Origin: Muribaculaceae bacterium
GTDB taxonomy: Bacteria; Bacteroidota; Bacteroidia; Bacteroidales; Muribaculaceae
Length of the DNA: 51,008 nucleotides
Assembly: GCA_029060285.1 (NCBI GenBank)
Contig: JAIDUH010000123.1
Location: 1 to 51,008, forward strand
Direction of reading: 5' to 3'
Below are positions 1-51,008 of the stretch, one piece after another. The notes beneath the pieces were generated by a model. The model made no database searches. It saw only the letters and a program-made list of their open reading frames with translations, and was not told the origin of the DNA. A program made the translations under genes and the position numbers. The number at the start of each line of letters is the position of its first letter. Within the stretch, counting starts at the first letter, position 1.

Positions 1-2
1 CG

Positions 3-173
3 GGACCCGAGTCCGACTACGCATGGGGCATGTACTACGCCCTGTCGGAGGAATATCAGAAGTCGCTCGAGTACCTGAGGAAGGCTGCCGCAGCCGGCTC
101 GCAGGACGCCGCCGACATGATACCCGCCGTCGAGGCCGCCCTCGAGCCGAAGCAGAACATCGTAATCTACTGA
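3..173 (+). CDS. C-terminus of a Sel1/TPR-like repeat protein (partial)
   Basis: The window opens inside a reading frame that runs from base 3 to a TGA at 171-173 and gives 56 residues. The stretch around YALSEEYQKSLEYLRKAAAAG has the small/aromatic helix pattern of a Sel1 or TPR repeat, followed by a short tail ending NIVIY. The start lies outside the window, so length and full domain content are unknown. The DNA is clearly more GC-rich than the fimbrial genes that follow, and a 100-base gap separates the two, so I do not assign it to the fimbrial operon. Repeat proteins of this type mediate protein-protein contacts; the partner cannot be told. Confidence 0.6.
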   Translation, partial: GPESDYAWGMYYALSEEYQKSLEYLRKAAAAGSQDAADMIPAVEAALEPKQNIVIY

Positions 174-273
174 GAGTAGCGAGCACTCTCCGAGTGCGTC
201 ACCCACCGGCGCGAAGCCCCCGGGTATAAGCAAGAAAACATTCAATTCAAACATCAAATTATATTTTAACTTT

Positions 274-2592
274 ATGAAAAAAAATCGTATTTTTGGCGCG
301 CTTTCGGCTGCAGCTCTTCTGGTGGCCGGCGCATGCTCCAATGACATGTTGGATCAGAACAAAAATCATGGTCTGCTCAACACCGACGAGACATCCGGAG
401 GAGTCTATCTATCCATAGACTTTAAGATGCCTACCGGTAGCGAGGGTACCCGTAGTGAAACACTTGATCCGGCGGATACAGAAAAAAATCCTAATGGGTT
501 CAATAGTACAGGTGGAACTGAAGTTGGCTCCGACGCCGAGAACTTCGTAAGCTCAGCTCTCATCGTGTTGGCTGCATCTGAAGCTAAACCAGAGGCTCAG
601 ATAGAAAAGTATGGATTCATTGTAGCCGGAGAGGTTCCAAGCAACCGTATTTCCACTGCAACCTCTGAAGGTGGCAAGCAGTATAAGGCTACCGCTCGCC
701 TTCAGAAGGAGAACCTAAACACAATCTACACTACTTATGGAGACGGTCAGGTTCCTGAAGTATATGTGTTTGTATTCGCAAACCCGACTACTGATCTTCT
801 CAATATGTTCGATGGTTCCAATACCGATTTTGGTTCCGCTTCATGGATTGACGCTACCTGCGAGGTCCTGCAAAGCACAGACGCCACCCAGAGCAAGAAC
901 GTAGGTATCTGGGGTAGCAATTCATTCCTGATGAACAACGTTAAACTCACTACCCGCGAGCTTCCTAAGAAACTTCTCGACTGGGAAAACTTCTCTTCTG
1001 TAGAAAATCCATTCCATCTTTCAAGTATGAATGATGGCAGTGGATATGAGAAGATTGATAACTCAAAGGGTAATAATCGTGGTGCAGTCCTCGTGGAACG
1101 TTCCGTCGCACGTTTTGACTTTAAGGATGGTTCTGGCACGAATGAAAACCTTTATAATGTTCTTATGAACACAAATAAGGAAGGCGACTTCGACAATGCA
1201 AAGCCTATTGTTGATGTTCAAATTCAGAAGATGTGTCTTGTAAACATGTGTAACAGCTTCTATTACCTTCCCCGTGTAAGCAAGAACGGTATGCCTAATG
1301 GTGAAAATTTTGAACTATGTGGCACAGAGTTGCCTTGGGATAGAATCAACGGTAAATATGAAAATGGTAATTATGTAGTAGGTCCTTATGCTTCCGTATT
1401 TGGTGGTAACGCTGTGATGACCGGGTTCAAAAAGTATTTTAACTTCCCATTCTTTGAAGAAAACGGTTCGTTCAACAACGAGTCTATGAGCAGCACACGT
1501 TGGGATGTTGTGAAAGTTTCTGATGTTCTTAAGGGTACAGCAGACAACTATGTTCAGCCAGGGGTAGAAAATGCACAGCCTGGTCAATATCGCGTATGGC
1601 GTTATGTGACAGAGAATGTAATTCCTGAAGATAACGCTAAGCAGATGAATGGCGTTTCCACCGGCGTTGTATTCAAAGGCAAACTTCTTGGCAGCAAACT
1701 TGCTGACACAGAAAACCCAGGATATTATGAAGAATCTTGGAACGAAGGCAATATCAAGAACCTTGCAAACTGTCTCAATGGTAAGACCTTCACATATAAC
1801 GGTGAAGACCATATTCTTCAAGGTAATTCTCATGACGATCCAATCCTTTACTACTTCAGTGGTCACCTCTATATGGGTTGGCGCCACATACGTCAGGCTG
1901 CAATTCAGGCTTCTGTCACTATAAATACTGCAGGCGCTATGGAAATCAACCGTTCCAATAGCCTTTATAAAGCAGTGTTCGGTGATGGTCCGATCCCAAC
2001 TTATACTACAAAAGACGATGCTGGGAATGAAGTGGTAAATTATATGGTTTACGTCGATCCAAACGAAACAGATCCTGTAAAGAAGAATAAGATAATTGAT
2101 GATCCAATGTGGAAATCAGCTCTCGACAATACTTCTGGGGAAGACTATCAAGCTTACCTTAAGAGTGCTAACTATGCATGGAGTCAGTGGGCTGCTGGAG
2201 ATAAGGAAGTTGGTGATGACGCTACCGGCGCAAACACTGGAGAAAAGCTTGCAGCAATGCGTTTAGCTGTAACAGGCGCCGGTATATCTATCTATCAGTC
2301 TTCAATGGATGATGACTACGGTGCAGGCTATTACTGCTACTATTACTACTGGAACCGCCACAACGACAATGGTATGAATGGCTCAATGGGCCCGATGGAG
2401 TTCGACGTAGTCCGCAACAACGTCTACAAGCTCTCTATCGACAAGATCGCACGTCTCGGTCACCCGCGTATTCCTGAGAACGACCCGAACAACCCGACTC
2501 CCGATACCCCCGACGAGTCTGACGAGATTTACCTTGACGTTCGTATGGAGATCGTTCCTTGGGTAGTTCGCCTCAACAGCATCGTATTCTAA
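274..2592 (+). CDS. Mfa1-family fimbrial shaft subunit (fimbrillin lipoprotein)
   Basis: A 772-residue exported protein. Residues 1-21 form a lipoprotein signal peptide with lipobox VAGAC (Cys21). After a beta strand near residues 44-51 comes a TR-SE site (Arg60), the position where type V fimbrillins are cut by an Arg-specific protease so that the freed groove can take the donor strand of the next subunit. The C-terminal strand, with the motif IVPWVVRLN close to the end, resembles the Mfa1 C-terminus. It is longer than the Porphyromonas Mfa1 protein (about 560 residues), with extra Tyr-rich sequence near residues 680-695. First gene of a five-gene operon; the FimB/Mfa2-like anchor gene follows after 68 bases. 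Family assignment rests on architecture and C-terminal motif; its role as the main shaft subunit is inferred from gene order. Confidence 0.82.
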   Translation: MKKNRIFGALSAAALLVAGACSNDMLDQNKNHGLLNTDETSGGVYLSIDFKMPTGSEGTRSETLDPADTEKNPNGFNSTGGTEVGSDAENFVSSALIVLAASEAKPEAQIEKYGFIVAGEVPSNRISTATSEGGKQYKATARLQKENLNTIYTTYGDGQVPEVYVFVFANPTTDLLNMFDGSNTDFGSASWIDATCEVLQSTDATQSKNVGIWGSNSFLMNNVKLTTRELPKKLLDWENFSSVENPFHLSSMNDGSGYEKIDNSKGNNRGAVLVERSVARFDFKDGSGTNENLYNVLMNTNKEGDFDNAKPIVDVQIQKMCLVNMCNSFYYLPRVSKNGMPNGENFELCGTELPWDRINGKYENGNYVVGPYASVFGGNAVMTGFKKYFNFPFFEENGSFNNESMSSTRWDVVKVSDVLKGTADNYVQPGVENAQPGQYRVWRYVTENVIPEDNAKQMNGVSTGVVFKGKLLGSKLADTENPGYYEESWNEGNIKNLANCLNGKTFTYNGEDHILQGNSHDDPILYYFSGHLYMGWRHIRQAAIQASVTINTAGAMEINRSNSLYKAVFGDGPIPTYTTKDDAGNEVVNYMVYVDPNETDPVKKNKIIDDPMWKSALDNTSGEDYQAYLKSANYAWSQWAAGDKEVGDDATGANTGEKLAAMRLAVTGAGISIYQSSMDDDYGAGYYCYYYYWNRHNDNGMNGSMGPMEFDVVRNNVYKLSIDKIARLGHPRIPENDPNNPTPDTPDESDEIYLDVRMEIVPWVVRLNSIVF

Positions 2593-2660
2593 ATCATACC
2601 CTTACAGGTCCGGGAGGCGTGACACCCTCCCGGATCACCAGAAAAAACAACAGACAAGAT

Positions 2661-3683
2661 ATGGAAATCAGATCTTTTTCAGATTCTATCAAGAAAACAT
2701 TGGCCATGACATTGTTTGCGGGCTCCGCGCTGTCGTTCTCCTCATGCGACCGCATCCACGAGGACCTGCAGCCCTGTCCGCAGGGCGTGCGTCTACGCTT
2801 CGTATACGACTACAACATGGAGTTCGCAAACGCGTTCCCCTCGCAAGTCGATTGCCTCACCGTGCTCTTCTACGACAATGATGGCAACTATGTTACTACG
2901 CAGACTAACGCTACTTCAGACCTCGCTGATGAGAATTGGCGTATGACGGTCGACTTGGCTCCGGGTACCTATAACGTCTTAGCATACGGAGGTATGGAAT
3001 GCGAACAGTCATCGTTCTCGTTCACATCGCAACCATCGTCAATACGTATGGATCAGCTTCAGGTCGAACTTAACTCATCATCTCTCACTGAACCTATAGG
3101 AACATACTTACATCCACTTTTTTACGGTCGCACGGAAGTGAGCGTGGAACAGTCGGATCTGGAGTATAAGGACTACACTGTATATATGATGAAGGACACC
3201 AATAACCTTCGTATAATGCTCCAGCAGGTAGACGGCACTACAATAGACGAGGCTGACTTCGGCTTCAAAATTGTAGACGATAATACCCTCATGGCGTGGA
3301 ACAACGATGTGATTAAGACACAAAATGTGGAATACTTCCCATGGACTCGTGGCAATGCAAGTCCCGGAGAACTCACCGAAGACAGGGGAGAAACTACCGT
3401 AGCATGGGCTGAGCTGAGTTTCCCACGTCTTGTGATCACAAACTCTCCGCGCCTTGTAGTCACACGCAAGGAAGATGGATATAAAGTCATTGATATACCA
3501 TTGAATAACTATCTTCTCCTTATGAAGAGTGAGGTATATAGTGAAATGCCTTCACAAGAGTTCCTCGACCGCGAGAGCCGCTGGAAGATGCTCTTCTTCC
3601 TTCGCAACGGCTACTGGCTCCAAACCCAGATTGAAATCAACGACTGGATAGTACGCATTAATAATACAGAATTCGGATTATGA
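2661..3683 (+). CDS. FimB/Mfa2-family fimbrial anchor lipoprotein
   Basis: I start this 340-residue protein at ATG 2661 because the open frame extends upstream only into the end of the shaft gene and the 2661 start gives a proper lipoprotein signal (SFSSC, Cys29). The segment after the Cys, with QGVRLRFVYDYNMEFANAF and then CLTVLFYDNDG, is typical of FimB/Mfa2 proteins, which sit in the outer membrane, anchor the pilus and limit its length. The C-terminal strand ends around INDWIVRINN. It lacks the Thr-Arg cleavage site found in the other four subunits of this operon, as expected for an anchor that keeps its lipid. Its stop overlaps the next start by four bases (ATGA at 3680), implying translational coupling. 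Confidence 0.85.
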   Translation: MEIRSFSDSIKKTLAMTLFAGSALSFSSCDRIHEDLQPCPQGVRLRFVYDYNMEFANAFPSQVDCLTVLFYDNDGNYVTTQTNATSDLADENWRMTVDLAPGTYNVLAYGGMECEQSSFSFTSQPSSIRMDQLQVELNSSSLTEPIGTYLHPLFYGRTEVSVEQSDLEYKDYTVYMMKDTNNLRIMLQQVDGTTIDEADFGFKIVDDNTLMAWNNDVIKTQNVEYFPWTRGNASPGELTEDRGETTVAWAELSFPRLVITNSPRLVVTRKEDGYKVIDIPLNNYLLLMKSEVYSEMPSQEFLDRESRWKMLFFLRNGYWLQTQIEINDWIVRINNTEFGL

Positions 3684-5443
3684 CATTCCAAACAATAAGA
3701 TATAAGGCATTTTCTCTGCTCGCCTTGATGGGTGCGGTGTGTGCCGGATGTCATTCCGACGCCCCCTGCACTCCCGGAGGTGAAGAACCTGATGTTCCGG
3801 TCCCTGATCCCGAAAAGGTGACGCTCTGCCTCAACGTTTCCTTCGATGGTCAGGAGGGACAGACCCGTGCAGAGAATGACCCCGACGGATACGAAGACCC
3901 ATCAGGTGACTTCGAAAAGATTAGCACCCTCCGCGTAATCATCGTCCGCAACTATAAAGAAGAACCGGCAGCAAATGGTGGTGTCTTCCAGACGGGTATA
4001 GTGGAAGCAAATCGTTTGGTAGCAACCAACGACCAAGGGCATCCAATCTACGATGATCTCGAGTTTAAGGTAATTGCTAATGAGAAAAAAAGAATATACC
4101 TTGTAGCGAATGAGCAATACCTTACCCCTCCTGCAAATTTCACTACATCAATAAATCCAACTGCCTCTAAATTCCTGGATACATATAGTGTTGATAAGGT
4201 ATCCACCGATCTGTCAAGTCTTACTAACTGGACTGTGTCCTTGCCAGATGTTCCTGCATCAGGAATAGTCACAAGAGGTTTGTTCTCATCCTCAGATTCA
4301 GATAAGCCTGGAAGATTACCACTGACTGAAATCTTTGATGATGTTTTTATCGATAGGAAAAAAGCAGTGGATGAAACATGTTATTCTCATCTTTTCCTTA
4401 CCAGAACTGCTGCAAAAGCCAGATTCTTCCTTGATACCAGCGATAATTTCAAAAACGATGGAGCAATAGTGCCTGAAATTGAATCAATATCTCTATCAGG
4501 AATCGGGACTATGGAATACGTATTTCCCAATAATGCAACGTATACTCCATCGAAGGAAAGTCTTTTGGGAGATACTCCAACTTATACAGGTAATGTAGAG
4601 AATTATATCAATAATTTCAACATGCCACCGAATTCCAATATCGTGACCTATCTTATAGAGGATATTAATGAAAAGGTTATTGCAATTCCTTCCAATGAGG
4701 TTCAGTATCTTGATGAAGCCAAAACCAAGAGATTGGGAAAATCAATTTCCAATACTTTTTATTTCCCTGAGTCAATTTTAGACAATGGGGAAAACTATAA
4801 CGTGACAGTTAAACTCAAGGATGGCTCAATCTTGACAGCACCTATAGAGACTAATATTCTTAAGATCGCTGGAAAAGGAAACGCAATTGCAAGAAATACT
4901 TATCTGCCAATTGTAATCACGTTTAACGGGGCACTGGATATCCGGGTAGAAGTTCTTCCCTGGTCCTCTGAAGTTTACGAGTTTGATTTCTCCGATCATG
5001 TCGGAATGTCGGATGATGGAGCTGTATCATTTATTGAAAGCACTTATGCCGAGAATGGCTTTGATCGGAATACAGGCCGTCTTGTTCTTAGAGATTATCC
5101 AAATGCCACCACAGGGTCATTTACCATTGGATCGCCTGTTGGTCATCGTTGGGACGCCTATCTTGTCACTACTCAAGGTGAAATGAATGTAATACAGTTT
5201 GTAACGGGCAAGGATGCTTCCGGCAACAATGTATATTCTGACCATATATCCGGTAAAGTAGGAGAAAAAGTTAATTTTAATGTAGCTGCAACTATGAGTG
5301 CGGGAAACCAGCAAAGAGAGGCTATTCTTCAGGTTATGGTCACTCTTGATTATGGTGGTATTTCAGTGCCGGTTAATATTCTTGAAGGAGGATCTTATGG
5401 AGAAGGGACTGAAAACATCACATTCATTCAAAATGCAAGATAA
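3680..5443 (+). CDS. Fimbrial accessory subunit, fimbrillin-like lipoprotein
   Basis: 587 residues. The signal peptide ends in lipobox VCAGC (Cys24). A beta strand (VTLCLNVSFDG, residues 47-57) is followed by QTRAE with Arg63, at the same place as in the shaft subunit. A fimbrillin-type body ends near residue 430 at LDIRVEVLPW, the usual closing strand, but about 150 further residues follow and form a predicted all-beta, Ig-like extension. That resembles minor subunits of Mfa/Fim pili (FimC-E, Mfa3-5) more than a shaft protein. It overlaps the anchor gene by four bases. Its exact place in the pilus is not determinable; accessory or adaptor subunit is the best inference. Confidence 0.7.
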   Translation: MTFQTIRYKAFSLLALMGAVCAGCHSDAPCTPGGEEPDVPVPDPEKVTLCLNVSFDGQEGQTRAENDPDGYEDPSGDFEKISTLRVIIVRNYKEEPAANGGVFQTGIVEANRLVATNDQGHPIYDDLEFKVIANEKKRIYLVANEQYLTPPANFTTSINPTASKFLDTYSVDKVSTDLSSLTNWTVSLPDVPASGIVTRGLFSSSDSDKPGRLPLTEIFDDVFIDRKKAVDETCYSHLFLTRTAAKARFFLDTSDNFKNDGAIVPEIESISLSGIGTMEYVFPNNATYTPSKESLLGDTPTYTGNVENYINNFNMPPNSNIVTYLIEDINEKVIAIPSNEVQYLDEAKTKRLGKSISNTFYFPESILDNGENYNVTVKLKDGSILTAPIETNILKIAGKGNAIARNTYLPIVITFNGALDIRVEVLPWSSEVYEFDFSDHVGMSDDGAVSFIESTYAENGFDRNTGRLVLRDYPNATTGSFTIGSPVGHRWDAYLVTTQGEMNVIQFVTGKDASGNNVYSDHISGKVGEKVNFNVAATMSAGNQQREAILQVMVTLDYGGISVPVNILEGGSYGEGTENITFIQNAR

Positions 5444-5453
5444 GTTATTACAG

Positions 5454-8297
5454 ATGACAGTGAATATCATTAAACATAACAAAGGAATCTTGGCGAAGAG
5501 TCTGTTTTTGCCGGCAATGTTATTTGCCGGATTGACAGCTTGCACTGATGATTCCGGAATAAACATCCCTGACGAGCCCAATAAAGGAGAATCAGGCTAC
5601 ATAACCATAACTCTCAGTAACACTAATCTAACAACTAGAGCTGAGTATGATGAATCTGGAGTCACATATCTGAATGAGAATCTCATTGAAAGTGTTACCT
5701 TATGTATGAGTCCTTCCGCAGGCGATCGCACAGATAATGACCAGGCTGCCTATATGCAGACTTTTGAAGGTCTGGACGCCAAGGATGGTATCGTTACGTT
5801 ACGTATTCCGATGTCTACAGAACTTGAAAACAGACTATTCAATGAGAACAACAGTGAAAGCTGCAACGTCTTCGCTGCTGTCAATGTGGATCCGGGAGAA
5901 GCCAAGACTGTAGCGGAACTTAGAAATCTAACTATATCATCCGATTTTCCTACAGAGCAAAAGCAATCAAGCTTTACGATGGATGGAGATGCAAAAGTCG
6001 AATATGACCGTGCATCCCACTCTGCAACATCAGACATAAAGGTGAAGCGATCAGCCGCGAAATTCACACTTGCATTGGCGGTGGATCGCGAGATCAAGGA
6101 GACTACCGCTTCAGGGGAAATTACATGGAAGCCCAAATTGGACGGCATGTCTGTAATGATGCAGCAAGGCGTAGGAAAGTCTCAGCTTGATCCCAAGCCG
6201 GAACCCAATATGGATACAGATGTATATTTCAATAGTGCCAATACGCTTAATGGGAAATATACTTTCGAATATGACGCTAACGCTCAAGAACCAGCTGAAA
6301 GCGGTTTGAAATATAAATATGACTATGTTCAGAATATCCCTTTATACTCCTATCCTAATAAATGGACAGGAAATGAGGACGAGCGTCATGGCACATATCT
6401 TCTATTGGTAGTGCCATGGAGCAATGACGAAGGAAGGACTTACAGGACGTGTTATTATCATGTGCCGGTTGTTCCATCCGGTACATATGAAATCGCAAGA
6501 AACATATCATACCACATCAATCTCCATGTAGGAGTATTGGGCAGCTATGTGCCTGAGGAGCCGTTTGAGGTAGAAGCGGATTATTATGTAGCAGACTGGG
6601 GCAGTGAGGATCTTGAGGTCGATATTAAGGACTATCGTTATCTCGTCGTTGACCAGAATGAATATACTGTCAACAATGAGAACTCTATTACCATTCCATT
6701 TTATACCTCCCATCCTACAGAGGTGGTAGCTATTAACATGAAATTTTGGCGATTCAATTTTTCCGATGAAGGAACTGCTTTTTCTGTTACAGTTACTAAG
6801 GAAATGAATGAACTATCAAAAGATAGAGGAGGAAAACCAGTATTTACCTCAAATTTTGATAATACAAATAATACACTCACCGTAACCCATGATCTGACTA
6901 TATGGCAGCCTTATGACGCTGCTGGTAACATTGTAGACTTAACCAATAATGTAGAAAGTCTTGGTGCAAGTAGAAAGAAAACACAAACAGAAGCAGAAGT
7001 AAAGGCAGTTACCGATAGAATAGCTTTCTACAAGGAAGTTGATGATGATGAGTATTCAATGGTTGAATTTGAAGTGACTGTTCAACATTCAGATGTTGCT
7101 GATGGCACATCAGGTATAGATCAGAGACTTTATAAGGAGACTGTTAATATTACCCAGTTCCCAGGTATGTATATCACAGCCGTTCAAAACAACACCATAT
7201 CTAATTCGGCTCATACAACCTTAGAGGGTAACGGTGCTTATGGGAACACTATTATCAATGGAAGATATGACCCTCATGTGTCATGGGGTAATGAATACAA
7301 TGACGGAGTGTTTACTCAAAGTTCCGTCTATGATAATAGAAAGATGGCACTCAATGCAGTTAACTGGGATTATTCTATGGGATTGTCGACAGAAAACCTA
7401 AATTGGAATCCCAATATGTATTTAGTAACAATAACAAATTTACCTGAAAACACAGAATTTATTATCGACGATCCTCGCTCTTATTATATTAATAATTATC
7501 TGAGCAATGATAATGTTGACTCACAAAATCTTACTCCCTATCCGGATGAGTATTGGAAAAGAGTATACGGAGGTACTTATTGGAATGTAGAAAAACTCAA
7601 TAATCCAACAGCTGCTGAAATACAGACAATTATGAATGGAAGAGTGGTCTCATCTGCTTCTCGATACAATTGGACTCAAGGATATAAGGTCGATGGTTTT
7701 ATCTCAGCAAAGGCATTGAGTGGAGAGTCTCCTCGAACACTCAGATATTATTATCCGACACGAGAGGCAATGGACAACAGTAACACTGTTGCACCTAAAT
7801 TCAGAATCTGTTCCAGTTATGGAGGAACGTGGGCTTATCTTACGCGTGAGATGGCTCGCAGAAGAGCTGCAGCTTATCAAGAATTAGGATATTGCGCCGG
7901 AAGATGGAGGCTTCCGACATTTGGTGAGGTCAAATTTGTTATGGAACTTTCTCGGCAAAATAAGATACCGCGTTTGTTCGGTCGGGAATCAGGTGTTTGG
8001 TATTATTGGTGTGCCCAAGGTGCTGTTTTGGTGCCCAAACGTGGAGATACAACAACCGAAATTAAGATTGTCGCTAACCCTGGTCAAGATGGGAATCCTG
8101 GAGGAGGAAACTCTGCTATTGCTCCATTTACAGGTAATAATTTCCGCGATCATGGAAGGTTTGTATATGATGAATGGTACTGGGGAAGTACACCCATAGA
8201 GCCATCATCAAATCAGGATCCTAACCGGAATGCGCCAATATACACGTTCACTTGGGGCGATCAGCAAAAGACAAATCCAGAAAATCCCACAAATTAA
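5454..8297 (+). CDS. Large fimbrial tip/adhesin-like lipoprotein
   Basis: 947 residues from ATG 5454. This start gives an n-region of ordinary length and lipobox GLTAC (Cys30). In-frame ATGs at 5433 and 5397 (the latter behind a GAAGGAGG sequence) overlap the previous gene and would give an unusually long n-region. Residues 49-62 hold the strand plus Thr-Arg-Ala-Glu site seen in the other polymerising subunits. The fimbrillin part closes near residues 365-385 (YVADWGSEDLEV), then Ig-like beta sequence follows. The last ~130 residues contain GRWRLPTFGEVKFVMEL and many aromatic residues, like the DUF1566/FGE-type C-terminal modules of large Bacteroidales tip proteins. Likely a tip adhesin; its ligand is unknown. 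Confidence 0.7.
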   Translation: MTVNIIKHNKGILAKSLFLPAMLFAGLTACTDDSGINIPDEPNKGESGYITITLSNTNLTTRAEYDESGVTYLNENLIESVTLCMSPSAGDRTDNDQAAYMQTFEGLDAKDGIVTLRIPMSTELENRLFNENNSESCNVFAAVNVDPGEAKTVAELRNLTISSDFPTEQKQSSFTMDGDAKVEYDRASHSATSDIKVKRSAAKFTLALAVDREIKETTASGEITWKPKLDGMSVMMQQGVGKSQLDPKPEPNMDTDVYFNSANTLNGKYTFEYDANAQEPAESGLKYKYDYVQNIPLYSYPNKWTGNEDERHGTYLLLVVPWSNDEGRTYRTCYYHVPVVPSGTYEIARNISYHINLHVGVLGSYVPEEPFEVEADYYVADWGSEDLEVDIKDYRYLVVDQNEYTVNNENSITIPFYTSHPTEVVAINMKFWRFNFSDEGTAFSVTVTKEMNELSKDRGGKPVFTSNFDNTNNTLTVTHDLTIWQPYDAAGNIVDLTNNVESLGASRKKTQTEAEVKAVTDRIAFYKEVDDDEYSMVEFEVTVQHSDVADGTSGIDQRLYKETVNITQFPGMYITAVQNNTISNSAHTTLEGNGAYGNTIINGRYDPHVSWGNEYNDGVFTQSSVYDNRKMALNAVNWDYSMGLSTENLNWNPNMYLVTITNLPENTEFIIDDPRSYYINNYLSNDNVDSQNLTPYPDEYWKRVYGGTYWNVEKLNNPTAAEIQTIMNGRVVSSASRYNWTQGYKVDGFISAKALSGESPRTLRYYYPTREAMDNSNTVAPKFRICSSYGGTWAYLTREMARRRAAAYQELGYCAGRWRLPTFGEVKFVMELSRQNKIPRLFGRESGVWYYWCAQGAVLVPKRGDTTTEIKIVANPGQDGNPGGGNSAIAPFTGNNFRDHGRFVYDEWYWGSTPIEPSSNQDPNRNAPIYTFTWGDQQKTNPENPTN

Positions 8298-8310
8298 ATT
8301 GTGTATTAGC

Positions 8311-10239
8311 ATGAAGTATTTAAAATATGGATATATAGTAGTTTTGTTTTTCATTCTGACGGGATGTATGTCAGAAGAAATAGATATGCCTAAGCGTGAT
8401 AAAGGAAACTGGGCATATGTAGATGGAGACAAAGTGATTGTGGAATTAGAACTGAATGCTCAAGAAATGGGTATACAGCAAACTCGAGTGCTTCAAGATA
8501 ACCCTGATTATCAGGATATGCACTTGTATTTAGTGGAATTTGCTGATAATGGCAGTCCGCTTCAAAACACATACATCACAACATATGAACCATTGGAAAA
8601 TTCAGAAGTAGTTTCTGTTGATAAGGTAACCTATAAGATAGAGCTGAATGCGACATCGAAATCTCGTATCTTACATTTAATAGCTTTACCAAAAGGAACT
8701 CCTTTGAATGTATCATATGGGATTGAAGCTTCAGTTATACCCAATCTGCAGGTGAGAGATCAGGTTCCCGCTTATTGGAGGAGATTTAGCTTTCCCAGCG
8801 GATATGCCATAAGTGATGAAAATGGAGATATGTTCCCAACATCTGAATTATTGCAACTTAAAAATGTAGCTCTTGTTAGAAATTATTCCAAAATTTCAAT
8901 GATTAACAATGCTGAGAATTTTGAACTTAAGGGTTTTGCAATAATCAATAATCCGACATCGGGAAGTATTGCACCATATAAAACAGCAACATATGAATTT
9001 CCTGATTTCCTTAATGAAAATCAGAAACAAATAGCATATAACGAGCTTTCAACAGACTATTCGGGATTTTCTCCAGAAGGTATTACTTTCACAAATTTAG
9101 AATCAGGACCTGTTGAATTAAACGAAGGGGTTCTATCACAATTTATTTATGAACGGCCTTTCAATTCCATAAGACATACATATCTTATTATAAAAGGACG
9201 AAGAATATCAGACGACGTTGATTCATATTATAAGCTCGATATTGGAAAAAACGACAACGATGGTATTTTCCGTTATTATGGTCTATTGAGGAATTTTAAT
9301 TATAATATCATTCTTAATAGTGTTGCACAAAAGGGTTATGCTACAATTGATGCCGCAATTCAAGGGGTGGTGTATAATAATTTCTCCTTTGATATTGGTC
9401 TTTCAAGCATGCTTAATATTTCAGACGGAGATGAAGTGGTCTATGTTAATTTCACAACTGCGGTTTTGACGGATCCTAATGAAGAGGTATTGGAATTTAA
9501 ATATAGATACAGAAGTCTTTCTGCTGTATCTCCAACATATAACAATGACGATGTATCATTCATAGGCTTAACAGAAGGATCTGTTATACGAGAAGTTGAT
9601 TATGGAAGGACTAATGATGAAAATGGATGGCGAAGTGTTAAAATAACATGTTATCCAGCTCAAACTGAGACTAGAACTCAATCATTTACTATCGTTAAAA
9701 AGTCTGGTTTAGGGAGAACCATCAATCTCATCCTACATAGAAAATGGACTCTTCAGAATGTGAAGGAGTTCCCAGGAACTTTGGAGAATTGGGATGAGAC
9801 TACAGAAGATGAAGGCGAAGTAGGTGATGCCGTAGGTTCCGACTTCACAATATTCTTTGACGTACCGGACAATCTGGAAGAGGCAATGTTCCCATTGGTA
9901 TTTACTCTTGAAGCCGATAGGCAGAATATGGAGAATAATCCCTTGGGTGCGCTTATAGTAACATCAGGGCCATCTGGATTTGACGGAGTTCAAGGTCGAC
10001 GCATTAAATATGAAAAGTCAGTTTCATGGACACAATATAATGATCCTCTTCTTGATGATCCTTCTGATAACGGTACAGCAATCCCAAATGCTGATGGAAC
10101 AACTACACATCGTGTAAGATGTCGATTCAGAACCACAACAGATTTAACTAATCTACCATTTGATGAGTCAATTACAAATGTCAGAATTACCAATGATAAC
10201 TTCAACGTGGCATTAGTGCAATATCATCGCGAACAATAA
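8311..10239 (+). CDS. Fimbrial minor subunit, DUF4906-like lipoprotein
   Basis: 642 residues starting at ATG 8311, 13 bases after the previous stop. The signal peptide ends in lipobox ILTGC (Cys19). A strand at residues 41-50 (KVIVELELNA) is followed by a Thr-Arg at residues 58-59, matching the processing site position of the other subunits. The rest is all-beta and Asn/Asp-rich, with no recognisable enzyme motif. Size, position and overall make-up fit the DUF4906-type proteins found at the ends of Bacteroidales fimbrial operons; the family name is from recall, not a search. It is the last gene before the terminator at 10252, so it closes the operon. An alternative is a second tip adhesin. 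Confidence 0.62.
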   Translation: MKYLKYGYIVVLFFILTGCMSEEIDMPKRDKGNWAYVDGDKVIVELELNAQEMGIQQTRVLQDNPDYQDMHLYLVEFADNGSPLQNTYITTYEPLENSEVVSVDKVTYKIELNATSKSRILHLIALPKGTPLNVSYGIEASVIPNLQVRDQVPAYWRRFSFPSGYAISDENGDMFPTSELLQLKNVALVRNYSKISMINNAENFELKGFAIINNPTSGSIAPYKTATYEFPDFLNENQKQIAYNELSTDYSGFSPEGITFTNLESGPVELNEGVLSQFIYERPFNSIRHTYLIIKGRRISDDVDSYYKLDIGKNDNDGIFRYYGLLRNFNYNIILNSVAQKGYATIDAAIQGVVYNNFSFDIGLSSMLNISDGDEVVYVNFTTAVLTDPNEEVLEFKYRYRSLSAVSPTYNNDDVSFIGLTEGSVIREVDYGRTNDENGWRSVKITCYPAQTETRTQSFTIVKKSGLGRTINLILHRKWTLQNVKEFPGTLENWDETTEDEGEVGDAVGSDFTIFFDVPDNLEEAMFPLVFTLEADRQNMENNPLGALIVTSGPSGFDGVQGRRIKYEKSVSWTQYNDPLLDDPSDNGTAIPNADGTTTHRVRCRFRTTTDLTNLPFDESITNVRITNDNFNVALVQYHREQ

Positions 10240-10251
10240 TAGTAATACCTT

Positions 10252-10290
10252 AAGAGCCATAACCCAAACCCGAGTTATGGCTCTTTATTA
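10252..10290 (+). terminator. Rho-independent terminator of the fimbrial operon
   Basis: A perfect 12-bp inverted repeat (10252-10263 with 10274-10285, AAGAGCCATAAC and its complement) with a 10-base loop is followed by a T-rich run. It lies 12 bases after the stop of the last fimbrial gene. The AAGAG/CTCTT ends make it workable on both strands, so it may also block transcription arriving from the minus-strand RAYT remnant. Confidence 0.88.
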
Positions 10291-10357
10291 TTCGTATGAT
10301 GCGGACGATTTAAGGCCCTTCAAGCCGGATAGTCTGTCTCTCTTGAGATTAGAGTGG

Positions 10358-10549
10358 CTGCCATCAGAATGGATAGCAATGAAAGCAATATCTAAAGATG
10401 GCTTTCGGCATCGCCGTGTCTGAGATAGTAGCCGGACATGTCCAGCTACTATCTCAGACCCTGCCATCAGAATGAATAGCAATGAAAGCAATATCTAAAG
10501 ATGGCTTTCGGCATTGCCGTGTCTGGGATAGTAGCCGGGCATGTCCGGC
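10358..10549. repeat. Tandem pair of 89-bp REP-like elements
   Basis: Two copies of the same 89-base unit lie at 10358-10446 and 10461-10549, differing at only a few positions. The unit starts CTGCCATCAGAATG, contains AAGATGGCTTTCGGCAT and GATAGTAGCC, and ends in a small palindrome around CATGTCC. Related copies lie at 11104-11303 on the other side of the RAYT remnant. Multi-copy short elements with palindromic cores on both sides of a RAYT gene are the classical REP/BIME arrangement. Confidence 0.8.
10419..10458. repeat. 40-bp near-perfect palindrome inside the REP-like unit
   Basis: TCTGAGATAGTAGC at 10419-10432 is exactly complementary to 10445-10458, and the centre GGACATGTCC is itself palindromic; only one opposed pair (C/A) breaks the symmetry. 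Only the first of the two 89-bp copies is followed by the right arm, so the structure arises where one REP end meets the inverted end of another. It can form a long hairpin or cruciform. It has no T-tract, so I do not call it a terminator. Confidence 0.8.
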
Positions 10550-10550
10550 G

Positions 10551-11017
10551 TTAATACCACCGGCTTATCCAATCCGCCATGCCATTCAGTAAGAGCCATG
10601 TCGGCCGCCCTTCTGGAAGAAGACGGTCGGGAGCGAGTATCAGTAGCTGTCCTTTTTCGCACTGCTCGAAGTCATGCCCCCAAGGCTTGAAGATTTTGCC
10701 GAAAGGCTCATTTACCAGCAAGATGACTTTGCCATCGACTTCTTCAATTTTCCTTTTCACTTCCTTCTCTGCTTCCGCGATGAAGGCCGACACCAACACT
10801 CCACCATTCTCAGCTATGTGAAACCAATTATCGCGATTGGCTTTCGCTTTTTCCGGTATTCTCTCATCAGCCCGATGGCAGATGACGGCATCTAATGTAT
10901 CCATGCAGATCTGGGATGACCGGTGATTATTGAAAAATCAGAGACACCGGGACGCTTCTTTATTGTAATGTGATACGTGCAGGGACGGCGGTAGTCGTGT
11001 TTTGGATGGCGTGGCAT
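10551..11017 (-). pseudogene. RAYT (REP-associated Y1 transposase) remnant with internal deletion
   Basis: On the minus strand, ATG 11017 starts MPRHPKHDYRRP-TYHITIKKRPG, the N-terminus typical of Bacteroidales RAYT/IS200-like proteins, but the frame stops at TAG 10892-10894 soon after a GHP motif. In another frame a 117-residue segment (10904 down to TAA 10551) contains NGGVLVSAFIAEAEKEV, HDFEQCEKGQLLILAP and GRPTWLLLNG, which I recognise as the C-terminal tail of the same family. The whole catalytic core (HUH motif and Tyr, roughly 150 residues) is absent, so the gene has lost its middle around 10900-10920 and cannot be active. REP-like repeats flank it on both sides. The family call is from recall of family sequences; the deletion is inferred from the two parts adjoining each other. 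Confidence 0.7.
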
Positions 11018-11103
11018 GGGCGTTATTTCTATGGGAAAAATTCTTGTGAGCGAAAATAAGGATTTATCTTGATTTATGCAAATTTCAGTGTGGGTATTTT
11101 CTC

Positions 11104-11303
11104 CGGGCATGCCCGCCAACTATCTCAGACGCTACTATCGGGGCTCAAACTCAGACGCAGCCATCGGAAAGCTATCGGAGCTTGAACTCAGACGCTGCCA
11201 TCGGCAATATAGACGATGGCTTTCGGCATTGAGGGTCTGGGATAGTAGCCGGCCTCCGGCGTTAGTATGGTCTGGGATAGTAGCCGGGCATGTCCGGCGT
11301 TAA
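11104..11303. repeat. Second cluster of REP-like elements, mixed orientations
   Basis: The segment 11215-11264 (GATGGCTTTCGGCATT ... CCGGCGTTA) and 11271-11303 (TCTGGGATAGTAGCCGGGCA, then TGTCCGGCGTTAA) repeat the ends of the 89-bp units at 10358-10549. At 11104-11129 the element is present inverted (CGGGCATGCCCGCCAACTAT, then CTCAGA). Two short direct repeats, AACTCAGACGC followed by GCCATCGG, lie at about 11147-11167 and 11185-11203. The last copy ends on the stop codon of the CobW-family gene (TAA, 11300-11302 on the minus strand). Confidence 0.72.
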
Positions 11304-12607
11304 GCCAGGCAGCGGTCAAGAGCCTCTATGATAGCTTCCTTGTCCATTCCGCGGCCTATAAACACAAGCTTGTCCATCCGGTCGCCATACTCAGAATCCC
11401 AGTCACGCTTCAGCCCGGGTTCCGTCTCAAAGAATCTCTCCAACTCTTCTTTCGGTGCCGTAGCATACCACTGCCCGCATTCAGTCACTTTCTTCTGCAC
11501 TCCGGCTTGCTCAAACAGATAGCTCATGTCCGGGTCATAGCTGAAATAGCAGATCCCCTTGCAGCGTATCACGCTCTTTGGCCACTGCTTATGGCAAAAA
11601 TAGTCAAATTTGTTCAGGTCAAATGGCTTTCTCCTATAATATACGAACGTTGATATTCCATATTCTTCAGCCTCTCCCTCTCCATGATGATGATGGTGGT
11701 GGATATGGTTTTCATCGTTTTCGTCGTTTTCATCGTCGTCATCGTGGTGGTGATGGTGGTGATGGTTTTCATCGTTTTCATCGTTTTCATCGTCGTCATC
11801 GTGGTCATGGTGGTGATGGTTTTCAGCGTTTTCATCGTCGTCATGATGGTGATGGGGTTGGGGAGCTTCCACTTCCTTCTCAATCTCCCTTATCCAAGTG
11901 GCCGAAGTGGCAGTCTTGCCAAAGTCAAACCGATGCGTCACCAACAGCTCACTGAAATCCACATCGCAGTAATTACACTCTATGATTTCTGCCCCGGGAT
12001 TCAATGCATGGATAGTCTCTTTGATCATGGCTCGATCTTCTTCAGATACCTCCGATATCTTATTCAGGAGAACAATGTTGCAGAATTCTATCTGTTGCAC
12101 CACCAAGTTTTCCAGATCCTCCTCGCCATAATTCTTCACGGTCAGCGACTTGCCCGATCCAAACTCACTCTGCAGTCGCAGTGCATCCACCACTGTCACG
12201 ATGCAATCCAAATATGGGATTCCGTTGCGTACAGCTGCCGGTCCCATAGTCGGTATGGAGCAAATGGTCTGTGCGATGGGTTCCGGTTCACAGATGCCGC
12301 TCGCCTCTATCACGATATAATCAAACCGATCCCCTTCCATAAGCCCTACAAGCTGATTGACGAGATCCATCTGAAGCGTACAGCATATGCAGCCGTTCTG
12401 CAAAGCCACAAGTGAGTCATCTCCTTGACCGATAAGTCCATCCTTAGCTATCAGGTCAGCGTCTATATTCACCTCCCCGATGTCATTCACAATTACTGCG
12501 AATCTTACACCTTTCCGATTGTTAAGTATCTTGTTAAGCAGAGTAGTCTTGCCGCTACCCAAATATCCGGTGATCAAAAGCACCGGCACTCTTCTTCCCT
12601 TTTCCAT
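11300..12607 (-). CDS. CobW/COG0523-family GTP-binding metallochaperone with His-rich tract
   Basis: 435 residues. The N-terminal G3E GTPase has Walker A GYLGSGKT (14-21), the metal-binding CICC motif (73-76), the switch region EASGICEPEP (101-110) and an NKIS base-recognition motif (182-185). A tract of His, Asp, Glu and Asn at about 251-314 separates it from the CobW C-terminal domain (316-433). Proteins of this family hydrolyse GTP to hand zinc or cobalt to client enzymes; a long His tract speaks for zinc or nickel binding and storage. The metal here is inference. No neighbouring client gene or obvious Zur box is seen. It is a single gene, downstream of tRNA-Gly, and its stop codon lies inside a REP-like element. 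Confidence 0.88.
   Translation of the reverse strand: MEKGRRVPVLLITGYLGSGKTTLLNKILNNRKGVRFAVIVNDIGEVNIDADLIAKDGLIGQGDDSLVALQNGCICCTLQMDLVNQLVGLMEGDRFDYIVIEASGICEPEPIAQTICSIPTMGPAAVRNGIPYLDCIVTVVDALRLQSEFGSGKSLTVKNYGEEDLENLVVQQIEFCNIVLLNKISEVSEEDRAMIKETIHALNPGAEIIECNYCDVDFSELLVTHRFDFGKTATSATWIREIEKEVEAPQPHHHHDDDENAENHHHHDHDDDDENDENDENHHHHHHHDDDDENDENDENHIHHHHHHGEGEAEEYGISTFVYYRRKPFDLNKFDYFCHKQWPKSVIRCKGICYFSYDPDMSYLFEQAGVQKKVTECGQWYATAPKEELERFFETEPGLKRDWDSEYGDRMDKLVFIGRGMDKEAIIEALDRCLA
11680..11855 (-). repeat. In-frame tandem repeat coding the His/Asp/Glu tract
   Basis: Within the CobW-family gene, the DNA repeats blocks of CAT/CAC-type, GAT/GAC-type and GAA/AAC-type codons, read on the plus strand as recurring TCATCGTTTTCATCGTCG and TGGTGGTGATGG words. 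The protein has two nearly equal modules of about 20 residues, each a run of His, then four Asp, then E-N-D-E-N-D-E-N. Such trinucleotide-based repetition is prone to length change without shifting the frame. Confidence 0.8.
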
Positions 12608-12620
12608 ATTCTTTATTTTT

Positions 12621-12690
12621 ATACTAAGACTAATAAAACTAATAAGCCAATTGGACTAATATGCCTAATAGCCTAATCAGACTCATAGTT
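12621..12690. repeat. AT-rich word array (CTAATA/CCTAAT type)
   Basis: Upstream of the CobW-family gene the spacer holds repeated variants of ACTAATAAG, GCCTAATAG and GCCTAATCAG. It is not an exact tandem repeat and has no coding capacity. A similar word set occurs at 35965-36012 between cydA and cydB. Confidence 0.55.
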
Positions 12691-12699
12691 ATGACAAAT

Positions 12700-12726
12700 A
12701 AGCCCTGTCCTTGGCAGACAGGGCTT
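12700..12726 (-). terminator. Terminator behind tRNA-Gly
   Basis: A perfect 10-bp stem, AAGCCCTGTC at 12700-12709 against GACAGGGCTT at 12717-12726, with a 7-base loop. Read on the minus strand it lies four bases past the tRNA 3' end and is followed by TTATTTG. It would end the single-gene tRNA transcript before the CobW-family gene. Confidence 0.8.
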
Positions 12727-12729
12727 GGG

Positions 12730-12802
12730 AGCGATAAACGGGGCTCGAACCCGCGACCCTCAGCTTGGGAAGCTGATGCTCTACCAACTGAGCTATTATC
12801 GC
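12730..12802 (-). tRNA. tRNA-Gly (anticodon CCC)
   Basis: The minus strand of 12802-12730 folds as a 73-base cloverleaf: acceptor stem GCGATAA with TTATCGC, a D arm with AGCTCAGTTGGTAGAGC, anticodon stem TCAGC/GCTGA around loop TTCCCAA, and the T arm with GGTTCGAGCC. Counting from the loop's U33 gives anticodon CCC, which reads GGG (Gly). CCA is not encoded. It has its own promoter and terminator. Confidence 0.95.
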
Positions 12803-12822
12803 ATATGAGCTATTTCACACTG

Positions 12823-12854
12823 CAAATTTAAGCAAAATTTCCCACCCTTCCAAA
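12823..12854 (-). promoter_or_regulatory. Bacteroidetes-type promoter for tRNA-Gly
   Basis: On the minus strand TTTG (12851-12854) and TAAATTTG (12823-12830) are separated by 20 bases, matching the Bacteroidetes -33/-7 consensus TTTG and TAnnTTTG. The predicted start lies a few bases before the tRNA 5' end at 12802. Confidence 0.72.
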
Positions 12855-12926
12855 TATATCTCAATTTTTCTGCCCCATTTCTGACGATTTTTATCAAGAT
12901 ATTCCACAAAACTCAGTTTTTTTTGC

Positions 12927-12934
12927 TAATTTTG
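12927..12934 (+). promoter_or_regulatory. -7 element (TAATTTTG) upstream of the 13021 lipoprotein gene
   Basis: TAATTTTG matches TAnnTTTG. No clear TTTG is found 19-21 bases upstream, so this is a weak call. It would give a leader of about 80 bases containing GGGAG near 12946 and an ATTATGCAT repeat just before the start codon. Confidence 0.4.
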
Positions 12935-13002
12935 TGAAAAATTCAGGGAGTCCTGCTTTATGTTACAGGCTCGTCTCCCGTAATCGTTCAGTTAGTTAAC
13001 CT

Positions 13003-13038
13003 AATTATGCATTTTGCATTATGAATTATGCATTAATT
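13003..13038. repeat. 35-bp dispersed repeat, copy 1 (ATTATGCATT type)
   Basis: ATTATGCAT recurs here as an imperfect palindromic array and the whole stretch matches 32701-32735 at nearly all positions. This copy contains the ATG chosen as start of the following lipoprotein gene. The element is thus directly at the 5' end of a gene in both places. Confidence 0.75.
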
Positions 13039-13743
13039 AAAAGATTCATCCCTATTGCTGTGATGGCTCTCATCCTCCTCATTCCGGCTTGTGGAGGAAA
13101 AGGCAAAAATGCCGGTGTATTCCCTGAGGGCTTCGCTTCCCTTTCCGACGAGCAAAAAGTAGCATACATGATGGAGCATGTCTCCGCTGATTCGGTTGCC
13201 CGATTCATTATTTATGCCTCTCTCGGTAAAGTTGAGGGTGTGCGAATCGACACTCTCAACAATGCTACGCTGAAGGCATACGAGACTTATACTGACACTG
13301 CTCTCCAGACATTCAGCTGGGAATTCGACAGGGTATCTGAAGAACTGCCGCTCCACGACAAAATGCGACTTCGTGTGCTTGTCGGCACTGAAGATCCGCA
13401 AGGACTGGGTCTGACTCTCGGTCTTGAATATTTGAATCAGATCCGAGTAAAGGGGATGGGCGCCGATGAGGTGCTTGAAGAACTCAAGGAACTCAAAAGA
13501 GCATCCACAGACGATCCCGATATGTATGCAAGGTTCTTGATCGGTTTCAGGACCGTGCTCCGCTACGACAAAAATTCCGACATGCCTAAAGAAATCTACA
13601 CCCGATTCTTGAACTATGATGAGGACGCAGTGGAGGAATACTACAGCCGCAACAAATCAGCTGCTCCCTCAATCCCCGTCACTCTTCCCGATTCCATCCC
13701 GATAGAAGAGCATCCTGAAGCCGTGCCCTCCGACTCAATTTAA
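13021..13743 (+). CDS. Hypothetical lipoprotein
   Basis: 240 residues with a lipoprotein signal: a KR pair at 7-8, a hydrophobic stretch, and LIPAC with Cys24. The body is mainly alpha-helical in look, acidic and Lys-rich, with no motif I recognise, and ends in a Pro/Ser-rich tail. The start is formed by the dispersed ATTATGCAT repeat: residues MNYAL come from it. The only other in-frame ATG (13063) would leave no positive n-region, so 13021 is kept. No partner is evident; the polyprenyl synthase gene follows after 106 bases. Probably an outer- or inner-membrane-anchored periplasmic protein of unknown role. Confidence 0.75.
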   Translation: MNYALIKRFIPIAVMALILLIPACGGKGKNAGVFPEGFASLSDEQKVAYMMEHVSADSVARFIIYASLGKVEGVRIDTLNNATLKAYETYTDTALQTFSWEFDRVSEELPLHDKMRLRVLVGTEDPQGLGLTLGLEYLNQIRVKGMGADEVLEELKELKRASTDDPDMYARFLIGFRTVLRYDKNSDMPKEIYTRFLNYDEDAVEEYYSRNKSAAPSIPVTLPDSIPIEEHPEAVPSDSI

Positions 13744-13796
13744 AAGAGGGCATAACTGAAGATTTAACTGAGGGTTGGTTTGTCCCCCCCCCTCAA

Positions 13797-13812
13797 GAGC
13801 CGCTTGCGGCTC
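13797..13812 (+). terminator. Short GC hairpin after the lipoprotein gene
   Basis: GAGCCGC and GCGGCTC form a perfect 7-bp stem with a two-base centre, 54 bases after the stop at 13743, just after a run of nine C (13784-13792). No T-tract follows, so termination activity is uncertain. Confidence 0.35.
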
Positions 13813-13813
13813 C

Positions 13814-13848
13814 CAAATTCTAAATTCAAAATTCTAAATTCAAAAATA
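13814..13848. repeat. AT-rich word array (AATTCTAAATTC type)
   Basis: AAATTCTAAATTCAAAATTC is repeated almost exactly, ending two bases before the start codon at 13850. A related array with AATTCTCAATTC lies at 27814-27848 in front of the S9 peptidase gene. Confidence 0.6.
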
Positions 13849-13849
13849 T

Positions 13850-14818
13850 ATGCTCCGCATCTCAGAATATTCAGCAATGGCAGAAGCTGCTATACGTGCT
13901 CTTAACCTCTCCTCCGAAACTTTCGACAATCTGTATGCCCCGATCATCTATGGCATGCAGGCAGGCGGCAAACGCCTTCGTCCTACAATCCTTATGATGG
14001 CTGCTGATGCCTTCGGTGGCTCGCCGGAAAAAGCCGTCAATCCTGCCATCGGTATAGAAATGTTCCATAATTTCACTCTCCTTCATGATGATGTCATGGA
14101 CAAATCCGACACTCGCCGTGGTCGTCCGTCGGTTCATGCAAAATGGGACGACAACACTGCAATACTCTCCGGCGACACGATGCTCACTCTTGCCACTAAG
14201 AAGATTTCTGAAGTGGATGACTCAATTCTCCGCCCGATCCTCGACACCTTCAACGACCAGGCTCTACGTGTTTACGAAGGCCAACGTCTCGACATGGACT
14301 TCGAGAACATGACTGAGGTTGCCCTCGATGATTATATCGAAATGATAAAGCTTAAGACAGGTGCACTGCTCGGCGCTGCCGCCAAGATCGGTGCCCTGAT
14401 TGGAGGGGCTTCTAAGGAAGATGCAGAAAAGATGTATGATTTCGGGCTCATGCTTGGCGTCGCTTTCCAGATTGAAGACGACTATCTCGACACCTTCGGA
14501 AATCCCGACACTTTCGGCAAACCAATCGGAGGCGACATCAACAACAATAAGAAAACATTCCTGATGGTAAAAGCCTTGGCTACCGGCGGCCCTAATGCTG
14601 AAGCCTTAAAAGTAGCCATGAAGATGCCTGCCGGTCCTACAAAAGTAAAGACCGTGACGCGTATCTATGAGACTATGGGAATGCCGGCTCTCAGCAAAGC
14701 AGATGTCGCTGCGTATAGCAGCAAGGCTCTTGCCGCCATCAAGAAGACTTCACTTTCCGACGACCGTCGCGAAGCATTCCGTAAGCTCATCGATAAATTG
14801 ATCACCCGCACCAAATAA
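13850..14818 (+). CDS. Polyprenyl synthetase (isoprenyl diphosphate synthase)
   Basis: 322 residues, the normal length for trans-isoprenyl diphosphate synthases. The first Asp-rich motif is DDVMD (80-84) followed by RRGRP (89-93), the second DDYLD (210-214); KRLRP (41-45) and LKTG (168-171) bind substrate. The enzyme condenses isopentenyl diphosphate with an allylic diphosphate in the cytoplasm. Phe75, five residues before the first motif, is at the place where an aromatic residue limits product length, hinting at a short product (FPP or GGPP) rather than the quinone side chain; this is inference. The start at 13850 directly follows an AT-rich array. Confidence 0.9.
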   Translation: MLRISEYSAMAEAAIRALNLSSETFDNLYAPIIYGMQAGGKRLRPTILMMAADAFGGSPEKAVNPAIGIEMFHNFTLLHDDVMDKSDTRRGRPSVHAKWDDNTAILSGDTMLTLATKKISEVDDSILRPILDTFNDQALRVYEGQRLDMDFENMTEVALDDYIEMIKLKTGALLGAAAKIGALIGGASKEDAEKMYDFGLMLGVAFQIEDDYLDTFGNPDTFGKPIGGDINNNKKTFLMVKALATGGPNAEALKVAMKMPAGPTKVKTVTRIYETMGMPALSKADVAAYSSKALAAIKKTSLSDDRREAFRKLIDKLITRTK

Positions 14819-14819
14819 G

Positions 14820-14849
14820 AATAATTAATCGTTGATAGTTAATCGTTGT
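14820..14849. repeat. AT-rich word array (TTAATCGTTG type), copy 1
   Basis: TTAATCGTTG occurs twice around GATAG and runs up to the TatD start codon at 14850. The same word occurs three times at 22050-22079, where it forms the 3' end of dacB. Confidence 0.6.
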
Positions 14850-15617
14850 ATGATCGATTCCCACACTCATATATATATGTCGGAGTCCTTTCCTGAAGGA
14901 TGCGCAGATGCGGTGGACCGTGCTGTCGCTGCCGGAGTGCATACCATGATCCTCCCGGCCGTTGACCGCGAGTCAGCTTCAGAGGTCGCAGCCTTGCACG
15001 CCGCGTGCCCAGTTCAGACAAGGACTGCCATGGGACTGCATCCTACAGAAGTAGGGGAGGACTGGAAGGAGGAGCTTGACGACATAATAAAGCTTCTGTC
15101 GCCGACTCGTCCGGTGGCAATTGGAGAGGTGGGTATCGACCTATATTGGGATGATTCCAATATCAATCTGCAGAAAGAAGCCTTCATTGCCCAACTCAAA
15201 TTGGCAAAGACTCTCGGCCTTCCTGTCATAATCCACTGCCGCGATGGCCTTGATGTATGCCTGGAATGCCTGCAGAAGATTGATGAAATTCCGGAACTTG
15301 TATTCCACAGCTTTACCGGATCTCCCGAAGATGTGCGAAGAATCAGGCAGCTGTGTGACCCGTATTTTGGAATAAACGGAGTAGTGACATTCAAAAACTC
15401 AGGATCCCTTCCCGAAGCCGTCAAGGAAATCGGAATTGACAGGATACTCCTTGAGACTGACTCCCCTTATCTCGCGCCTGTCCCTAAGCGAGGCCGACGC
15501 AACGAAAGCTCTTATCTACCTTTTATTAACGCAAAGATTGCGGAGATCCTTGGTCTGTCTCCGGAGGAGACAGACCAAGCCACTACCCGCAATGCAAAAC
15601 TTTTCTTCAAGATTTGA
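14850..15617 (+). CDS. TatD-family metal-dependent hydrolase/DNase
   Basis: 255 residues from ATG 14850, which places the metal-binding motif SHTH (His5, His7) at the N-terminus as in the family; the in-frame ATG at 14832 lies in an intergenic repeat. Other metal ligands: GEVGID (Glu93), IHCRD (His129), HSFTG (His153) and ETDSPYLAP (Asp204). TatD proteins are cytoplasmic two-metal TIM-barrel nucleases with 3'-5' exonuclease activity implicated in DNA repair. The stop overlaps the next gene's TTG start by four bases (TTGA), indicating coupling with the antiporter gene. Confidence 0.92.
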   Translation: MIDSHTHIYMSESFPEGCADAVDRAVAAGVHTMILPAVDRESASEVAALHAACPVQTRTAMGLHPTEVGEDWKEELDDIIKLLSPTRPVAIGEVGIDLYWDDSNINLQKEAFIAQLKLAKTLGLPVIIHCRDGLDVCLECLQKIDEIPELVFHSFTGSPEDVRRIRQLCDPYFGINGVVTFKNSGSLPEAVKEIGIDRILLETDSPYLAPVPKRGRRNESSYLPFINAKIAEILGLSPEETDQATTRNAKLFFKI

Positions 15618-17626
15618 ACAACCTATTCAGCCTACCGTTTCATCAGCCTGTAGTGATTTTCTCTCTTGTGCTGCTGCTGATTCTTGCGGCCCCTGTCGTA
15701 TTCAGGCGTCTCAGGATTCCAGACGTGGTGGGCTTGATTTTAGCTGGTGTGGCTGTAGGACCCTATGGCTTTAATCTCCTCGAACGGGATGCCTCGTTTC
15801 AAATCTTCGGTCAGGTCGGTATCCTATACCTCATGTTTCTTGCTGCGGTGGAGATCGACATGTACCATTTCAAGAAGAATCTCAGGCAGGGGCTTGTCTT
15901 CGGCTTGATGACCTTTATCATACCCTCCGTCCTCGGCATGGCGGCTGCCCACTATGCGTTCGGGGCGGGTATCACCACTTGCCTTCTGCTTGCGAGCATG
16001 TATTCTTCTCATACCCTTATATCATATCCTGTCGTAAGCCGGTTTGGCCTTCAGAATGGCAAAGGGGTGATTCTTGCCGTAAGCGCTACGATTGTAGCCG
16101 TCCTGCTTGCACTCATCACTCTTGCATCTGTGGTCAAACTTCAGGCTACCGGTGTGTTTGATGTGAGCGACATACTGAAGTTGCTCCTCTATACTGTGGG
16201 ATATGCCATTGTCGTAGGGTTTACATTCCCTCGGATCACGAGGTTCATGTTCAGGAAGTTTTCTGATGCCGTGGCCCAGTATATTTTCATCCTTGCGATG
16301 GTCTTCATCGGAGCTGTGTTGGCGCAGATGATCGGTCTCGAATCCATACTTGGGGCATTCTATGTAGGCCTTGTCCTCAATCGTCTTATTCCGGGACGTT
16401 CTTCCCTGATGCATCATATCAAGTTTGTCGGCAATGCCATTTTCATTCCTTATTTCCTTATCGGGGTGGGAATGCTGATAAATGTGCATGTGATATTTCG
16501 TGGTTGGACAGTGGCATGGGTCACTCTTAACATGATTGTAGTGGCTCTGGTCTCAAAATGGATCGCTGCCTGGCTCGCTCAGAAGTCGTTCGGACTTACG
16601 TCTACCGACCGCCGGATGATGTTCGGACTGACGAGCGGAAAAGCTGCCGCCACCATTGCCGCCACCATGCTCGGATATCAATATGGCATCATCAACGAGG
16701 ATATAATGAATGGGGCAGTGCTCATGATTCTTGCCTGTTGCCTTGTGGCTTCAGTCATGACGGAGCGCACAGCAATACGGATGCGTATCGAGCTGACGGC
16801 TGCCGAAATGGAGGCTTCAGGTATCGAGCGCCCGGAATTTGCACGCCAGATTGTCGCTGTCTCAAATCCGATCACTGCAGAGGGACTGATGAGACTCGCT
16901 GTCTTTATGCGCTCTCCCAAGAATACAGAACCCATTACTGCTCTCTTCGTGCGTAACTCCGACGACCCTAAGAGCCTTCGTGCCGGGAGGTTTTCTTTGC
17001 GCACTGCCGCCCAGGCAGCACAAGAAATGGGTGTGGTCGCCGTTGAAGAAGAGAGATTCGACCTCAATGTCGTCTCCGGACTGACAAATATGATACATCA
17101 GACTCACGCTACAGATATCGTGATCGGATTTCATAGGAAGGCCAACATTGTGGATACTTTTTTTGGTCAGATGGTTGATACATTGTTGAAAGAGACTCTG
17201 AAGATGGTTGTGATGTCACGCTGCTTCATCCCGATTTCCACAGTGAGGCGTATCGTGGTGGTGGCGGGAGCTAAAGCTCAATTCGAAACCGGTTTCCACG
17301 ATTGGGTGGCTCGGGTAGGCAATTTGGCACAGACTCTCGCCTGCAAGGTGATTTTCATTGTCTCTGCAGAGACTTCTCATTATATTGAAGATATTATTAC
17401 CAATGATGGTTATGGCATACGACGAATATATCAGGAGATGACGGAATGGGATGATTTCATACTCCTTTCCGGTAACGTTGGGCCTGAAGACCTGCTCATC
17501 ATAATCGGAGCCCGAAGGGGATCAATTTCCTATAGTGCCTCACAAGAAGAGATCCCCGAATTCCTCTCCAAGAATTTCGCATCCCACAATCTGATGGTGA
17601 TCTATCCCGAACAATTCAACGGCTAA
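15614..17626 (+). CDS. CPA2-family cation:proton antiporter with cytosolic C-domain
   Basis: 670 residues. Residues 10-385 form an Na+/H+-exchanger domain with about 11-12 membrane helices; the early helix pair RIPDVVGLILAGVAVGPYG is typical of Kef/CPA2 proteins. The C-terminal 280 residues are soluble, with two alpha/beta units resembling tandem UspA-like regulatory domains. The start is taken as TTG 15614: it overlaps the tatD stop as TTGA, no ATG is available near it, and the first helix needs this start. Probably exports K+ or Na+ in exchange for protons; the ion cannot be told. Confidence 0.85.
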   Translation: MNNLFSLPFHQPVVIFSLVLLLILAAPVVFRRLRIPDVVGLILAGVAVGPYGFNLLERDASFQIFGQVGILYLMFLAAVEIDMYHFKKNLRQGLVFGLMTFIIPSVLGMAAAHYAFGAGITTCLLLASMYSSHTLISYPVVSRFGLQNGKGVILAVSATIVAVLLALITLASVVKLQATGVFDVSDILKLLLYTVGYAIVVGFTFPRITRFMFRKFSDAVAQYIFILAMVFIGAVLAQMIGLESILGAFYVGLVLNRLIPGRSSLMHHIKFVGNAIFIPYFLIGVGMLINVHVIFRGWTVAWVTLNMIVVALVSKWIAAWLAQKSFGLTSTDRRMMFGLTSGKAAATIAATMLGYQYGIINEDIMNGAVLMILACCLVASVMTERTAIRMRIELTAAEMEASGIERPEFARQIVAVSNPITAEGLMRLAVFMRSPKNTEPITALFVRNSDDPKSLRAGRFSLRTAAQAAQEMGVVAVEEERFDLNVVSGLTNMIHQTHATDIVIGFHRKANIVDTFFGQMVDTLLKETLKMVVMSRCFIPISTVRRIVVVAGAKAQFETGFHDWVARVGNLAQTLACKVIFIVSAETSHYIEDIITNDGYGIRRIYQEMTEWDDFILLSGNVGPEDLLIIIGARRGSISYSASQEEIPEFLSKNFASHNLMVIYPEQFNG

Positions 17627-17690
17627 AGCCCTTAAAGTCCTTTAAGCCCTTAAGGACCTTAAAGACTTTAAAGACCTTAATGCCCATACC
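17627..17690. repeat. AT/GC word array (CCTTAAAG type)
   Basis: The spacer between the antiporter and mgtC-like genes is almost entirely built from variants of CCTTAAAGACTTTAAAGACC and AGCCCTTAAGG, many of which are themselves palindromic (CTTTAAAG). No coding capacity and no clean terminator is seen. Confidence 0.6.
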
Positions 17691-17720
17691 CCTTAAAGAA
17701 AATAAAACCCAAACAATAAT

Positions 17721-18443
17721 ATGCAGCTATACGAATACATATCATCCCAATTCTGCTCCCTTGACGTCAACCTCGTCAACGCGACGTTCCGCCTTATCCT
17801 CGCCCTGCTGCTCGGGGCACTGGTGGGATCTGAACGCAAGCATAAAGGCCAGGTGGCAGGAATCCGAACATTCGCTCTCATCTCTATGGGGGCATGCCTT
17901 TCCATGCTCTTGTCTATCTACGTCCCGCAAGAATATATGGGCCTCAAAAACGGCGATCCGGGCCGAATCGCCGCCCAGGTCATCACGGGTATCGGTTTTC
18001 TTGGCGGCGGTGCCATGATTCAGCAGCGTGGAGTGGTCAGAGGTCTCACTACTGCTGCCGGGATCTGGATCACGGCTATAATCGGTATGGCTGTCGGTGT
18101 CGGTATGTATTTGGCTTCGATCATCTGCACTCTTCTGATATTCTTTGTAATCGTGGGGTTCAACAGGTTCGAGCATGTGATACATATCGGACAGGAGACC
18201 AAGGTGATCTCAATCAGAAGCAAGGGAATCCTGCGCAATATCGATGCATATGAACATCTTCTCCGCGATGAAGGTGTGCATATATCCAACTTCTTCATTG
18301 AGCAGAATTTCGAGAATGACTATACTGAGGTGAATCTCGTTGTTCTCGTCCGCACCTCAAAAAAACTAATGGATGCAATCAACCGCCTCGGAGAGGCTCA
18401 TGATACCCTTTCAATCACCCTTTCAAATCAGATAGACCTATGA
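17721..18443 (+). CDS. MgtC/SapB-family membrane protein
   Basis: 240 residues. The N-terminal 145 residues have about five membrane helices and the MgtC motifs ALLLGALVGSERKHKGQ (29-45), GIRTFAL and TGIGFLGGGAMIQ. The C-terminal 80 residues form a small soluble alpha/beta domain (ACT-like) that begins at about RSKGILRNID. In pathogens MgtC acts on F-ATP synthase and supports growth at low Mg2+; the role in commensal Bacteroidales is not established. It lies between two CPA2 antiporters and overlaps the second by four bases (ATGA at 18440), so a link with ion homeostasis is likely. Confidence 0.88.
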   Translation: MQLYEYISSQFCSLDVNLVNATFRLILALLLGALVGSERKHKGQVAGIRTFALISMGACLSMLLSIYVPQEYMGLKNGDPGRIAAQVITGIGFLGGGAMIQQRGVVRGLTTAAGIWITAIIGMAVGVGMYLASIICTLLIFFVIVGFNRFEHVIHIGQETKVISIRSKGILRNIDAYEHLLRDEGVHISNFFIEQNFENDYTEVNLVVLVRTSKKLMDAINRLGEAHDTLSITLSNQIDL

Positions 18444-20749
18444 TGCCACTAATGATTCAGGAAACTACTACAGACATCCAGCAGACCATCTTCACAGAGC
18501 TTAATCCGGATGCCGGAAAGGATTCTTCGCATGGTTCGGAAGACAATACCAATGGACTTATCCTCGACCTTGCTTGGATTCTCGTGCTTGCGGCTATAGC
18601 GACCCTCGTTTTCAAGAAACTCAAGCAGCCGGTTGTGCTCGGATACATTCTCGCGGGCTTCTTGGCGTCGCCTAACTTCACTTATCTCCCGTCTATATCC
18701 AATCTTGAGAATATCGAGATCTGGGCTGACCTCGGTATTGTGGTCCTGATGTTCTCTCTCGGCCTTGAATTTTCATTCAAAAAACTGATGAATTCAGGTT
18801 CTTCGGCGATAATAACGGCTTTGATCATCATTGTCGGCATGACGATGGCAGGATTTGGGGTAGGGTATATGTTGCATTTGAACACTATCAACTGCATCTT
18901 CCTCGGAGGTATGATTTCGATGTCGTCGACCACTATCATTCTCAAGGCTTTCACTGATTTGGGGCTTAAGCAGCAGAAATTTGCCTCCATGGTGCTTGCA
19001 GTGCTGATTATTGAAGATCTCTTCGCAGTGCTTATGCTTGTGCTGCTTTCCTCTTTTGCTATGGGCGACGTGCAAGGGTCTGAACTTGTATTCAGCATTG
19101 CAAAGCTATGTTTCTTCCTCATCATATGGTTTGTGGTAGGTGTTTATGTCCTCCCTTCATTCCTCGAGAAATTCAGCTCATTTCTCAATTCCGAGACACT
19201 CCTTGTGGTGTCGATGGGACTATGCTTCTCTATGGCTGCTTTTTCTGTGATGTGTGGGTTCTCTCTCGAGCTTGGGGCATTCGTGATGGGCTCCATACTT
19301 GCCGGCACCATCTTCGCTGAGCGTATGGAGCATGTGATAGCTCCTGTCAAGGACCTGTTTGGAGCAGTATTCTTCATATCCGTCGGCATGATGGTGCAAC
19401 CCTCCGTCATCGCTACCTATTATCCTCAGATTCTTCTGCTGGCAGCGGTAGTGATAGTGGGTATGATAATTTTTGGCACCATCGGCATGCTCGTCACCGG
19501 ACAGACTCTGCAGGTGGCTATCAAAAGTGGATTTTCGCTGACTCAGATTGGTGAGTTCTCGTTTATCATAGCATCCCTCGGTATGGGGCTCGGTGTCCTC
19601 GATGCTTCTCTCTATCCTATTATCGTGGCAGTGTCTGTGATAACCATATTCACCACTCCATATTTTATAAAGCTTTCTTCTCCGGCATATAATTTTGTCG
19701 AGAAGCATCTTCCGGAAAATCTGAAATTCCTTATCACGAGGTATTCGTCGCAGGTTGTCGATACGAATGAGACGAAACGCCTGTGGCGTGAGATCCTCGG
19801 CAGATATATCTGGCGTATCGTCTTATATTCGGTCATTCTCATCGCTATCATCATAGCTTGCCGGCAACTGCTTTTCCCTTTGATGGAGAATCTGATTCCG
19901 AAATGGGGACATTTGGTAGCCACTGTGATTTCTCTCGTCATCATGTCGCCATTCCTTACGGCGCTTTCTTTCACTACCATTAAGTCTGACCATAAGATGA
20001 AGCTCCACCAGACTGCATCTTTCTATGAAGTCCCTCTCATAGCTATGAGTATCATACGCTACATATTGGCTCTTCTTTTCGTGGTGTATTTCCTCACAGT
20101 CTGCTATTCTTCTTGGGTAGGATGGATAGGAGGCACCATCGGTTTCGTCTTGATGGTGGCTTTCGCTTCTTCCAAACTGATGAGAAGCTTCAAGAAGATG
20201 GAGAAGAAATTCATGAACAACCTTAACAATCGGGAGAATGCCAGGAGCGGGGCAAACAATAATCTTGTCAGCGACCTTCACCAGGCATATCTCGACATAA
20301 AGCCGCAATGCCGTTTTGCAGGCGATAAGTTGAAGGATTCCGGGCTGCGCAGTGAATTTGGAGTCAGTGTCTCAAGTATCCGGCGAGGGGATGAATTCAT
20401 TCCTCTTCCTACGGGCGACACCCGCATATTCCCCGGAGATACGCTCGGGGTGATCGGCACTGACAGCCAGATAAAGCGGCTTAATGACGCAATTGACAAG
20501 GTGAGCCAGAAGAAGGATTCTCTCAGGCATACCGACATAGAGCTGAAAAGTATCCTTCTCACTCAAGACTCTCCGATCATAGACCGCCCGCTCTTTGAGA
20601 CCGATCTCCGCAACGACTACTTCTGTATGGTCATATCAGTGCAGAGGGGCGACAGCGAGTTCATTAACCCTAACCCCAATACTGTTCTCAAAGCCGGCGA
20701 CCTTCTCTGGATAGTTGGCGACCCTGCCCAATTCGACAAAATGAAATGA
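18440..20749 (+). CDS. Kef-type cation:proton antiporter with two TrkA-C domains
   Basis: 769 residues. After about 45 soluble residues, an Na+/H+-exchanger domain spans roughly 45-420 (LGYILAGFLASP, GLEFSFKKLM, LGAFVMGSILAGT). Further membrane helices lie around 450-580, an unusual extra block. The C-terminus has two RCK_C/TrkA-C modules: one around RRGDEFIPLPTGDTRIFPGD and one around QRGDSEFINPNPNTVLKAGD. No NAD-binding TrkA-N (Rossmann) domain lies between, unlike E. coli KefB/C. Probably a ligand-gated K+ or Na+ efflux system in the inner membrane. Translation is coupled with the mgtC-like gene. Confidence 0.85.
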   Translation: MMPLMIQETTTDIQQTIFTELNPDAGKDSSHGSEDNTNGLILDLAWILVLAAIATLVFKKLKQPVVLGYILAGFLASPNFTYLPSISNLENIEIWADLGIVVLMFSLGLEFSFKKLMNSGSSAIITALIIIVGMTMAGFGVGYMLHLNTINCIFLGGMISMSSTTIILKAFTDLGLKQQKFASMVLAVLIIEDLFAVLMLVLLSSFAMGDVQGSELVFSIAKLCFFLIIWFVVGVYVLPSFLEKFSSFLNSETLLVVSMGLCFSMAAFSVMCGFSLELGAFVMGSILAGTIFAERMEHVIAPVKDLFGAVFFISVGMMVQPSVIATYYPQILLLAAVVIVGMIIFGTIGMLVTGQTLQVAIKSGFSLTQIGEFSFIIASLGMGLGVLDASLYPIIVAVSVITIFTTPYFIKLSSPAYNFVEKHLPENLKFLITRYSSQVVDTNETKRLWREILGRYIWRIVLYSVILIAIIIACRQLLFPLMENLIPKWGHLVATVISLVIMSPFLTALSFTTIKSDHKMKLHQTASFYEVPLIAMSIIRYILALLFVVYFLTVCYSSWVGWIGGTIGFVLMVAFASSKLMRSFKKMEKKFMNNLNNRENARSGANNNLVSDLHQAYLDIKPQCRFAGDKLKDSGLRSEFGVSVSSIRRGDEFIPLPTGDTRIFPGDTLGVIGTDSQIKRLNDAIDKVSQKKDSLRHTDIELKSILLTQDSPIIDRPLFETDLRNDYFCMVISVQRGDSEFINPNPNTVLKAGDLLWIVGDPAQFDKMK

Positions 20750-20778
20750 TAAAGTCTTTCATAATTTATCATGGCATA

Positions 20779-20925
20779 TCATGTTAAATCAAGCTAAATC
20801 AAGCTAAATCAAGCTAAATCATGTTGAATCAAGCTAAATCATGTTGAATCAAGATAGATCCTTGATAATTAATAATTTATAATTCATCATTTATCATTCA
20901 TCATTTATAATTTATAATTTATCTT
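20779..20925. repeat. Two successive AT-rich word arrays
   Basis: 20779-20862 repeats variants of ATCAAGCTAA and ATCATGTTGA about eight times; 20863-20925 switches to variants of ATTTATAATTCATC. Together they fill almost the whole 178-base spacer and end two bases before the start at 20928. I see no promoter consensus of good quality in it. Confidence 0.65.
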
Positions 20926-20927
20926 TA

Positions 20928-22052
20928 ATGACGCGACGCCCTTACACCTTCGACCGTGTAGTCCGCATTATATTCTCACTGTGCGGCCTTATAGCCATAT
21001 TATTTCTCCTCGACATCTTAAGCGATGTGCTTTTGCCATTCTTTGTAGCTTGCCTGATCGCATATATCCTTGAGCCGTCAGTGGTTTTCAACAAGCGGAT
21101 CCTCGGATGCAAGCGCCGTTTCTTTCCGGTTGTCATGACCCTGCTCGAAGCTGTGTTTCTTGTTGGGATCCTGTGCTGGATCTTCATCCCATATCTCGTG
21201 GATGAATGTGCCGAGATGACGAAAATCATCCGCGACTATGCTTCAAGCCAAATCCAGATTCCCTATATATCAAAGGAAATCCATGAGTTCATTCGCAATA
21301 ATGTCGATTTTGACCAGATCGGACGTCTTCTTAGCCGTGATCAATGGTGGGAGCTCATAAAGAATAGCTTGAATCAGACATGGTCGTTCATCGGAAGCTC
21401 ACTAAGCCTTCTTGTAGGAGTTGTCAGTTGGCTTATCGTGGTGCTTTATGTCATTTTCATTATGCTTGACTATGAGCGCTTTGTGCTTTCTCTTCGCCAA
21501 TTGGTGCCTTACGGTCAGCGTAAGCAGGTACATCATATAGTAAAGGATATCGAAAACGCCATGAACCGTTATTTCCGCGGTCAGTTCTATATTGCGTCCC
21601 TCGTGGGAATTCTCTTTGCAATCGGATTTCTCATCATCGGTTTGCCTATGGCGGTCGTATTCGGACTTTTCATAGGAATGCTCAATATGGTGCCGTATCT
21701 TCAGATGATCTCACTCCCGATTGCTGCTATACTGTGTCTGGTGGGCTCAATATCGGGCGGTCCTACATTTTGGGTGATGTTCTGGGAGTGTATGGCAGTA
21801 TATGTAGTGGTCCAATGCATTCAAGACCTTATCCTTACCCCTAAGATAATGGGCAAAGCCATGGGTCTTAATCCGGCAATAATTCTCCTTGCTCTTTCTG
21901 TCTGGGGCACTCTTCTTGGCTTCTTGGGCATGATCATAGCATTGCCTCTCACGACCCTTCTCCTTTCCTACTATGACCTATACATAGTGCAACGCTCCCT
22001 CCCCGACATAGAATCAACGGATTCAGAGATTTCCGACCCCGATGACCATTAA
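20928..22052 (+). CDS. AI-2E-family (PerM-like) permease
   Basis: 374 residues with about eight membrane helices: a pair near the N-terminus, a soluble stretch at about 95-165 between the second and third helices, and a hydrophobic C-terminal half containing GLPMAVVFGLFIGMLNMVPY and ending in the typical LGFLGMIIALPLTTLL. This layout is that of the AI-2E/UPF0118 family, which includes the TqsA exporter and Na+/H+ antiporters. Family name does not imply autoinducer transport here. It may continue the ion-transport block upstream, but the long repeat array argues for separate transcription. Confidence 0.87.
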   Translation: MTRRPYTFDRVVRIIFSLCGLIAILFLLDILSDVLLPFFVACLIAYILEPSVVFNKRILGCKRRFFPVVMTLLEAVFLVGILCWIFIPYLVDECAEMTKIIRDYASSQIQIPYISKEIHEFIRNNVDFDQIGRLLSRDQWWELIKNSLNQTWSFIGSSLSLLVGVVSWLIVVLYVIFIMLDYERFVLSLRQLVPYGQRKQVHHIVKDIENAMNRYFRGQFYIASLVGILFAIGFLIIGLPMAVVFGLFIGMLNMVPYLQMISLPIAAILCLVGSISGGPTFWVMFWECMAVYVVVQCIQDLILTPKIMGKAMGLNPAIILLALSVWGTLLGFLGMIIALPLTTLLLSYYDLYIVQRSLPDIESTDSEISDPDDH

Positions 22053-22079
22053 TCGTTGACAGTTGATCGTTAATCGTTG
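22050..22079. repeat. AT-rich word array (TTAATCGTTG type), copy 2, at the dacB stop
   Basis: ATTAATCGTTGACAGTTGATC followed by GTTAATCGTTG repeats the word of 14820-14849. On the minus strand its last unit supplies the final codons (AAC GAT TAA) of dacB. It fills the whole 17-base space between the convergent genes. Confidence 0.65.
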
Positions 22080-23287
22080 CAAAAAGTTTCAAGCAGCAAA
22101 TTTTCGGCTGCTTTTCGCGCTGCACCTCTCGCCCCTATGTCGTTCATGATAATGACGATACTGTGTGTCGGGGCAAAATCCTCATCGAGCTTGTATCCCG
22201 CATAGCACTGTATTCCTTTCATGCTGCCGGTCTTCATGGCTACGTATGCATCCAGCTCAGTATCCTTCAGAAATCCAGACAGTGTCCCCTCTTGTCCGGC
22301 AAGAGGCATGAACGATGCATATTCTTCGTCATCACCCATCGCGTTTAGAATGCCGTTCATGAAATTGGCAGTAACCCTATTGGATCGTGAAAGTCCGCTC
22401 CCGTCGACGAGGGTCACACCCTTCACCGGTATTCCTGCAGCATTCCAATAGTCATACATCTCAGCCGCACCTGCCTCAGTGGAGCCTCCCTTGCCGCGTG
22501 CCAATCCAAACGCACGAAGGAAAGTCTCCGCAAACAGATTGTCGCTACGCATCATGCAGCTCCTCATCACTTCGGAATACTTGTCGCTGACATGATCAAG
22601 GAGAAGTGTACCCTCTTCCAGGTCATTCAATCCCTCTGCTCCAATCTTTGTGCTCCCCGCAACGCTGATCCCTGATCCCCGGAGCCGGGAACTAAGGTAA
22701 GAAAGAAAAGTTGATTCAGGATTTTTGACAGCCCGGCTTCCAGATGCATTCCTGCGGAAATTCAAGGCATGGCTTCCGGTGCCATAAGACTCGTTCAAAT
22801 CCCCTGCCATCCAGCTTGGCGGGCATGCAGGTCCGGAATATAGGGATGTGTCGATCCTCAGATCTCCGTTGATGGTACCAATGCCCTTGTGTCTGAGTGC
22901 AGCTATTATTTCCTCGGCGATGTCGGCCGATTCCGGTTCACAATTGGCTCCAAGGGTAGGGTCGCCGCCTCCGACTATAAGTAAATCTCCTTCTATGGTG
23001 TTCCCTTTGATGGGACCGTCGGCATAGACCAGGGTATGAAATCTGTCTTCAGGTCCCCTCACCCTTAGTAACCCTGCGATAGTGACAGTCTTCATTATGG
23101 AAGCCGGAAGTAAAGGCTTGTCTGTATTGTGCTCTGCCAATATTTCTCCCGTCTTCAGGTCCTGTATCAGCACTGCAGTGTTCCCCGCGCTGACGCTTTT
23201 CGATCTCAAGAATCTTTCAAGTGGCGAAGCTCCGTATACGCTCACCACCATCATCAAAAAAATTGCAAGAACAATATTTCGTTTCAT
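22070..23287 (-). CDS. dacB: D-alanyl-D-alanine carboxypeptidase/endopeptidase (PBP4, S13)
   Basis: 405 residues from ATG 23287, chosen because it places a normal signal peptide (MKRNIVLAIFLMMVVSVYGA) at the N-terminus; the longer start at 23320 adds 11 polar residues. Penicillin-binding motifs are in order: SIMK (63-66, nucleophile Ser63), SDN (248-250) and KTG (352-354). The insertion between the first two motifs, with GGGDPTL (106-112), is the PBP4-specific extra domain. The enzyme trims or cuts peptidoglycan cross-links in the periplasm. It is convergent with the permease gene, and its last codons come from an intergenic repeat word. Confidence 0.92.
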   Translation of the reverse strand: MKRNIVLAIFLMMVVSVYGASPLERFLRSKSVSAGNTAVLIQDLKTGEILAEHNTDKPLLPASIMKTVTIAGLLRVRGPEDRFHTLVYADGPIKGNTIEGDLLIVGGGDPTLGANCEPESADIAEEIIAALRHKGIGTINGDLRIDTSLYSGPACPPSWMAGDLNESYGTGSHALNFRRNASGSRAVKNPESTFLSYLSSRLRGSGISVAGSTKIGAEGLNDLEEGTLLLDHVSDKYSEVMRSCMMRSDNLFAETFLRAFGLARGKGGSTEAGAAEMYDYWNAAGIPVKGVTLVDGSGLSRSNRVTANFMNGILNAMGDDEEYASFMPLAGQEGTLSGFLKDTELDAYVAMKTGSMKGIQCYAGYKLDEDFAPTHSIVIIMNDIGARGAARKAAENLLLETFCND

Positions 23288-23391
23288 AACATATATACTT
23301 TTTTCAGTTTCCATATCCATTCCCGTCAGCGAGTTATACTTTCAGTCTGTGTCTCAGTTCCCCCTGCGCCATAAGCGTGTACAAAATTACA

Positions 23392-23399
23392 AAAAATCC
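23392..23399 (-). promoter_or_regulatory. -7 element (TAATTTTG) for dacB
   Basis: On the minus strand TAATTTTG lies about 105 bases before the dacB start. A -33 TTTG at the usual distance is not visible, so the call is tentative. Confidence 0.35.
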
Positions 23400-23478
23400 A
23401 CCAATCATCCAACTTTAATCTGCTTCAAATGTTTTACTGATGATAAACTACTAATGCAAACTAAACACACACACAAAG

Positions 23479-23961
23479 ATGAAAAAACTACTTTATCTCC
23501 TTCTTGTCATCCCCTTTGCAATGATGGTTGCTTCTTGCTCGGATGACAAAGATCTCCCGAATGTCGACATCACAATGTCGTTTGACAACGCAGTTGTAAA
23601 AGATGGAATTGTTTATGTTGAGCAAGACGCAGTCTTCTCCATCACCGGTCTGACTACAAAGTCTGTTGATAGCAACCAGCAGTCAGCAATTGCAAATGTA
23701 AGATATTTTTGGAATGGAATCCCGGCCCCGGGTCTGACTTGGAGCAATTTCCCTATGGAAATCAATATGGCTGAGATGCCCGAACCTGCTTCCGGCAACA
23801 ATATCCTCGGAATTAATGCTACGCTCCTTGAGACCGACAAATCAATGTCTTACTGCTCATTGAGCATACCAATCAAGTCTGTAAAGCTTGAGGATATGCC
23901 CGATGGTCAGGAGCCAGGAGAAGCAACTCTGACTTTCTCTACTTCCCGCACAAGCAAATAA
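23479..23961 (+). CDS. Small hypothetical lipoprotein
   Basis: 160 residues. The signal peptide MKKLLYLLLVIPFAMMVASC ends with Cys20, followed by SDDKD, a sequence that in Bacteroidetes favours outer-membrane or surface placement. The rest is predicted beta-rich, with a strand pattern like a single Ig-like domain (VYVEQDAVFSITGL, NVRYFWNGIPAPG). No enzyme motif. It is a single-gene unit followed directly by a terminator. Function unknown. Confidence 0.78.
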   Translation: MKKLLYLLLVIPFAMMVASCSDDKDLPNVDITMSFDNAVVKDGIVYVEQDAVFSITGLTTKSVDSNQQSAIANVRYFWNGIPAPGLTWSNFPMEINMAEMPEPASGNNILGINATLLETDKSMSYCSLSIPIKSVKLEDMPDGQEPGEATLTFSTSRTSK

Positions 23962-23992
23962 TTCCAAGGTCTTACAATGGTAACCTTGTAGG

Positions 23993-24018
23993 GGACGTAC
24001 GGCTCGTGCGTCCTTTTT
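23993..24018 (+). terminator. Terminator after the small lipoprotein gene
   Basis: GGACGTAC (23993-24000) pairs with GTGCGTCC (24006-24013), with one G-T wobble and a five-base loop, and is followed by five T. It lies 31 bases after the stop codon. Confidence 0.8.
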
Positions 24019-24031
24019 CTATCCCAAAAAT

Positions 24032-24062
24032 TTTGCTATCTGAAAAAAAATCCCTAACTTTG
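24032..24062 (+). promoter_or_regulatory. Bacteroidetes-type promoter for tRNA-Ser
   Basis: TTTG (24032-24035), a spacer of 19 and TAACTTTG (24055-24062) match the consensus fully. The tRNA begins 26 bases further on. Confidence 0.8.
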
Positions 24063-24087
24063 CATCCGTTATCCGAAGCGACACATT

Positions 24088-24174
24088 GGAAAGATGCCGG
24101 AGTGGCCGATCGGGACGGTCTCGAAAACCGTTGTACCCTTACGGGTACCGAGGGTTCGAATCCCTCTCTTTCCG
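24088..24174 (+). tRNA. tRNA-Ser (anticodon CGA)
   Basis: An 87-base class II tRNA: acceptor stem GGAAAGA with TCTTTCC, anticodon stem ACGGT/ACCGT around loop CTCGAAA (anticodon CGA, reads UCG), long variable arm with GTACCC/GGGTAC, and T arm GGTTCGAATCC. CCA is not encoded. It stands alone between a promoter and a terminator. I saw no duplicated 3' end nearby, so there is no sign of an integrated element. Confidence 0.95.
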
Positions 24175-24179
24175 CAATA

Positions 24180-24213
24180 AAAAAGCCTTGCAATCTGATT
24201 GCAAGGCTTTTTT
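24180..24213. terminator. Bidirectional terminator, tRNA-Ser / malic enzyme
   Basis: A 15-base arm at 24180-24194 (core AAAGCCTTGCAAT) is exactly complementary to 24198-24212, with a three-base loop and A/T tracts on both sides. It lies between the tRNA (plus) and the end of the malic enzyme gene (minus), and can serve both. Confidence 0.9.
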
Positions 24214-24230
24214 GTCTCAGTTGCGATTAT

Positions 24231-26513
24231 TTATTTCTTCTCCAAAGTAATGGCATCGATTGCTGCAATCGTGATCAAATCGATGATCTCACGCTCTGAT
24301 GCATTGCTGTTGGTGAAATAGACCGGTTTTTTCAAGCCCATCTGTATCGGACCGATGATCGAGCCTACCCCCATGCTCAACAGCATCTGAGTAGTGGTGT
24401 TGGCTGCTGTCAGGTTGGGGAAGACGAGAGTGTTCACCTTTTTCCCTTTCAACTTATTGAATGGATAAGTATGATCACGCAATTCAGTGTCGATGGCATA
24501 TTCCACTTGCATCTCTCCGTCAACGTTGACTTTCGGATAATTATCATGAAGCTCCTTGACAGCATTTGCCACCATCGTAGCCTCCTCATGCTTGGAAGAA
24601 CCGAAATTGCTGTACGACAACATCGCTATTTCCGGCTCTATGGCAAAGAACCTTACGGTATGATCTGCAAGACGCGCTATATCCACAAGGGCTGACTTGT
24701 CAGCATCCGGATTCACTGCGGTGTCTGCTATGAAGTAAGTTCCCTTACGTGTATTCAAGATATGCATGGTGGCGAAATGAGTGTAGCTATCCTGAAGTCC
24801 GATGATCGAAACGACATCTTCTGCCGCTGATTCGCCCGCGGCATATGATGAATACAGGCATGCATCCGCATCTCCGGTCTCTACCATCATCATGCCGAAA
24901 TAAGAGCGTTCAAACATCTTCTCGAGCGCTAAATCGTAGGAGAAGCCTTCGCGGGCTTTCTTTTCTGCAAGGATTCTTGCATAGCGTTCACGAGTCTCCA
25001 TTTCACGGTCGTGGCGTGGATTGACGATTTCAACCCCTTCAAGCGACAGGCCGAGACGCGCTGCACGCTTCTCGATCATTTCCTCATTTCCAAGCACTAC
25101 CGGACGGCATACACCTTCATGGTGACTTCTGACTGCTGCACGGAGCATATTATCCATATTGCCTTCACAGATGACGACCCTTTTCGGGGTATGGCGCGCC
25201 ATCTCTGTGATTCGGCGCATCATCTTGCCGTCGTCTCCCATCAGGGTTCGGAGCCTTACTTGATAAGCATCCCAATCCGAGATAGGGCGCTTCGCAATGC
25301 CCGACTCTGCAGCTGCCTTTGCCACTGCCGGAGCAACGCACAGAAGCAGACGCGGATCGAGAGCTTTGGGCAAGATATAGTCTCTGCCAAATTTGATGTT
25401 GTTCATGCCGTATGCTTCATCCACTACTGCTGGGACAGGACGATGCGCAAGTTCAGCAATTGCATGCACAGCGGCTATCTTCATTGCCTCGTTGATTCCT
25501 GTGGCCCCACTGTCAAGTGCACCGCGGAAGATATATGGAAATCCGATGACATTGTTGATTTGGTTAGGATAATCAGACCTTCCGGTGGCGACAATGATGT
25601 CAGGGCGAGTCTCGATGGCAAGATTATAATCAATTTCAGGATTCGGATTGGCCAGTGCGAACACTACCGGTTTGTCTGCCATAGAACGCACCATTTCAGG
25701 TGTGACTACATCAGCCACTGATAGCCCGAGAAAGACGTCGGCACCCTCCATCGCCTCTTCCAAGGTGTGGAGGTCGCGTGTGGTGGCAAACTCACGTTTC
25801 TGTTCATTCAGGTTAGGGCGGTCGGCCCTGATCACACCCTTTGAATCGCACATCACCACATTTTCCCGTCTCACTCCCAACTGTACGTAAAGGCGCGTGC
25901 AACTTATTGCGGCAGCTCCCGCCCCGTTCACTACGAGTCGGATGTCCTCTATTTTCTTTTCTTGAATCTGGAGGGCATTGAGAAGTCCGGCGGCAGAAAT
26001 TATTGCTGTGCCGTGCTGGTCATCATGCATGATAGGAATGTCACATTCCGCTTTCAGGCGAGTTTCGATCTCAAAGCATTCCGGTGCCTTGATATCTTCG
26101 AGGTTGATTCCTCCAAAAGTGGGGGAGATAGCCTTGACTATCTGGATGATCTTATCCGGATCTTTTTCATTGATTTCAATGTCGAATGCATCAAGCCCGG
26201 CAAATATCTTAAAGAGCAGGGCCTTCCCTTCCATCACCGGCTTCCCTGCCAATGCACCTATGTCTCCGAGCCCTAATACAGCTGTCCCATTGCTTATGAC
26301 GCCTACTAAATTTCCTTTGTCGGTGTATTTGTAAGCATCTTCAGGATTCTTTTCTATTTCAAGACAAGGAAATGCCACGCCCGGTGAATATGCCAACGCG
26401 AGGTCATGCTGAGATGCATATGGTTTGGTGGGGACTATTTCTATTTTCCCCGGTTTGCCCTCTTCATGATATTCGAGGGCCATCTCTTTTGTCACTTTCG
26501 ATATGTTCTGCAT
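24231..26513 (-). CDS. maeB: NADP-dependent malic enzyme, MaeB type
   Basis: 760 residues. The N-terminal ~420 residues are malic enzyme: NGTAVLGLGDIGALAGKPVM (75-94), the metal/substrate site MHDDQHGTA, the nucleotide-binding VVNGAGAAAISC and FALANPNPEI. The C-terminal ~330 residues are a phosphotransacetylase-like domain, which in MaeB proteins is regulatory (acetyl-CoA) rather than catalytic. The length matches E. coli MaeB (759). It oxidatively decarboxylates malate to pyruvate, yielding NADPH, in the cytoplasm. The DUF805 gene lies 26 bases upstream on the same strand, so the two may be co-transcribed. Confidence 0.95.
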   Translation of the reverse strand: MQNISKVTKEMALEYHEEGKPGKIEIVPTKPYASQHDLALAYSPGVAFPCLEIEKNPEDAYKYTDKGNLVGVISNGTAVLGLGDIGALAGKPVMEGKALLFKIFAGLDAFDIEINEKDPDKIIQIVKAISPTFGGINLEDIKAPECFEIETRLKAECDIPIMHDDQHGTAIISAAGLLNALQIQEKKIEDIRLVVNGAGAAAISCTRLYVQLGVRRENVVMCDSKGVIRADRPNLNEQKREFATTRDLHTLEEAMEGADVFLGLSVADVVTPEMVRSMADKPVVFALANPNPEIDYNLAIETRPDIIVATGRSDYPNQINNVIGFPYIFRGALDSGATGINEAMKIAAVHAIAELAHRPVPAVVDEAYGMNNIKFGRDYILPKALDPRLLLCVAPAVAKAAAESGIAKRPISDWDAYQVRLRTLMGDDGKMMRRITEMARHTPKRVVICEGNMDNMLRAAVRSHHEGVCRPVVLGNEEMIEKRAARLGLSLEGVEIVNPRHDREMETRERYARILAEKKAREGFSYDLALEKMFERSYFGMMMVETGDADACLYSSYAAGESAAEDVVSIIGLQDSYTHFATMHILNTRKGTYFIADTAVNPDADKSALVDIARLADHTVRFFAIEPEIAMLSYSNFGSSKHEEATMVANAVKELHDNYPKVNVDGEMQVEYAIDTELRDHTYPFNKLKGKKVNTLVFPNLTAANTTTQMLLSMGVGSIIGPIQMGLKKPVYFTNSNASEREIIDLITIAAIDAITLEKK

Positions 26514-26539
26514 TATCTATATATTTACAGTCCTATTTC

Positions 26540-26920
26540 TTATCCGACCAAATTAGGCACCGGACCATATTCGTTCGTTTCCATCTGACTGTCCTTGCAA
26601 TACCATACAAGAAGAATTATCCAGCCGACTATAGGAATGAGTGAAAGGAAAATCCACCAGCCGCTCTTGCCGATATCATGCAGGCGTCTTACATCTATAC
26701 CGAGATTAGGGAGCAGCAGGGCAATGCCAACGAGTCCGCTTACGATGCTCATGACATTTTGGTTCCAACAAAATACGATCTCCACTACGATTCCGAGAAT
26801 GAATGCAAACAGTTGGAACCACCAGAATTCTGACCGCGATGCGCGTCCGCTGAAATTGCAGTAGTTCAGCTTCAATGCCCTTTCAACTGCCTCCTTAAAC
26901 GTAACTTGTCTTTGATACAT
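26540..26920 (-). CDS. DUF805 membrane protein
   Basis: 126 residues from ATG 26920 (a second ATG at 26926 is possible). The family signature is complete: YCNFSGRASRSEFWWF (residues 20-35) before the first helix, then LGIDVRRLHDIGKSGWW between helices and a last helix with PIVGWIILLVWYCKDS. Three to four membrane helices in total. DUF805 proteins are widespread inner-membrane proteins with no assigned function. It is upstream of maeB on the same strand. Confidence 0.9.
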   Translation of the reverse strand: MYQRQVTFKEAVERALKLNYCNFSGRASRSEFWWFQLFAFILGIVVEIVFCWNQNVMSIVSGLVGIALLLPNLGIDVRRLHDIGKSGWWIFLSLIPIVGWIILLVWYCKDSQMETNEYGPVPNLVG

Positions 26921-26946
26921 AATCATTAAATTTGGGGTGAATTAAA

Positions 26947-26987
26947 TTGCAATGGATCTGTGTTTCCACCAATCCATTGCAAAGTTA
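26947..26987 (-). promoter_or_regulatory. Promoter -7 element and leader hairpin of the DUF805 gene
   Basis: On the minus strand TAACTTTG occupies 26987-26980, overlapping the first arm of an 11-bp perfect inverted repeat (26972-26982 with 26947-26957, TTGCAATGGAT and its complement, loop of 14). The transcript would start within or near the first arm. The repeat could be an operator or an mRNA leader hairpin; no T-tract suggests termination. A -33 TTTG is not clear. Confidence 0.45.
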
Positions 26988-27040
26988 ATCAAAAATTCCT
27001 AACATTCTCCATATTTACATCAAATAATCTTTTATTTTCT

Positions 27041-27742
27041 CTAAATTGTGGAAAGAAGTGTCTGAATCTTCCGTGCTGTCTCGGCAGCTTGCTTTGTAAA
27101 CTCTGCCTTTGGTTCTTCTGTTGATTTCCCTATTTGACGCTCATCCGTGAAAATCTGACAATCCGCTACGAGGGTGAAGCAATTTTCAAGAAGTTCAGGC
27201 CATTCAGTCAGGTCCACTCGTGTCTGAAGCGAGTCAAGGGCAAGGGCTATATTAAATGCCGAACGTGTAAGCACATTGTCTGAAGCATTATTCTCACAAT
27301 TATAGATGAAAGTGTTGAGACGTCTCAAAAGCACGGGACTCATCTTTGTAAGTTTATCTTTTTCTTGAGCTGAATGCAAGGCACGCTGCTTCTCTATCTC
27401 AGATGTGATATCAATCTCTGACTTCATTGAGCCCACTGCATTCAAAAAGAATCCTAAGATAGTCAATCCGCACATCACTTCTACTGCAGTGACGCATTGT
27501 GCCCATCCATGAGCCGGTGTATAATCACCGAAACCAAGTGTAGTTATGGTCACGATGCTATAGTACAGCCATGATCCGAAGTCGGTCCCGGCTCCATCAG
27601 GGATCCTGAACTGCCCGTCAGGAAGTGCCCAATAAATCAAGGCAAAAACCGGCATTAATGCGATATATGACCCTATCCATACGATAGGCCTTACATTCGA
27701 CACAACATGGAAAAAGTGTCTTACACGATCAGATATTTTCAT
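27041..27742 (-). CDS. Two-helix potassium channel protein
   Basis: 233 residues. A first membrane helix (about 20-40), a pore loop with selectivity filter TTLGFGD (67-73) and a second helix (about 85-105) form the Ion_trans_2 core. GFGD in place of GYGD is a known variant in K+-selective channels. The remaining 125 residues are cytosolic and helical, starting with a charged coiled-coil-like stretch (SEIEKQRALHSAQEKDKL), with no recognisable RCK domain. It probably forms a tetrameric inner-membrane channel. Divergent from the S9 peptidase gene. Confidence 0.86.
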   Translation of the reverse strand: MKISDRVRHFFHVVSNVRPIVWIGSYIALMPVFALIYWALPDGQFRIPDGAGTDFGSWLYYSIVTITTLGFGDYTPAHGWAQCVTAVEVMCGLTILGFFLNAVGSMKSEIDITSEIEKQRALHSAQEKDKLTKMSPVLLRRLNTFIYNCENNASDNVLTRSAFNIALALDSLQTRVDLTEWPELLENCFTLVADCQIFTDERQIGKSTEEPKAEFTKQAAETARKIQTLLSTI

Positions 27743-27813
27743 AATATTTCATTTGATAAAGGTTATTAACTTTCCTTATAACAATTTCACACCCCAAAAG
27801 GCTTAATCTTAAA

Positions 27814-27848
27814 ATAATTCTCAATTCTGAATTCTCAATTCTAAATTA
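27814..27848. repeat. AT-rich word array (AATTCTCAATTCTG type)
   Basis: AATTCTCAATTC occurs twice, joined by TG and followed by TAAATT, directly upstream of the -7 element at 27856 and thus covering the -33 region. Related to the array at 13814-13848. Confidence 0.6.
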
Positions 27849-27855
27849 TTTTATA

Positions 27856-27863
27856 TAACTTTG
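27856..27863 (+). promoter_or_regulatory. -7 element (TAACTTTG) for the S9 peptidase gene
   Basis: TAACTTTG followed by C is a full match to TAnnTTTG, 20 bases before the start codon at 27884. The -33 region is occupied by the word array and holds no TTTG. Confidence 0.55.
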
Positions 27864-27883
27864 CATTCTAAATACTGCTGAAT

Positions 27884-30136
27884 ATGAAAATTTCCAAATA
27901 TTTACTCTTCATGGCATCGCTTTCGCTCTCCATCCAATCGATGGCGCAGGGAACGATCGAAGACTACAACCGCGCCTTCGGACTTGCTGAGAAATACAAC
28001 TATGGCTATGTGCCTAATGCCCGTATTTACCCGCAATGGATTGGCAATACCGGCAAATTCTGGTATGTCGAAGAAAAACTGGATGGCTCGAAAAAGTATG
28101 TTCTCGTTGATGCTGCGAAGCAAAAACGTTCGGAGTTGTTCGACCACAAAGCGGTGGCAGGAGAATTATGGGCTAAAGGAATCGAAGACATAAATGAGAG
28201 CGACCTCAAACTTCAGCATGTTATCGTGTCGGAAAATCTTGATACTGTCTTGTTTAACCGTGACGGACGCATGTGGGCTTTCGTCAAGAGTGGCAAAGAT
28301 CATCTGATCGATAGGGGAGAGGTGCCTGCTCCTCCGGCTCAGCCTCACTGGATGGTGGTGGACGAGGAAAAAGATTTTCCTCCTGTTACATCTCCTGATG
28401 GCAAGAAAGTGGCTTTTGTCAGCGATAATAATCTTTGTGTAAGAGACGTGGTGACCGGAGAGGTCGTCCGGCTTACTACTGACGGGACAATCGGTAATTA
28501 TTACTCTTCCTATATTTATTGGTCGCCCGATAGCAAGAAATTCGCCGTCAACAAGATTCGTCCTGTAGAAAAGAGATATGTCTACTATGTGGAGTCCTCT
28601 CCTTCACGCGGGAGTCAGCCCGTTCTTCACAAGCAGGAATATGCTAAGCCGGGTGATGAACTCCGTTTCAAGCTTCCTGTAATAGCAGATGTGGAAAAGA
28701 ATCTTGTCATAGTTCCTGATACTCGCCTTTTCGATCATCAGTATGACATATGGGGTCCGCAATGGAATTCCGACAGTGAAGCAATAACTTTTGAATTCAA
28801 TGAGCGAGGCCACAAGAACTATCGCATTCTTGAGATGTCTGCAACGGATGGTGCCGTGCGTCCCCTCGTTGAGGAGTCTCATGATAAATACGTGAACTAT
28901 TCACGCATCTTCCGCCATTATCTTGAAGATGGCAAGAGAATCATATGGAGCAGCGAGCGCGACAACTACAATCATCTTTATATGTATGATCGAGCTTCCG
29001 GCAAGCCGACCCATCAGATCACCAAGGGCGACTGGTACGTACGCGATGTCGTGAAAGTAGATGAGGAAAATGGGAAGATATATTTCTCGGCAAATGGAGT
29101 CAACAAGGATGAGGATCCTTATTTCATCCGATATTATGTGATAAATTTCGATGGCTCAGGCATGACCGATCTTACTCCCGAGTCCGGTAATCATCGAGCC
29201 GTTTTCTCCCCTGATTTCAGATACCTTGTCGATACTTATTCCACCGTCTCGACCGCTCCGGTCACTTGTCTGCGCGATGCATCCTCCGGCAAGGAACTGA
29301 TGAGGGTGGCTGAGGCCGATCTGTCAGCCCTTGTTGATGCCGGATGGAAGGCTCCGGAGGTGTTTGTCGCTCCCGGTCGGGATGGTAAAACTGATATGTG
29401 GGGTGTAATATACCGTCCATCCAATTTTGATGAGAATAAGAAATACCCTGTTGTCGAATACATCTATCAAGGTCCGGGCGACCAGTATGTGCCCAAATCG
29501 TTTGTGGGTCTCAACCGCAATATGAGTGCCCTTGCTGAGCTTGGCTTCATCGTGGTGATGGTAGACGGCATGGGGACCTCTTTCCGCTCTCGGGAGTTTG
29601 AAAACGTATGCTACAAGAATCTTGTTGATGCCGGTCTTCCTGACCATATTGCATGGATAAAGGTTGCAGGTGAGAAATATCCTTATATGGACATTGAGCG
29701 CGTTGGAATTTTTGGTGCATCAGCAGGTGGACAGGAATCTACGACGGCTGTGCTTCGCCACCCCGAATTTTACAAGGCTGCCTATTCTGCTTGCGGTTGC
29801 CATGACAACCGTATGGACAAGATCTGGTGGAATGAGCAGTGGCTTGGCTATCCTATAGATGAAAGTTATATAGAGGCGTCCAACGTAGAGAACGCCCATC
29901 TCCTGTCGCGTCCTTTGATGTTGGTGGTCGGTGAGCTTGACGATAATGTCGACCCTGCATCTACAATGCAGGTAGCCGATGCTCTGATTAAAGCCAATAA
30001 AGATTTTGAACTCGTCGTGATACCCGGAGCAGCTCACACCATGGGCGAATCATTTGGCGAGCATAAACGCTTCGACTTCTTTGTCCGCCACCTACTTGGT
30101 GTCAACCCTCCTTCCTGGTCAGATATCAAATATTAA
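27884..30136 (+). CDS. S9B-family dipeptidyl peptidase (DPP-IV-like)
   Basis: 750 residues with a cleaved signal peptide ending near MAQG. An N-terminal beta-propeller (about 60-480, e.g. PPVTSPDGKKVAFVSDNNL and IYWSPDSKKFAVNKI) precedes an alpha/beta hydrolase domain. The catalytic triad is Ser613 in GASAGG (rather than the GWSYGG of DPP-IV), Asp686 in GELDDNV and His718 in AAHTMGE. It would remove dipeptides or cut short peptides in the periplasm. A GH2 gene follows after 55 bases, so the pair may be co-transcribed for use of glycoprotein-derived material; that link is inference. Confidence 0.88.
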   Translation: MKISKYLLFMASLSLSIQSMAQGTIEDYNRAFGLAEKYNYGYVPNARIYPQWIGNTGKFWYVEEKLDGSKKYVLVDAAKQKRSELFDHKAVAGELWAKGIEDINESDLKLQHVIVSENLDTVLFNRDGRMWAFVKSGKDHLIDRGEVPAPPAQPHWMVVDEEKDFPPVTSPDGKKVAFVSDNNLCVRDVVTGEVVRLTTDGTIGNYYSSYIYWSPDSKKFAVNKIRPVEKRYVYYVESSPSRGSQPVLHKQEYAKPGDELRFKLPVIADVEKNLVIVPDTRLFDHQYDIWGPQWNSDSEAITFEFNERGHKNYRILEMSATDGAVRPLVEESHDKYVNYSRIFRHYLEDGKRIIWSSERDNYNHLYMYDRASGKPTHQITKGDWYVRDVVKVDEENGKIYFSANGVNKDEDPYFIRYYVINFDGSGMTDLTPESGNHRAVFSPDFRYLVDTYSTVSTAPVTCLRDASSGKELMRVAEADLSALVDAGWKAPEVFVAPGRDGKTDMWGVIYRPSNFDENKKYPVVEYIYQGPGDQYVPKSFVGLNRNMSALAELGFIVVMVDGMGTSFRSREFENVCYKNLVDAGLPDHIAWIKVAGEKYPYMDIERVGIFGASAGGQESTTAVLRHPEFYKAAYSACGCHDNRMDKIWWNEQWLGYPIDESYIEASNVENAHLLSRPLMLVVGELDDNVDPASTMQVADALIKANKDFELVVIPGAAHTMGESFGEHKRFDFFVRHLLGVNPPSWSDIKY

Positions 30137-30191
30137 TTAAAGTCAACACAGTTCTGAGGACGTCATTCCGAAGTAATACAAAAATACAATT

Positions 30192-32555
30192 ATGAACACA
30201 TCCAAATTATTTCTGGCGGCGATCGCCGCTTCCATCGCTTTCCCGGCGTTTTCACGTGAGTCCCGTCTCCTTGATAATGGCTGGACTTTCTCCTTGGTGC
30301 CAGATTCCGGATCTACGGTACAGCCCTTCACCAAGACGGTCGATCTCCCGCACGACTGGAGCATCGAGCTTCCCTTTGATGCTAAGGCATCTTCACACAA
30401 TGAAGGTGGCTTCGTCATCAGAGGAAAGGGTACGTATGAGAAGAAGATAGACCTCACTGCCAAGGATCTTGCTGATTCGAAATATTCACTTCTTTTCGAG
30501 GGTGTATATGAGCGCTGGACACTAAAAGTCAACGGAAAGGAAGTCGGTTTCCGTCCCTACGGTTATTCCTCTGTGATCTATGATATAACTCCATATCTCC
30601 ACGCAGGTGTGAATACGATTGAGGTGGATGTGGATAGTTCCCACGGCAGAAGCGGACGATGGTACACAGGTTCCGGTATCTATCGTCACGTCCGTCTGAT
30701 AAAAACAGGAGAAATATCCATTGCTCCATGGTCTCTCGTCGTTAGAACATCATCGGTCACAGACGAGGAAGCATTAGTGAACGTTATGGTTGAATTGGAT
30801 GGATACAGACCAGATTCTAAATTAATATCAGTATTCAAAATACTTGATCCATCAGGCAAGATAGTGGCCTCAAAGGATATGGATAAGTGTGGTAAAAGTT
30901 TTGGAATGGTCTTTAAGATTAAAGACCCAATGTTGTGGAGTCCAGAATCACCTTCTCTTTATACTGTAGAGGTTTCACTGTCAGATGACGGTAAGGAAAT
31001 CGATAGTGTAAGTGAAAAATTCGGTATCCGTACCATCTCGTACTCTGCTGAGGAAGGCTTTATGCTCAATGGCAAGCCTGTACTCTTGAACGGCGCTTGC
31101 GTCCATCATGACAATGGTATGCTTGGCGCTGCTTCTTTCGATGCCGCTGAAGCACGTAAGGTGCGTCTTATGAAAGAAGCCGGTTTCAATGCCATCCGCA
31201 CAAGCCATAATCTTCCTTCCCCAGCATTCCTTGATGAATGCGACCGTCAGGGAATCCTTGTCATTGACGAGGCTTTCGATGGCTGGCGTGATCAGAAGAA
31301 TGCCGATGACTATCACCTCTGGATTGATGAATGGGGTGTGAAGGATGTGGGTGATATGGTTCGTCGCGACCGCAACCACCCTTCAATCATCGCCTGGAGT
31401 ATAGGTAACGAGGTGATCGAACGCAAACACATTGGAGTTGTCTCTACTGCACGCAGTTTTGCCAATGAATGTCGTCGCCTTGATCCGACGCGGCCCGTGA
31501 CAGAGGCGCTTTGTGCATGGGACCGTGACTGGGAAATCTACGACCCCCATGCCGAGGCGCTTGATATAGTGGGCTACAACTATATGATACACAAGTCTGA
31601 GAGCGACCATGAGCGTTGTCCGGAGCGTGTGATGTGGCAGACTGAGTCTTATCCACGCGATGCCGCCTCCAACTGGCACAAGGTGAAGGAAAATCCATAC
31701 GTCATAGGCGATTTTGTTTGGACCGGTCTCGACTATCTCGGAGAGTCCGGACTCGGACGTTATTTCTACAAAGGGGAGACCGAGGGCGAGCAATGGATGG
31801 CATATCAGTGGCCTTGGCACGGCTCATACTGCGGCGATGTGGACATTACCGGCTGGCGCAAGCCCATTTCCCACTATCGTGATATGCTTTATAACGATGA
31901 TAATAAGCTCTACATGGCAGTTCGTGAACCCAACGGCTACTACGGGGAAGTGAAGACCACAATGTGGAGCGTATGGCCCACATGGGAGTCTTGGAACTGG
32001 AAAGGTCACGAGGGCAAGCCTATTGAGGTTGAGGTGATGAGCCGTTATCCCAAAGTGCGTCTTTATTTCAATGATACTCTGATAGGAGAAAAGGAAGCAG
32101 GCGAAGCAAAAGATTGTATGGCTGTCTTTGAGGTGGCTTACGCTCCGGGTACTTTGAAGGCTACAGGTGTAGATGCCGGCGGAAATGAAGTGGAGACTTT
32201 CACATTGACTACTGCAGGCGATCCGGTCGCTATCCGCCTTACACCCGATAAGACAACCCTTTCGGCTGATAATCAGGATCTGGCATACGTTATTGTTGAG
32301 GTTGTTGATGCCGAGGGTAGGGTGGTGCCTGATGCTGAGTTCCCGGTAGTGTTTAATGTATCCGGCAATGCTGTGTTGAAAGCTGCAGGAAATGCACTCC
32401 TTAAGGATTCAGACCCATATTTCGACTCTAAAGCCAACACTTGGAAAGGTCGCGCCATGGCAATAGTGAAATCCACAGACCGCAAAGGGGCTTCTACGCT
32501 GAAGGCCACAGCCAAAGGACTGAAGCCCGCCTCCCTCAAACTGACCTCAAAATAA
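30192..32555 (+). CDS. Glycoside hydrolase family 2 (beta-galactosidase-like)
   Basis: 787 residues with a signal peptide ending about FPAFS. Domains in order: GH2 sugar-binding jelly roll (about 25-185, VDLPHDWS and GRWYTGSGIYRHV), Ig-like domain (190-285), TIM barrel (290-590), DUF4982-type Ig-like domain, and a final Big/invasin-like Ig domain (from about 675). The acid/base is Glu407 in SIGNEV and the nucleophile Glu485 in QTESY. Enzymes with this build act on terminal beta-linked galactose or related sugars in the periplasm. No SusC/SusD pair is adjacent, so a polysaccharide utilisation locus is not evident. The Ig-like part near 30770-31010 is more AT-rich than the rest. Confidence 0.9.
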   Translation: MNTSKLFLAAIAASIAFPAFSRESRLLDNGWTFSLVPDSGSTVQPFTKTVDLPHDWSIELPFDAKASSHNEGGFVIRGKGTYEKKIDLTAKDLADSKYSLLFEGVYERWTLKVNGKEVGFRPYGYSSVIYDITPYLHAGVNTIEVDVDSSHGRSGRWYTGSGIYRHVRLIKTGEISIAPWSLVVRTSSVTDEEALVNVMVELDGYRPDSKLISVFKILDPSGKIVASKDMDKCGKSFGMVFKIKDPMLWSPESPSLYTVEVSLSDDGKEIDSVSEKFGIRTISYSAEEGFMLNGKPVLLNGACVHHDNGMLGAASFDAAEARKVRLMKEAGFNAIRTSHNLPSPAFLDECDRQGILVIDEAFDGWRDQKNADDYHLWIDEWGVKDVGDMVRRDRNHPSIIAWSIGNEVIERKHIGVVSTARSFANECRRLDPTRPVTEALCAWDRDWEIYDPHAEALDIVGYNYMIHKSESDHERCPERVMWQTESYPRDAASNWHKVKENPYVIGDFVWTGLDYLGESGLGRYFYKGETEGEQWMAYQWPWHGSYCGDVDITGWRKPISHYRDMLYNDDNKLYMAVREPNGYYGEVKTTMWSVWPTWESWNWKGHEGKPIEVEVMSRYPKVRLYFNDTLIGEKEAGEAKDCMAVFEVAYAPGTLKATGVDAGGNEVETFTLTTAGDPVAIRLTPDKTTLSADNQDLAYVIVEVVDAEGRVVPDAEFPVVFNVSGNAVLKAAGNALLKDSDPYFDSKANTWKGRAMAIVKSTDRKGASTLKATAKGLKPASLKLTSK

Positions 32556-32583
32556 AATCTAATCTAATAAATTGCCAATGCGC

Positions 32584-32614
32584 TTGTGCGTATAGCCGAA
32601 ATTCATTAATTTTG
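32584..32614 (+). promoter_or_regulatory. Bacteroidetes-type promoter for purT
   Basis: TTG at 32584-32586 and TAATTTTG at 32607-32614, with a 20-base spacer, fit the -33/-7 consensus. The leader to purT is about 120 bases and holds the dispersed ATTATGCAT repeat near its end. I looked for purine-riboswitch core sequences in it and saw none. Confidence 0.6.
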
Positions 32615-32700
32615 CATTTTAAACGAAAAACTATATAATGTATGATGCGCGATTTTAAGCTACATTGCTTATTCATGATGGGGTGAGAAGCTTAAGATTG

Positions 32701-32735
32701 ATTATGCATTAAGCATTATGAATTATGCATTAACG
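32701..32735. repeat. 35-bp dispersed repeat, copy 2 (ATTATGCATT type)
   Basis: This stretch (ATTATGCATTAAGCATTATG, then AATTATGCATTAA) matches 13003-13038 at almost every base. It lies seven bases before the purT start at 32742 and also contains an in-frame ATG (32718) that would add MNYALTKI to PurT. Confidence 0.75.
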
Positions 32736-32741
32736 AAAATT

Positions 32742-33941
32742 ATGTCAAAGATAGGAAGCGTAATGACTCCCAAGGGATGCAAGGCGATGCTGCTTGGTAG
32801 TGGCGAACTTGGTAAAGAAGTCGCTCTCGAACTTCAGCGTTTCGGCGTAGAAGTTATAGCATGCGACAAATATCCCAATGCGCCTGCAATGCAGGTGGCC
32901 CATAAATGCTACGTATTCAATATGCTTGATGGCGAAGAACTCCGTCGCATCGTCGAGCTCGAACGCCCTGACCATATTATCCCTGAAATAGAGGCTATTG
33001 CTACCCCGACTCTTGTAGAACTTGAGAAAGAAGGATTCAATGTGACTCCGACAGCTCGTGCTGCCTGGCTCACTATGAACCGTGAAGGTATCCGTAGGCT
33101 TGCTCACGAAGAACTCGGGGTCAAGACTTCTCCTTATCGTTTTGCCTCCACTCGTGAGGAATTTGACGAGGCAGTCAAAGAAATCGGTATCCCTTGCGTC
33201 GTGAAACCCATCATGAGCAGTTCCGGCCATGGACAGAGCGTAATCAAGAATTCTGACCAGATTGATCACGCTTGGAAAGAGGCTCAGGAAGGTGGACGTG
33301 CAGGTGCCGGTAGGGTGATTGTAGAAGGTTTTATAGATTTTGACTATGAAATTACGTTACTGACTGTCCGCACAGTGTCAGGAACTGTCTTCTGCCAGCC
33401 TGTGGGGCACATTCAGATCGACGGTGACTATCGCTATTCATGGCAACCTCAGCCAATGTCGGAAAAAGCTCTTGCATCGGCACAAGAGATCGCCAAGAAA
33501 GTGACCGACGCTCTTGGTGGCTATGGCATCTTCGGTGTTGAACTCTTCATTAAGGGCGACGAGGTTATCTTCAGTGAAGTTTCTCCCCGTCCTCACGACA
33601 CCGGCATGGTGACTATGATATCGCAGGATATGTCGGAGTTTGCTCTCCATGCGCGCGCTGTGCTCGGGCTTCCGGTGCCTGCCATTGATTTCTATGGACC
33701 CTCGGCATCACGTGCCATCGTCGTGGAAGGAGACACAGACTGTGTGGAATTCGACAATCTTGAGACCGTTCTTGCTGAGCCGGGTACTCAACTCCGTATT
33801 TTCGGCAAGCCGGAGGTACATGGACATCGCCGTATGGGTGTGATCCTCGCTCGAGGAGTATCTGTAGACGAAGCTCGCGAAAAAGCCGCCCGTGCTTATG
33901 AAGCCCTGAAAGTCGCAGGTGCCACCAAAGACATCAAGTAA
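32742..33941 (+). CDS. purT: Formate-dependent phosphoribosylglycinamide formyltransferase
   Basis: 399 residues from ATG 32742, the start that matches the usual N-terminus; the upstream in-frame ATG 32718 lies in a dispersed repeat. The N-terminal domain has [18 protein letters not shown] (about 17-34) and [15 protein letters not shown], then IPEIEAIAT. The ATP-grasp domain has [31 protein letters not shown] and the C-terminal [14 protein letters not shown], all PurT hallmarks. It makes formyl-GAR from GAR, formate and ATP, the third step of purine synthesis, without tetrahydrofolate. Single-gene unit with its own promoter and terminator. Confidence 0.95.
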
Positions 33942-33979
33942 TATGGAGCAGAAGGCTTCCCGGTTCGCTATGATAAAAG

Positions 33980-34016
33980 AATACCGTATAATCTCTATGA
34001 TTATGCGGTATTTTTT
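33980..34016 (+). terminator. Terminator of purT
   Basis: AATACCGTATAATC (33980-33993) pairs with GATTATGCGGTATT (33999-34012) with one G-T wobble and a five-base loop, followed by TTTT. It lies 38 bases after the stop. Confidence 0.85.
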
Positions 34017-34067
34017 ATGTTTTAGAGCATTATTTCCGATAAAAAGAGCAAAAGAATGTGTCTGATT

Positions 34068-34099
34068 TTTGCATATGTCGTTTACGTTTGTTAACTTTG
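34068..34099 (+). promoter_or_regulatory. Bacteroidetes-type promoter for the cyd operon
   Basis: TTTG (34068-34071), a 20-base spacer and TAACTTTG (34092-34099) are a full consensus match, 20 bases before the first start codon. Confidence 0.8.
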
Positions 34100-34119
34100 C
34101 GTGATAAACTCATGTAAAT

Positions 34120-34341
34120 ATGGAAAGTATCAGTGTAAAGGCTCGCAAAATATTTGACTTCTACGTCGACGGTTTCAAAAACATGACCGTCGGCAGGAAA
34201 CTCTGGGCGATTATCTTCATAAAGGTCATCATCCTCTTTTTTGTCTTCAAGCTTTTCTTTTTCCCCAATTTACTGAAAGAAAACTACGATAACGACGATG
34301 ACCGCGCCCGGGCAGTAGCCACTGAACTCACCTCCCGCTGA
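34120..34341 (+). CDS. DUF4492 small membrane protein upstream of cydA
   Basis: 73 residues: a polar N-terminus with FYVDGFKNMTVGRKLW (residues 14-29), one membrane helix (about 30-52), then an acidic cytosolic or periplasmic tail NYDNDDDRARA. This is the build of DUF4492 proteins, which in Bacteroidetes are found directly upstream of cytochrome bd genes. By position and size it may be a small subunit or assembly factor, similar in idea to CydX, though it is not homologous as far as I can see. First gene of the operon. Confidence 0.85.
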   Translation: MESISVKARKIFDFYVDGFKNMTVGRKLWAIIFIKVIILFFVFKLFFFPNLLKENYDNDDDRARAVATELTSR

Positions 34342-34416
34342 AGATTGGAAGTTTGTCACTGGTAGCGGCTTTAGCCGATACAAAAAAATTAAATAACTTA
34401 AAAACTAAATAAACCC

Positions 34417-35958
34417 ATGGAAGATTTAATTCAAGTAGTCGACTGGTCGCGACTTCAGTTCGCATTGACCGCTATAGTCCACTGGCTTTTTGTTCCGCTT
34501 ACGATCGGAATCAGCCTTATCGTCGCCGTCATGGAGACGATCTATTATCGTACTAAATCCGAAAAATGGCTTAAGACAACGAAATTTTGGATGACTCTCT
34601 TCGCCATCAATTTCGCTATCGGTGTGGCTACCGGTATCATCCTTGAATTTGAGTTCGGCACCAACTGGTCTAACTATAGCTGGTTTGTCGGTGACATCTT
34701 CGGCGCTCCTCTTGCCATCGAAGGACTCCTCGCTTTCTTTATGGAAGCTACCTTCTTTGCTGTGATGTTCTTCGGATGGAAAAAAGTGTCAGCAGGTTTC
34801 CATCTCACGTCTACTTGGCTCGTGGCTATTGGAGTCTCTCTTTCCGCTCTTTGGATTCTCATAGCCAATGCGTGGATGCAGTATCCTGTTGGTATGGAGT
34901 TTGACCCCGACCAGATGCGCAATGTGATGTCTGATTTTATTGCAGTCGCAACTTCTCCGGTAGCTATCAATAAGTTCTTCCATGCTGTGACAAGCGGTTG
35001 GGTGCTTGCAGCAGTTTTTGTGATTGGCGTAAGCTGCATCATCGCTGCCAAAGGAAAGAATATGCAAATGGCAAAAGATTCCGTCAAGGTTGCCGGTTGG
35101 ATTGGTCTTATCGGTATGATCTTCACTATGTGGACCGGCGACGGTTCCGCTGTAGAGGTAGCTCGCGTGCAGCCTATGAAACTTGCAGCTATGGAAGGTC
35201 TCTATCGTGGCGAGATAGGGCAGGAACTCATTGGTTTCGGAATTGTAGATGAAAAAGAAAGAGACGTCAAGTGTAAGATCGCAATTCCCAAAGGTCTCTC
35301 CATCCTTGCCAATCATGATGCCAATAGCTTCGTTCCCGGTATTGACGACCTTATCGACGGCATTGCTTTGACTCCTCAAGGCGACACTCTCAATACTGTC
35401 AGCTACGCTAAGAGAATAGAAATTGGCAAGGCAGCTCAGCAGGCACTCCGTGACTATGAGGCAGCCCGCAAGGCTGGCGATGAAGCCGCTCTTGCAAATG
35501 CCCTTGAGAGAATCAAAGCCAACTATCCCTTCTTTGGTTATGGTTATTTCAATTCCCCGGAGGATGCGGTTCCGCCGGTAGCTCTCACATTCTATTCTTT
35601 CCATATAATGGTCATCGCCGGTGGTTATCTGCTTCTTTTCCTTATCGTGGCTTTGTTCATAGTATATAAGAAACCCACATGGTTTGACACTCGCCTTGCG
35701 CGCTGGATCGGTATTCTCAGCATCCCTGTAGTGTGGATATGTAGCGAGGCCGGTTGGATTGTAGCGGAAGTAGGACGTCAGCCCTGGACCATCCAGGACA
35801 TCCTTCCTGTTCAGGCAGCCGTATCAGCAGTTGCTGCAGAATCCGTTCAGCTTACATTCTGGCTCTTTGCCATCGTCTTCGCTGCCCTGATTGCAGCAGA
35901 GATCTCAATTATGGTCAACGAAGTCAAGAAAGGCACCAACCGCGAAATCACCGAATAA
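34417..35958 (+). CDS. cydA: Cytochrome bd quinol oxidase subunit I
   Basis: 513 residues with nine or so membrane helices. The N-terminal stretch DWSRLQFALTAIVHWLFVPL contains the heme b595-ligand His. The quinol-binding Q-loop follows RVQPMKLAAMEG and runs to about residue 385; it is of ordinary length with an Ala/Glu-rich helix (QQALRDYEAARKAGDEAAL). GWIVAEVGRQPW (about 447-458) is the CydA C-terminal signature. The enzyme reduces O2 to water with menaquinol at very low oxygen, protecting an otherwise anaerobic cell. Located between the DUF4492 gene and cydB. Confidence 0.97.
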   Translation: MEDLIQVVDWSRLQFALTAIVHWLFVPLTIGISLIVAVMETIYYRTKSEKWLKTTKFWMTLFAINFAIGVATGIILEFEFGTNWSNYSWFVGDIFGAPLAIEGLLAFFMEATFFAVMFFGWKKVSAGFHLTSTWLVAIGVSLSALWILIANAWMQYPVGMEFDPDQMRNVMSDFIAVATSPVAINKFFHAVTSGWVLAAVFVIGVSCIIAAKGKNMQMAKDSVKVAGWIGLIGMIFTMWTGDGSAVEVARVQPMKLAAMEGLYRGEIGQELIGFGIVDEKERDVKCKIAIPKGLSILANHDANSFVPGIDDLIDGIALTPQGDTLNTVSYAKRIEIGKAAQQALRDYEAARKAGDEAALANALERIKANYPFFGYGYFNSPEDAVPPVALTFYSFHIMVIAGGYLLLFLIVALFIVYKKPTWFDTRLARWIGILSIPVVWICSEAGWIVAEVGRQPWTIQDILPVQAAVSAVAAESVQLTFWLFAIVFAALIAAEISIMVNEVKKGTNREITE

Positions 35959-35964
35959 TTATAA

Positions 35965-36012
35965 ATTGTCTAATTGGCCTCATAGGTCCTATTAGTCCAA
36001 TAAGGCCTATAT
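35965..36012. repeat. AT-rich word array between cydA and cydB
   Basis: The spacer repeats variants of CTAATTGGCCTCATAGG and CCTATTAGTCCAATAAGG. It resembles the array upstream of the CobW-family gene (12621-12690). No terminator-like structure is apparent, so cydB is presumably read from the same transcript. Confidence 0.5.
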
Positions 36013-36039
36013 CCCTAACTAACAATAAACAAAAAAACA

Positions 36040-37173
36040 ATGGAAACATTACAAATATATTGGTGGCTTCTTATAGCAGTGCTCGGAGGCGTACTCGTAT
36101 TCATGCTGTTCGTACAGGGTGGTCAGAGCCTTTTGCTCGAGACCCGCGGTTCGATGGCTAAAAATCTTATCGTTAACTCACTGGGACGCAAGTGGGAACT
36201 TACCTTTACCACACTCGTGGTGTTTGGCGGAGCTTTCTTTGCATCCTTCCCCCTCTTTTATTCTACATCCTTCGGCGGTGCCTACTGGCTCTGGATGGCA
36301 ATCCTGTTCAGCTTCGTCCTTCAGGCTGTCAGCTATGAATTTCGTCGTAAGACAGGCAATCTCTATGGCACAGGCACGTATGATGCTTTCCTTCTCATCA
36401 ACGGCGTTGTAGGTTGCGTGCTTATCGGCGTCGCAGTAGGTATCTTATTCTTCGGTGGCGAATTCTCCGTCACACGAGGCAACATCCTCGATGGCAGCTC
36501 TCCTGTGATTTCCGTATGGGCTCCCTCTCACGGACTCGAGGCCATTGCTTGCTGGAAAAACCTCCTCGTTGGTTTCACTCTCTTCTTCCTTGCCCGCATG
36601 AATGCGGCCCTCTATCTTATGAACTCCATCGATGATGGCCCGAAAGTATTCAATGCTTTGAGAATGAAAGCTATCCTTAATGGTCTAATTTTCGTGGTTC
36701 TTTTCCTTGCCCTTGTTGCCGTGGTCCTTACCTCAGACGGTTACACAGTGGAACCCGATGGCAAGGTCGTGGCAGTTCCATATAAATATGCCATTAATTT
36801 GATCGAAATGTGGTGGATACTTGTGTTCCTTCTCATTGGCGTAGTGATGGTGCTCATAGGTTATGCCTTGACAGCATTCAAGAAAGAATACAGTGGTGGA
36901 ATATGGTGGACAGGAGCTGGCACAATCATCACTATTGTCAGCCTACTCTGTGACCTCGCCTACAACAACACCTGCTACATGCCGTCGCTCACCGATCCGC
37001 AGTCGTCGCTCACCATCGCCAACAGCAGCAGCACCGAATTCACCCTCACTGTCATGTCATGGGTATCGCTCTTGGTTCCAGTAGTGATCCTCTACATCTG
37101 GTATGTCTGGAGCAAGATGAATGCCACCCCGATGACCCCAAAAGACGTAGAAGAAGATCCTCATTCCTACTAA
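36040..37173 (+). CDS. cydB: Cytochrome bd quinol oxidase subunit II
   Basis: 377 residues with eight or nine membrane helices. The N-terminus ETLQIYWWLLIAVLGGVLVF and the stretch AVSYEFRRKTGNLYGTGTYD are typical CydB sequences. It forms the heterodimer with CydA, located 81 bases upstream. The C-terminus ends in a short cytosolic tail, PMTPKDVEEDPHSY. A clear terminator closes the operon at 37196. Confidence 0.95.
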   Translation: METLQIYWWLLIAVLGGVLVFMLFVQGGQSLLLETRGSMAKNLIVNSLGRKWELTFTTLVVFGGAFFASFPLFYSTSFGGAYWLWMAILFSFVLQAVSYEFRRKTGNLYGTGTYDAFLLINGVVGCVLIGVAVGILFFGGEFSVTRGNILDGSSPVISVWAPSHGLEAIACWKNLLVGFTLFFLARMNAALYLMNSIDDGPKVFNALRMKAILNGLIFVVLFLALVAVVLTSDGYTVEPDGKVVAVPYKYAINLIEMWWILVFLLIGVVMVLIGYALTAFKKEYSGGIWWTGAGTIITIVSLLCDLAYNNTCYMPSLTDPQSSLTIANSSSTEFTLTVMSWVSLLVPVVILYIWYVWSKMNATPMTPKDVEEDPHSY

Positions 37174-37195
37174 TTAGAAATTAAAGAATAAAAAA

Positions 37196-37238
37196 TGCGT
37201 GCAGAAGAGATATTAAGTCTCCTTCTGCACGCAATTTT
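37196..37238 (+). terminator. Terminator of the cyd operon
   Basis: TGCGTGCAGAAG (37196-37207) is exactly complementary to 37222-37233, with a 14-base loop, and is followed by ATTTTAATT. It lies 22 bases after the cydB stop. Confidence 0.82.
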
Positions 37239-37329
37239 AATTGCCCTGCCACCATTTGACAGGGAGAGTATTCTAAGGTCAAAAGTTTAGATCTTAGAAT
37301 CTACATCTTGTAAAGGTCATCATCATAAA

Positions 37330-37361
37330 TTTGCAGAAAAAAGAAAAAATCGCTAAATTTG
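37330..37361 (+). promoter_or_regulatory. Bacteroidetes-type promoter for the regulator-kinase pair
   Basis: TTTG (37330-37333), a 20-base spacer and TAAATTTG (37354-37361) match the consensus, 26 bases before the start at 37388. An imperfectly spaced inverted repeat (ATTCTAAG at 37270-37277 with CTTAGAAT at 37293-37300) lies 30 bases upstream of the -33 element and could be an operator. Confidence 0.7.
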
Positions 37362-37387
37362 CGCTCCAAACCAATTGAACAGACATA

Positions 37388-37942
37388 ATGACACTAAATT
37401 CTTTGCAGCTCGAAAAACTTTCAGAAAAGATTGGTCAGGACGTCACTACGCCTGCCGGAGCCTCTGTATTGTGTCTTGATTTAGAAAAAAGGGGGATTTT
37501 TATTGGCCTTAATACAGTGAAGCGCCTTGTAGGTGTAATTCCTTCTGATGTCACTCCTCGAAAAACTACCCTTAATATTATAGCTAACTATTTGGGGTAT
37601 CCTAATTGGGATCTTCTTCAAGAGGATACTGCAATGGAGGGTTCAGGTTTTGGAAGAAAAGACATTTTCATTGAGATGTCGGAGCTGGATAAAGATGCTG
37701 TAGTGGAAGTCTGTTGGAAACCGGACCGTAGAATCCTTATCCGCCATGACGGAAACAACCGGTACTCGGTCCTTAAATCGGAGAACAGTAAGCTGCGCCC
37801 GGGCGACCTGCTATCCCTATCTCAGCTTGCCATAGGATTTCCTTTCATCGCCGACAATGTAATCCGCGACCTGAAATCCCTCGGATGCTACCGCGCAGCC
37901 GACGGCGCCGGCATCACCCGTCTTGATGTGTTAGAAGATTGA
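37388..37942 (+). CDS. Bacteroidetes-type putative regulator, unknown family
   Basis: 184 residues, soluble. The N-terminal 75 residues (LSEKIGQD..., GLNTVKRLVGVIPSD, then TLNIIANYLGYPNWDLLQ) resemble a helical, HTH-like module that I recall at the N-termini of many Bacteroidetes proteins; it fits a DNA-binding or protein-binding role. Residues 85-185 look beta-rich and include EVCWKPDRRILIRHDGNNRY and ENSKLRPGDLLSL. No Pfam name comes to mind with certainty. It lies seven bases before the kinase gene and has its own promoter, so the two are almost surely co-expressed; it could be the kinase's substrate or partner (inference). Confidence 0.7.
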   Translation: MTLNSLQLEKLSEKIGQDVTTPAGASVLCLDLEKRGIFIGLNTVKRLVGVIPSDVTPRKTTLNIIANYLGYPNWDLLQEDTAMEGSGFGRKDIFIEMSELDKDAVVEVCWKPDRRILIRHDGNNRYSVLKSENSKLRPGDLLSLSQLAIGFPFIADNVIRDLKSLGCYRAADGAGITRLDVLED

Positions 37943-37949
37943 TAAGGCT

Positions 37950-39197
37950 ATGGAAAGTGGATTTGTCTCAGACCTCAATATGGGCATAGAATCTGGCTGG
38001 CAGCCCATTCCACATCACGGATCAGGACATTTCGAATTCTTTAAAGTAAGACATTTCGGAGCTCTTTTATTTGCGAAACGTCCAGCTGCTGCCTTTCGCA
38101 ACGATCTTGTCACTGTTGAATCCTTAAAGAAAGAGTTCTATATAGGATATAACCTCAACCATCCATCAATTGTAAAATACTTAAAGATGGAGGATGGTGC
38201 TGTGTTTGAGGAATATGTAGATGGTGTGTCTCTACGACAGATGATAGATTTTGGTGATATCCGTCTAAGATCACCACAGTTTTTGGAGCAAATATGTAGA
38301 AGTCTTATCGAGACTGTGTCATATCTCCATAGTCATGGTGTGATCCACAACGATATCAAACCGGAAAATGTGATGATAGCGAGGATTGACAATCAGCTTA
38401 AACTTGTCGATCTTGGGGCAGCTACAAGCGATATGTGGGATGCAACTGGTGGATTTACTCCATCCTACTGCGCTCCTGAGCAAGGAATAACCTCCACAAA
38501 TGTATATACCGACATCTTCCTCATAGGCAAACTGATGGAACAATTGGCTGCTATTGCCGGTGTCAAAAGTCTATGGAGAAAATTTATAAGGAAGGCCACT
38601 TGCAAATATGTTTATGGAAGATTTTATTCAGACAAAGAAGCATTAGAAGCAATACCAAGCTATAAGCGGAGTCAACGTCTTAAGTTAGGTTTGGCAATCA
38701 CGGTTATTGTTGTGGTGAACGTCATTGCATTTATCTTCAGTTATAATTCTACTTATGAAGATAATTATGAAGATAAGAAAATTAATGATCAAGTAGATAA
38801 TATAGTTTCAAAGTCGGACATTTCAATTATTTCAGATCCGATTTCAGAAGCCATTGATAATGGAAAAGCACTTTTTGAGCAGGCTAATGATTCGATATAT
38901 GCGGATATGAATGCGAAAATCAGTAGGTTTACTGCAAATAGGTTTAAAAAACTCATATTCCCAAAATGCCGGATTTTTGCGAAAATGCCTGAAGGACCGG
39001 ATAAAGACAATTTTGGAGCTGACATTGACACCATAATTAATTCTGTGATTAATGAAGTGTTGAAATTTGCTGTAGAGTCAGCTAAGCCATATGAGGAGAA
39101 TGACTATTATTATTATGCACTTTCATGTTTCAAATCTTCCTTAGAAGAGCAATATGATATTGCCGATAGCATTAAATATTCGGCACCTGTACCTTAA
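37950..39197 (+). CDS. Membrane Ser/Thr protein kinase
   Basis: 415 residues. The kinase domain (about 15-235) has the ATP-site Lys43 (FAKRP), an alpha-C Glu62, catalytic loop HNDIKPEN (133-140), DLG (154-156) and the activation-loop end YCAPEQ (173-178), so it should be active; the Gly-rich loop is weak (HHGSGHF). One membrane helix follows at about 245-265, then 150 residues outside the cytoplasm, acidic and helical, with no PASTA repeats. It may sense an envelope signal and phosphorylate cytosolic proteins. The tubulin-like gene 1.7 kb downstream and the regulator just upstream are the obvious candidate partners. Confidence 0.88.
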   Translation: MESGFVSDLNMGIESGWQPIPHHGSGHFEFFKVRHFGALLFAKRPAAAFRNDLVTVESLKKEFYIGYNLNHPSIVKYLKMEDGAVFEEYVDGVSLRQMIDFGDIRLRSPQFLEQICRSLIETVSYLHSHGVIHNDIKPENVMIARIDNQLKLVDLGAATSDMWDATGGFTPSYCAPEQGITSTNVYTDIFLIGKLMEQLAAIAGVKSLWRKFIRKATCKYVYGRFYSDKEALEAIPSYKRSQRLKLGLAITVIVVVNVIAFIFSYNSTYEDNYEDKKINDQVDNIVSKSDISIISDPISEAIDNGKALFEQANDSIYADMNAKISRFTANRFKKLIFPKCRIFAKMPEGPDKDNFGADIDTIINSVINEVLKFAVESAKPYEENDYYYYALSCFKSSLEEQYDIADSIKYSAPVP

Positions 39198-39250
39198 CCC
39201 AAATAAAAGAATCCGGTTTTTCAGTTTGGACAATATGGACAATAAATAGC

Positions 39251-39281
39251 TTGGATTTTTCAAAAAAAGTCTATAATTTTG
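39251..39281 (+). promoter_or_regulatory. Promoter candidate ahead of a palindromic leader
   Basis: TTGG at 39251 and TAATTTTG at 39274-39281 form a fair -33/-7 pair. The predicted start falls inside the perfect hairpin at 39285-39307. What is transcribed is unclear: only mini-frames of 5 and 10 codons are seen before the next promoter at 39384. Confidence 0.5.
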
Positions 39282-39284
39282 CAA

Positions 39285-39307
39285 CGTGAGATTTAAAAAA
39301 TCTCACG
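39285..39307. repeat. Perfect 10-bp inverted repeat at a promoter start site
   Basis: CGTGAGATTT (39285-39294) and AAATCTCACG (39298-39307) with a three-base centre. It starts four bases after the -7 element at 39274-39281. No T-run follows, so it could be an operator or a 5' stabilising hairpin rather than the kinase gene's terminator. Confidence 0.7.
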
Positions 39308-39383
39308 TCCCTATTGTCTTGGACACATACGCATCAGGTTTGTCGAAGATGAAAAAAAATTCGTAATATTTCTTTAGATGAAA

Positions 39384-39415
39384 TTTGCATATTTCAACAA
39401 TAAATATTAACTTTG
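39384..39415 (+). promoter_or_regulatory. Bacteroidetes-type promoter for the candidate structured RNA
   Basis: TTTG (39384-39387), a 20-base spacer and TAACTTTG (39408-39415) are a full consensus match. No gene start follows for more than 350 bases, but a hairpin-rich, terminator-ended stretch does. Confidence 0.75.
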
Positions 39416-39421
39416 CGAATC

Positions 39422-39715
39422 TTCTATGCCGGAATCATCCCTGATGATTCCCAAATGGAAGATAGACATATAAGATTGGAAGCGTAATTTGCTTGCATTG
39501 TCGCGATGAATCCTGGAAAAATTCAACCGATTGACAACTGCAACAGAGTGCGCCTCCTCTTGGTAAGTATGGACAGAATTGTATCCCTATGGATAGGGGA
39601 TTTTATATCCGTATGCATCAAGAGCGAGGGTCACATGCTGTTGATGTCAATCAGGTCTTTCCAGGAACCTATCGCGAGTCTACAGCAAATTGTGGCTCGC
39701 GCTCTTCTTTTTTAT
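39422..39715 (+). ncRNA. Candidate structured non-coding RNA, about 290 nt
   Basis: The region begins just after a consensus promoter and ends at a hairpin plus T-tract. A perfect stem GGAATCATC/GATGATTCC lies at 39431-39451, enclosed by a second pairing ATCTTC/GAAGAT (39419-39424 with 39458-39463); the outer arm starts slightly before the nominal 5' end. Further local pairings occur at AAGC...GCTT (about 39481-39495) and CCCTAT...ATAGGG (39585-39598). An open frame starting at 39506 crosses it, but its amino acids look unlike a protein and read through the terminator, so I regard that as chance. I checked for tmRNA, RNase P and SRP core sequences and found none; 6S RNA cannot be excluded. 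Confidence 0.5.
39674..39714 (+). terminator. Terminator of the candidate structured RNA
   Basis: GCGAGTC (39674-39680) pairs with GGCTCGC (39694-39700) with one G-T wobble, followed by TTCTTTTTT. The next gene starts 65 bases downstream. Confidence 0.7.
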
Positions 39716-39778
39716 ATGCCATTGCTAACTTTAACATCAACCCCGCCTCCGAGCCACCGGCAAAATTTTTATTTAAAG

Positions 39779-40336
39779 ATGGCAATATATCAAAGAGTTT
39801 GTGGTCGCTGTGGTTATTCTTCGGGTTTAGAAAATCAGATGTCTTACAATGATGTAGAGTGTCCTATGTGTGGTTTTCAAACTTTTCGTTCTCAAATTAT
39901 CCATGAAAGTGTTGAGGAGAGAGAGATCAGGTTAGCCGAAGAAGAAAAAAGACGCAAGTTTGGGAAGATTTGTGGAGTAGGTATAGCTGCTTTTATTGCT
40001 TTGGTTTTTCCAGGTATTTTGATGTTGATGTTGGTTCATCAGATTACGGAGATTGAATCTGCATTCTGGAATTGTTTTATTGCAATTGCATTAAGTGGAG
40101 CATTACTCCTGGCATTTAGGAGAAACATTATGACATATTTGTTTGTAGATGGTATAGTTATCGTAATCAGTACGATATTGGCTTGGTGTATTAAAAGTTT
40201 TTCTCCTTGGTCATTCGCGTTCGCAGTCCTTGGTAATGGATGGGGATTTGTTTTTGTACCGCTTCTGGGAATTCTCGCTCTTAGTTACATAATTCCGGGT
40301 GGGCTTGCCTACATAAAGAAAGTACAAGAAAGTTGA
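39779..40336 (+). CDS. Zinc-ribbon membrane protein of unknown function
   Basis: 185 residues from ATG 39779. The frame is open for 91 codons upstream, but these cross the terminator and structured-RNA candidate, and 39779 gives an N-terminus like the other zinc-ribbon protein of this locus (both start MAI). Cys8, Cys11, Cys28 and Cys31 form a zinc ribbon, followed by a charged helix (ESVEEREIRLAEEEKRRK) and four membrane helices (about 65-180). A -7-like TAACTTTA lies at 39726. The ribbon is expected in the cytoplasm, where it could bind the tubulin-like protein or nucleic acid. No family name is known to me. Confidence 0.72.
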   Translation: MAIYQRVCGRCGYSSGLENQMSYNDVECPMCGFQTFRSQIIHESVEEREIRLAEEEKRRKFGKICGVGIAAFIALVFPGILMLMLVHQITEIESAFWNCFIAIALSGALLLAFRRNIMTYLFVDGIVIVISTILAWCIKSFSPWSFAFAVLGNGWGFVFVPLLGILALSYIIPGGLAYIKKVQES

Positions 40337-40355
40337 TAGACGTATAATAAGTTTG

Positions 40356-40910
40356 ATGGACGTATTTGACTTCGTTTCTAGCGGATTCTGGAGTGTACTC
40401 GGCGGTTTACTGACTTCGTTGTTGATTGCCGGTGTTCTATTGATGTATTCTACGCAATACACCAAGAGAGGCTCTGTTGAGCCGCTACCATTGGTGTTAT
40501 GCCTCTTGTTGTTTTGCTTGCTTTTTTATCAGACCACTTTGATGTATGGTGCTATCGGGAGCAAGAGTATCGCATTGGATTTCATAAGCGCTTGTCATTT
40601 GCAGTTTGGCGATGAAATAGACGGAGAAGAATTGAAAAGTCAGATGACAACTCTTATTAAAAAGAATCCATTGATATCTTTCTTTATAGACTATGGTGAT
40701 TTGGAAGACTTCGACTGGTCTCAACCAATTAAGTCCCTCCGTATAGTAGTATCTCGTGAATATAATTGGTATATTTTCCGACGTATTGTATGGTCCGTTG
40801 TCTTCACTGGAATTGCTTTCGTTGGAATTATGCTGTCAATGGGCAGATCTCATAGATCACGTAAACGTAAAAGATCTTACAGTTTCGATGATGATATAGA
40901 CTTAGATTAA
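40356..40910 (+). CDS. Membrane protein of unknown function
   Basis: 184 residues from ATG 40356. Two membrane helices near the N-terminus (about 12-33 and 44-65), a soluble segment of about 75 residues with EIDGEELKSQMTTLIKKNP, a third helix (about 145-163) and a basic-then-acidic cytosolic tail (RSHRSRKRKRSYSFDDDIDLD). Nothing recognisable. It lies 19 bases after the zinc-ribbon gene and 17 before the tubulin-like gene, so it is part of the same transcript and probably of the same complex. Confidence 0.75.
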   Translation: MDVFDFVSSGFWSVLGGLLTSLLIAGVLLMYSTQYTKRGSVEPLPLVLCLLLFCLLFYQTTLMYGAIGSKSIALDFISACHLQFGDEIDGEELKSQMTTLIKKNPLISFFIDYGDLEDFDWSQPIKSLRIVVSREYNWYIFRRIVWSVVFTGIAFVGIMLSMGRSHRSRKRKRSYSFDDDIDLD

Positions 40911-40927
40911 CCAATATAAATTTATAC

Positions 40928-43900
40928 ATGGCAACGAACCATCTTATTATTGGACTCGGAGGTACAGGTGGTAAAGTCATCCGTGAGTTCCGTAAAAGAT
41001 ACTTTGAAGATTTCAAGGATCTTAATCCCCACAATGATGTATTTGTGGATTATCTCTATGTGGATTCGTCAGATGACGATCTTAATTCCAAGCATCAATG
41101 GAAAGTACTCGGCAATGATGTCTCCCTTTCTTCAGCTCAGAAGGTTTCTACGCAGGGAATTAGCCTGTCGATGCTACAGGAAATTAATCACTATCCTACA
41201 CTTAATAGCTTTATCAGCCGAGATGATGTCCCGATGATTGAATCCTCGCTCGGAAAACTGATTGATGCTGGAATAGGAGGTCAAAGAAGAAGACTTGGAC
41301 GAATTCTTTTTGCCAATCATGTCAATGGGGAGCGAGGAGTTGTGCAGTCGCTTGAAAATGCTGTAAGAAACCTGACCACTCGCTCAAATACAGCTGATGT
41401 GCATTTTCATATCGTGGCAGGGCTCGCGGGAGGAACAGGATCCGGTTCAATCATTGATATGATAGCTCAGATCCGTAAGCATTATCCTTACAATATAAGT
41501 GGCACTAAATATTCTGTTCACCTTTATCTGTATGTGCCTGAGAATACCATAGCTAATGCTTCCCACAATTCCGGCTTTTATCAAGCCAACGGTTATGCAG
41601 CACTTATGGAGCTTAACGCCATGAGTGTCGGTCAATACCTCCCGGTCGACATTGCCGGTGAGAAAAATATGGATGGCTCGAGTAAGAGAATTGACAGTGA
41701 CAAACCCTTTGAAGTGGCTTATCTTTTCTCGAATACCAACGAGAACGGTTATATTCTTGATCTTGGAACCGGTGTGCCTAAAATGGTGGCTGATTTCCTT
41801 TTTCATAAGACAGTCAGTGCAGGTGCGGATGGTTCTAACACCAAAATGCGTAGGCTTGAAACCAATGAAAATGATGGCGCTGAGCCGGAAGTGGATGCAG
41901 CCGGTCGTCGCAACCGCAGCCGTAGGTTTATGAGCTTTGGAGTCACTCGCGTGATATATCCGGAGACTGAGATTCAGGAGTTCATGACGTTTCGTAATGC
42001 TCAGCAGGGAGCTCGCCAGATGCTCTTCAATTCTTGGGAAGAAGGCATAGGATTTGGAGAGATTACTCGAGAGGCAATCGGCGTCGGCCTTAACGATAAG
42101 ATAAGATCAAAGGAAGGACGTGAGGCAAACAGGATGACTGATGAGTATCTGACACTTTCCAGGCCTATTGTGGAGACTGAGACTTCTAAGCTATGGAAAG
42201 ATATCTCAAAGACTTGGAATGGTCATAAAGAGCGTTTCATACAGAAGATTCTTGATGAAAAAGATCGTGAGGAATGGCTCGGTACCTTCGTACATAAGAT
42301 GGATGAATATTTCGATTCTGGTTTCCGCACTCATGGCGTCAAGCGTTTCTATGAGATTCAGGATAAGGAACGATTCAAGTACGCCAAGGATCTTGTGCGT
42401 GGTGTAGAACGTCAGTTGTTCGATAAATGGGCAAATGGCGATATGAGCGCAATGGAAGCAGAGGAATTTGTCCGTATCCTTGATGAGGATTGTCGCGAAC
42501 GAATTATGACCGATATCCCTAAAAAGAAATCTCAGCTCACAGAGAGGATTAAGAAGATCAAAGGTCAGCTCAGGGAGATACGAGATGAGTGGAATAATAT
42601 CGGATTCTTCGGAAAACTCTTCAAGAGCAAGCCTGAAAATGTATTTAATGATTTTGCATCCGGAGAGACCCAGCTTCATATCGCAAATACAATGCTTGTG
42701 GCCTATGACTATGAACTTGGTATGCTGAGCGCTATTCTTCAAGAACTGGAATCTTTGAAGGCTAATATTAAGGATTGGGAGAGGATGCTCAACGACATAT
42801 ATGAAGAATTCACGCGCGAAGCCGGAAACCGTTGCACAGAAAGATCAGTTATGTCCGATATCAATCTAAAGGAATACAACCGAGATATGGTAGTAGAGAT
42901 GACAGATAGTTTAGTGCGCAACAAGGATAAACAACTTGCAAATGCCGCTGCCATCAGAAACGCTATTCTCAATCTGCTCGGCAACGAAGAAGCACGTTAT
43001 TTCTCTAATATTACCAACCGCCTTGGTGTAGATGCTGTCGTGGATGAGATCTTAAGAATCTGCTCGATTAATGTGGCTCAGGAAGTGGATGAGCTCGCTA
43101 TCGCGAATTCTCGCTACAAGGTGCTGAATGTCAATATACTTGAGAAACTGCATGAGGAGTTGAATACTAATGAAAAGCTGAAGGCTTTTGCTGAGAAGCT
43201 TGTGAAGGCTTCAAAAACTTTCCTTCAGTTCAATTCTCAGGAAGTAAGTAAGTCTACAGGAGGCAAGGTGACAAACACCCGCTCAATGCTTCAGCTGGCT
43301 CTCCCGGAGATGCCAGAAGATCCAAATGGTTTTAGGGAGCGCTTTATCACAGCTTTTGCTGAGGCTTGTCCGGGATTCAACCGTTCTGAAGATGTTTCTG
43401 TCAATCCAAAGGTCAATGAGATAGTGGTGGTAGCTGCAAAGTCGGGTTTCCCTCTTAGGCACATAGACAATGTGAAGACTATAAGGGAGGCTTATCTTAA
43501 GGCAACTTCAGATTCAAAAGAGGGTGAGATGAATAAGTATGTGCTTCACACCGAGACGTTCACTCAGGAACTTCCGTCTCTCTTTGAGATGAGTCAGCAG
43601 GAGATCGGAACGAAGTTCCTTTCTTCAGTGATCTTGGGAAAGGCTCTCGGCATCATTAAGGAAGTGGAGGATCCTGAGACTCAGCGTAAGTATCATGCTT
43701 TGGTGACAACCGATGAATGGGGGTTTGATGTATATACTGAAGCTGGTGGGAAGGATTTTGTTTCTATCCTTGATCATGTAAAGGGAGATTTCGATCTGGC
43801 TCTAAAGATAGATCAAGAGGTAAAAGCTCAGCTTACCGCCAATTATCGCAGCAATGACAGTAAGAAAAAACTCCAGCAGGATATGATTGCGATGCTCAAA

Positions 43901-44005
43901 GAGTTTGTCCTTCCTTCGTATGGTGGCAATCCGATGGCAAGGGGCTTCAAGGAAGCCCAGGATGAATGCCGCAAGATATTTTCCAATGAATTGAAACTAC
44001 TCTAA
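40928..44005 (+). CDS. Tubulin-like GTPase (Tubulin_2 type)
   Basis: 1025 residues, no signal or membrane helix. The nucleotide-binding motifs of the tubulin/FtsZ fold are present: GLGGTGGKVI (9-18), the D-AGIGGQRRRLGR stretch (113-125) that Tubulin_2 proteins share, and the phosphate-binding T4 signature AGLAGGTGSGS (164-174). After the ~380-residue core come about 640 residues, largely helical with charged coiled-coil-like parts (e.g. KKKSQLTERIKKIKGQLREIRDEW around 534-557). FtsZ is about 380 residues long, so this is a much larger protein with an added effector half. Neighbours are zinc-ribbon membrane proteins and exported proteins. I infer a cytoplasmic GTP-dependent polymer or switch recruited to the membrane; no such role is proven. 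Confidence 0.85.
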   Translation: MATNHLIIGLGGTGGKVIREFRKRYFEDFKDLNPHNDVFVDYLYVDSSDDDLNSKHQWKVLGNDVSLSSAQKVSTQGISLSMLQEINHYPTLNSFISRDDVPMIESSLGKLIDAGIGGQRRRLGRILFANHVNGERGVVQSLENAVRNLTTRSNTADVHFHIVAGLAGGTGSGSIIDMIAQIRKHYPYNISGTKYSVHLYLYVPENTIANASHNSGFYQANGYAALMELNAMSVGQYLPVDIAGEKNMDGSSKRIDSDKPFEVAYLFSNTNENGYILDLGTGVPKMVADFLFHKTVSAGADGSNTKMRRLETNENDGAEPEVDAAGRRNRSRRFMSFGVTRVIYPETEIQEFMTFRNAQQGARQMLFNSWEEGIGFGEITREAIGVGLNDKIRSKEGREANRMTDEYLTLSRPIVETETSKLWKDISKTWNGHKERFIQKILDEKDREEWLGTFVHKMDEYFDSGFRTHGVKRFYEIQDKERFKYAKDLVRGVERQLFDKWANGDMSAMEAEEFVRILDEDCRERIMTDIPKKKSQLTERIKKIKGQLREIRDEWNNIGFFGKLFKSKPENVFNDFASGETQLHIANTMLVAYDYELGMLSAILQELESLKANIKDWERMLNDIYEEFTREAGNRCTERSVMSDINLKEYNRDMVVEMTDSLVRNKDKQLANAAAIRNAILNLLGNEEARYFSNITNRLGVDAVVDEILRICSINVAQEVDELAIANSRYKVLNVNILEKLHEELNTNEKLKAFAEKLVKASKTFLQFNSQEVSKSTGGKVTNTRSMLQLALPEMPEDPNGFRERFITAFAEACPGFNRSEDVSVNPKVNEIVVVAAKSGFPLRHIDNVKTIREAYLKATSDSKEGEMNKYVLHTETFTQELPSLFEMSQQEIGTKFLSSVILGKALGIIKEVEDPETQRKYHALVTTDEWGFDVYTEAGGKDFVSILDHVKGDFDLALKIDQEVKAQLTANYRSNDSKKKLQQDMIAMLKEFVLPSYGGNPMARGFKEAQDECRKIFSNELKLL

Positions 44006-44015
44006 TATATTAGTT

Positions 44016-44771
44016 ATGGCTATAAAGAAAGGCAGATGTTCCAACTATGATGGATGCTCTAAGGCTGATAAAGATGAAATTATAGAGGTAGACGAATTTG
44101 ATGATTTCGTGTGTCCGGAGTGTGGTCATCCTCTTGAACCTCTTCAATCTGGGAAAAAGAAGAGCAGCAATAAGATGTTGTTCATCATCGGAGGCTCAGT
44201 TGTTGCTCTTGGGATAATCGGGGCGATAGTATTCGCTTTGATTGGCAGTAAAAGTGAGGAAAAGGAAATTGATCCAATGGTTACAGAAACAGCTCCGGTC
44301 GATTCGGTCGATGTGAAGAAAGAAGAGGCTACCAATCGCAATGACACACTCGTCATTAAAATTGAAGGTCAGGAGAATCTTCCTCAAAAAGAGGATACTG
44401 TTGTCGACTTGTCTGAGGTCGTTACTGAAGAGGTTATTGAAAGTCCGGATGTTGATCCAGCTCCCGTTCCCACTGAAAAACCAGCTGCAAAGACTACTTC
44501 TGCACCTGCAACCCCTAAGTCAACTCAATCCGCTTCTCACAAGCTCAGCTATGGCACATGGACAGGGGGTATGAAAAACGGGAAACCTCATGGCACGGGC
44601 ACCCTCACTTATTCAAAGTCGCAGACCATTGATTCTCGTGATCCTAAAGGCCGTGTGGCTCAGCCAGGAGAGTATATTGTCGGAGAGTGGGATAACGGTC
44701 ACTTGGTGCAAGGCCGTTGGTTTAAAAAGGATGGTAGCAAAGAAGCTGTCATAATAGGTAAAGCCGGTTGA
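44016..44771 (+). CDS. Zinc-ribbon, single-TM, MORN-repeat protein
   Basis: 251 residues in three parts. An N-terminal zinc ribbon has Cys8, Cys14, Cys33 and Cys36 (CPECGHPLEPL). One membrane helix lies at 54-77. A Pro/Thr/Glu-rich linker (80-175) leads to two MORN-type repeats, YGTWTGGMKNGKPHGTGTL (179-197) and YIVGEWDNGHLVQGRW (220-235). By the positive-inside rule (GKKKSSNK before the helix) the ribbon is cytosolic and the MORN part periplasmic, an uncommon side for MORN repeats. It starts ten bases after the tubulin-like gene and shares one base with the next start, so it could bridge the GTPase to periplasmic partners. Confidence 0.82.
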   Translation: MAIKKGRCSNYDGCSKADKDEIIEVDEFDDFVCPECGHPLEPLQSGKKKSSNKMLFIIGGSVVALGIIGAIVFALIGSKSEEKEIDPMVTETAPVDSVDVKKEEATNRNDTLVIKIEGQENLPQKEDTVVDLSEVVTEEVIESPDVDPAPVPTEKPAAKTTSAPATPKSTQSASHKLSYGTWTGGMKNGKPHGTGTLTYSKSQTIDSRDPKGRVAQPGEYIVGEWDNGHLVQGRWFKKDGSKEAVIIGKAG

Positions 44772-45739
44772 TGAAGTTCCCTCACTATTTCAAAGCAATA
44801 AGTCTTATATGTGTCTTCTCCACACCTCTGATGTGGGGAAGACCGCCTGTTGTTCCTGATTATTTTAGGAATTCAGAAGATTTTGAGCTTGCTTCTAAAT
44901 TTTTGGACCATTACCATAAGTTGTTAGAGCATTCCGGTATCGAATCAGTAAGTGACACTATAAGACAGACCAGAGAGAGTGGTCTAAAATATAAGGTAGG
45001 AAATGATTCCCGTTTTAAATCTCTTACAGGAGAAGAGGAGTTTTCTCTGTCTTTCTCCGAAGGATTGTATAGCGCCCAATGGAGGAGAGACGGAAAGCTC
45101 TTGGTAGAGTGCTGTTTCCCTTCAAGAATAGACCTTCTGACGTTTTCTAATAAAGTAGAGCTTGAAGACATGATGCTCTCCAAACTTAAAAACCAGGATA
45201 TAAAAAACGAGATTGGCTCAGTCCCTCAAGAAGACATGTCAAAGCTTAGAAGAATAGATTATTCTCCATTTTATGTGCATGATTTGGGATACTATATCAC
45301 TCCTCGCATGAGCCATCAGGAAGTCTACCAGCCTCTTGATTCCATTTCAAATGTATGTGAGCTACTTGTGAATTCTCCAAAATACCCTTTGGAGTGTATA
45401 TCTAATTATATGTTGACCGGCTATTCTCCTGAACCGATTGCAATCAATCTCAACATGGATAGATATGGCTATCAGACAGAGTCGGTTACGATTGATTTTG
45501 GAAAGTTGTTCAGAATATTGTCTTCTGAAGGAAGTGTCCCATATTGGGGTGTGGAGGAATATGATGGGGATATGGTCAAAGGACTGTATGTATGGTTGAA
45601 TCGCTTCGGTGGTTTTGCACATATCATTACCATAGATATTCCAATGAAAACTCTCGCCGCTTCTTCTAAAGCCAATGCAAGGATGCATAGCTATGTTCGT
45701 CTTGATAACCTAAAATCTCTTTTTGAAGAATTCCAATGA
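44771..45739 (+). CDS. Exported protein of unknown function
   Basis: 322 residues from ATG 44771, whose first base is the last base of the previous stop (TGATG). A signal peptide of about 24 residues ends near TPLMWG. The mature part is soluble with mixed alpha/beta character; no motif or known family is recognised. The TTG at 44768 is an alternative start. Its stop overlaps the next start (ATGA, 45736). Its fixed place between the MORN protein and further exported proteins makes it a likely periplasmic component of the locus. Confidence 0.75.
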   Translation: MKFPHYFKAISLICVFSTPLMWGRPPVVPDYFRNSEDFELASKFLDHYHKLLEHSGIESVSDTIRQTRESGLKYKVGNDSRFKSLTGEEEFSLSFSEGLYSAQWRRDGKLLVECCFPSRIDLLTFSNKVELEDMMLSKLKNQDIKNEIGSVPQEDMSKLRRIDYSPFYVHDLGYYITPRMSHQEVYQPLDSISNVCELLVNSPKYPLECISNYMLTGYSPEPIAINLNMDRYGYQTESVTIDFGKLFRILSSEGSVPYWGVEEYDGDMVKGLYVWLNRFGGFAHIITIDIPMKTLAASSKANARMHSYVRLDNLKSLFEEFQ

Positions 45740-46479
45740 AAACAAGATTCATAATAATCTGCATACTTTTGTCTATGTGTTGTAGCTTACGGGCGGATGT
45801 CAACACAGACCGTACGATGAGCAAAATCAGCCGGGATATTCACAACTACTTATCGGCTGATAGCCGTGCCTCTACTGAGCAGGAAGCTTATGATAAGGCT
45901 CTTGAATTATTGACGGAGAAGATAACTTCTTATATACAAGAAACTAAAAAGGAGTCTCCTGATGCAGTATTCGTGCCTGAAGTGGCAAGCATGTATCAGC
46001 GGTTTGATTCGCGGATTTCTGATAATCGCTACCGTGTGTTTCTGTATGTCAAGAAATCGGACTTAATGTCTCTGGATAATTCGTCAAATGCCATGGTGAT
46101 CGCTAAAACAGAGGCTGACTCATACGAAATCATTCCTACGTATTCACAGCCTCCGGTAGTCGTAACAGATACAGTGACGATAGTCGAAAGGGTGGAAATT
46201 CCAATGAACCCAATTATTTCAAATATAATTAATAACACTGATTATAATTCCTTGCAGGAGGCGTTGATAAAGATGCGCAAGGAAGGAAAAGTGTCAGGAG
46301 CCGCTGCATTTCCGATATCAAGTCTTGACGATTTTTATATAGCAATTGTCAGAGGAACATCCGTTACGGATTATATTCATGTAAAAGATGGCATGTGGAA
46401 AGACGTCATGACCGGTAAGGACGTTGATCCGTCAAATTATTCTTCATCATCGGCTTATTGGTTTACAATTCCTAAATAA
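45736..46479 (+). CDS. Exported protein of unknown function
   Basis: 247 residues. The signal peptide MKTRFIIICILLSMCCSLRA is followed by a helical region with QEAYDKALELLTEKITSYIQ (residues 55-74) and RYRVFLYVKKSDL (98-110), a pattern similar to LPP20/FlgT-like domains in which a conserved helix precedes a strand. From about 155 a second part resembles a small alpha/beta domain (SLQEALIKMRKEGKVSGAAA). The likeness is general and no family is claimed. It overlaps the preceding gene by four bases, indicating coupling. Confidence 0.72.
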   Translation: MKTRFIIICILLSMCCSLRADVNTDRTMSKISRDIHNYLSADSRASTEQEAYDKALELLTEKITSYIQETKKESPDAVFVPEVASMYQRFDSRISDNRYRVFLYVKKSDLMSLDNSSNAMVIAKTEADSYEIIPTYSQPPVVVTDTVTIVERVEIPMNPIISNIINNTDYNSLQEALIKMRKEGKVSGAAAFPISSLDDFYIAIVRGTSVTDYIHVKDGMWKDVMTGKDVDPSNYSSSSAYWFTIPK

Positions 46480-46488
46480 TAGATTCAT

Positions 46489-47466
46489 ATGAACTTTCGA
46501 AAACAAACATTTTTAACATTAATTCTGCTTTGTTTCTTCTCGGTTCGGGCACAGGTAGATGTAGAGATAATCGATGGCGCTGATAGCTCACAGCTCAAAA
46601 CTGCCATTGAGACTAATGCTTCAAAGTTTCTTTCCGAGGTATTTGATGCTTATTCTGACGACCGTGCTTTACGTCTCAATAATATCGTGGCTGATGATGG
46701 GCAGATGTCTATTGAGATGCTCTGGGAAAATGTTCATTTTCGTCCGGAAGATCAGTATATAGGGGAAATTCTTCTTAATACCGGAGCTGGCTACCAGATT
46801 AGAAATATTCCGTTGCAGATCCTTCCTCAGGATGTCGGGGCTGAAACTGACTATAAGGAGGCTGTCATAAACTTTGATCGTTCTGGCAAGATAATGTCGG
46901 TATATTTTTCCATAGAAGAAAATACCTATAAGCAGATTATGGAAAAGGGTATCCAGCTTAAGGATATGGAGCGCCGTCTTGAGATCCTTGATTATGTTGA
47001 GCGGTTTCGAACTTCCTACAATCAGAAGGATATCCAGTTTCTGAATCAAGTATTTTCCGATGATGCACTCATTATTACGGGAAAGGTCATAACACCAAGC
47101 AAAAAGGCTGATGGTCTCTCAGTATCTCTACCGCAAGTGAAATATACAAAGCAGAATAAGGAGCAGTATCTCACTAATCTTAAGAGAATTTTCAACAACG
47201 TCAGATATATAAATGTGGAGTTTGAGGATGTTCAGATTAAGAGACATGGAATTAACCCAAACATATATGGAGTTCGTGTTGTCCAGAATTGGAATGCTTC
47301 AAACTATAGCGACGAAGGATATGTATTCATGGTGTGGGACTTCACGAATCCTGATAAGCCACAGATCCACGTCCGAACATGGCAGCCGATGTATCTTGAC
47401 AAGGGCAAAACCCAGCCTCTGCCGGAAGAAGAGATATTCGATCTTAACTCAATTGAAGGAATATAG
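46489..47466 (+). CDS. Exported protein with NTF2/SnoaL-like C-terminal part
   Basis: 325 residues with a signal peptide ending about VRAQ. Residues 20-150 are unrecognised. Around 160-300, ILDYVERFRTSYNQKDIQFL then NQVFSDDALIITG has the helix-then-strand start of NTF2/SnoaL-like cone-shaped domains, followed by strands (YINVEFEDVQIKRHG, VRVVQNWNAS). In this fold the cavity often binds a ligand or a protein partner. It lies nine bases after the previous gene; the domain call is by eye. Confidence 0.7.
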   Translation: MNFRKQTFLTLILLCFFSVRAQVDVEIIDGADSSQLKTAIETNASKFLSEVFDAYSDDRALRLNNIVADDGQMSIEMLWENVHFRPEDQYIGEILLNTGAGYQIRNIPLQILPQDVGAETDYKEAVINFDRSGKIMSVYFSIEENTYKQIMEKGIQLKDMERRLEILDYVERFRTSYNQKDIQFLNQVFSDDALIITGKVITPSKKADGLSVSLPQVKYTKQNKEQYLTNLKRIFNNVRYINVEFEDVQIKRHGINPNIYGVRVVQNWNASNYSDEGYVFMVWDFTNPDKPQIHVRTWQPMYLDKGKTQPLPEEEIFDLNSIEGI

Positions 47467-47513
47467 AGTCAAAATTAAAGAGGAATAATAGCAAATTTAA
47501 CATAGTGAGAATT

Positions 47514-48833
47514 ATGCTCTATATAAAAATTTTATTATCATTAATATTTTTATTCTGTTGTCAAGTATATGCTCAAGAAATAATCGTTTCAAAAGTAGAA
47601 TGCCTTGATTCCGATATTTCAGCTCGGACAAATCCACTTTTTGATATCAATGGGGATCCTTGTGCTTTGGTAAAGATTAATCTTGTAGTGCCAGATGTTG
47701 AGTTTGAGGGGAATATTATTAAAAAAATACCGAAAAAGGGGCAGTATTGGGTATATATGGTTGGTGGTTCACGGGCATTGACTATTAATCACTCTCTATT
47801 ACTGCCTTGTAAGATAGATTTCAAGGACTATGGAATTAGTAAATTAAAAGAAAAGGTTACTTATTCAGTTACTTTGAAAGTTCCATCGGAGTTATATTCC
47901 TCATTGTTGGCAAGTAAAAATATAGAAGAGCCTGTAAAATATGACAGTGAAAAAGAAGATCTTTTGGCTGATAGTATTAAGGTCCTTATGGATGAGCTTA
48001 AATATGATGAAGCTTTTATATTAGCACAAAGAGGAGAGGCGGAAGGGAGTGTTGTCTCAACTCATCTTCTGGCTGTAATGTATTATAATGGGTATGGAAC
48101 AGAAAAGTCAGAGAGCCTTGGTCATAAGTATTGTGCTATTTCTGCCGAAAATGGTTATCCGGCTTCTCAACGTATTTATGGCTTAGATTTTATCAATGCC
48201 AGGGGATGTCTAGAAGATGAAGAAGAAGGTGTCCGCTGGTTAGAATTAGCAGCTCAGAATAATGATGCTGATGCTCAAGCTTGTCTTGGAGAAATTTATT
48301 CAGAAGGCTGGGGGCGTATTGATCCGGATTTGACGAAATCATTTAAATGGACTCGTAATTCAGCTGAACAAGGAAATGTATATTCTCAAGAGCAAATGGC
48401 GTTTAAATATGTTGAAGGTATTGGGGTGCACAAAGATAATCGAAAAGCTAATGAATGGTTCAGGAGAGCCATTGATAATGGAAGTATCACGGCATGCGCA
48501 AATCTTGGAATCAGTTATCGCGAGGGAGAAGGTGTTCCTGTAGATTATAAAGAAGCAGAAAGATTATTTCTCCGGGGTGTGGAATTAGGAGATGCTTATG
48601 CTGCTTGTCTGTTAGGCCATCTTTATACATGGTGTTTAAGAGATGAAAAAGAATCTTTAAAAAAAGCATTGGTTTGGTATGAGAAGGCAAGTGATATGGG
48701 CTCCGAAAAAGCTACCGAATTCTTATTAGATGAATATTCAGGTAATTCTGTGCTTGGGGTATCAAAAAATAGTGATAAAGCTGCCTTTTATAGAAATAGA
48801 TTAAATAAGTTAAGAGAGACATCGAATGATTAG
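47514..48833 (+). CDS. Exported Sel1-repeat protein with an N-terminal beta module
   Basis: 439 residues from ATG 47514 (a GTG at 47505 adds MRI). After a signal peptide ending near VYAQ, residues about 25-130 form a beta module shared with the next two genes: DINGDPCALVKI, EFEGNI, an aromatic strand, GGSRALTI and DYGISKL. Residues about 165-430 carry about six or seven Sel1 repeats, e.g. HLLAVMYYNGYGTEKSESLG and ANLGISYREGEGVPVDYKEA. Sel1 repeats mediate protein assembly, here in the periplasm. It is clearly more AT-rich than the genes before 47466, with a 47-base gap before it. Confidence 0.82.
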   Translation: MLYIKILLSLIFLFCCQVYAQEIIVSKVECLDSDISARTNPLFDINGDPCALVKINLVVPDVEFEGNIIKKIPKKGQYWVYMVGGSRALTINHSLLLPCKIDFKDYGISKLKEKVTYSVTLKVPSELYSSLLASKNIEEPVKYDSEKEDLLADSIKVLMDELKYDEAFILAQRGEAEGSVVSTHLLAVMYYNGYGTEKSESLGHKYCAISAENGYPASQRIYGLDFINARGCLEDEEEGVRWLELAAQNNDADAQACLGEIYSEGWGRIDPDLTKSFKWTRNSAEQGNVYSQEQMAFKYVEGIGVHKDNRKANEWFRRAIDNGSITACANLGISYREGEGVPVDYKEAERLFLRGVELGDAYAACLLGHLYTWCLRDEKESLKKALVWYEKASDMGSEKATEFLLDEYSGNSVLGVSKNSDKAAFYRNRLNKLRETSND

Positions 48834-48884
48834 ACTAAATAAGACAATGATGTTTCATATTTTTTAATACGATTTTTGAGCTAT

Positions 48885-49769
48885 ATGAAATATAATTATA
48901 TTAGAAATCTATTTGTTTTGGTAGTCTCTCTTTTTTCAATAGCTTGTTCTGCTAAGAATAAAGATAAAGTTGTGATCGATACTATATCTTTTAAGGAACT
49001 GACAGATATCTCGGCAAGAGTACACTCAGAATACGATAGCGAAGGAAATCCTTGTGCATTAATAAAAGTCTATTCTCCTCTTATAGAAAATTTAAGATTT
49101 CAAGGAGATGCTGTTGTAAAAGAAACGAAAGTTGACAATGAAAAATGGATTTGGGTAAGGGATCGTAGTTCAAAATTAACCCTTTTAGCAAAGAATATGG
49201 AGCCAAGGACAATTGTTCTGTCTGATTATGGGTATCCAAGGCTTCATGCTAAGACTACTTATCAACTGAACATTACGGTAGGACATGAAAGAGAGACTAC
49301 TGTGTATAAAGATATTGATATACATAAAATTGAAAGAAAAAACAAATATGTGGATTCTTATAAATATGATAAAGACAAAGTTTATTGGTTCTTGATGTAT
49401 CAATGTCAATCAGGTTCGGCTTTGGGATTTAATATTGGAGTTTGTGTGGATTTTGGATTTTATCTTTCTTATAACCATTATGATGGTGGTTTTTTTGATT
49501 TTCTTCCCGATGCTAATGAACCATGTGATATGTCTACGTTTATGGGAGGCACGATGTTTAGGTTAACTCCGTATCTATACTTGCAAACAGGATTGGGATT
49601 TTCTTATGAGCCTCTTGTTGGTATGCATTTCGTTACAGGAGCAAATCTTCTGTTCAGGATTAAACGATTTATAGTTGGTTGTGGATATAACTATAATCAT
49701 ATGTCAGTTTCTTATAATAGAAATGTATTTTTTGATGGGATTACAGCACAATTAGGATTAAATTTTTGA
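48885..49769 (+). CDS. Outer-membrane beta-barrel protein with shared N-terminal module
   Basis: 294 residues from ATG 48885. The signal ends either in a lipobox (SIAC, Cys22) or shortly after it. Residues about 40-140 are the same module as in the Sel1 protein (EGNPCALIKVYSP, LRFQGDAVV, LTLLAKNM, LSDYGYPRL). The C-terminal 120 residues have alternating hydrophobic strands (LGFNIGVCVDFGFYLSYNHY, LYLQTGLGFSYEPL, FIVGCGYNYNHMSVSYNRNV) and end with a Phe, the mark of a small outer-membrane barrel. Close relative of the next gene; role unknown. Confidence 0.75.
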   Translation: MKYNYIRNLFVLVVSLFSIACSAKNKDKVVIDTISFKELTDISARVHSEYDSEGNPCALIKVYSPLIENLRFQGDAVVKETKVDNEKWIWVRDRSSKLTLLAKNMEPRTIVLSDYGYPRLHAKTTYQLNITVGHERETTVYKDIDIHKIERKNKYVDSYKYDKDKVYWFLMYQCQSGSALGFNIGVCVDFGFYLSYNHYDGGFFDFLPDANEPCDMSTFMGGTMFRLTPYLYLQTGLGFSYEPLVGMHFVTGANLLFRIKRFIVGCGYNYNHMSVSYNRNVFFDGITAQLGLNF

Positions 49770-49787
49770 CATATCTATGGTTTCCTT

Positions 49788-50690
49788 ATGAAAAATTCTC
49801 ATAATATTAACTTGCAGCTTTATATCATAATAATGTTAGTAATGATGATGCCAATAACATTATATGCGAAAAAGGACTATCAAGATACAGAAACAGTTAT
49901 TTCTTCTATTTCCTTTTCTGAACTGGATGATTCTACCGCATTAGTTAAGCCTATATTGGATTTAAACAATGATGGATGTGCGTTAATTTTAGTCAATTGT
50001 TTAGATTCAGAAGAATTGAAATTTGAAGGGAATGTTTTTAAGCAGGAAAAAGAAGATAATATTTTGCGTTTATGGATATTAGCTGGTTCAAAACATATAA
50101 TAGTTTCCGCACAAAATATGCATCCAAAGACAATTACGTTCGCTGACTATGGATATCCAATCTTGCATGAGTTTACAACATATGGGTTAGAATTAAAAAT
50201 TGATAAGGAATCAGTCGATTTGAGATATAGGGATGTTGAAGTTGTGAAAGAAAGATACCATACGGTAACGGATTATCATTATAATTACATGGAAATTAAA
50301 ACTAAATATTTTCTTTCTTATCAATTTCAATATGCCTTTCCATTAGGACTTAACCTTGGCTTTTGTAAAAAATATGGGGCATACGTATTTTTAAATTATA
50401 TTGGGACTTCTACTGATTGGTATAAAACAGAAGAACGATATGGTGATTGGGATGTTACTTTTTGGTCTATAGGAGGTGGTCTAATGAGTAGATTGGGTCA
50501 GAAGTGGTATCTTCAAGTAGGGGCTGGTGTTACAATGGAAGATAGGGAAGAAAAATTTTTTACTGCTGGCGCTTGTTTGATATTCAAGAGTAAGATTTCT
50601 TTTGGTATAGGATATTATTATAGTGGTGCCTCAGCACATTATAAAAGAAATGTACTACTGGACGGTTTGACACTACAATTAGGATTTTAG
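49788..50690 (+). CDS. Outer-membrane beta-barrel protein, paralogue of the previous gene
   Basis: 300 residues with a signal peptide ending near TLYAK. The shared module follows (NDGCALILVNC, LKFEGNVFKQ, LWILAGSKHIIVSAQNM, FADYGYPIL), then a barrel part of some 120 residues (KYFLSYQFQYAFPLGLNLGF, WYLQVGAGVTM, KISFGIGYYYSGASAHYKRN) ending in LQLGF. The two barrel proteins are aligned over their whole length and probably arose by duplication. Eighteen bases separate them. The AT-rich composition continues. Confidence 0.75.
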   Translation: MKNSHNINLQLYIIIMLVMMMPITLYAKKDYQDTETVISSISFSELDDSTALVKPILDLNNDGCALILVNCLDSEELKFEGNVFKQEKEDNILRLWILAGSKHIIVSAQNMHPKTITFADYGYPILHEFTTYGLELKIDKESVDLRYRDVEVVKERYHTVTDYHYNYMEIKTKYFLSYQFQYAFPLGLNLGFCKKYGAYVFLNYIGTSTDWYKTEERYGDWDVTFWSIGGGLMSRLGQKWYLQVGAGVTMEDREEKFFTAGACLIFKSKISFGIGYYYSGASAHYKRNVLLDGLTLQLGF

Positions 50691-50766
50691 GAAACCAATA
50701 ATAATGATATTGACTGCTTATTATAACTATGAGAGATCGAGTTGATGATAAGCATAGAAGTTAGAA

Positions 50767-51008
50767 ATGTCTTATAAAGATAAAAGTAAAATTCGAATAA
50801 ATATGAACTATTGGATATTTCCATGGAATAAAAATGAATTTGACTTGTATCGTTACTTAAAGAATGATGGAAGTCTGGAATGGCGGCAAACTGCGAATCC
50901 GGATGTCGGGGACATAGTTTTTCTATATTCCTCTTTTCCGATTAGTCAAATTATTTTTATGGCTAAAGTTACTGATATAAATATACCATTTCAAGAAAGT
51001 GGATACGG
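50767..51008 (+). CDS. EVE/PUA-like domain protein (partial, N-terminus)
   Basis: The frame runs from ATG 50767 (alternative ATG 50803, which gives the usual N-terminus MNYWIFPWN) past the end of the window, 80 codons so far. YWIFPWNKNEFDLYRYL, then EWRQTANPDVGDIVFLYSS and IIFMAKVTD follow the order seen in EVE-like (PUA-superfamily) domains at the N-terminus of HNH-nuclease and other restriction-type proteins: Trp-Ile-Pro, an E/D-WRQ, and VGD-IV-Y. EVE domains recognise modified bases in DNA or RNA. What follows the domain is not visible. No signal peptide, so cytoplasmic. The 76 bases before it hold no terminator or consensus promoter that I can see. Confidence 0.6.
   Translation, partial: MSYKDKSKIRINMNYWIFPWNKNEFDLYRYLKNDGSLEWRQTANPDVGDIVFLYSSFPISQIIFMAKVTDINIPFQESGY

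What the first reader, a model, noticed from the sequence alone, without database searches (positions are those of the whole stretch)
39779..50690. Unrecognised envelope system built around a tubulin-like GTPase
Nine or ten closely spaced genes combine a 1025-residue Tubulin_2 protein with two membrane proteins that have cytosolic zinc ribbons, one of them carrying periplasmic MORN repeats, three coupled exported proteins, a periplasmic Sel1 scaffold and two outer-membrane barrels. The order follows the path from cytoplasm to outer membrane. I know of no described machine with this set. Possible roles are a secretion or surface-assembly apparatus, an envelope-stress response, or a defence device.
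Basis: partly seen in the sequence, partly recalled or inferred. Interest (0 to 1): 0.82.

Follow-up and report, generated by a model that had tools for sequence, protein, structure and literature searches.

The report
Envelope receptor with tubulin-like GTPase head
A gut-bacterium operon joins a tubulin-like GTPase to a set of envelope proteins, and related operons join the same envelope set to a protein kinase or a TIR domain instead, which suggests a modular signalling device rather than a fixed machine.

Summary
The conserved core is six genes, window 40353-47466: TM1, Tub2 (PF13809), a zinc-ribbon/TM/MORN-like protein (ZrMORN) and three exported proteins (Exp1-3). It recurs, whole or in part, in 22 further distinct loci of the window's family and four other families of its order. 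The Zr1, Sel1 and barrel genes around it diverge or are replaced in close relatives. An upstream kinase pair (37388-39197) probably belongs to it.

The new point: the periplasmic MORN-like domain plus Exp genes also occurs without a tubulin. There the same membrane protein carries a Ser/Thr kinase (8 loci, one weak) or a TIR domain (2 loci, one borderline) instead of the zinc ribbon. Natural chimeras break inside ZrMORN: MORN tracks Exp3 (rho 0.76), not Tub2 (0.08).

Most likely it is an outside-in envelope receptor with exchangeable cytoplasmic heads, one an FtsZl1-type GTPase (confidence 0.5). Function is untested. Tubulin_2 membrane systems were predicted in 2010 and tubulin conflict systems in 2020; the vWA, DO-GTPase2 and GAP1-N2 parts tested here are absent. 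New variant of a known kind.

The parts
37388..37942 (+). HTHlike: 184-aa protein, possibly DNA-binding (by eye only); probable regulatory partner
   Evidence: No Pfam, PADLOC or NCBIfam hit; 85-88% identical in both close relatives; a homologue stands next to a kinase in L105, L109 and L110, loci that also hold an Exp3-like protein; promoter-like TTTG-N-TANNTTTG at 37330-37361
37950..39197 (+). PK: receptor-like Ser/Thr kinase, one TM (residues 246-264), about 150 aa beyond it
   Evidence: PF00069 7.7e-20; TM; kinase part kept, tail diverged in L082 and nearly absent in L083
39384..39415 (+). Bacteroidota-type promoter-like site before the main operon
   Evidence: 8 matches in the window on both strands, 1.45 expected by shuffling; consensus match only, motif recalled
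39779..40336 (+). Zr1: two CxxC motifs then 4-5 hydrophobic segments; fast-diverging accessory
   Evidence: PF09723 0.027, under cut-off; segments; 29-34% identical among the three closest loci; detected by profile in those relatives only
40353..40910 (+). TM1: about 3 TM, core gene
   Evidence: Hydropathy; homologue directly before Tub2 in 20 of 22 further type II loci
40928..44005 (+). Tub2: Tubulin_2/FtsZl1 GTPase domain (6-360) and long C-terminal part; core gene
   Evidence: PF13809 1.6e-51; invariant GGTGSG loop; on one side of a branch with the other type II Tub2, SH-aLRT 100, quick tree; that the C-terminal part is helical rests on the unusable-confidence model
44016..44771 (+). ZrMORN: zinc ribbon - TM - linker - MORN-like domain (residues 174-251); the joint between cytoplasm and periplasm; core gene
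44768..45739 (+). Exp1: exported protein of unknown fold; core gene
   Evidence: Alignment A4; no Pfam hit, no PDB profile hit
45736..46479 (+). Exp2: exported protein, perhaps distantly LPP20-like; core gene
   Evidence: Alignment A5; LPP20 hits lie in two homologues and are under the Pfam cut-off there; profile link
46489..47466 (+). Exp3: exported protein with perhaps an NTF2-like C-terminal domain; core gene, best conserved of the three
   Evidence: SnoaL_3/DUF4440 hits under cut-off; alignment A6
47505..48833 (+). Sel1: exported; N-terminal domain shared with the two barrel candidates, then Sel1 repeats; variable accessory
   Evidence: PF08238 1.4e-32; shared N-terminal domain E 5e-16; no nucleotide match in L082/L083
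48876..49769 (+). OM1: shared N-terminal domain plus predicted small barrel; variable accessory
   Evidence: 36% identical to OM2; barrel inferred from sequence
49788..50690 (+). OM2: as OM1

Best explanation
A modular transmembrane signalling system. Outer proteins with a shared N-terminal adaptor domain and a variable end (Sel1 or barrel here; PEGA with WG, or FGE/C-type-lectin, elsewhere) meet a fixed periplasmic set Exp1-Exp2-Exp3. That set engages the MORN-like periplasmic domain of a one-TM protein. The cytoplasmic end of that protein is exchangeable: a receptor kinase, a TIR domain, or, here, a zinc ribbon that works with a tubulin-like GTPase (Tub2) and its membrane partner TM1. The most likely flow is outside-in: a change at the outer envelope is passed through Exp1-3 and MORN to the zinc ribbon and alters GTP-dependent assembly of Tub2 at the inner membrane. 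The upstream receptor kinase/HTH-like pair regulates expression or activity. Shown by sequence: gene order, domain content, head exchange, chimeras inside ZrMORN, replacement of the outer genes. Inferred: physical contacts, direction of signalling, GTP hydrolysis, polymerisation, and what is sensed.
For: Six-gene core in distant loci. The MORN-like domain is also found behind a kinase (8 loci, of which L098 weak at iE 0.0097) or a TIR domain (2 loci), with an Exp gene next. In 117 order genomes, 5 of 5 strong MORN-profile matches sit beside Exp3; four of the five are rows of the profile. MORN similarity tracks Exp3 (rho 0.76) not Tub2 (0.08), difference 0.67, jackknife s.e. 0.17. The Exp3 clade of the window (100/99) is rejected by Tub2 data (p-AU 1.4e-71; group named). 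The 7.1-kb core is 93-95% identical as DNA in two relatives and no match runs past Exp3 into the downstream genes; those two relatives share a different downstream set, 97-99% identical between them. Terminal genes in L074 and L138 carry FGE/C-lectin domains.
Against: ZnR tracking Tub2 better than Exp3 (0.52 v 0.31) is within error (difference 0.21, s.e. 0.27), and so is TM1 (0.08, s.e. 0.26). No contact is modelled: the AlphaFold job on Tub2 gave pLDDT 34.5. The direction could be inside-out. Several loci hold Exp3 with no MORN or tubulin profile match next to it (L085-L091, L113, L130-L132), though kinases were not scanned there systematically. 13 of the 22 further loci show the whole six-gene run unbroken; the other 9 are cut, rearranged or lack a gene. 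Only two TIR cases, one just under the Pfam cut-off. The upstream kinase pair was detected beside the nearest relatives' loci only.
Confidence: 0.5

Rival explanations
1. Inside-out machine: Tub2 polymerises under the inner membrane and, through ZrMORN and Exp1-3, moves or assembles something in the outer envelope (membrane remodelling as proposed for FtsZl1, or surface assembly).
For: FtsZl1 systems were predicted to remodel membranes; envelope-wide set with inferred outer-membrane proteins; an Exp3-like protein with a weak LPP20 match beside a giant BspA-type protein in the own genome; Exp1-3 directly before a protein with a Por_Secre_tail domain in L084.
Against: Kinase and TIR heads on the same envelope module are signalling or effector domains, not force producers. 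No ATPase, transporter or secretion family was found in the core by Pfam.
Confidence: 0.25
2. Anti-phage or other conflict device: the outer variable proteins sense an attacker and Tub2, kinase or TIR is the effector (a special case of the best explanation).
For: TIR and kinase as alternative heads, replacement of outer genes between close relatives, FGE/C-lectin ends of a kind proposed as antigen sensors (passages of PMC10907252), patchy distribution (16 of 101 genus genomes with PF13809 over cut-off; this counts other Tub2 types too).
Against: 10 of the 12 window proteins were scanned with PADLOC: only generic kinase matches and one weak match of the ZrMORN TM/linker region (kinase loci). 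No toxin, nuclease or pore family found in the window copy. One weak match in viral contigs (30% over 115 residues).
Confidence: 0.25
3. Housekeeping envelope-stress regulator, no conflict role.
For: Chromosomal setting near cydAB in the window and in L082; kinase and HTH-like partner.
Against: Sparse: type II seen in 4 other genomes of the 295 order genomes, 7 of the 9 other over-cut-off Tub2 genomes having been opened; head and tail exchange between loci is unusual for housekeeping.
Confidence: 0.15
4. Chance gene cluster with unrelated genes.
For: The outer genes do vary.
Against: The core recurs in 22 further distinct loci down to about 23-25% Tub2 identity.
Confidence: 0.02

Closest known systems
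FtsZl1 (PF13809) membrane-remodelling systems, Makarova and Koonin 2010 (PMC2875224; parts 1-3 of 5 and passages read)
   Same: Same GTPase family and similar size with a long C-terminal part, kinase nearby, membrane partners; B. caccae is in their set.
   Different: No vWA, P-loop GTPase or OmpA family among the 20 window genes scanned. The envelope module and the swappable membrane protein are not in the text I read; Additional files 5 and 6 could not be opened.
GTPase-centric (DO-GTPase/GAP1-N2) conflict systems, Kaur et al. 2020 (PMC7159879; sections 27 and 29 read, plus passages)
   Same: Tubulin, zinc ribbons, TM parts, kinase themes, NTF2 and PEGA domains beyond the membrane, GYF and FGE domains as accessories.
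   Different: DO-GTPase2 and GAP1-N2 not found in the window's own genome (81% complete); no vWA in the neighbourhood; their tubulin theme is said to be restricted to firmicutes and actinobacteria.
Myxococcus Agl/Glt gliding complex, GltJ/MglA (passages of PMC3169522; zinc-ribbon and GYF roles of GltJ recalled, from no call)
   Same: Idea of a cytosolic GTPase docking on a zinc-ribbon end of an envelope-spanning protein; 4 of 12 Tub2 match GYF_2, by eye at the C-terminus.
   Different: Only a weak TM/linker match to GltJ (22 bits against a cut-off of 450); no AglRQS-type motor family in the core. Analogy, not kinship.
Receptor-like Ser/Thr kinases with MORN-like ends beside Exp1-3 (found here)
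   Same: Same periplasmic end and the same Exp genes.
   Different: Cytoplasmic kinase instead of zinc ribbon plus tubulin; all eight are in the window's family.

Membership tests
Tubulin_2 / FtsZl1 protein family | Match to PF13809 over cut-off with glycine-rich GTP loop | tested here: met
   176.1 bits against cut-off 27; invariant GGTGSG
Tubulin_2 / FtsZl1 protein family | Tubulin/FtsZ fold | tested here: inconclusive
   PF00091 matches 9 of 12 aligned members at E 0.01 or better, the window under cut-off; AlphaFold model pLDDT 34.5, not usable; PDB profile reaches tubulin only at E 0.21
FtsZl1 membrane system of Makarova and Koonin | vWA-domain gene in the neighbourhood (majority of their operons) | tested here: not met
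   None among the 20 window genes scanned; present in the type I and type III loci scanned (L047, L081)
FtsZl1 membrane system of Makarova and Koonin | Ser/Thr kinase nearby | tested here: met
   37950-39197, PF00069; detected by profile beside the nearest relatives' loci only
DO-GTPase/GAP1-N2 conflict system | DO-GTPase of the TRAFAC clade | tested here: not met
   PF19993 (DO-GTPase2) not found in the own genome (81% complete), a control genome rings; DO-GTPase1 not searched
DO-GTPase/GAP1-N2 conflict system | GAP1-N2 protein | tested here: not met
   PF20013 not found, a control genome rings
Known anti-phage defence systems | Match of core proteins to a PADLOC family | tested here: not met
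   Six core proteins scanned: none matches, save one weak match of ZrMORN over its TM/linker region; the upstream kinase matches generic kinase models
Known anti-phage defence systems | Protection against phage | not testable with these tools
   Needs bench work

The most novel reading that the evidence does not exclude
A previously undescribed class of bacterial envelope receptor: a fixed periplasmic core (Exp1-3 and a MORN-like domain) reads variable outer proteins and drives one of several plug-in cytoplasmic heads, Ser/Thr kinase, TIR, or a tubulin-like GTPase whose assembly is switched by an extracellular cue. To my knowledge it would be the first cytoskeletal-type GTPase known to act as the output of a transmembrane receptor in bacteria.
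Probability: 0.35. Interest if true: 0.88.

Novelty: new variant of a known kind. Interest (0 to 1): 0.73.

Why it matters
FtsZl1/Tubulin_2 proteins were given only a predicted role in 2010, and I found no tested one in the searches made here. Here one is tied, by domain swapping and natural chimeras, to a membrane protein whose sister versions carry a kinase or a TIR domain. That gives a concrete prediction (zinc ribbon talks to the tubulin, MORN talks to Exp1-3) that can be tested with a few constructs, and hints that a tubulin relative can be the output end of a bacterial receptor.

Tried and rejected
Ten-gene machine as one fixed unit: rejected, because the flanking genes change between close relatives. 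vWA/FtsZl1 type: rejected for this locus; it fits other Tub2 loci (type I vWA-Tub2-papain in L047; type III vWA-Tub2-transglutaminase in L081). DO-GTPase/GAP1 system: not met. Known defence system: no model fits. Phage-borne: one weak match in viral contigs, not followed. PDB profile searches for Tub2, Exp1, Exp2, Exp3 gave nothing usable. AlphaFold of Tub2 with three near-identical sequences gave pLDDT 34.5, so no fold search was run; the Exp1 job was never accepted. Weak MORN-profile matches (21-27 bits, 6 of 11): two were opened and are ordinary multi-MORN proteins; four were not opened. Literature searches. I saw listings and starts of abstracts (capped lists) and opened six papers; none of what I saw describes this arrangement, but the library lacks most subscription journals and supplements could not be opened.

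Rows dropped: the similarity matrix used the window and 16 of the 22 further type II loci; left out were close copies (L042, L044, L054, L076) and contig-cut L066, L128. L051, L057 and L071 have no Exp3 and L127 no TM1, so those comparisons rest on fewer loci. The Exp3 tree counted L114 and L115 as tubulin loci although no Tub2 lies on the stretch held, and L052, L078 are long branches. The Tub2 tree used 46 rows, not every Tub2 locus held, by a quick method with many long branches. The clade tested was chosen, on 14 rows. L099 has a kinase a few frames before Exp3 but is not counted as a MORN kinase, because only its TM/linker matches. Of 9 other order genomes with Tub2 over cut-off, G731 and G746 were not opened. 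My ORF caller picks the longest non-overlapping frames, takes frames to contig ends, and can miss small genes (for example Exp1 in L076).
Full report
What is there. The window lies in contig 28 of a 3.29-Mb metagenome-assembled genome (81% complete). A scan of genome contigs with Tub2 gave two loci, a Muribaculaceae and an 'uncultured Porphyromonadaceae' MAG (L082, L083; Tub2 97% and 99% identical). After cydAB come an HTH-like gene and a receptor-like kinase (37388-39197), a 581-bp gap, then ten genes on the same strand to 50690. A Bacteroidota-type promoter-like motif lies before the HTH-like gene (37330) and in the gap (39384); the window has 8 such matches where shuffling gives 1.45 (the motif itself is recalled). 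The 1025-aa protein is a Tubulin_2/FtsZl1 GTPase by profile with an invariant GTP loop in 12 of 12 aligned sequences.

What is conserved. PF13809 matches 27 of 101 genus genomes (16 over cut-off), 43 of 247 family genomes (35 over), 14 of 295 order genomes (10 over) and 10 of 345 phylum genomes (7 over). I fetched many of the neighbourhoods and labelled them with profiles built from the window genes. Thirteen of these show TM1-Tub2-ZrMORN-Exp1-Exp2-Exp3 unbroken. Four are cut by a contig end: L051, L066, L071, L128 (L128 also has no TM1). Five are rearranged or miss a gene: L050, L057, L073, L076, L127. Eighteen are in the window's family and four in four other families of its order: L125, L126, L127, L128. 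Five other phylum genomes with a strong Tub2 were opened (L100-L104); none is type II. Type II Tub2 lie on one side of a branch, SH-aLRT 100, 21 rows (quick tree). The other main types are vWA-Tub2-papain peptidase and vWA-Tub2-large protein-transglutaminase (domains scanned in L047 and L081).

What is not conserved. Against L082 and L083 the window shows a 7.1-kb block of 93% and 95% DNA identity from the first codons of TM1 to the stop of Exp3. Past it on the right there is no nucleotide match: Sel1, OM1 and OM2 are replaced or diverged, while L082 and L083 share a different set of four proteins at 97-99%. On the left Zr1 is 29-34% identical among all three, although a 437-bp leader before it is 91% identical in L082. 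The kinase domain is kept but its far tail diverges (L082) or is nearly absent (L083). Sel1, OM1 and OM2 share an N-terminal domain, and profiles of these genes match the start of genes after Exp3 in several other loci. Such genes end in FGE/C-type-lectin in L074 and L138 and hold PEGA and WG repeats in L082.

The head swap. A profile of Exp3 finds full-length relatives in genomes without a Tub2 match. In eight family loci (L092-L098, L116) the gene before Exp1 is a receptor-like Ser/Thr kinase whose C-terminus matches the MORN-like domain of ZrMORN; L098 is weak on the MORN part alone (iE 0.0097) though 1e-12 over TM, linker and MORN together. The kinase is by Pfam in L092, L093, L094, L096, L098 and by PADLOC kinase models in L095, L097, L116. 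In L134 and L138, from other families of the order, the same end is joined to a TIR domain (TIR_2 3.5e-14, and 4.6e-6, the latter 27.6 bits against a cut-off of 28). Of 34 distinct MORN-like proteins in the loci held, 21 have Tub2 beside them, 2 lie at contig ends and align over the zinc-ribbon part, 8 have a kinase, 2 TIR, and 1 (L120) no cytoplasmic head; 32 of 34 have an Exp gene as the next called gene. These loci were fetched for Tub2 or Exp3, so that count is biased. As a check, the MORN profile alone was run over 117 order genomes: five strong matches (56 bits or more), all beside Exp3 (three with Tub2, two with TIR), and six weak ones of 21-27 bits, two of which I opened and found to be plain multi-MORN proteins. 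Four of the five strong matches are rows of the profile itself, so the test speaks to strong matches elsewhere (none), not to discovery.

Chimeras. Pairwise similarity over 17 type II loci (14 with Exp3) shows that MORN follows Exp3 (rho 0.76) and not Tub2 (0.08); the difference of 0.67 has a jackknife error of 0.17. ZnR follows Tub2 (0.52) more than Exp3 (0.31), but that difference (0.21, error 0.27) is not significant; nor are those for TM1 (0.08, error 0.26), Exp1 (0.39, error 0.32) and Exp2 (0.16, error 0.27). Single cases are plain: window and L073 share MORN 0.90 and Exp3 0.71 but ZnR 0.18 and Tub2 0.14; L050 and L078 share Tub2 0.59 and ZnR 0.52 but MORN 0.02. The Exp3 tree puts the window, L042, L043, L044, L060, L073 and L050 in one clade (100/99); Tub2 data reject that grouping (lnL 444.5 lower, p-AU 1.4e-71; the group was named). 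Tubulin loci as one Exp3 clade are also rejected (p-AU 6e-11; long branches are in play). Heads and tails have been exchanged, and in these cases the joint is inside the membrane protein.

How it most likely works. The membrane protein is the coupling rod; its periplasmic end belongs to Exp1-3 and its cytoplasmic end to the head. Kinase and TIR heads are typical outputs, so information most likely runs inwards, from variable outer proteins through Exp1-3 to the head. In this operon the output would be GTP-dependent assembly of Tub2 near the membrane, held by TM1 and gated by the zinc ribbon. Four of 12 Tub2 match GYF_2 (at the C-terminus by eye), a further hint of docking. The upstream kinase and HTH-like genes have homologues in L105, L109 and L110, loci that hold an Exp3-like protein and an adaptor-domain protein, so they probably belong to the wider system. 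Contacts, direction, GTP hydrolysis and the cue are inferred.

Against this reading. Some Exp3 loci have no MORN or tubulin match beside them (L085-L091, L113, L130-L132); kinases were not scanned there systematically. TIR cases are two. ZnR-Tub2 tracking is not significant. The AlphaFold model failed. An Exp3-like protein with a weak LPP20 match beside a giant BspA-type protein (L106) could mean a surface-assembly role for the Exp proteins. Exp2's LPP20 likeness rests on two homologues, both under the Pfam cut-off.

Known systems. The nearest are FtsZl1 systems (PMC2875224) and DO-GTPase/GAP1-N2 conflict systems (PMC7159879). The vWA, DO-GTPase2 and GAP1-N2 features were tested and not met, so it is not filed as a member of either system, though Tub2 is a member of the PF13809 family. 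Other papers were seen as passages only: PMC9871819, PMC3169522, PMC5898192, PMC10907252. The supplements of the 2010 paper, which may list the Bacteroides caccae neighbourhood, could not be read, so part of this gene set may already be tabulated there.

Noticed in passing
L045-L048, L055, L056, L058, L059, L061, L063-L065, L072, L077: A second, three-gene Tubulin_2 arrangement judged by gene sizes: about 570-640 aa - Tub2 about 925 aa - about 1070-1117 aa; domains scanned in L047 only, where they are vWA and a papain-family peptidase, and an HSP70-TPR gene follows.
   Followed up: partly
L067, L080, L081: A third arrangement: vWA - Tub2 about 1083 aa - about 1000 aa of unknown domain - transglutaminase-like protein (domains scanned in L081 only).
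   Followed up: partly
L122, L123 (G070, G114) and other weak PF13809 hits: A roughly 560-aa protein weakly like Tubulin_2, encoded beside a roughly 1350-aa protein in the two loci opened.
   Followed up: no
L106 (G000:C147), L107, L108: In the window's own genome, 627-643-aa proteins with an Exp3-like C-terminus (weak, under-cut-off LPP20 match at the N-terminus of the one in L106) beside large proteins; the one in L106 is a BspA-LRR/Big_2 protein of at least 2902 aa.
   Followed up: partly
L105 (G000:C2), L109, L110: Loci with an Exp3-like protein, an adaptor-domain protein and the HTH-like/kinase pair homologous to window 37388-39197; in L105, the one scanned, with fimbrillin-like, BspA/M64 and LRR proteins.
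   Followed up: partly
window 39335-39770: Leader DNA before Zr1 is about 90% identical in both relatives although Zr1 itself is only about 34% identical; the Zr1 frame is open from 39506. Could hold regulation or mark a recombination edge.
   Followed up: no
L084 10962-19901: Exp1-Exp2-Exp3 followed by a protein of at least 2980 aa with FG-GAP, laminin-G and Por_Secre_tail domains.
   Followed up: no
L085 2492-13380: Exp2-Exp3 with a PEGA-domain protein two genes before Exp2, a penicillin-binding protein two genes before that, and 6-phosphogluconate dehydrogenase downstream; L088 looks alike by gene sizes but was not scanned.
   Followed up: no
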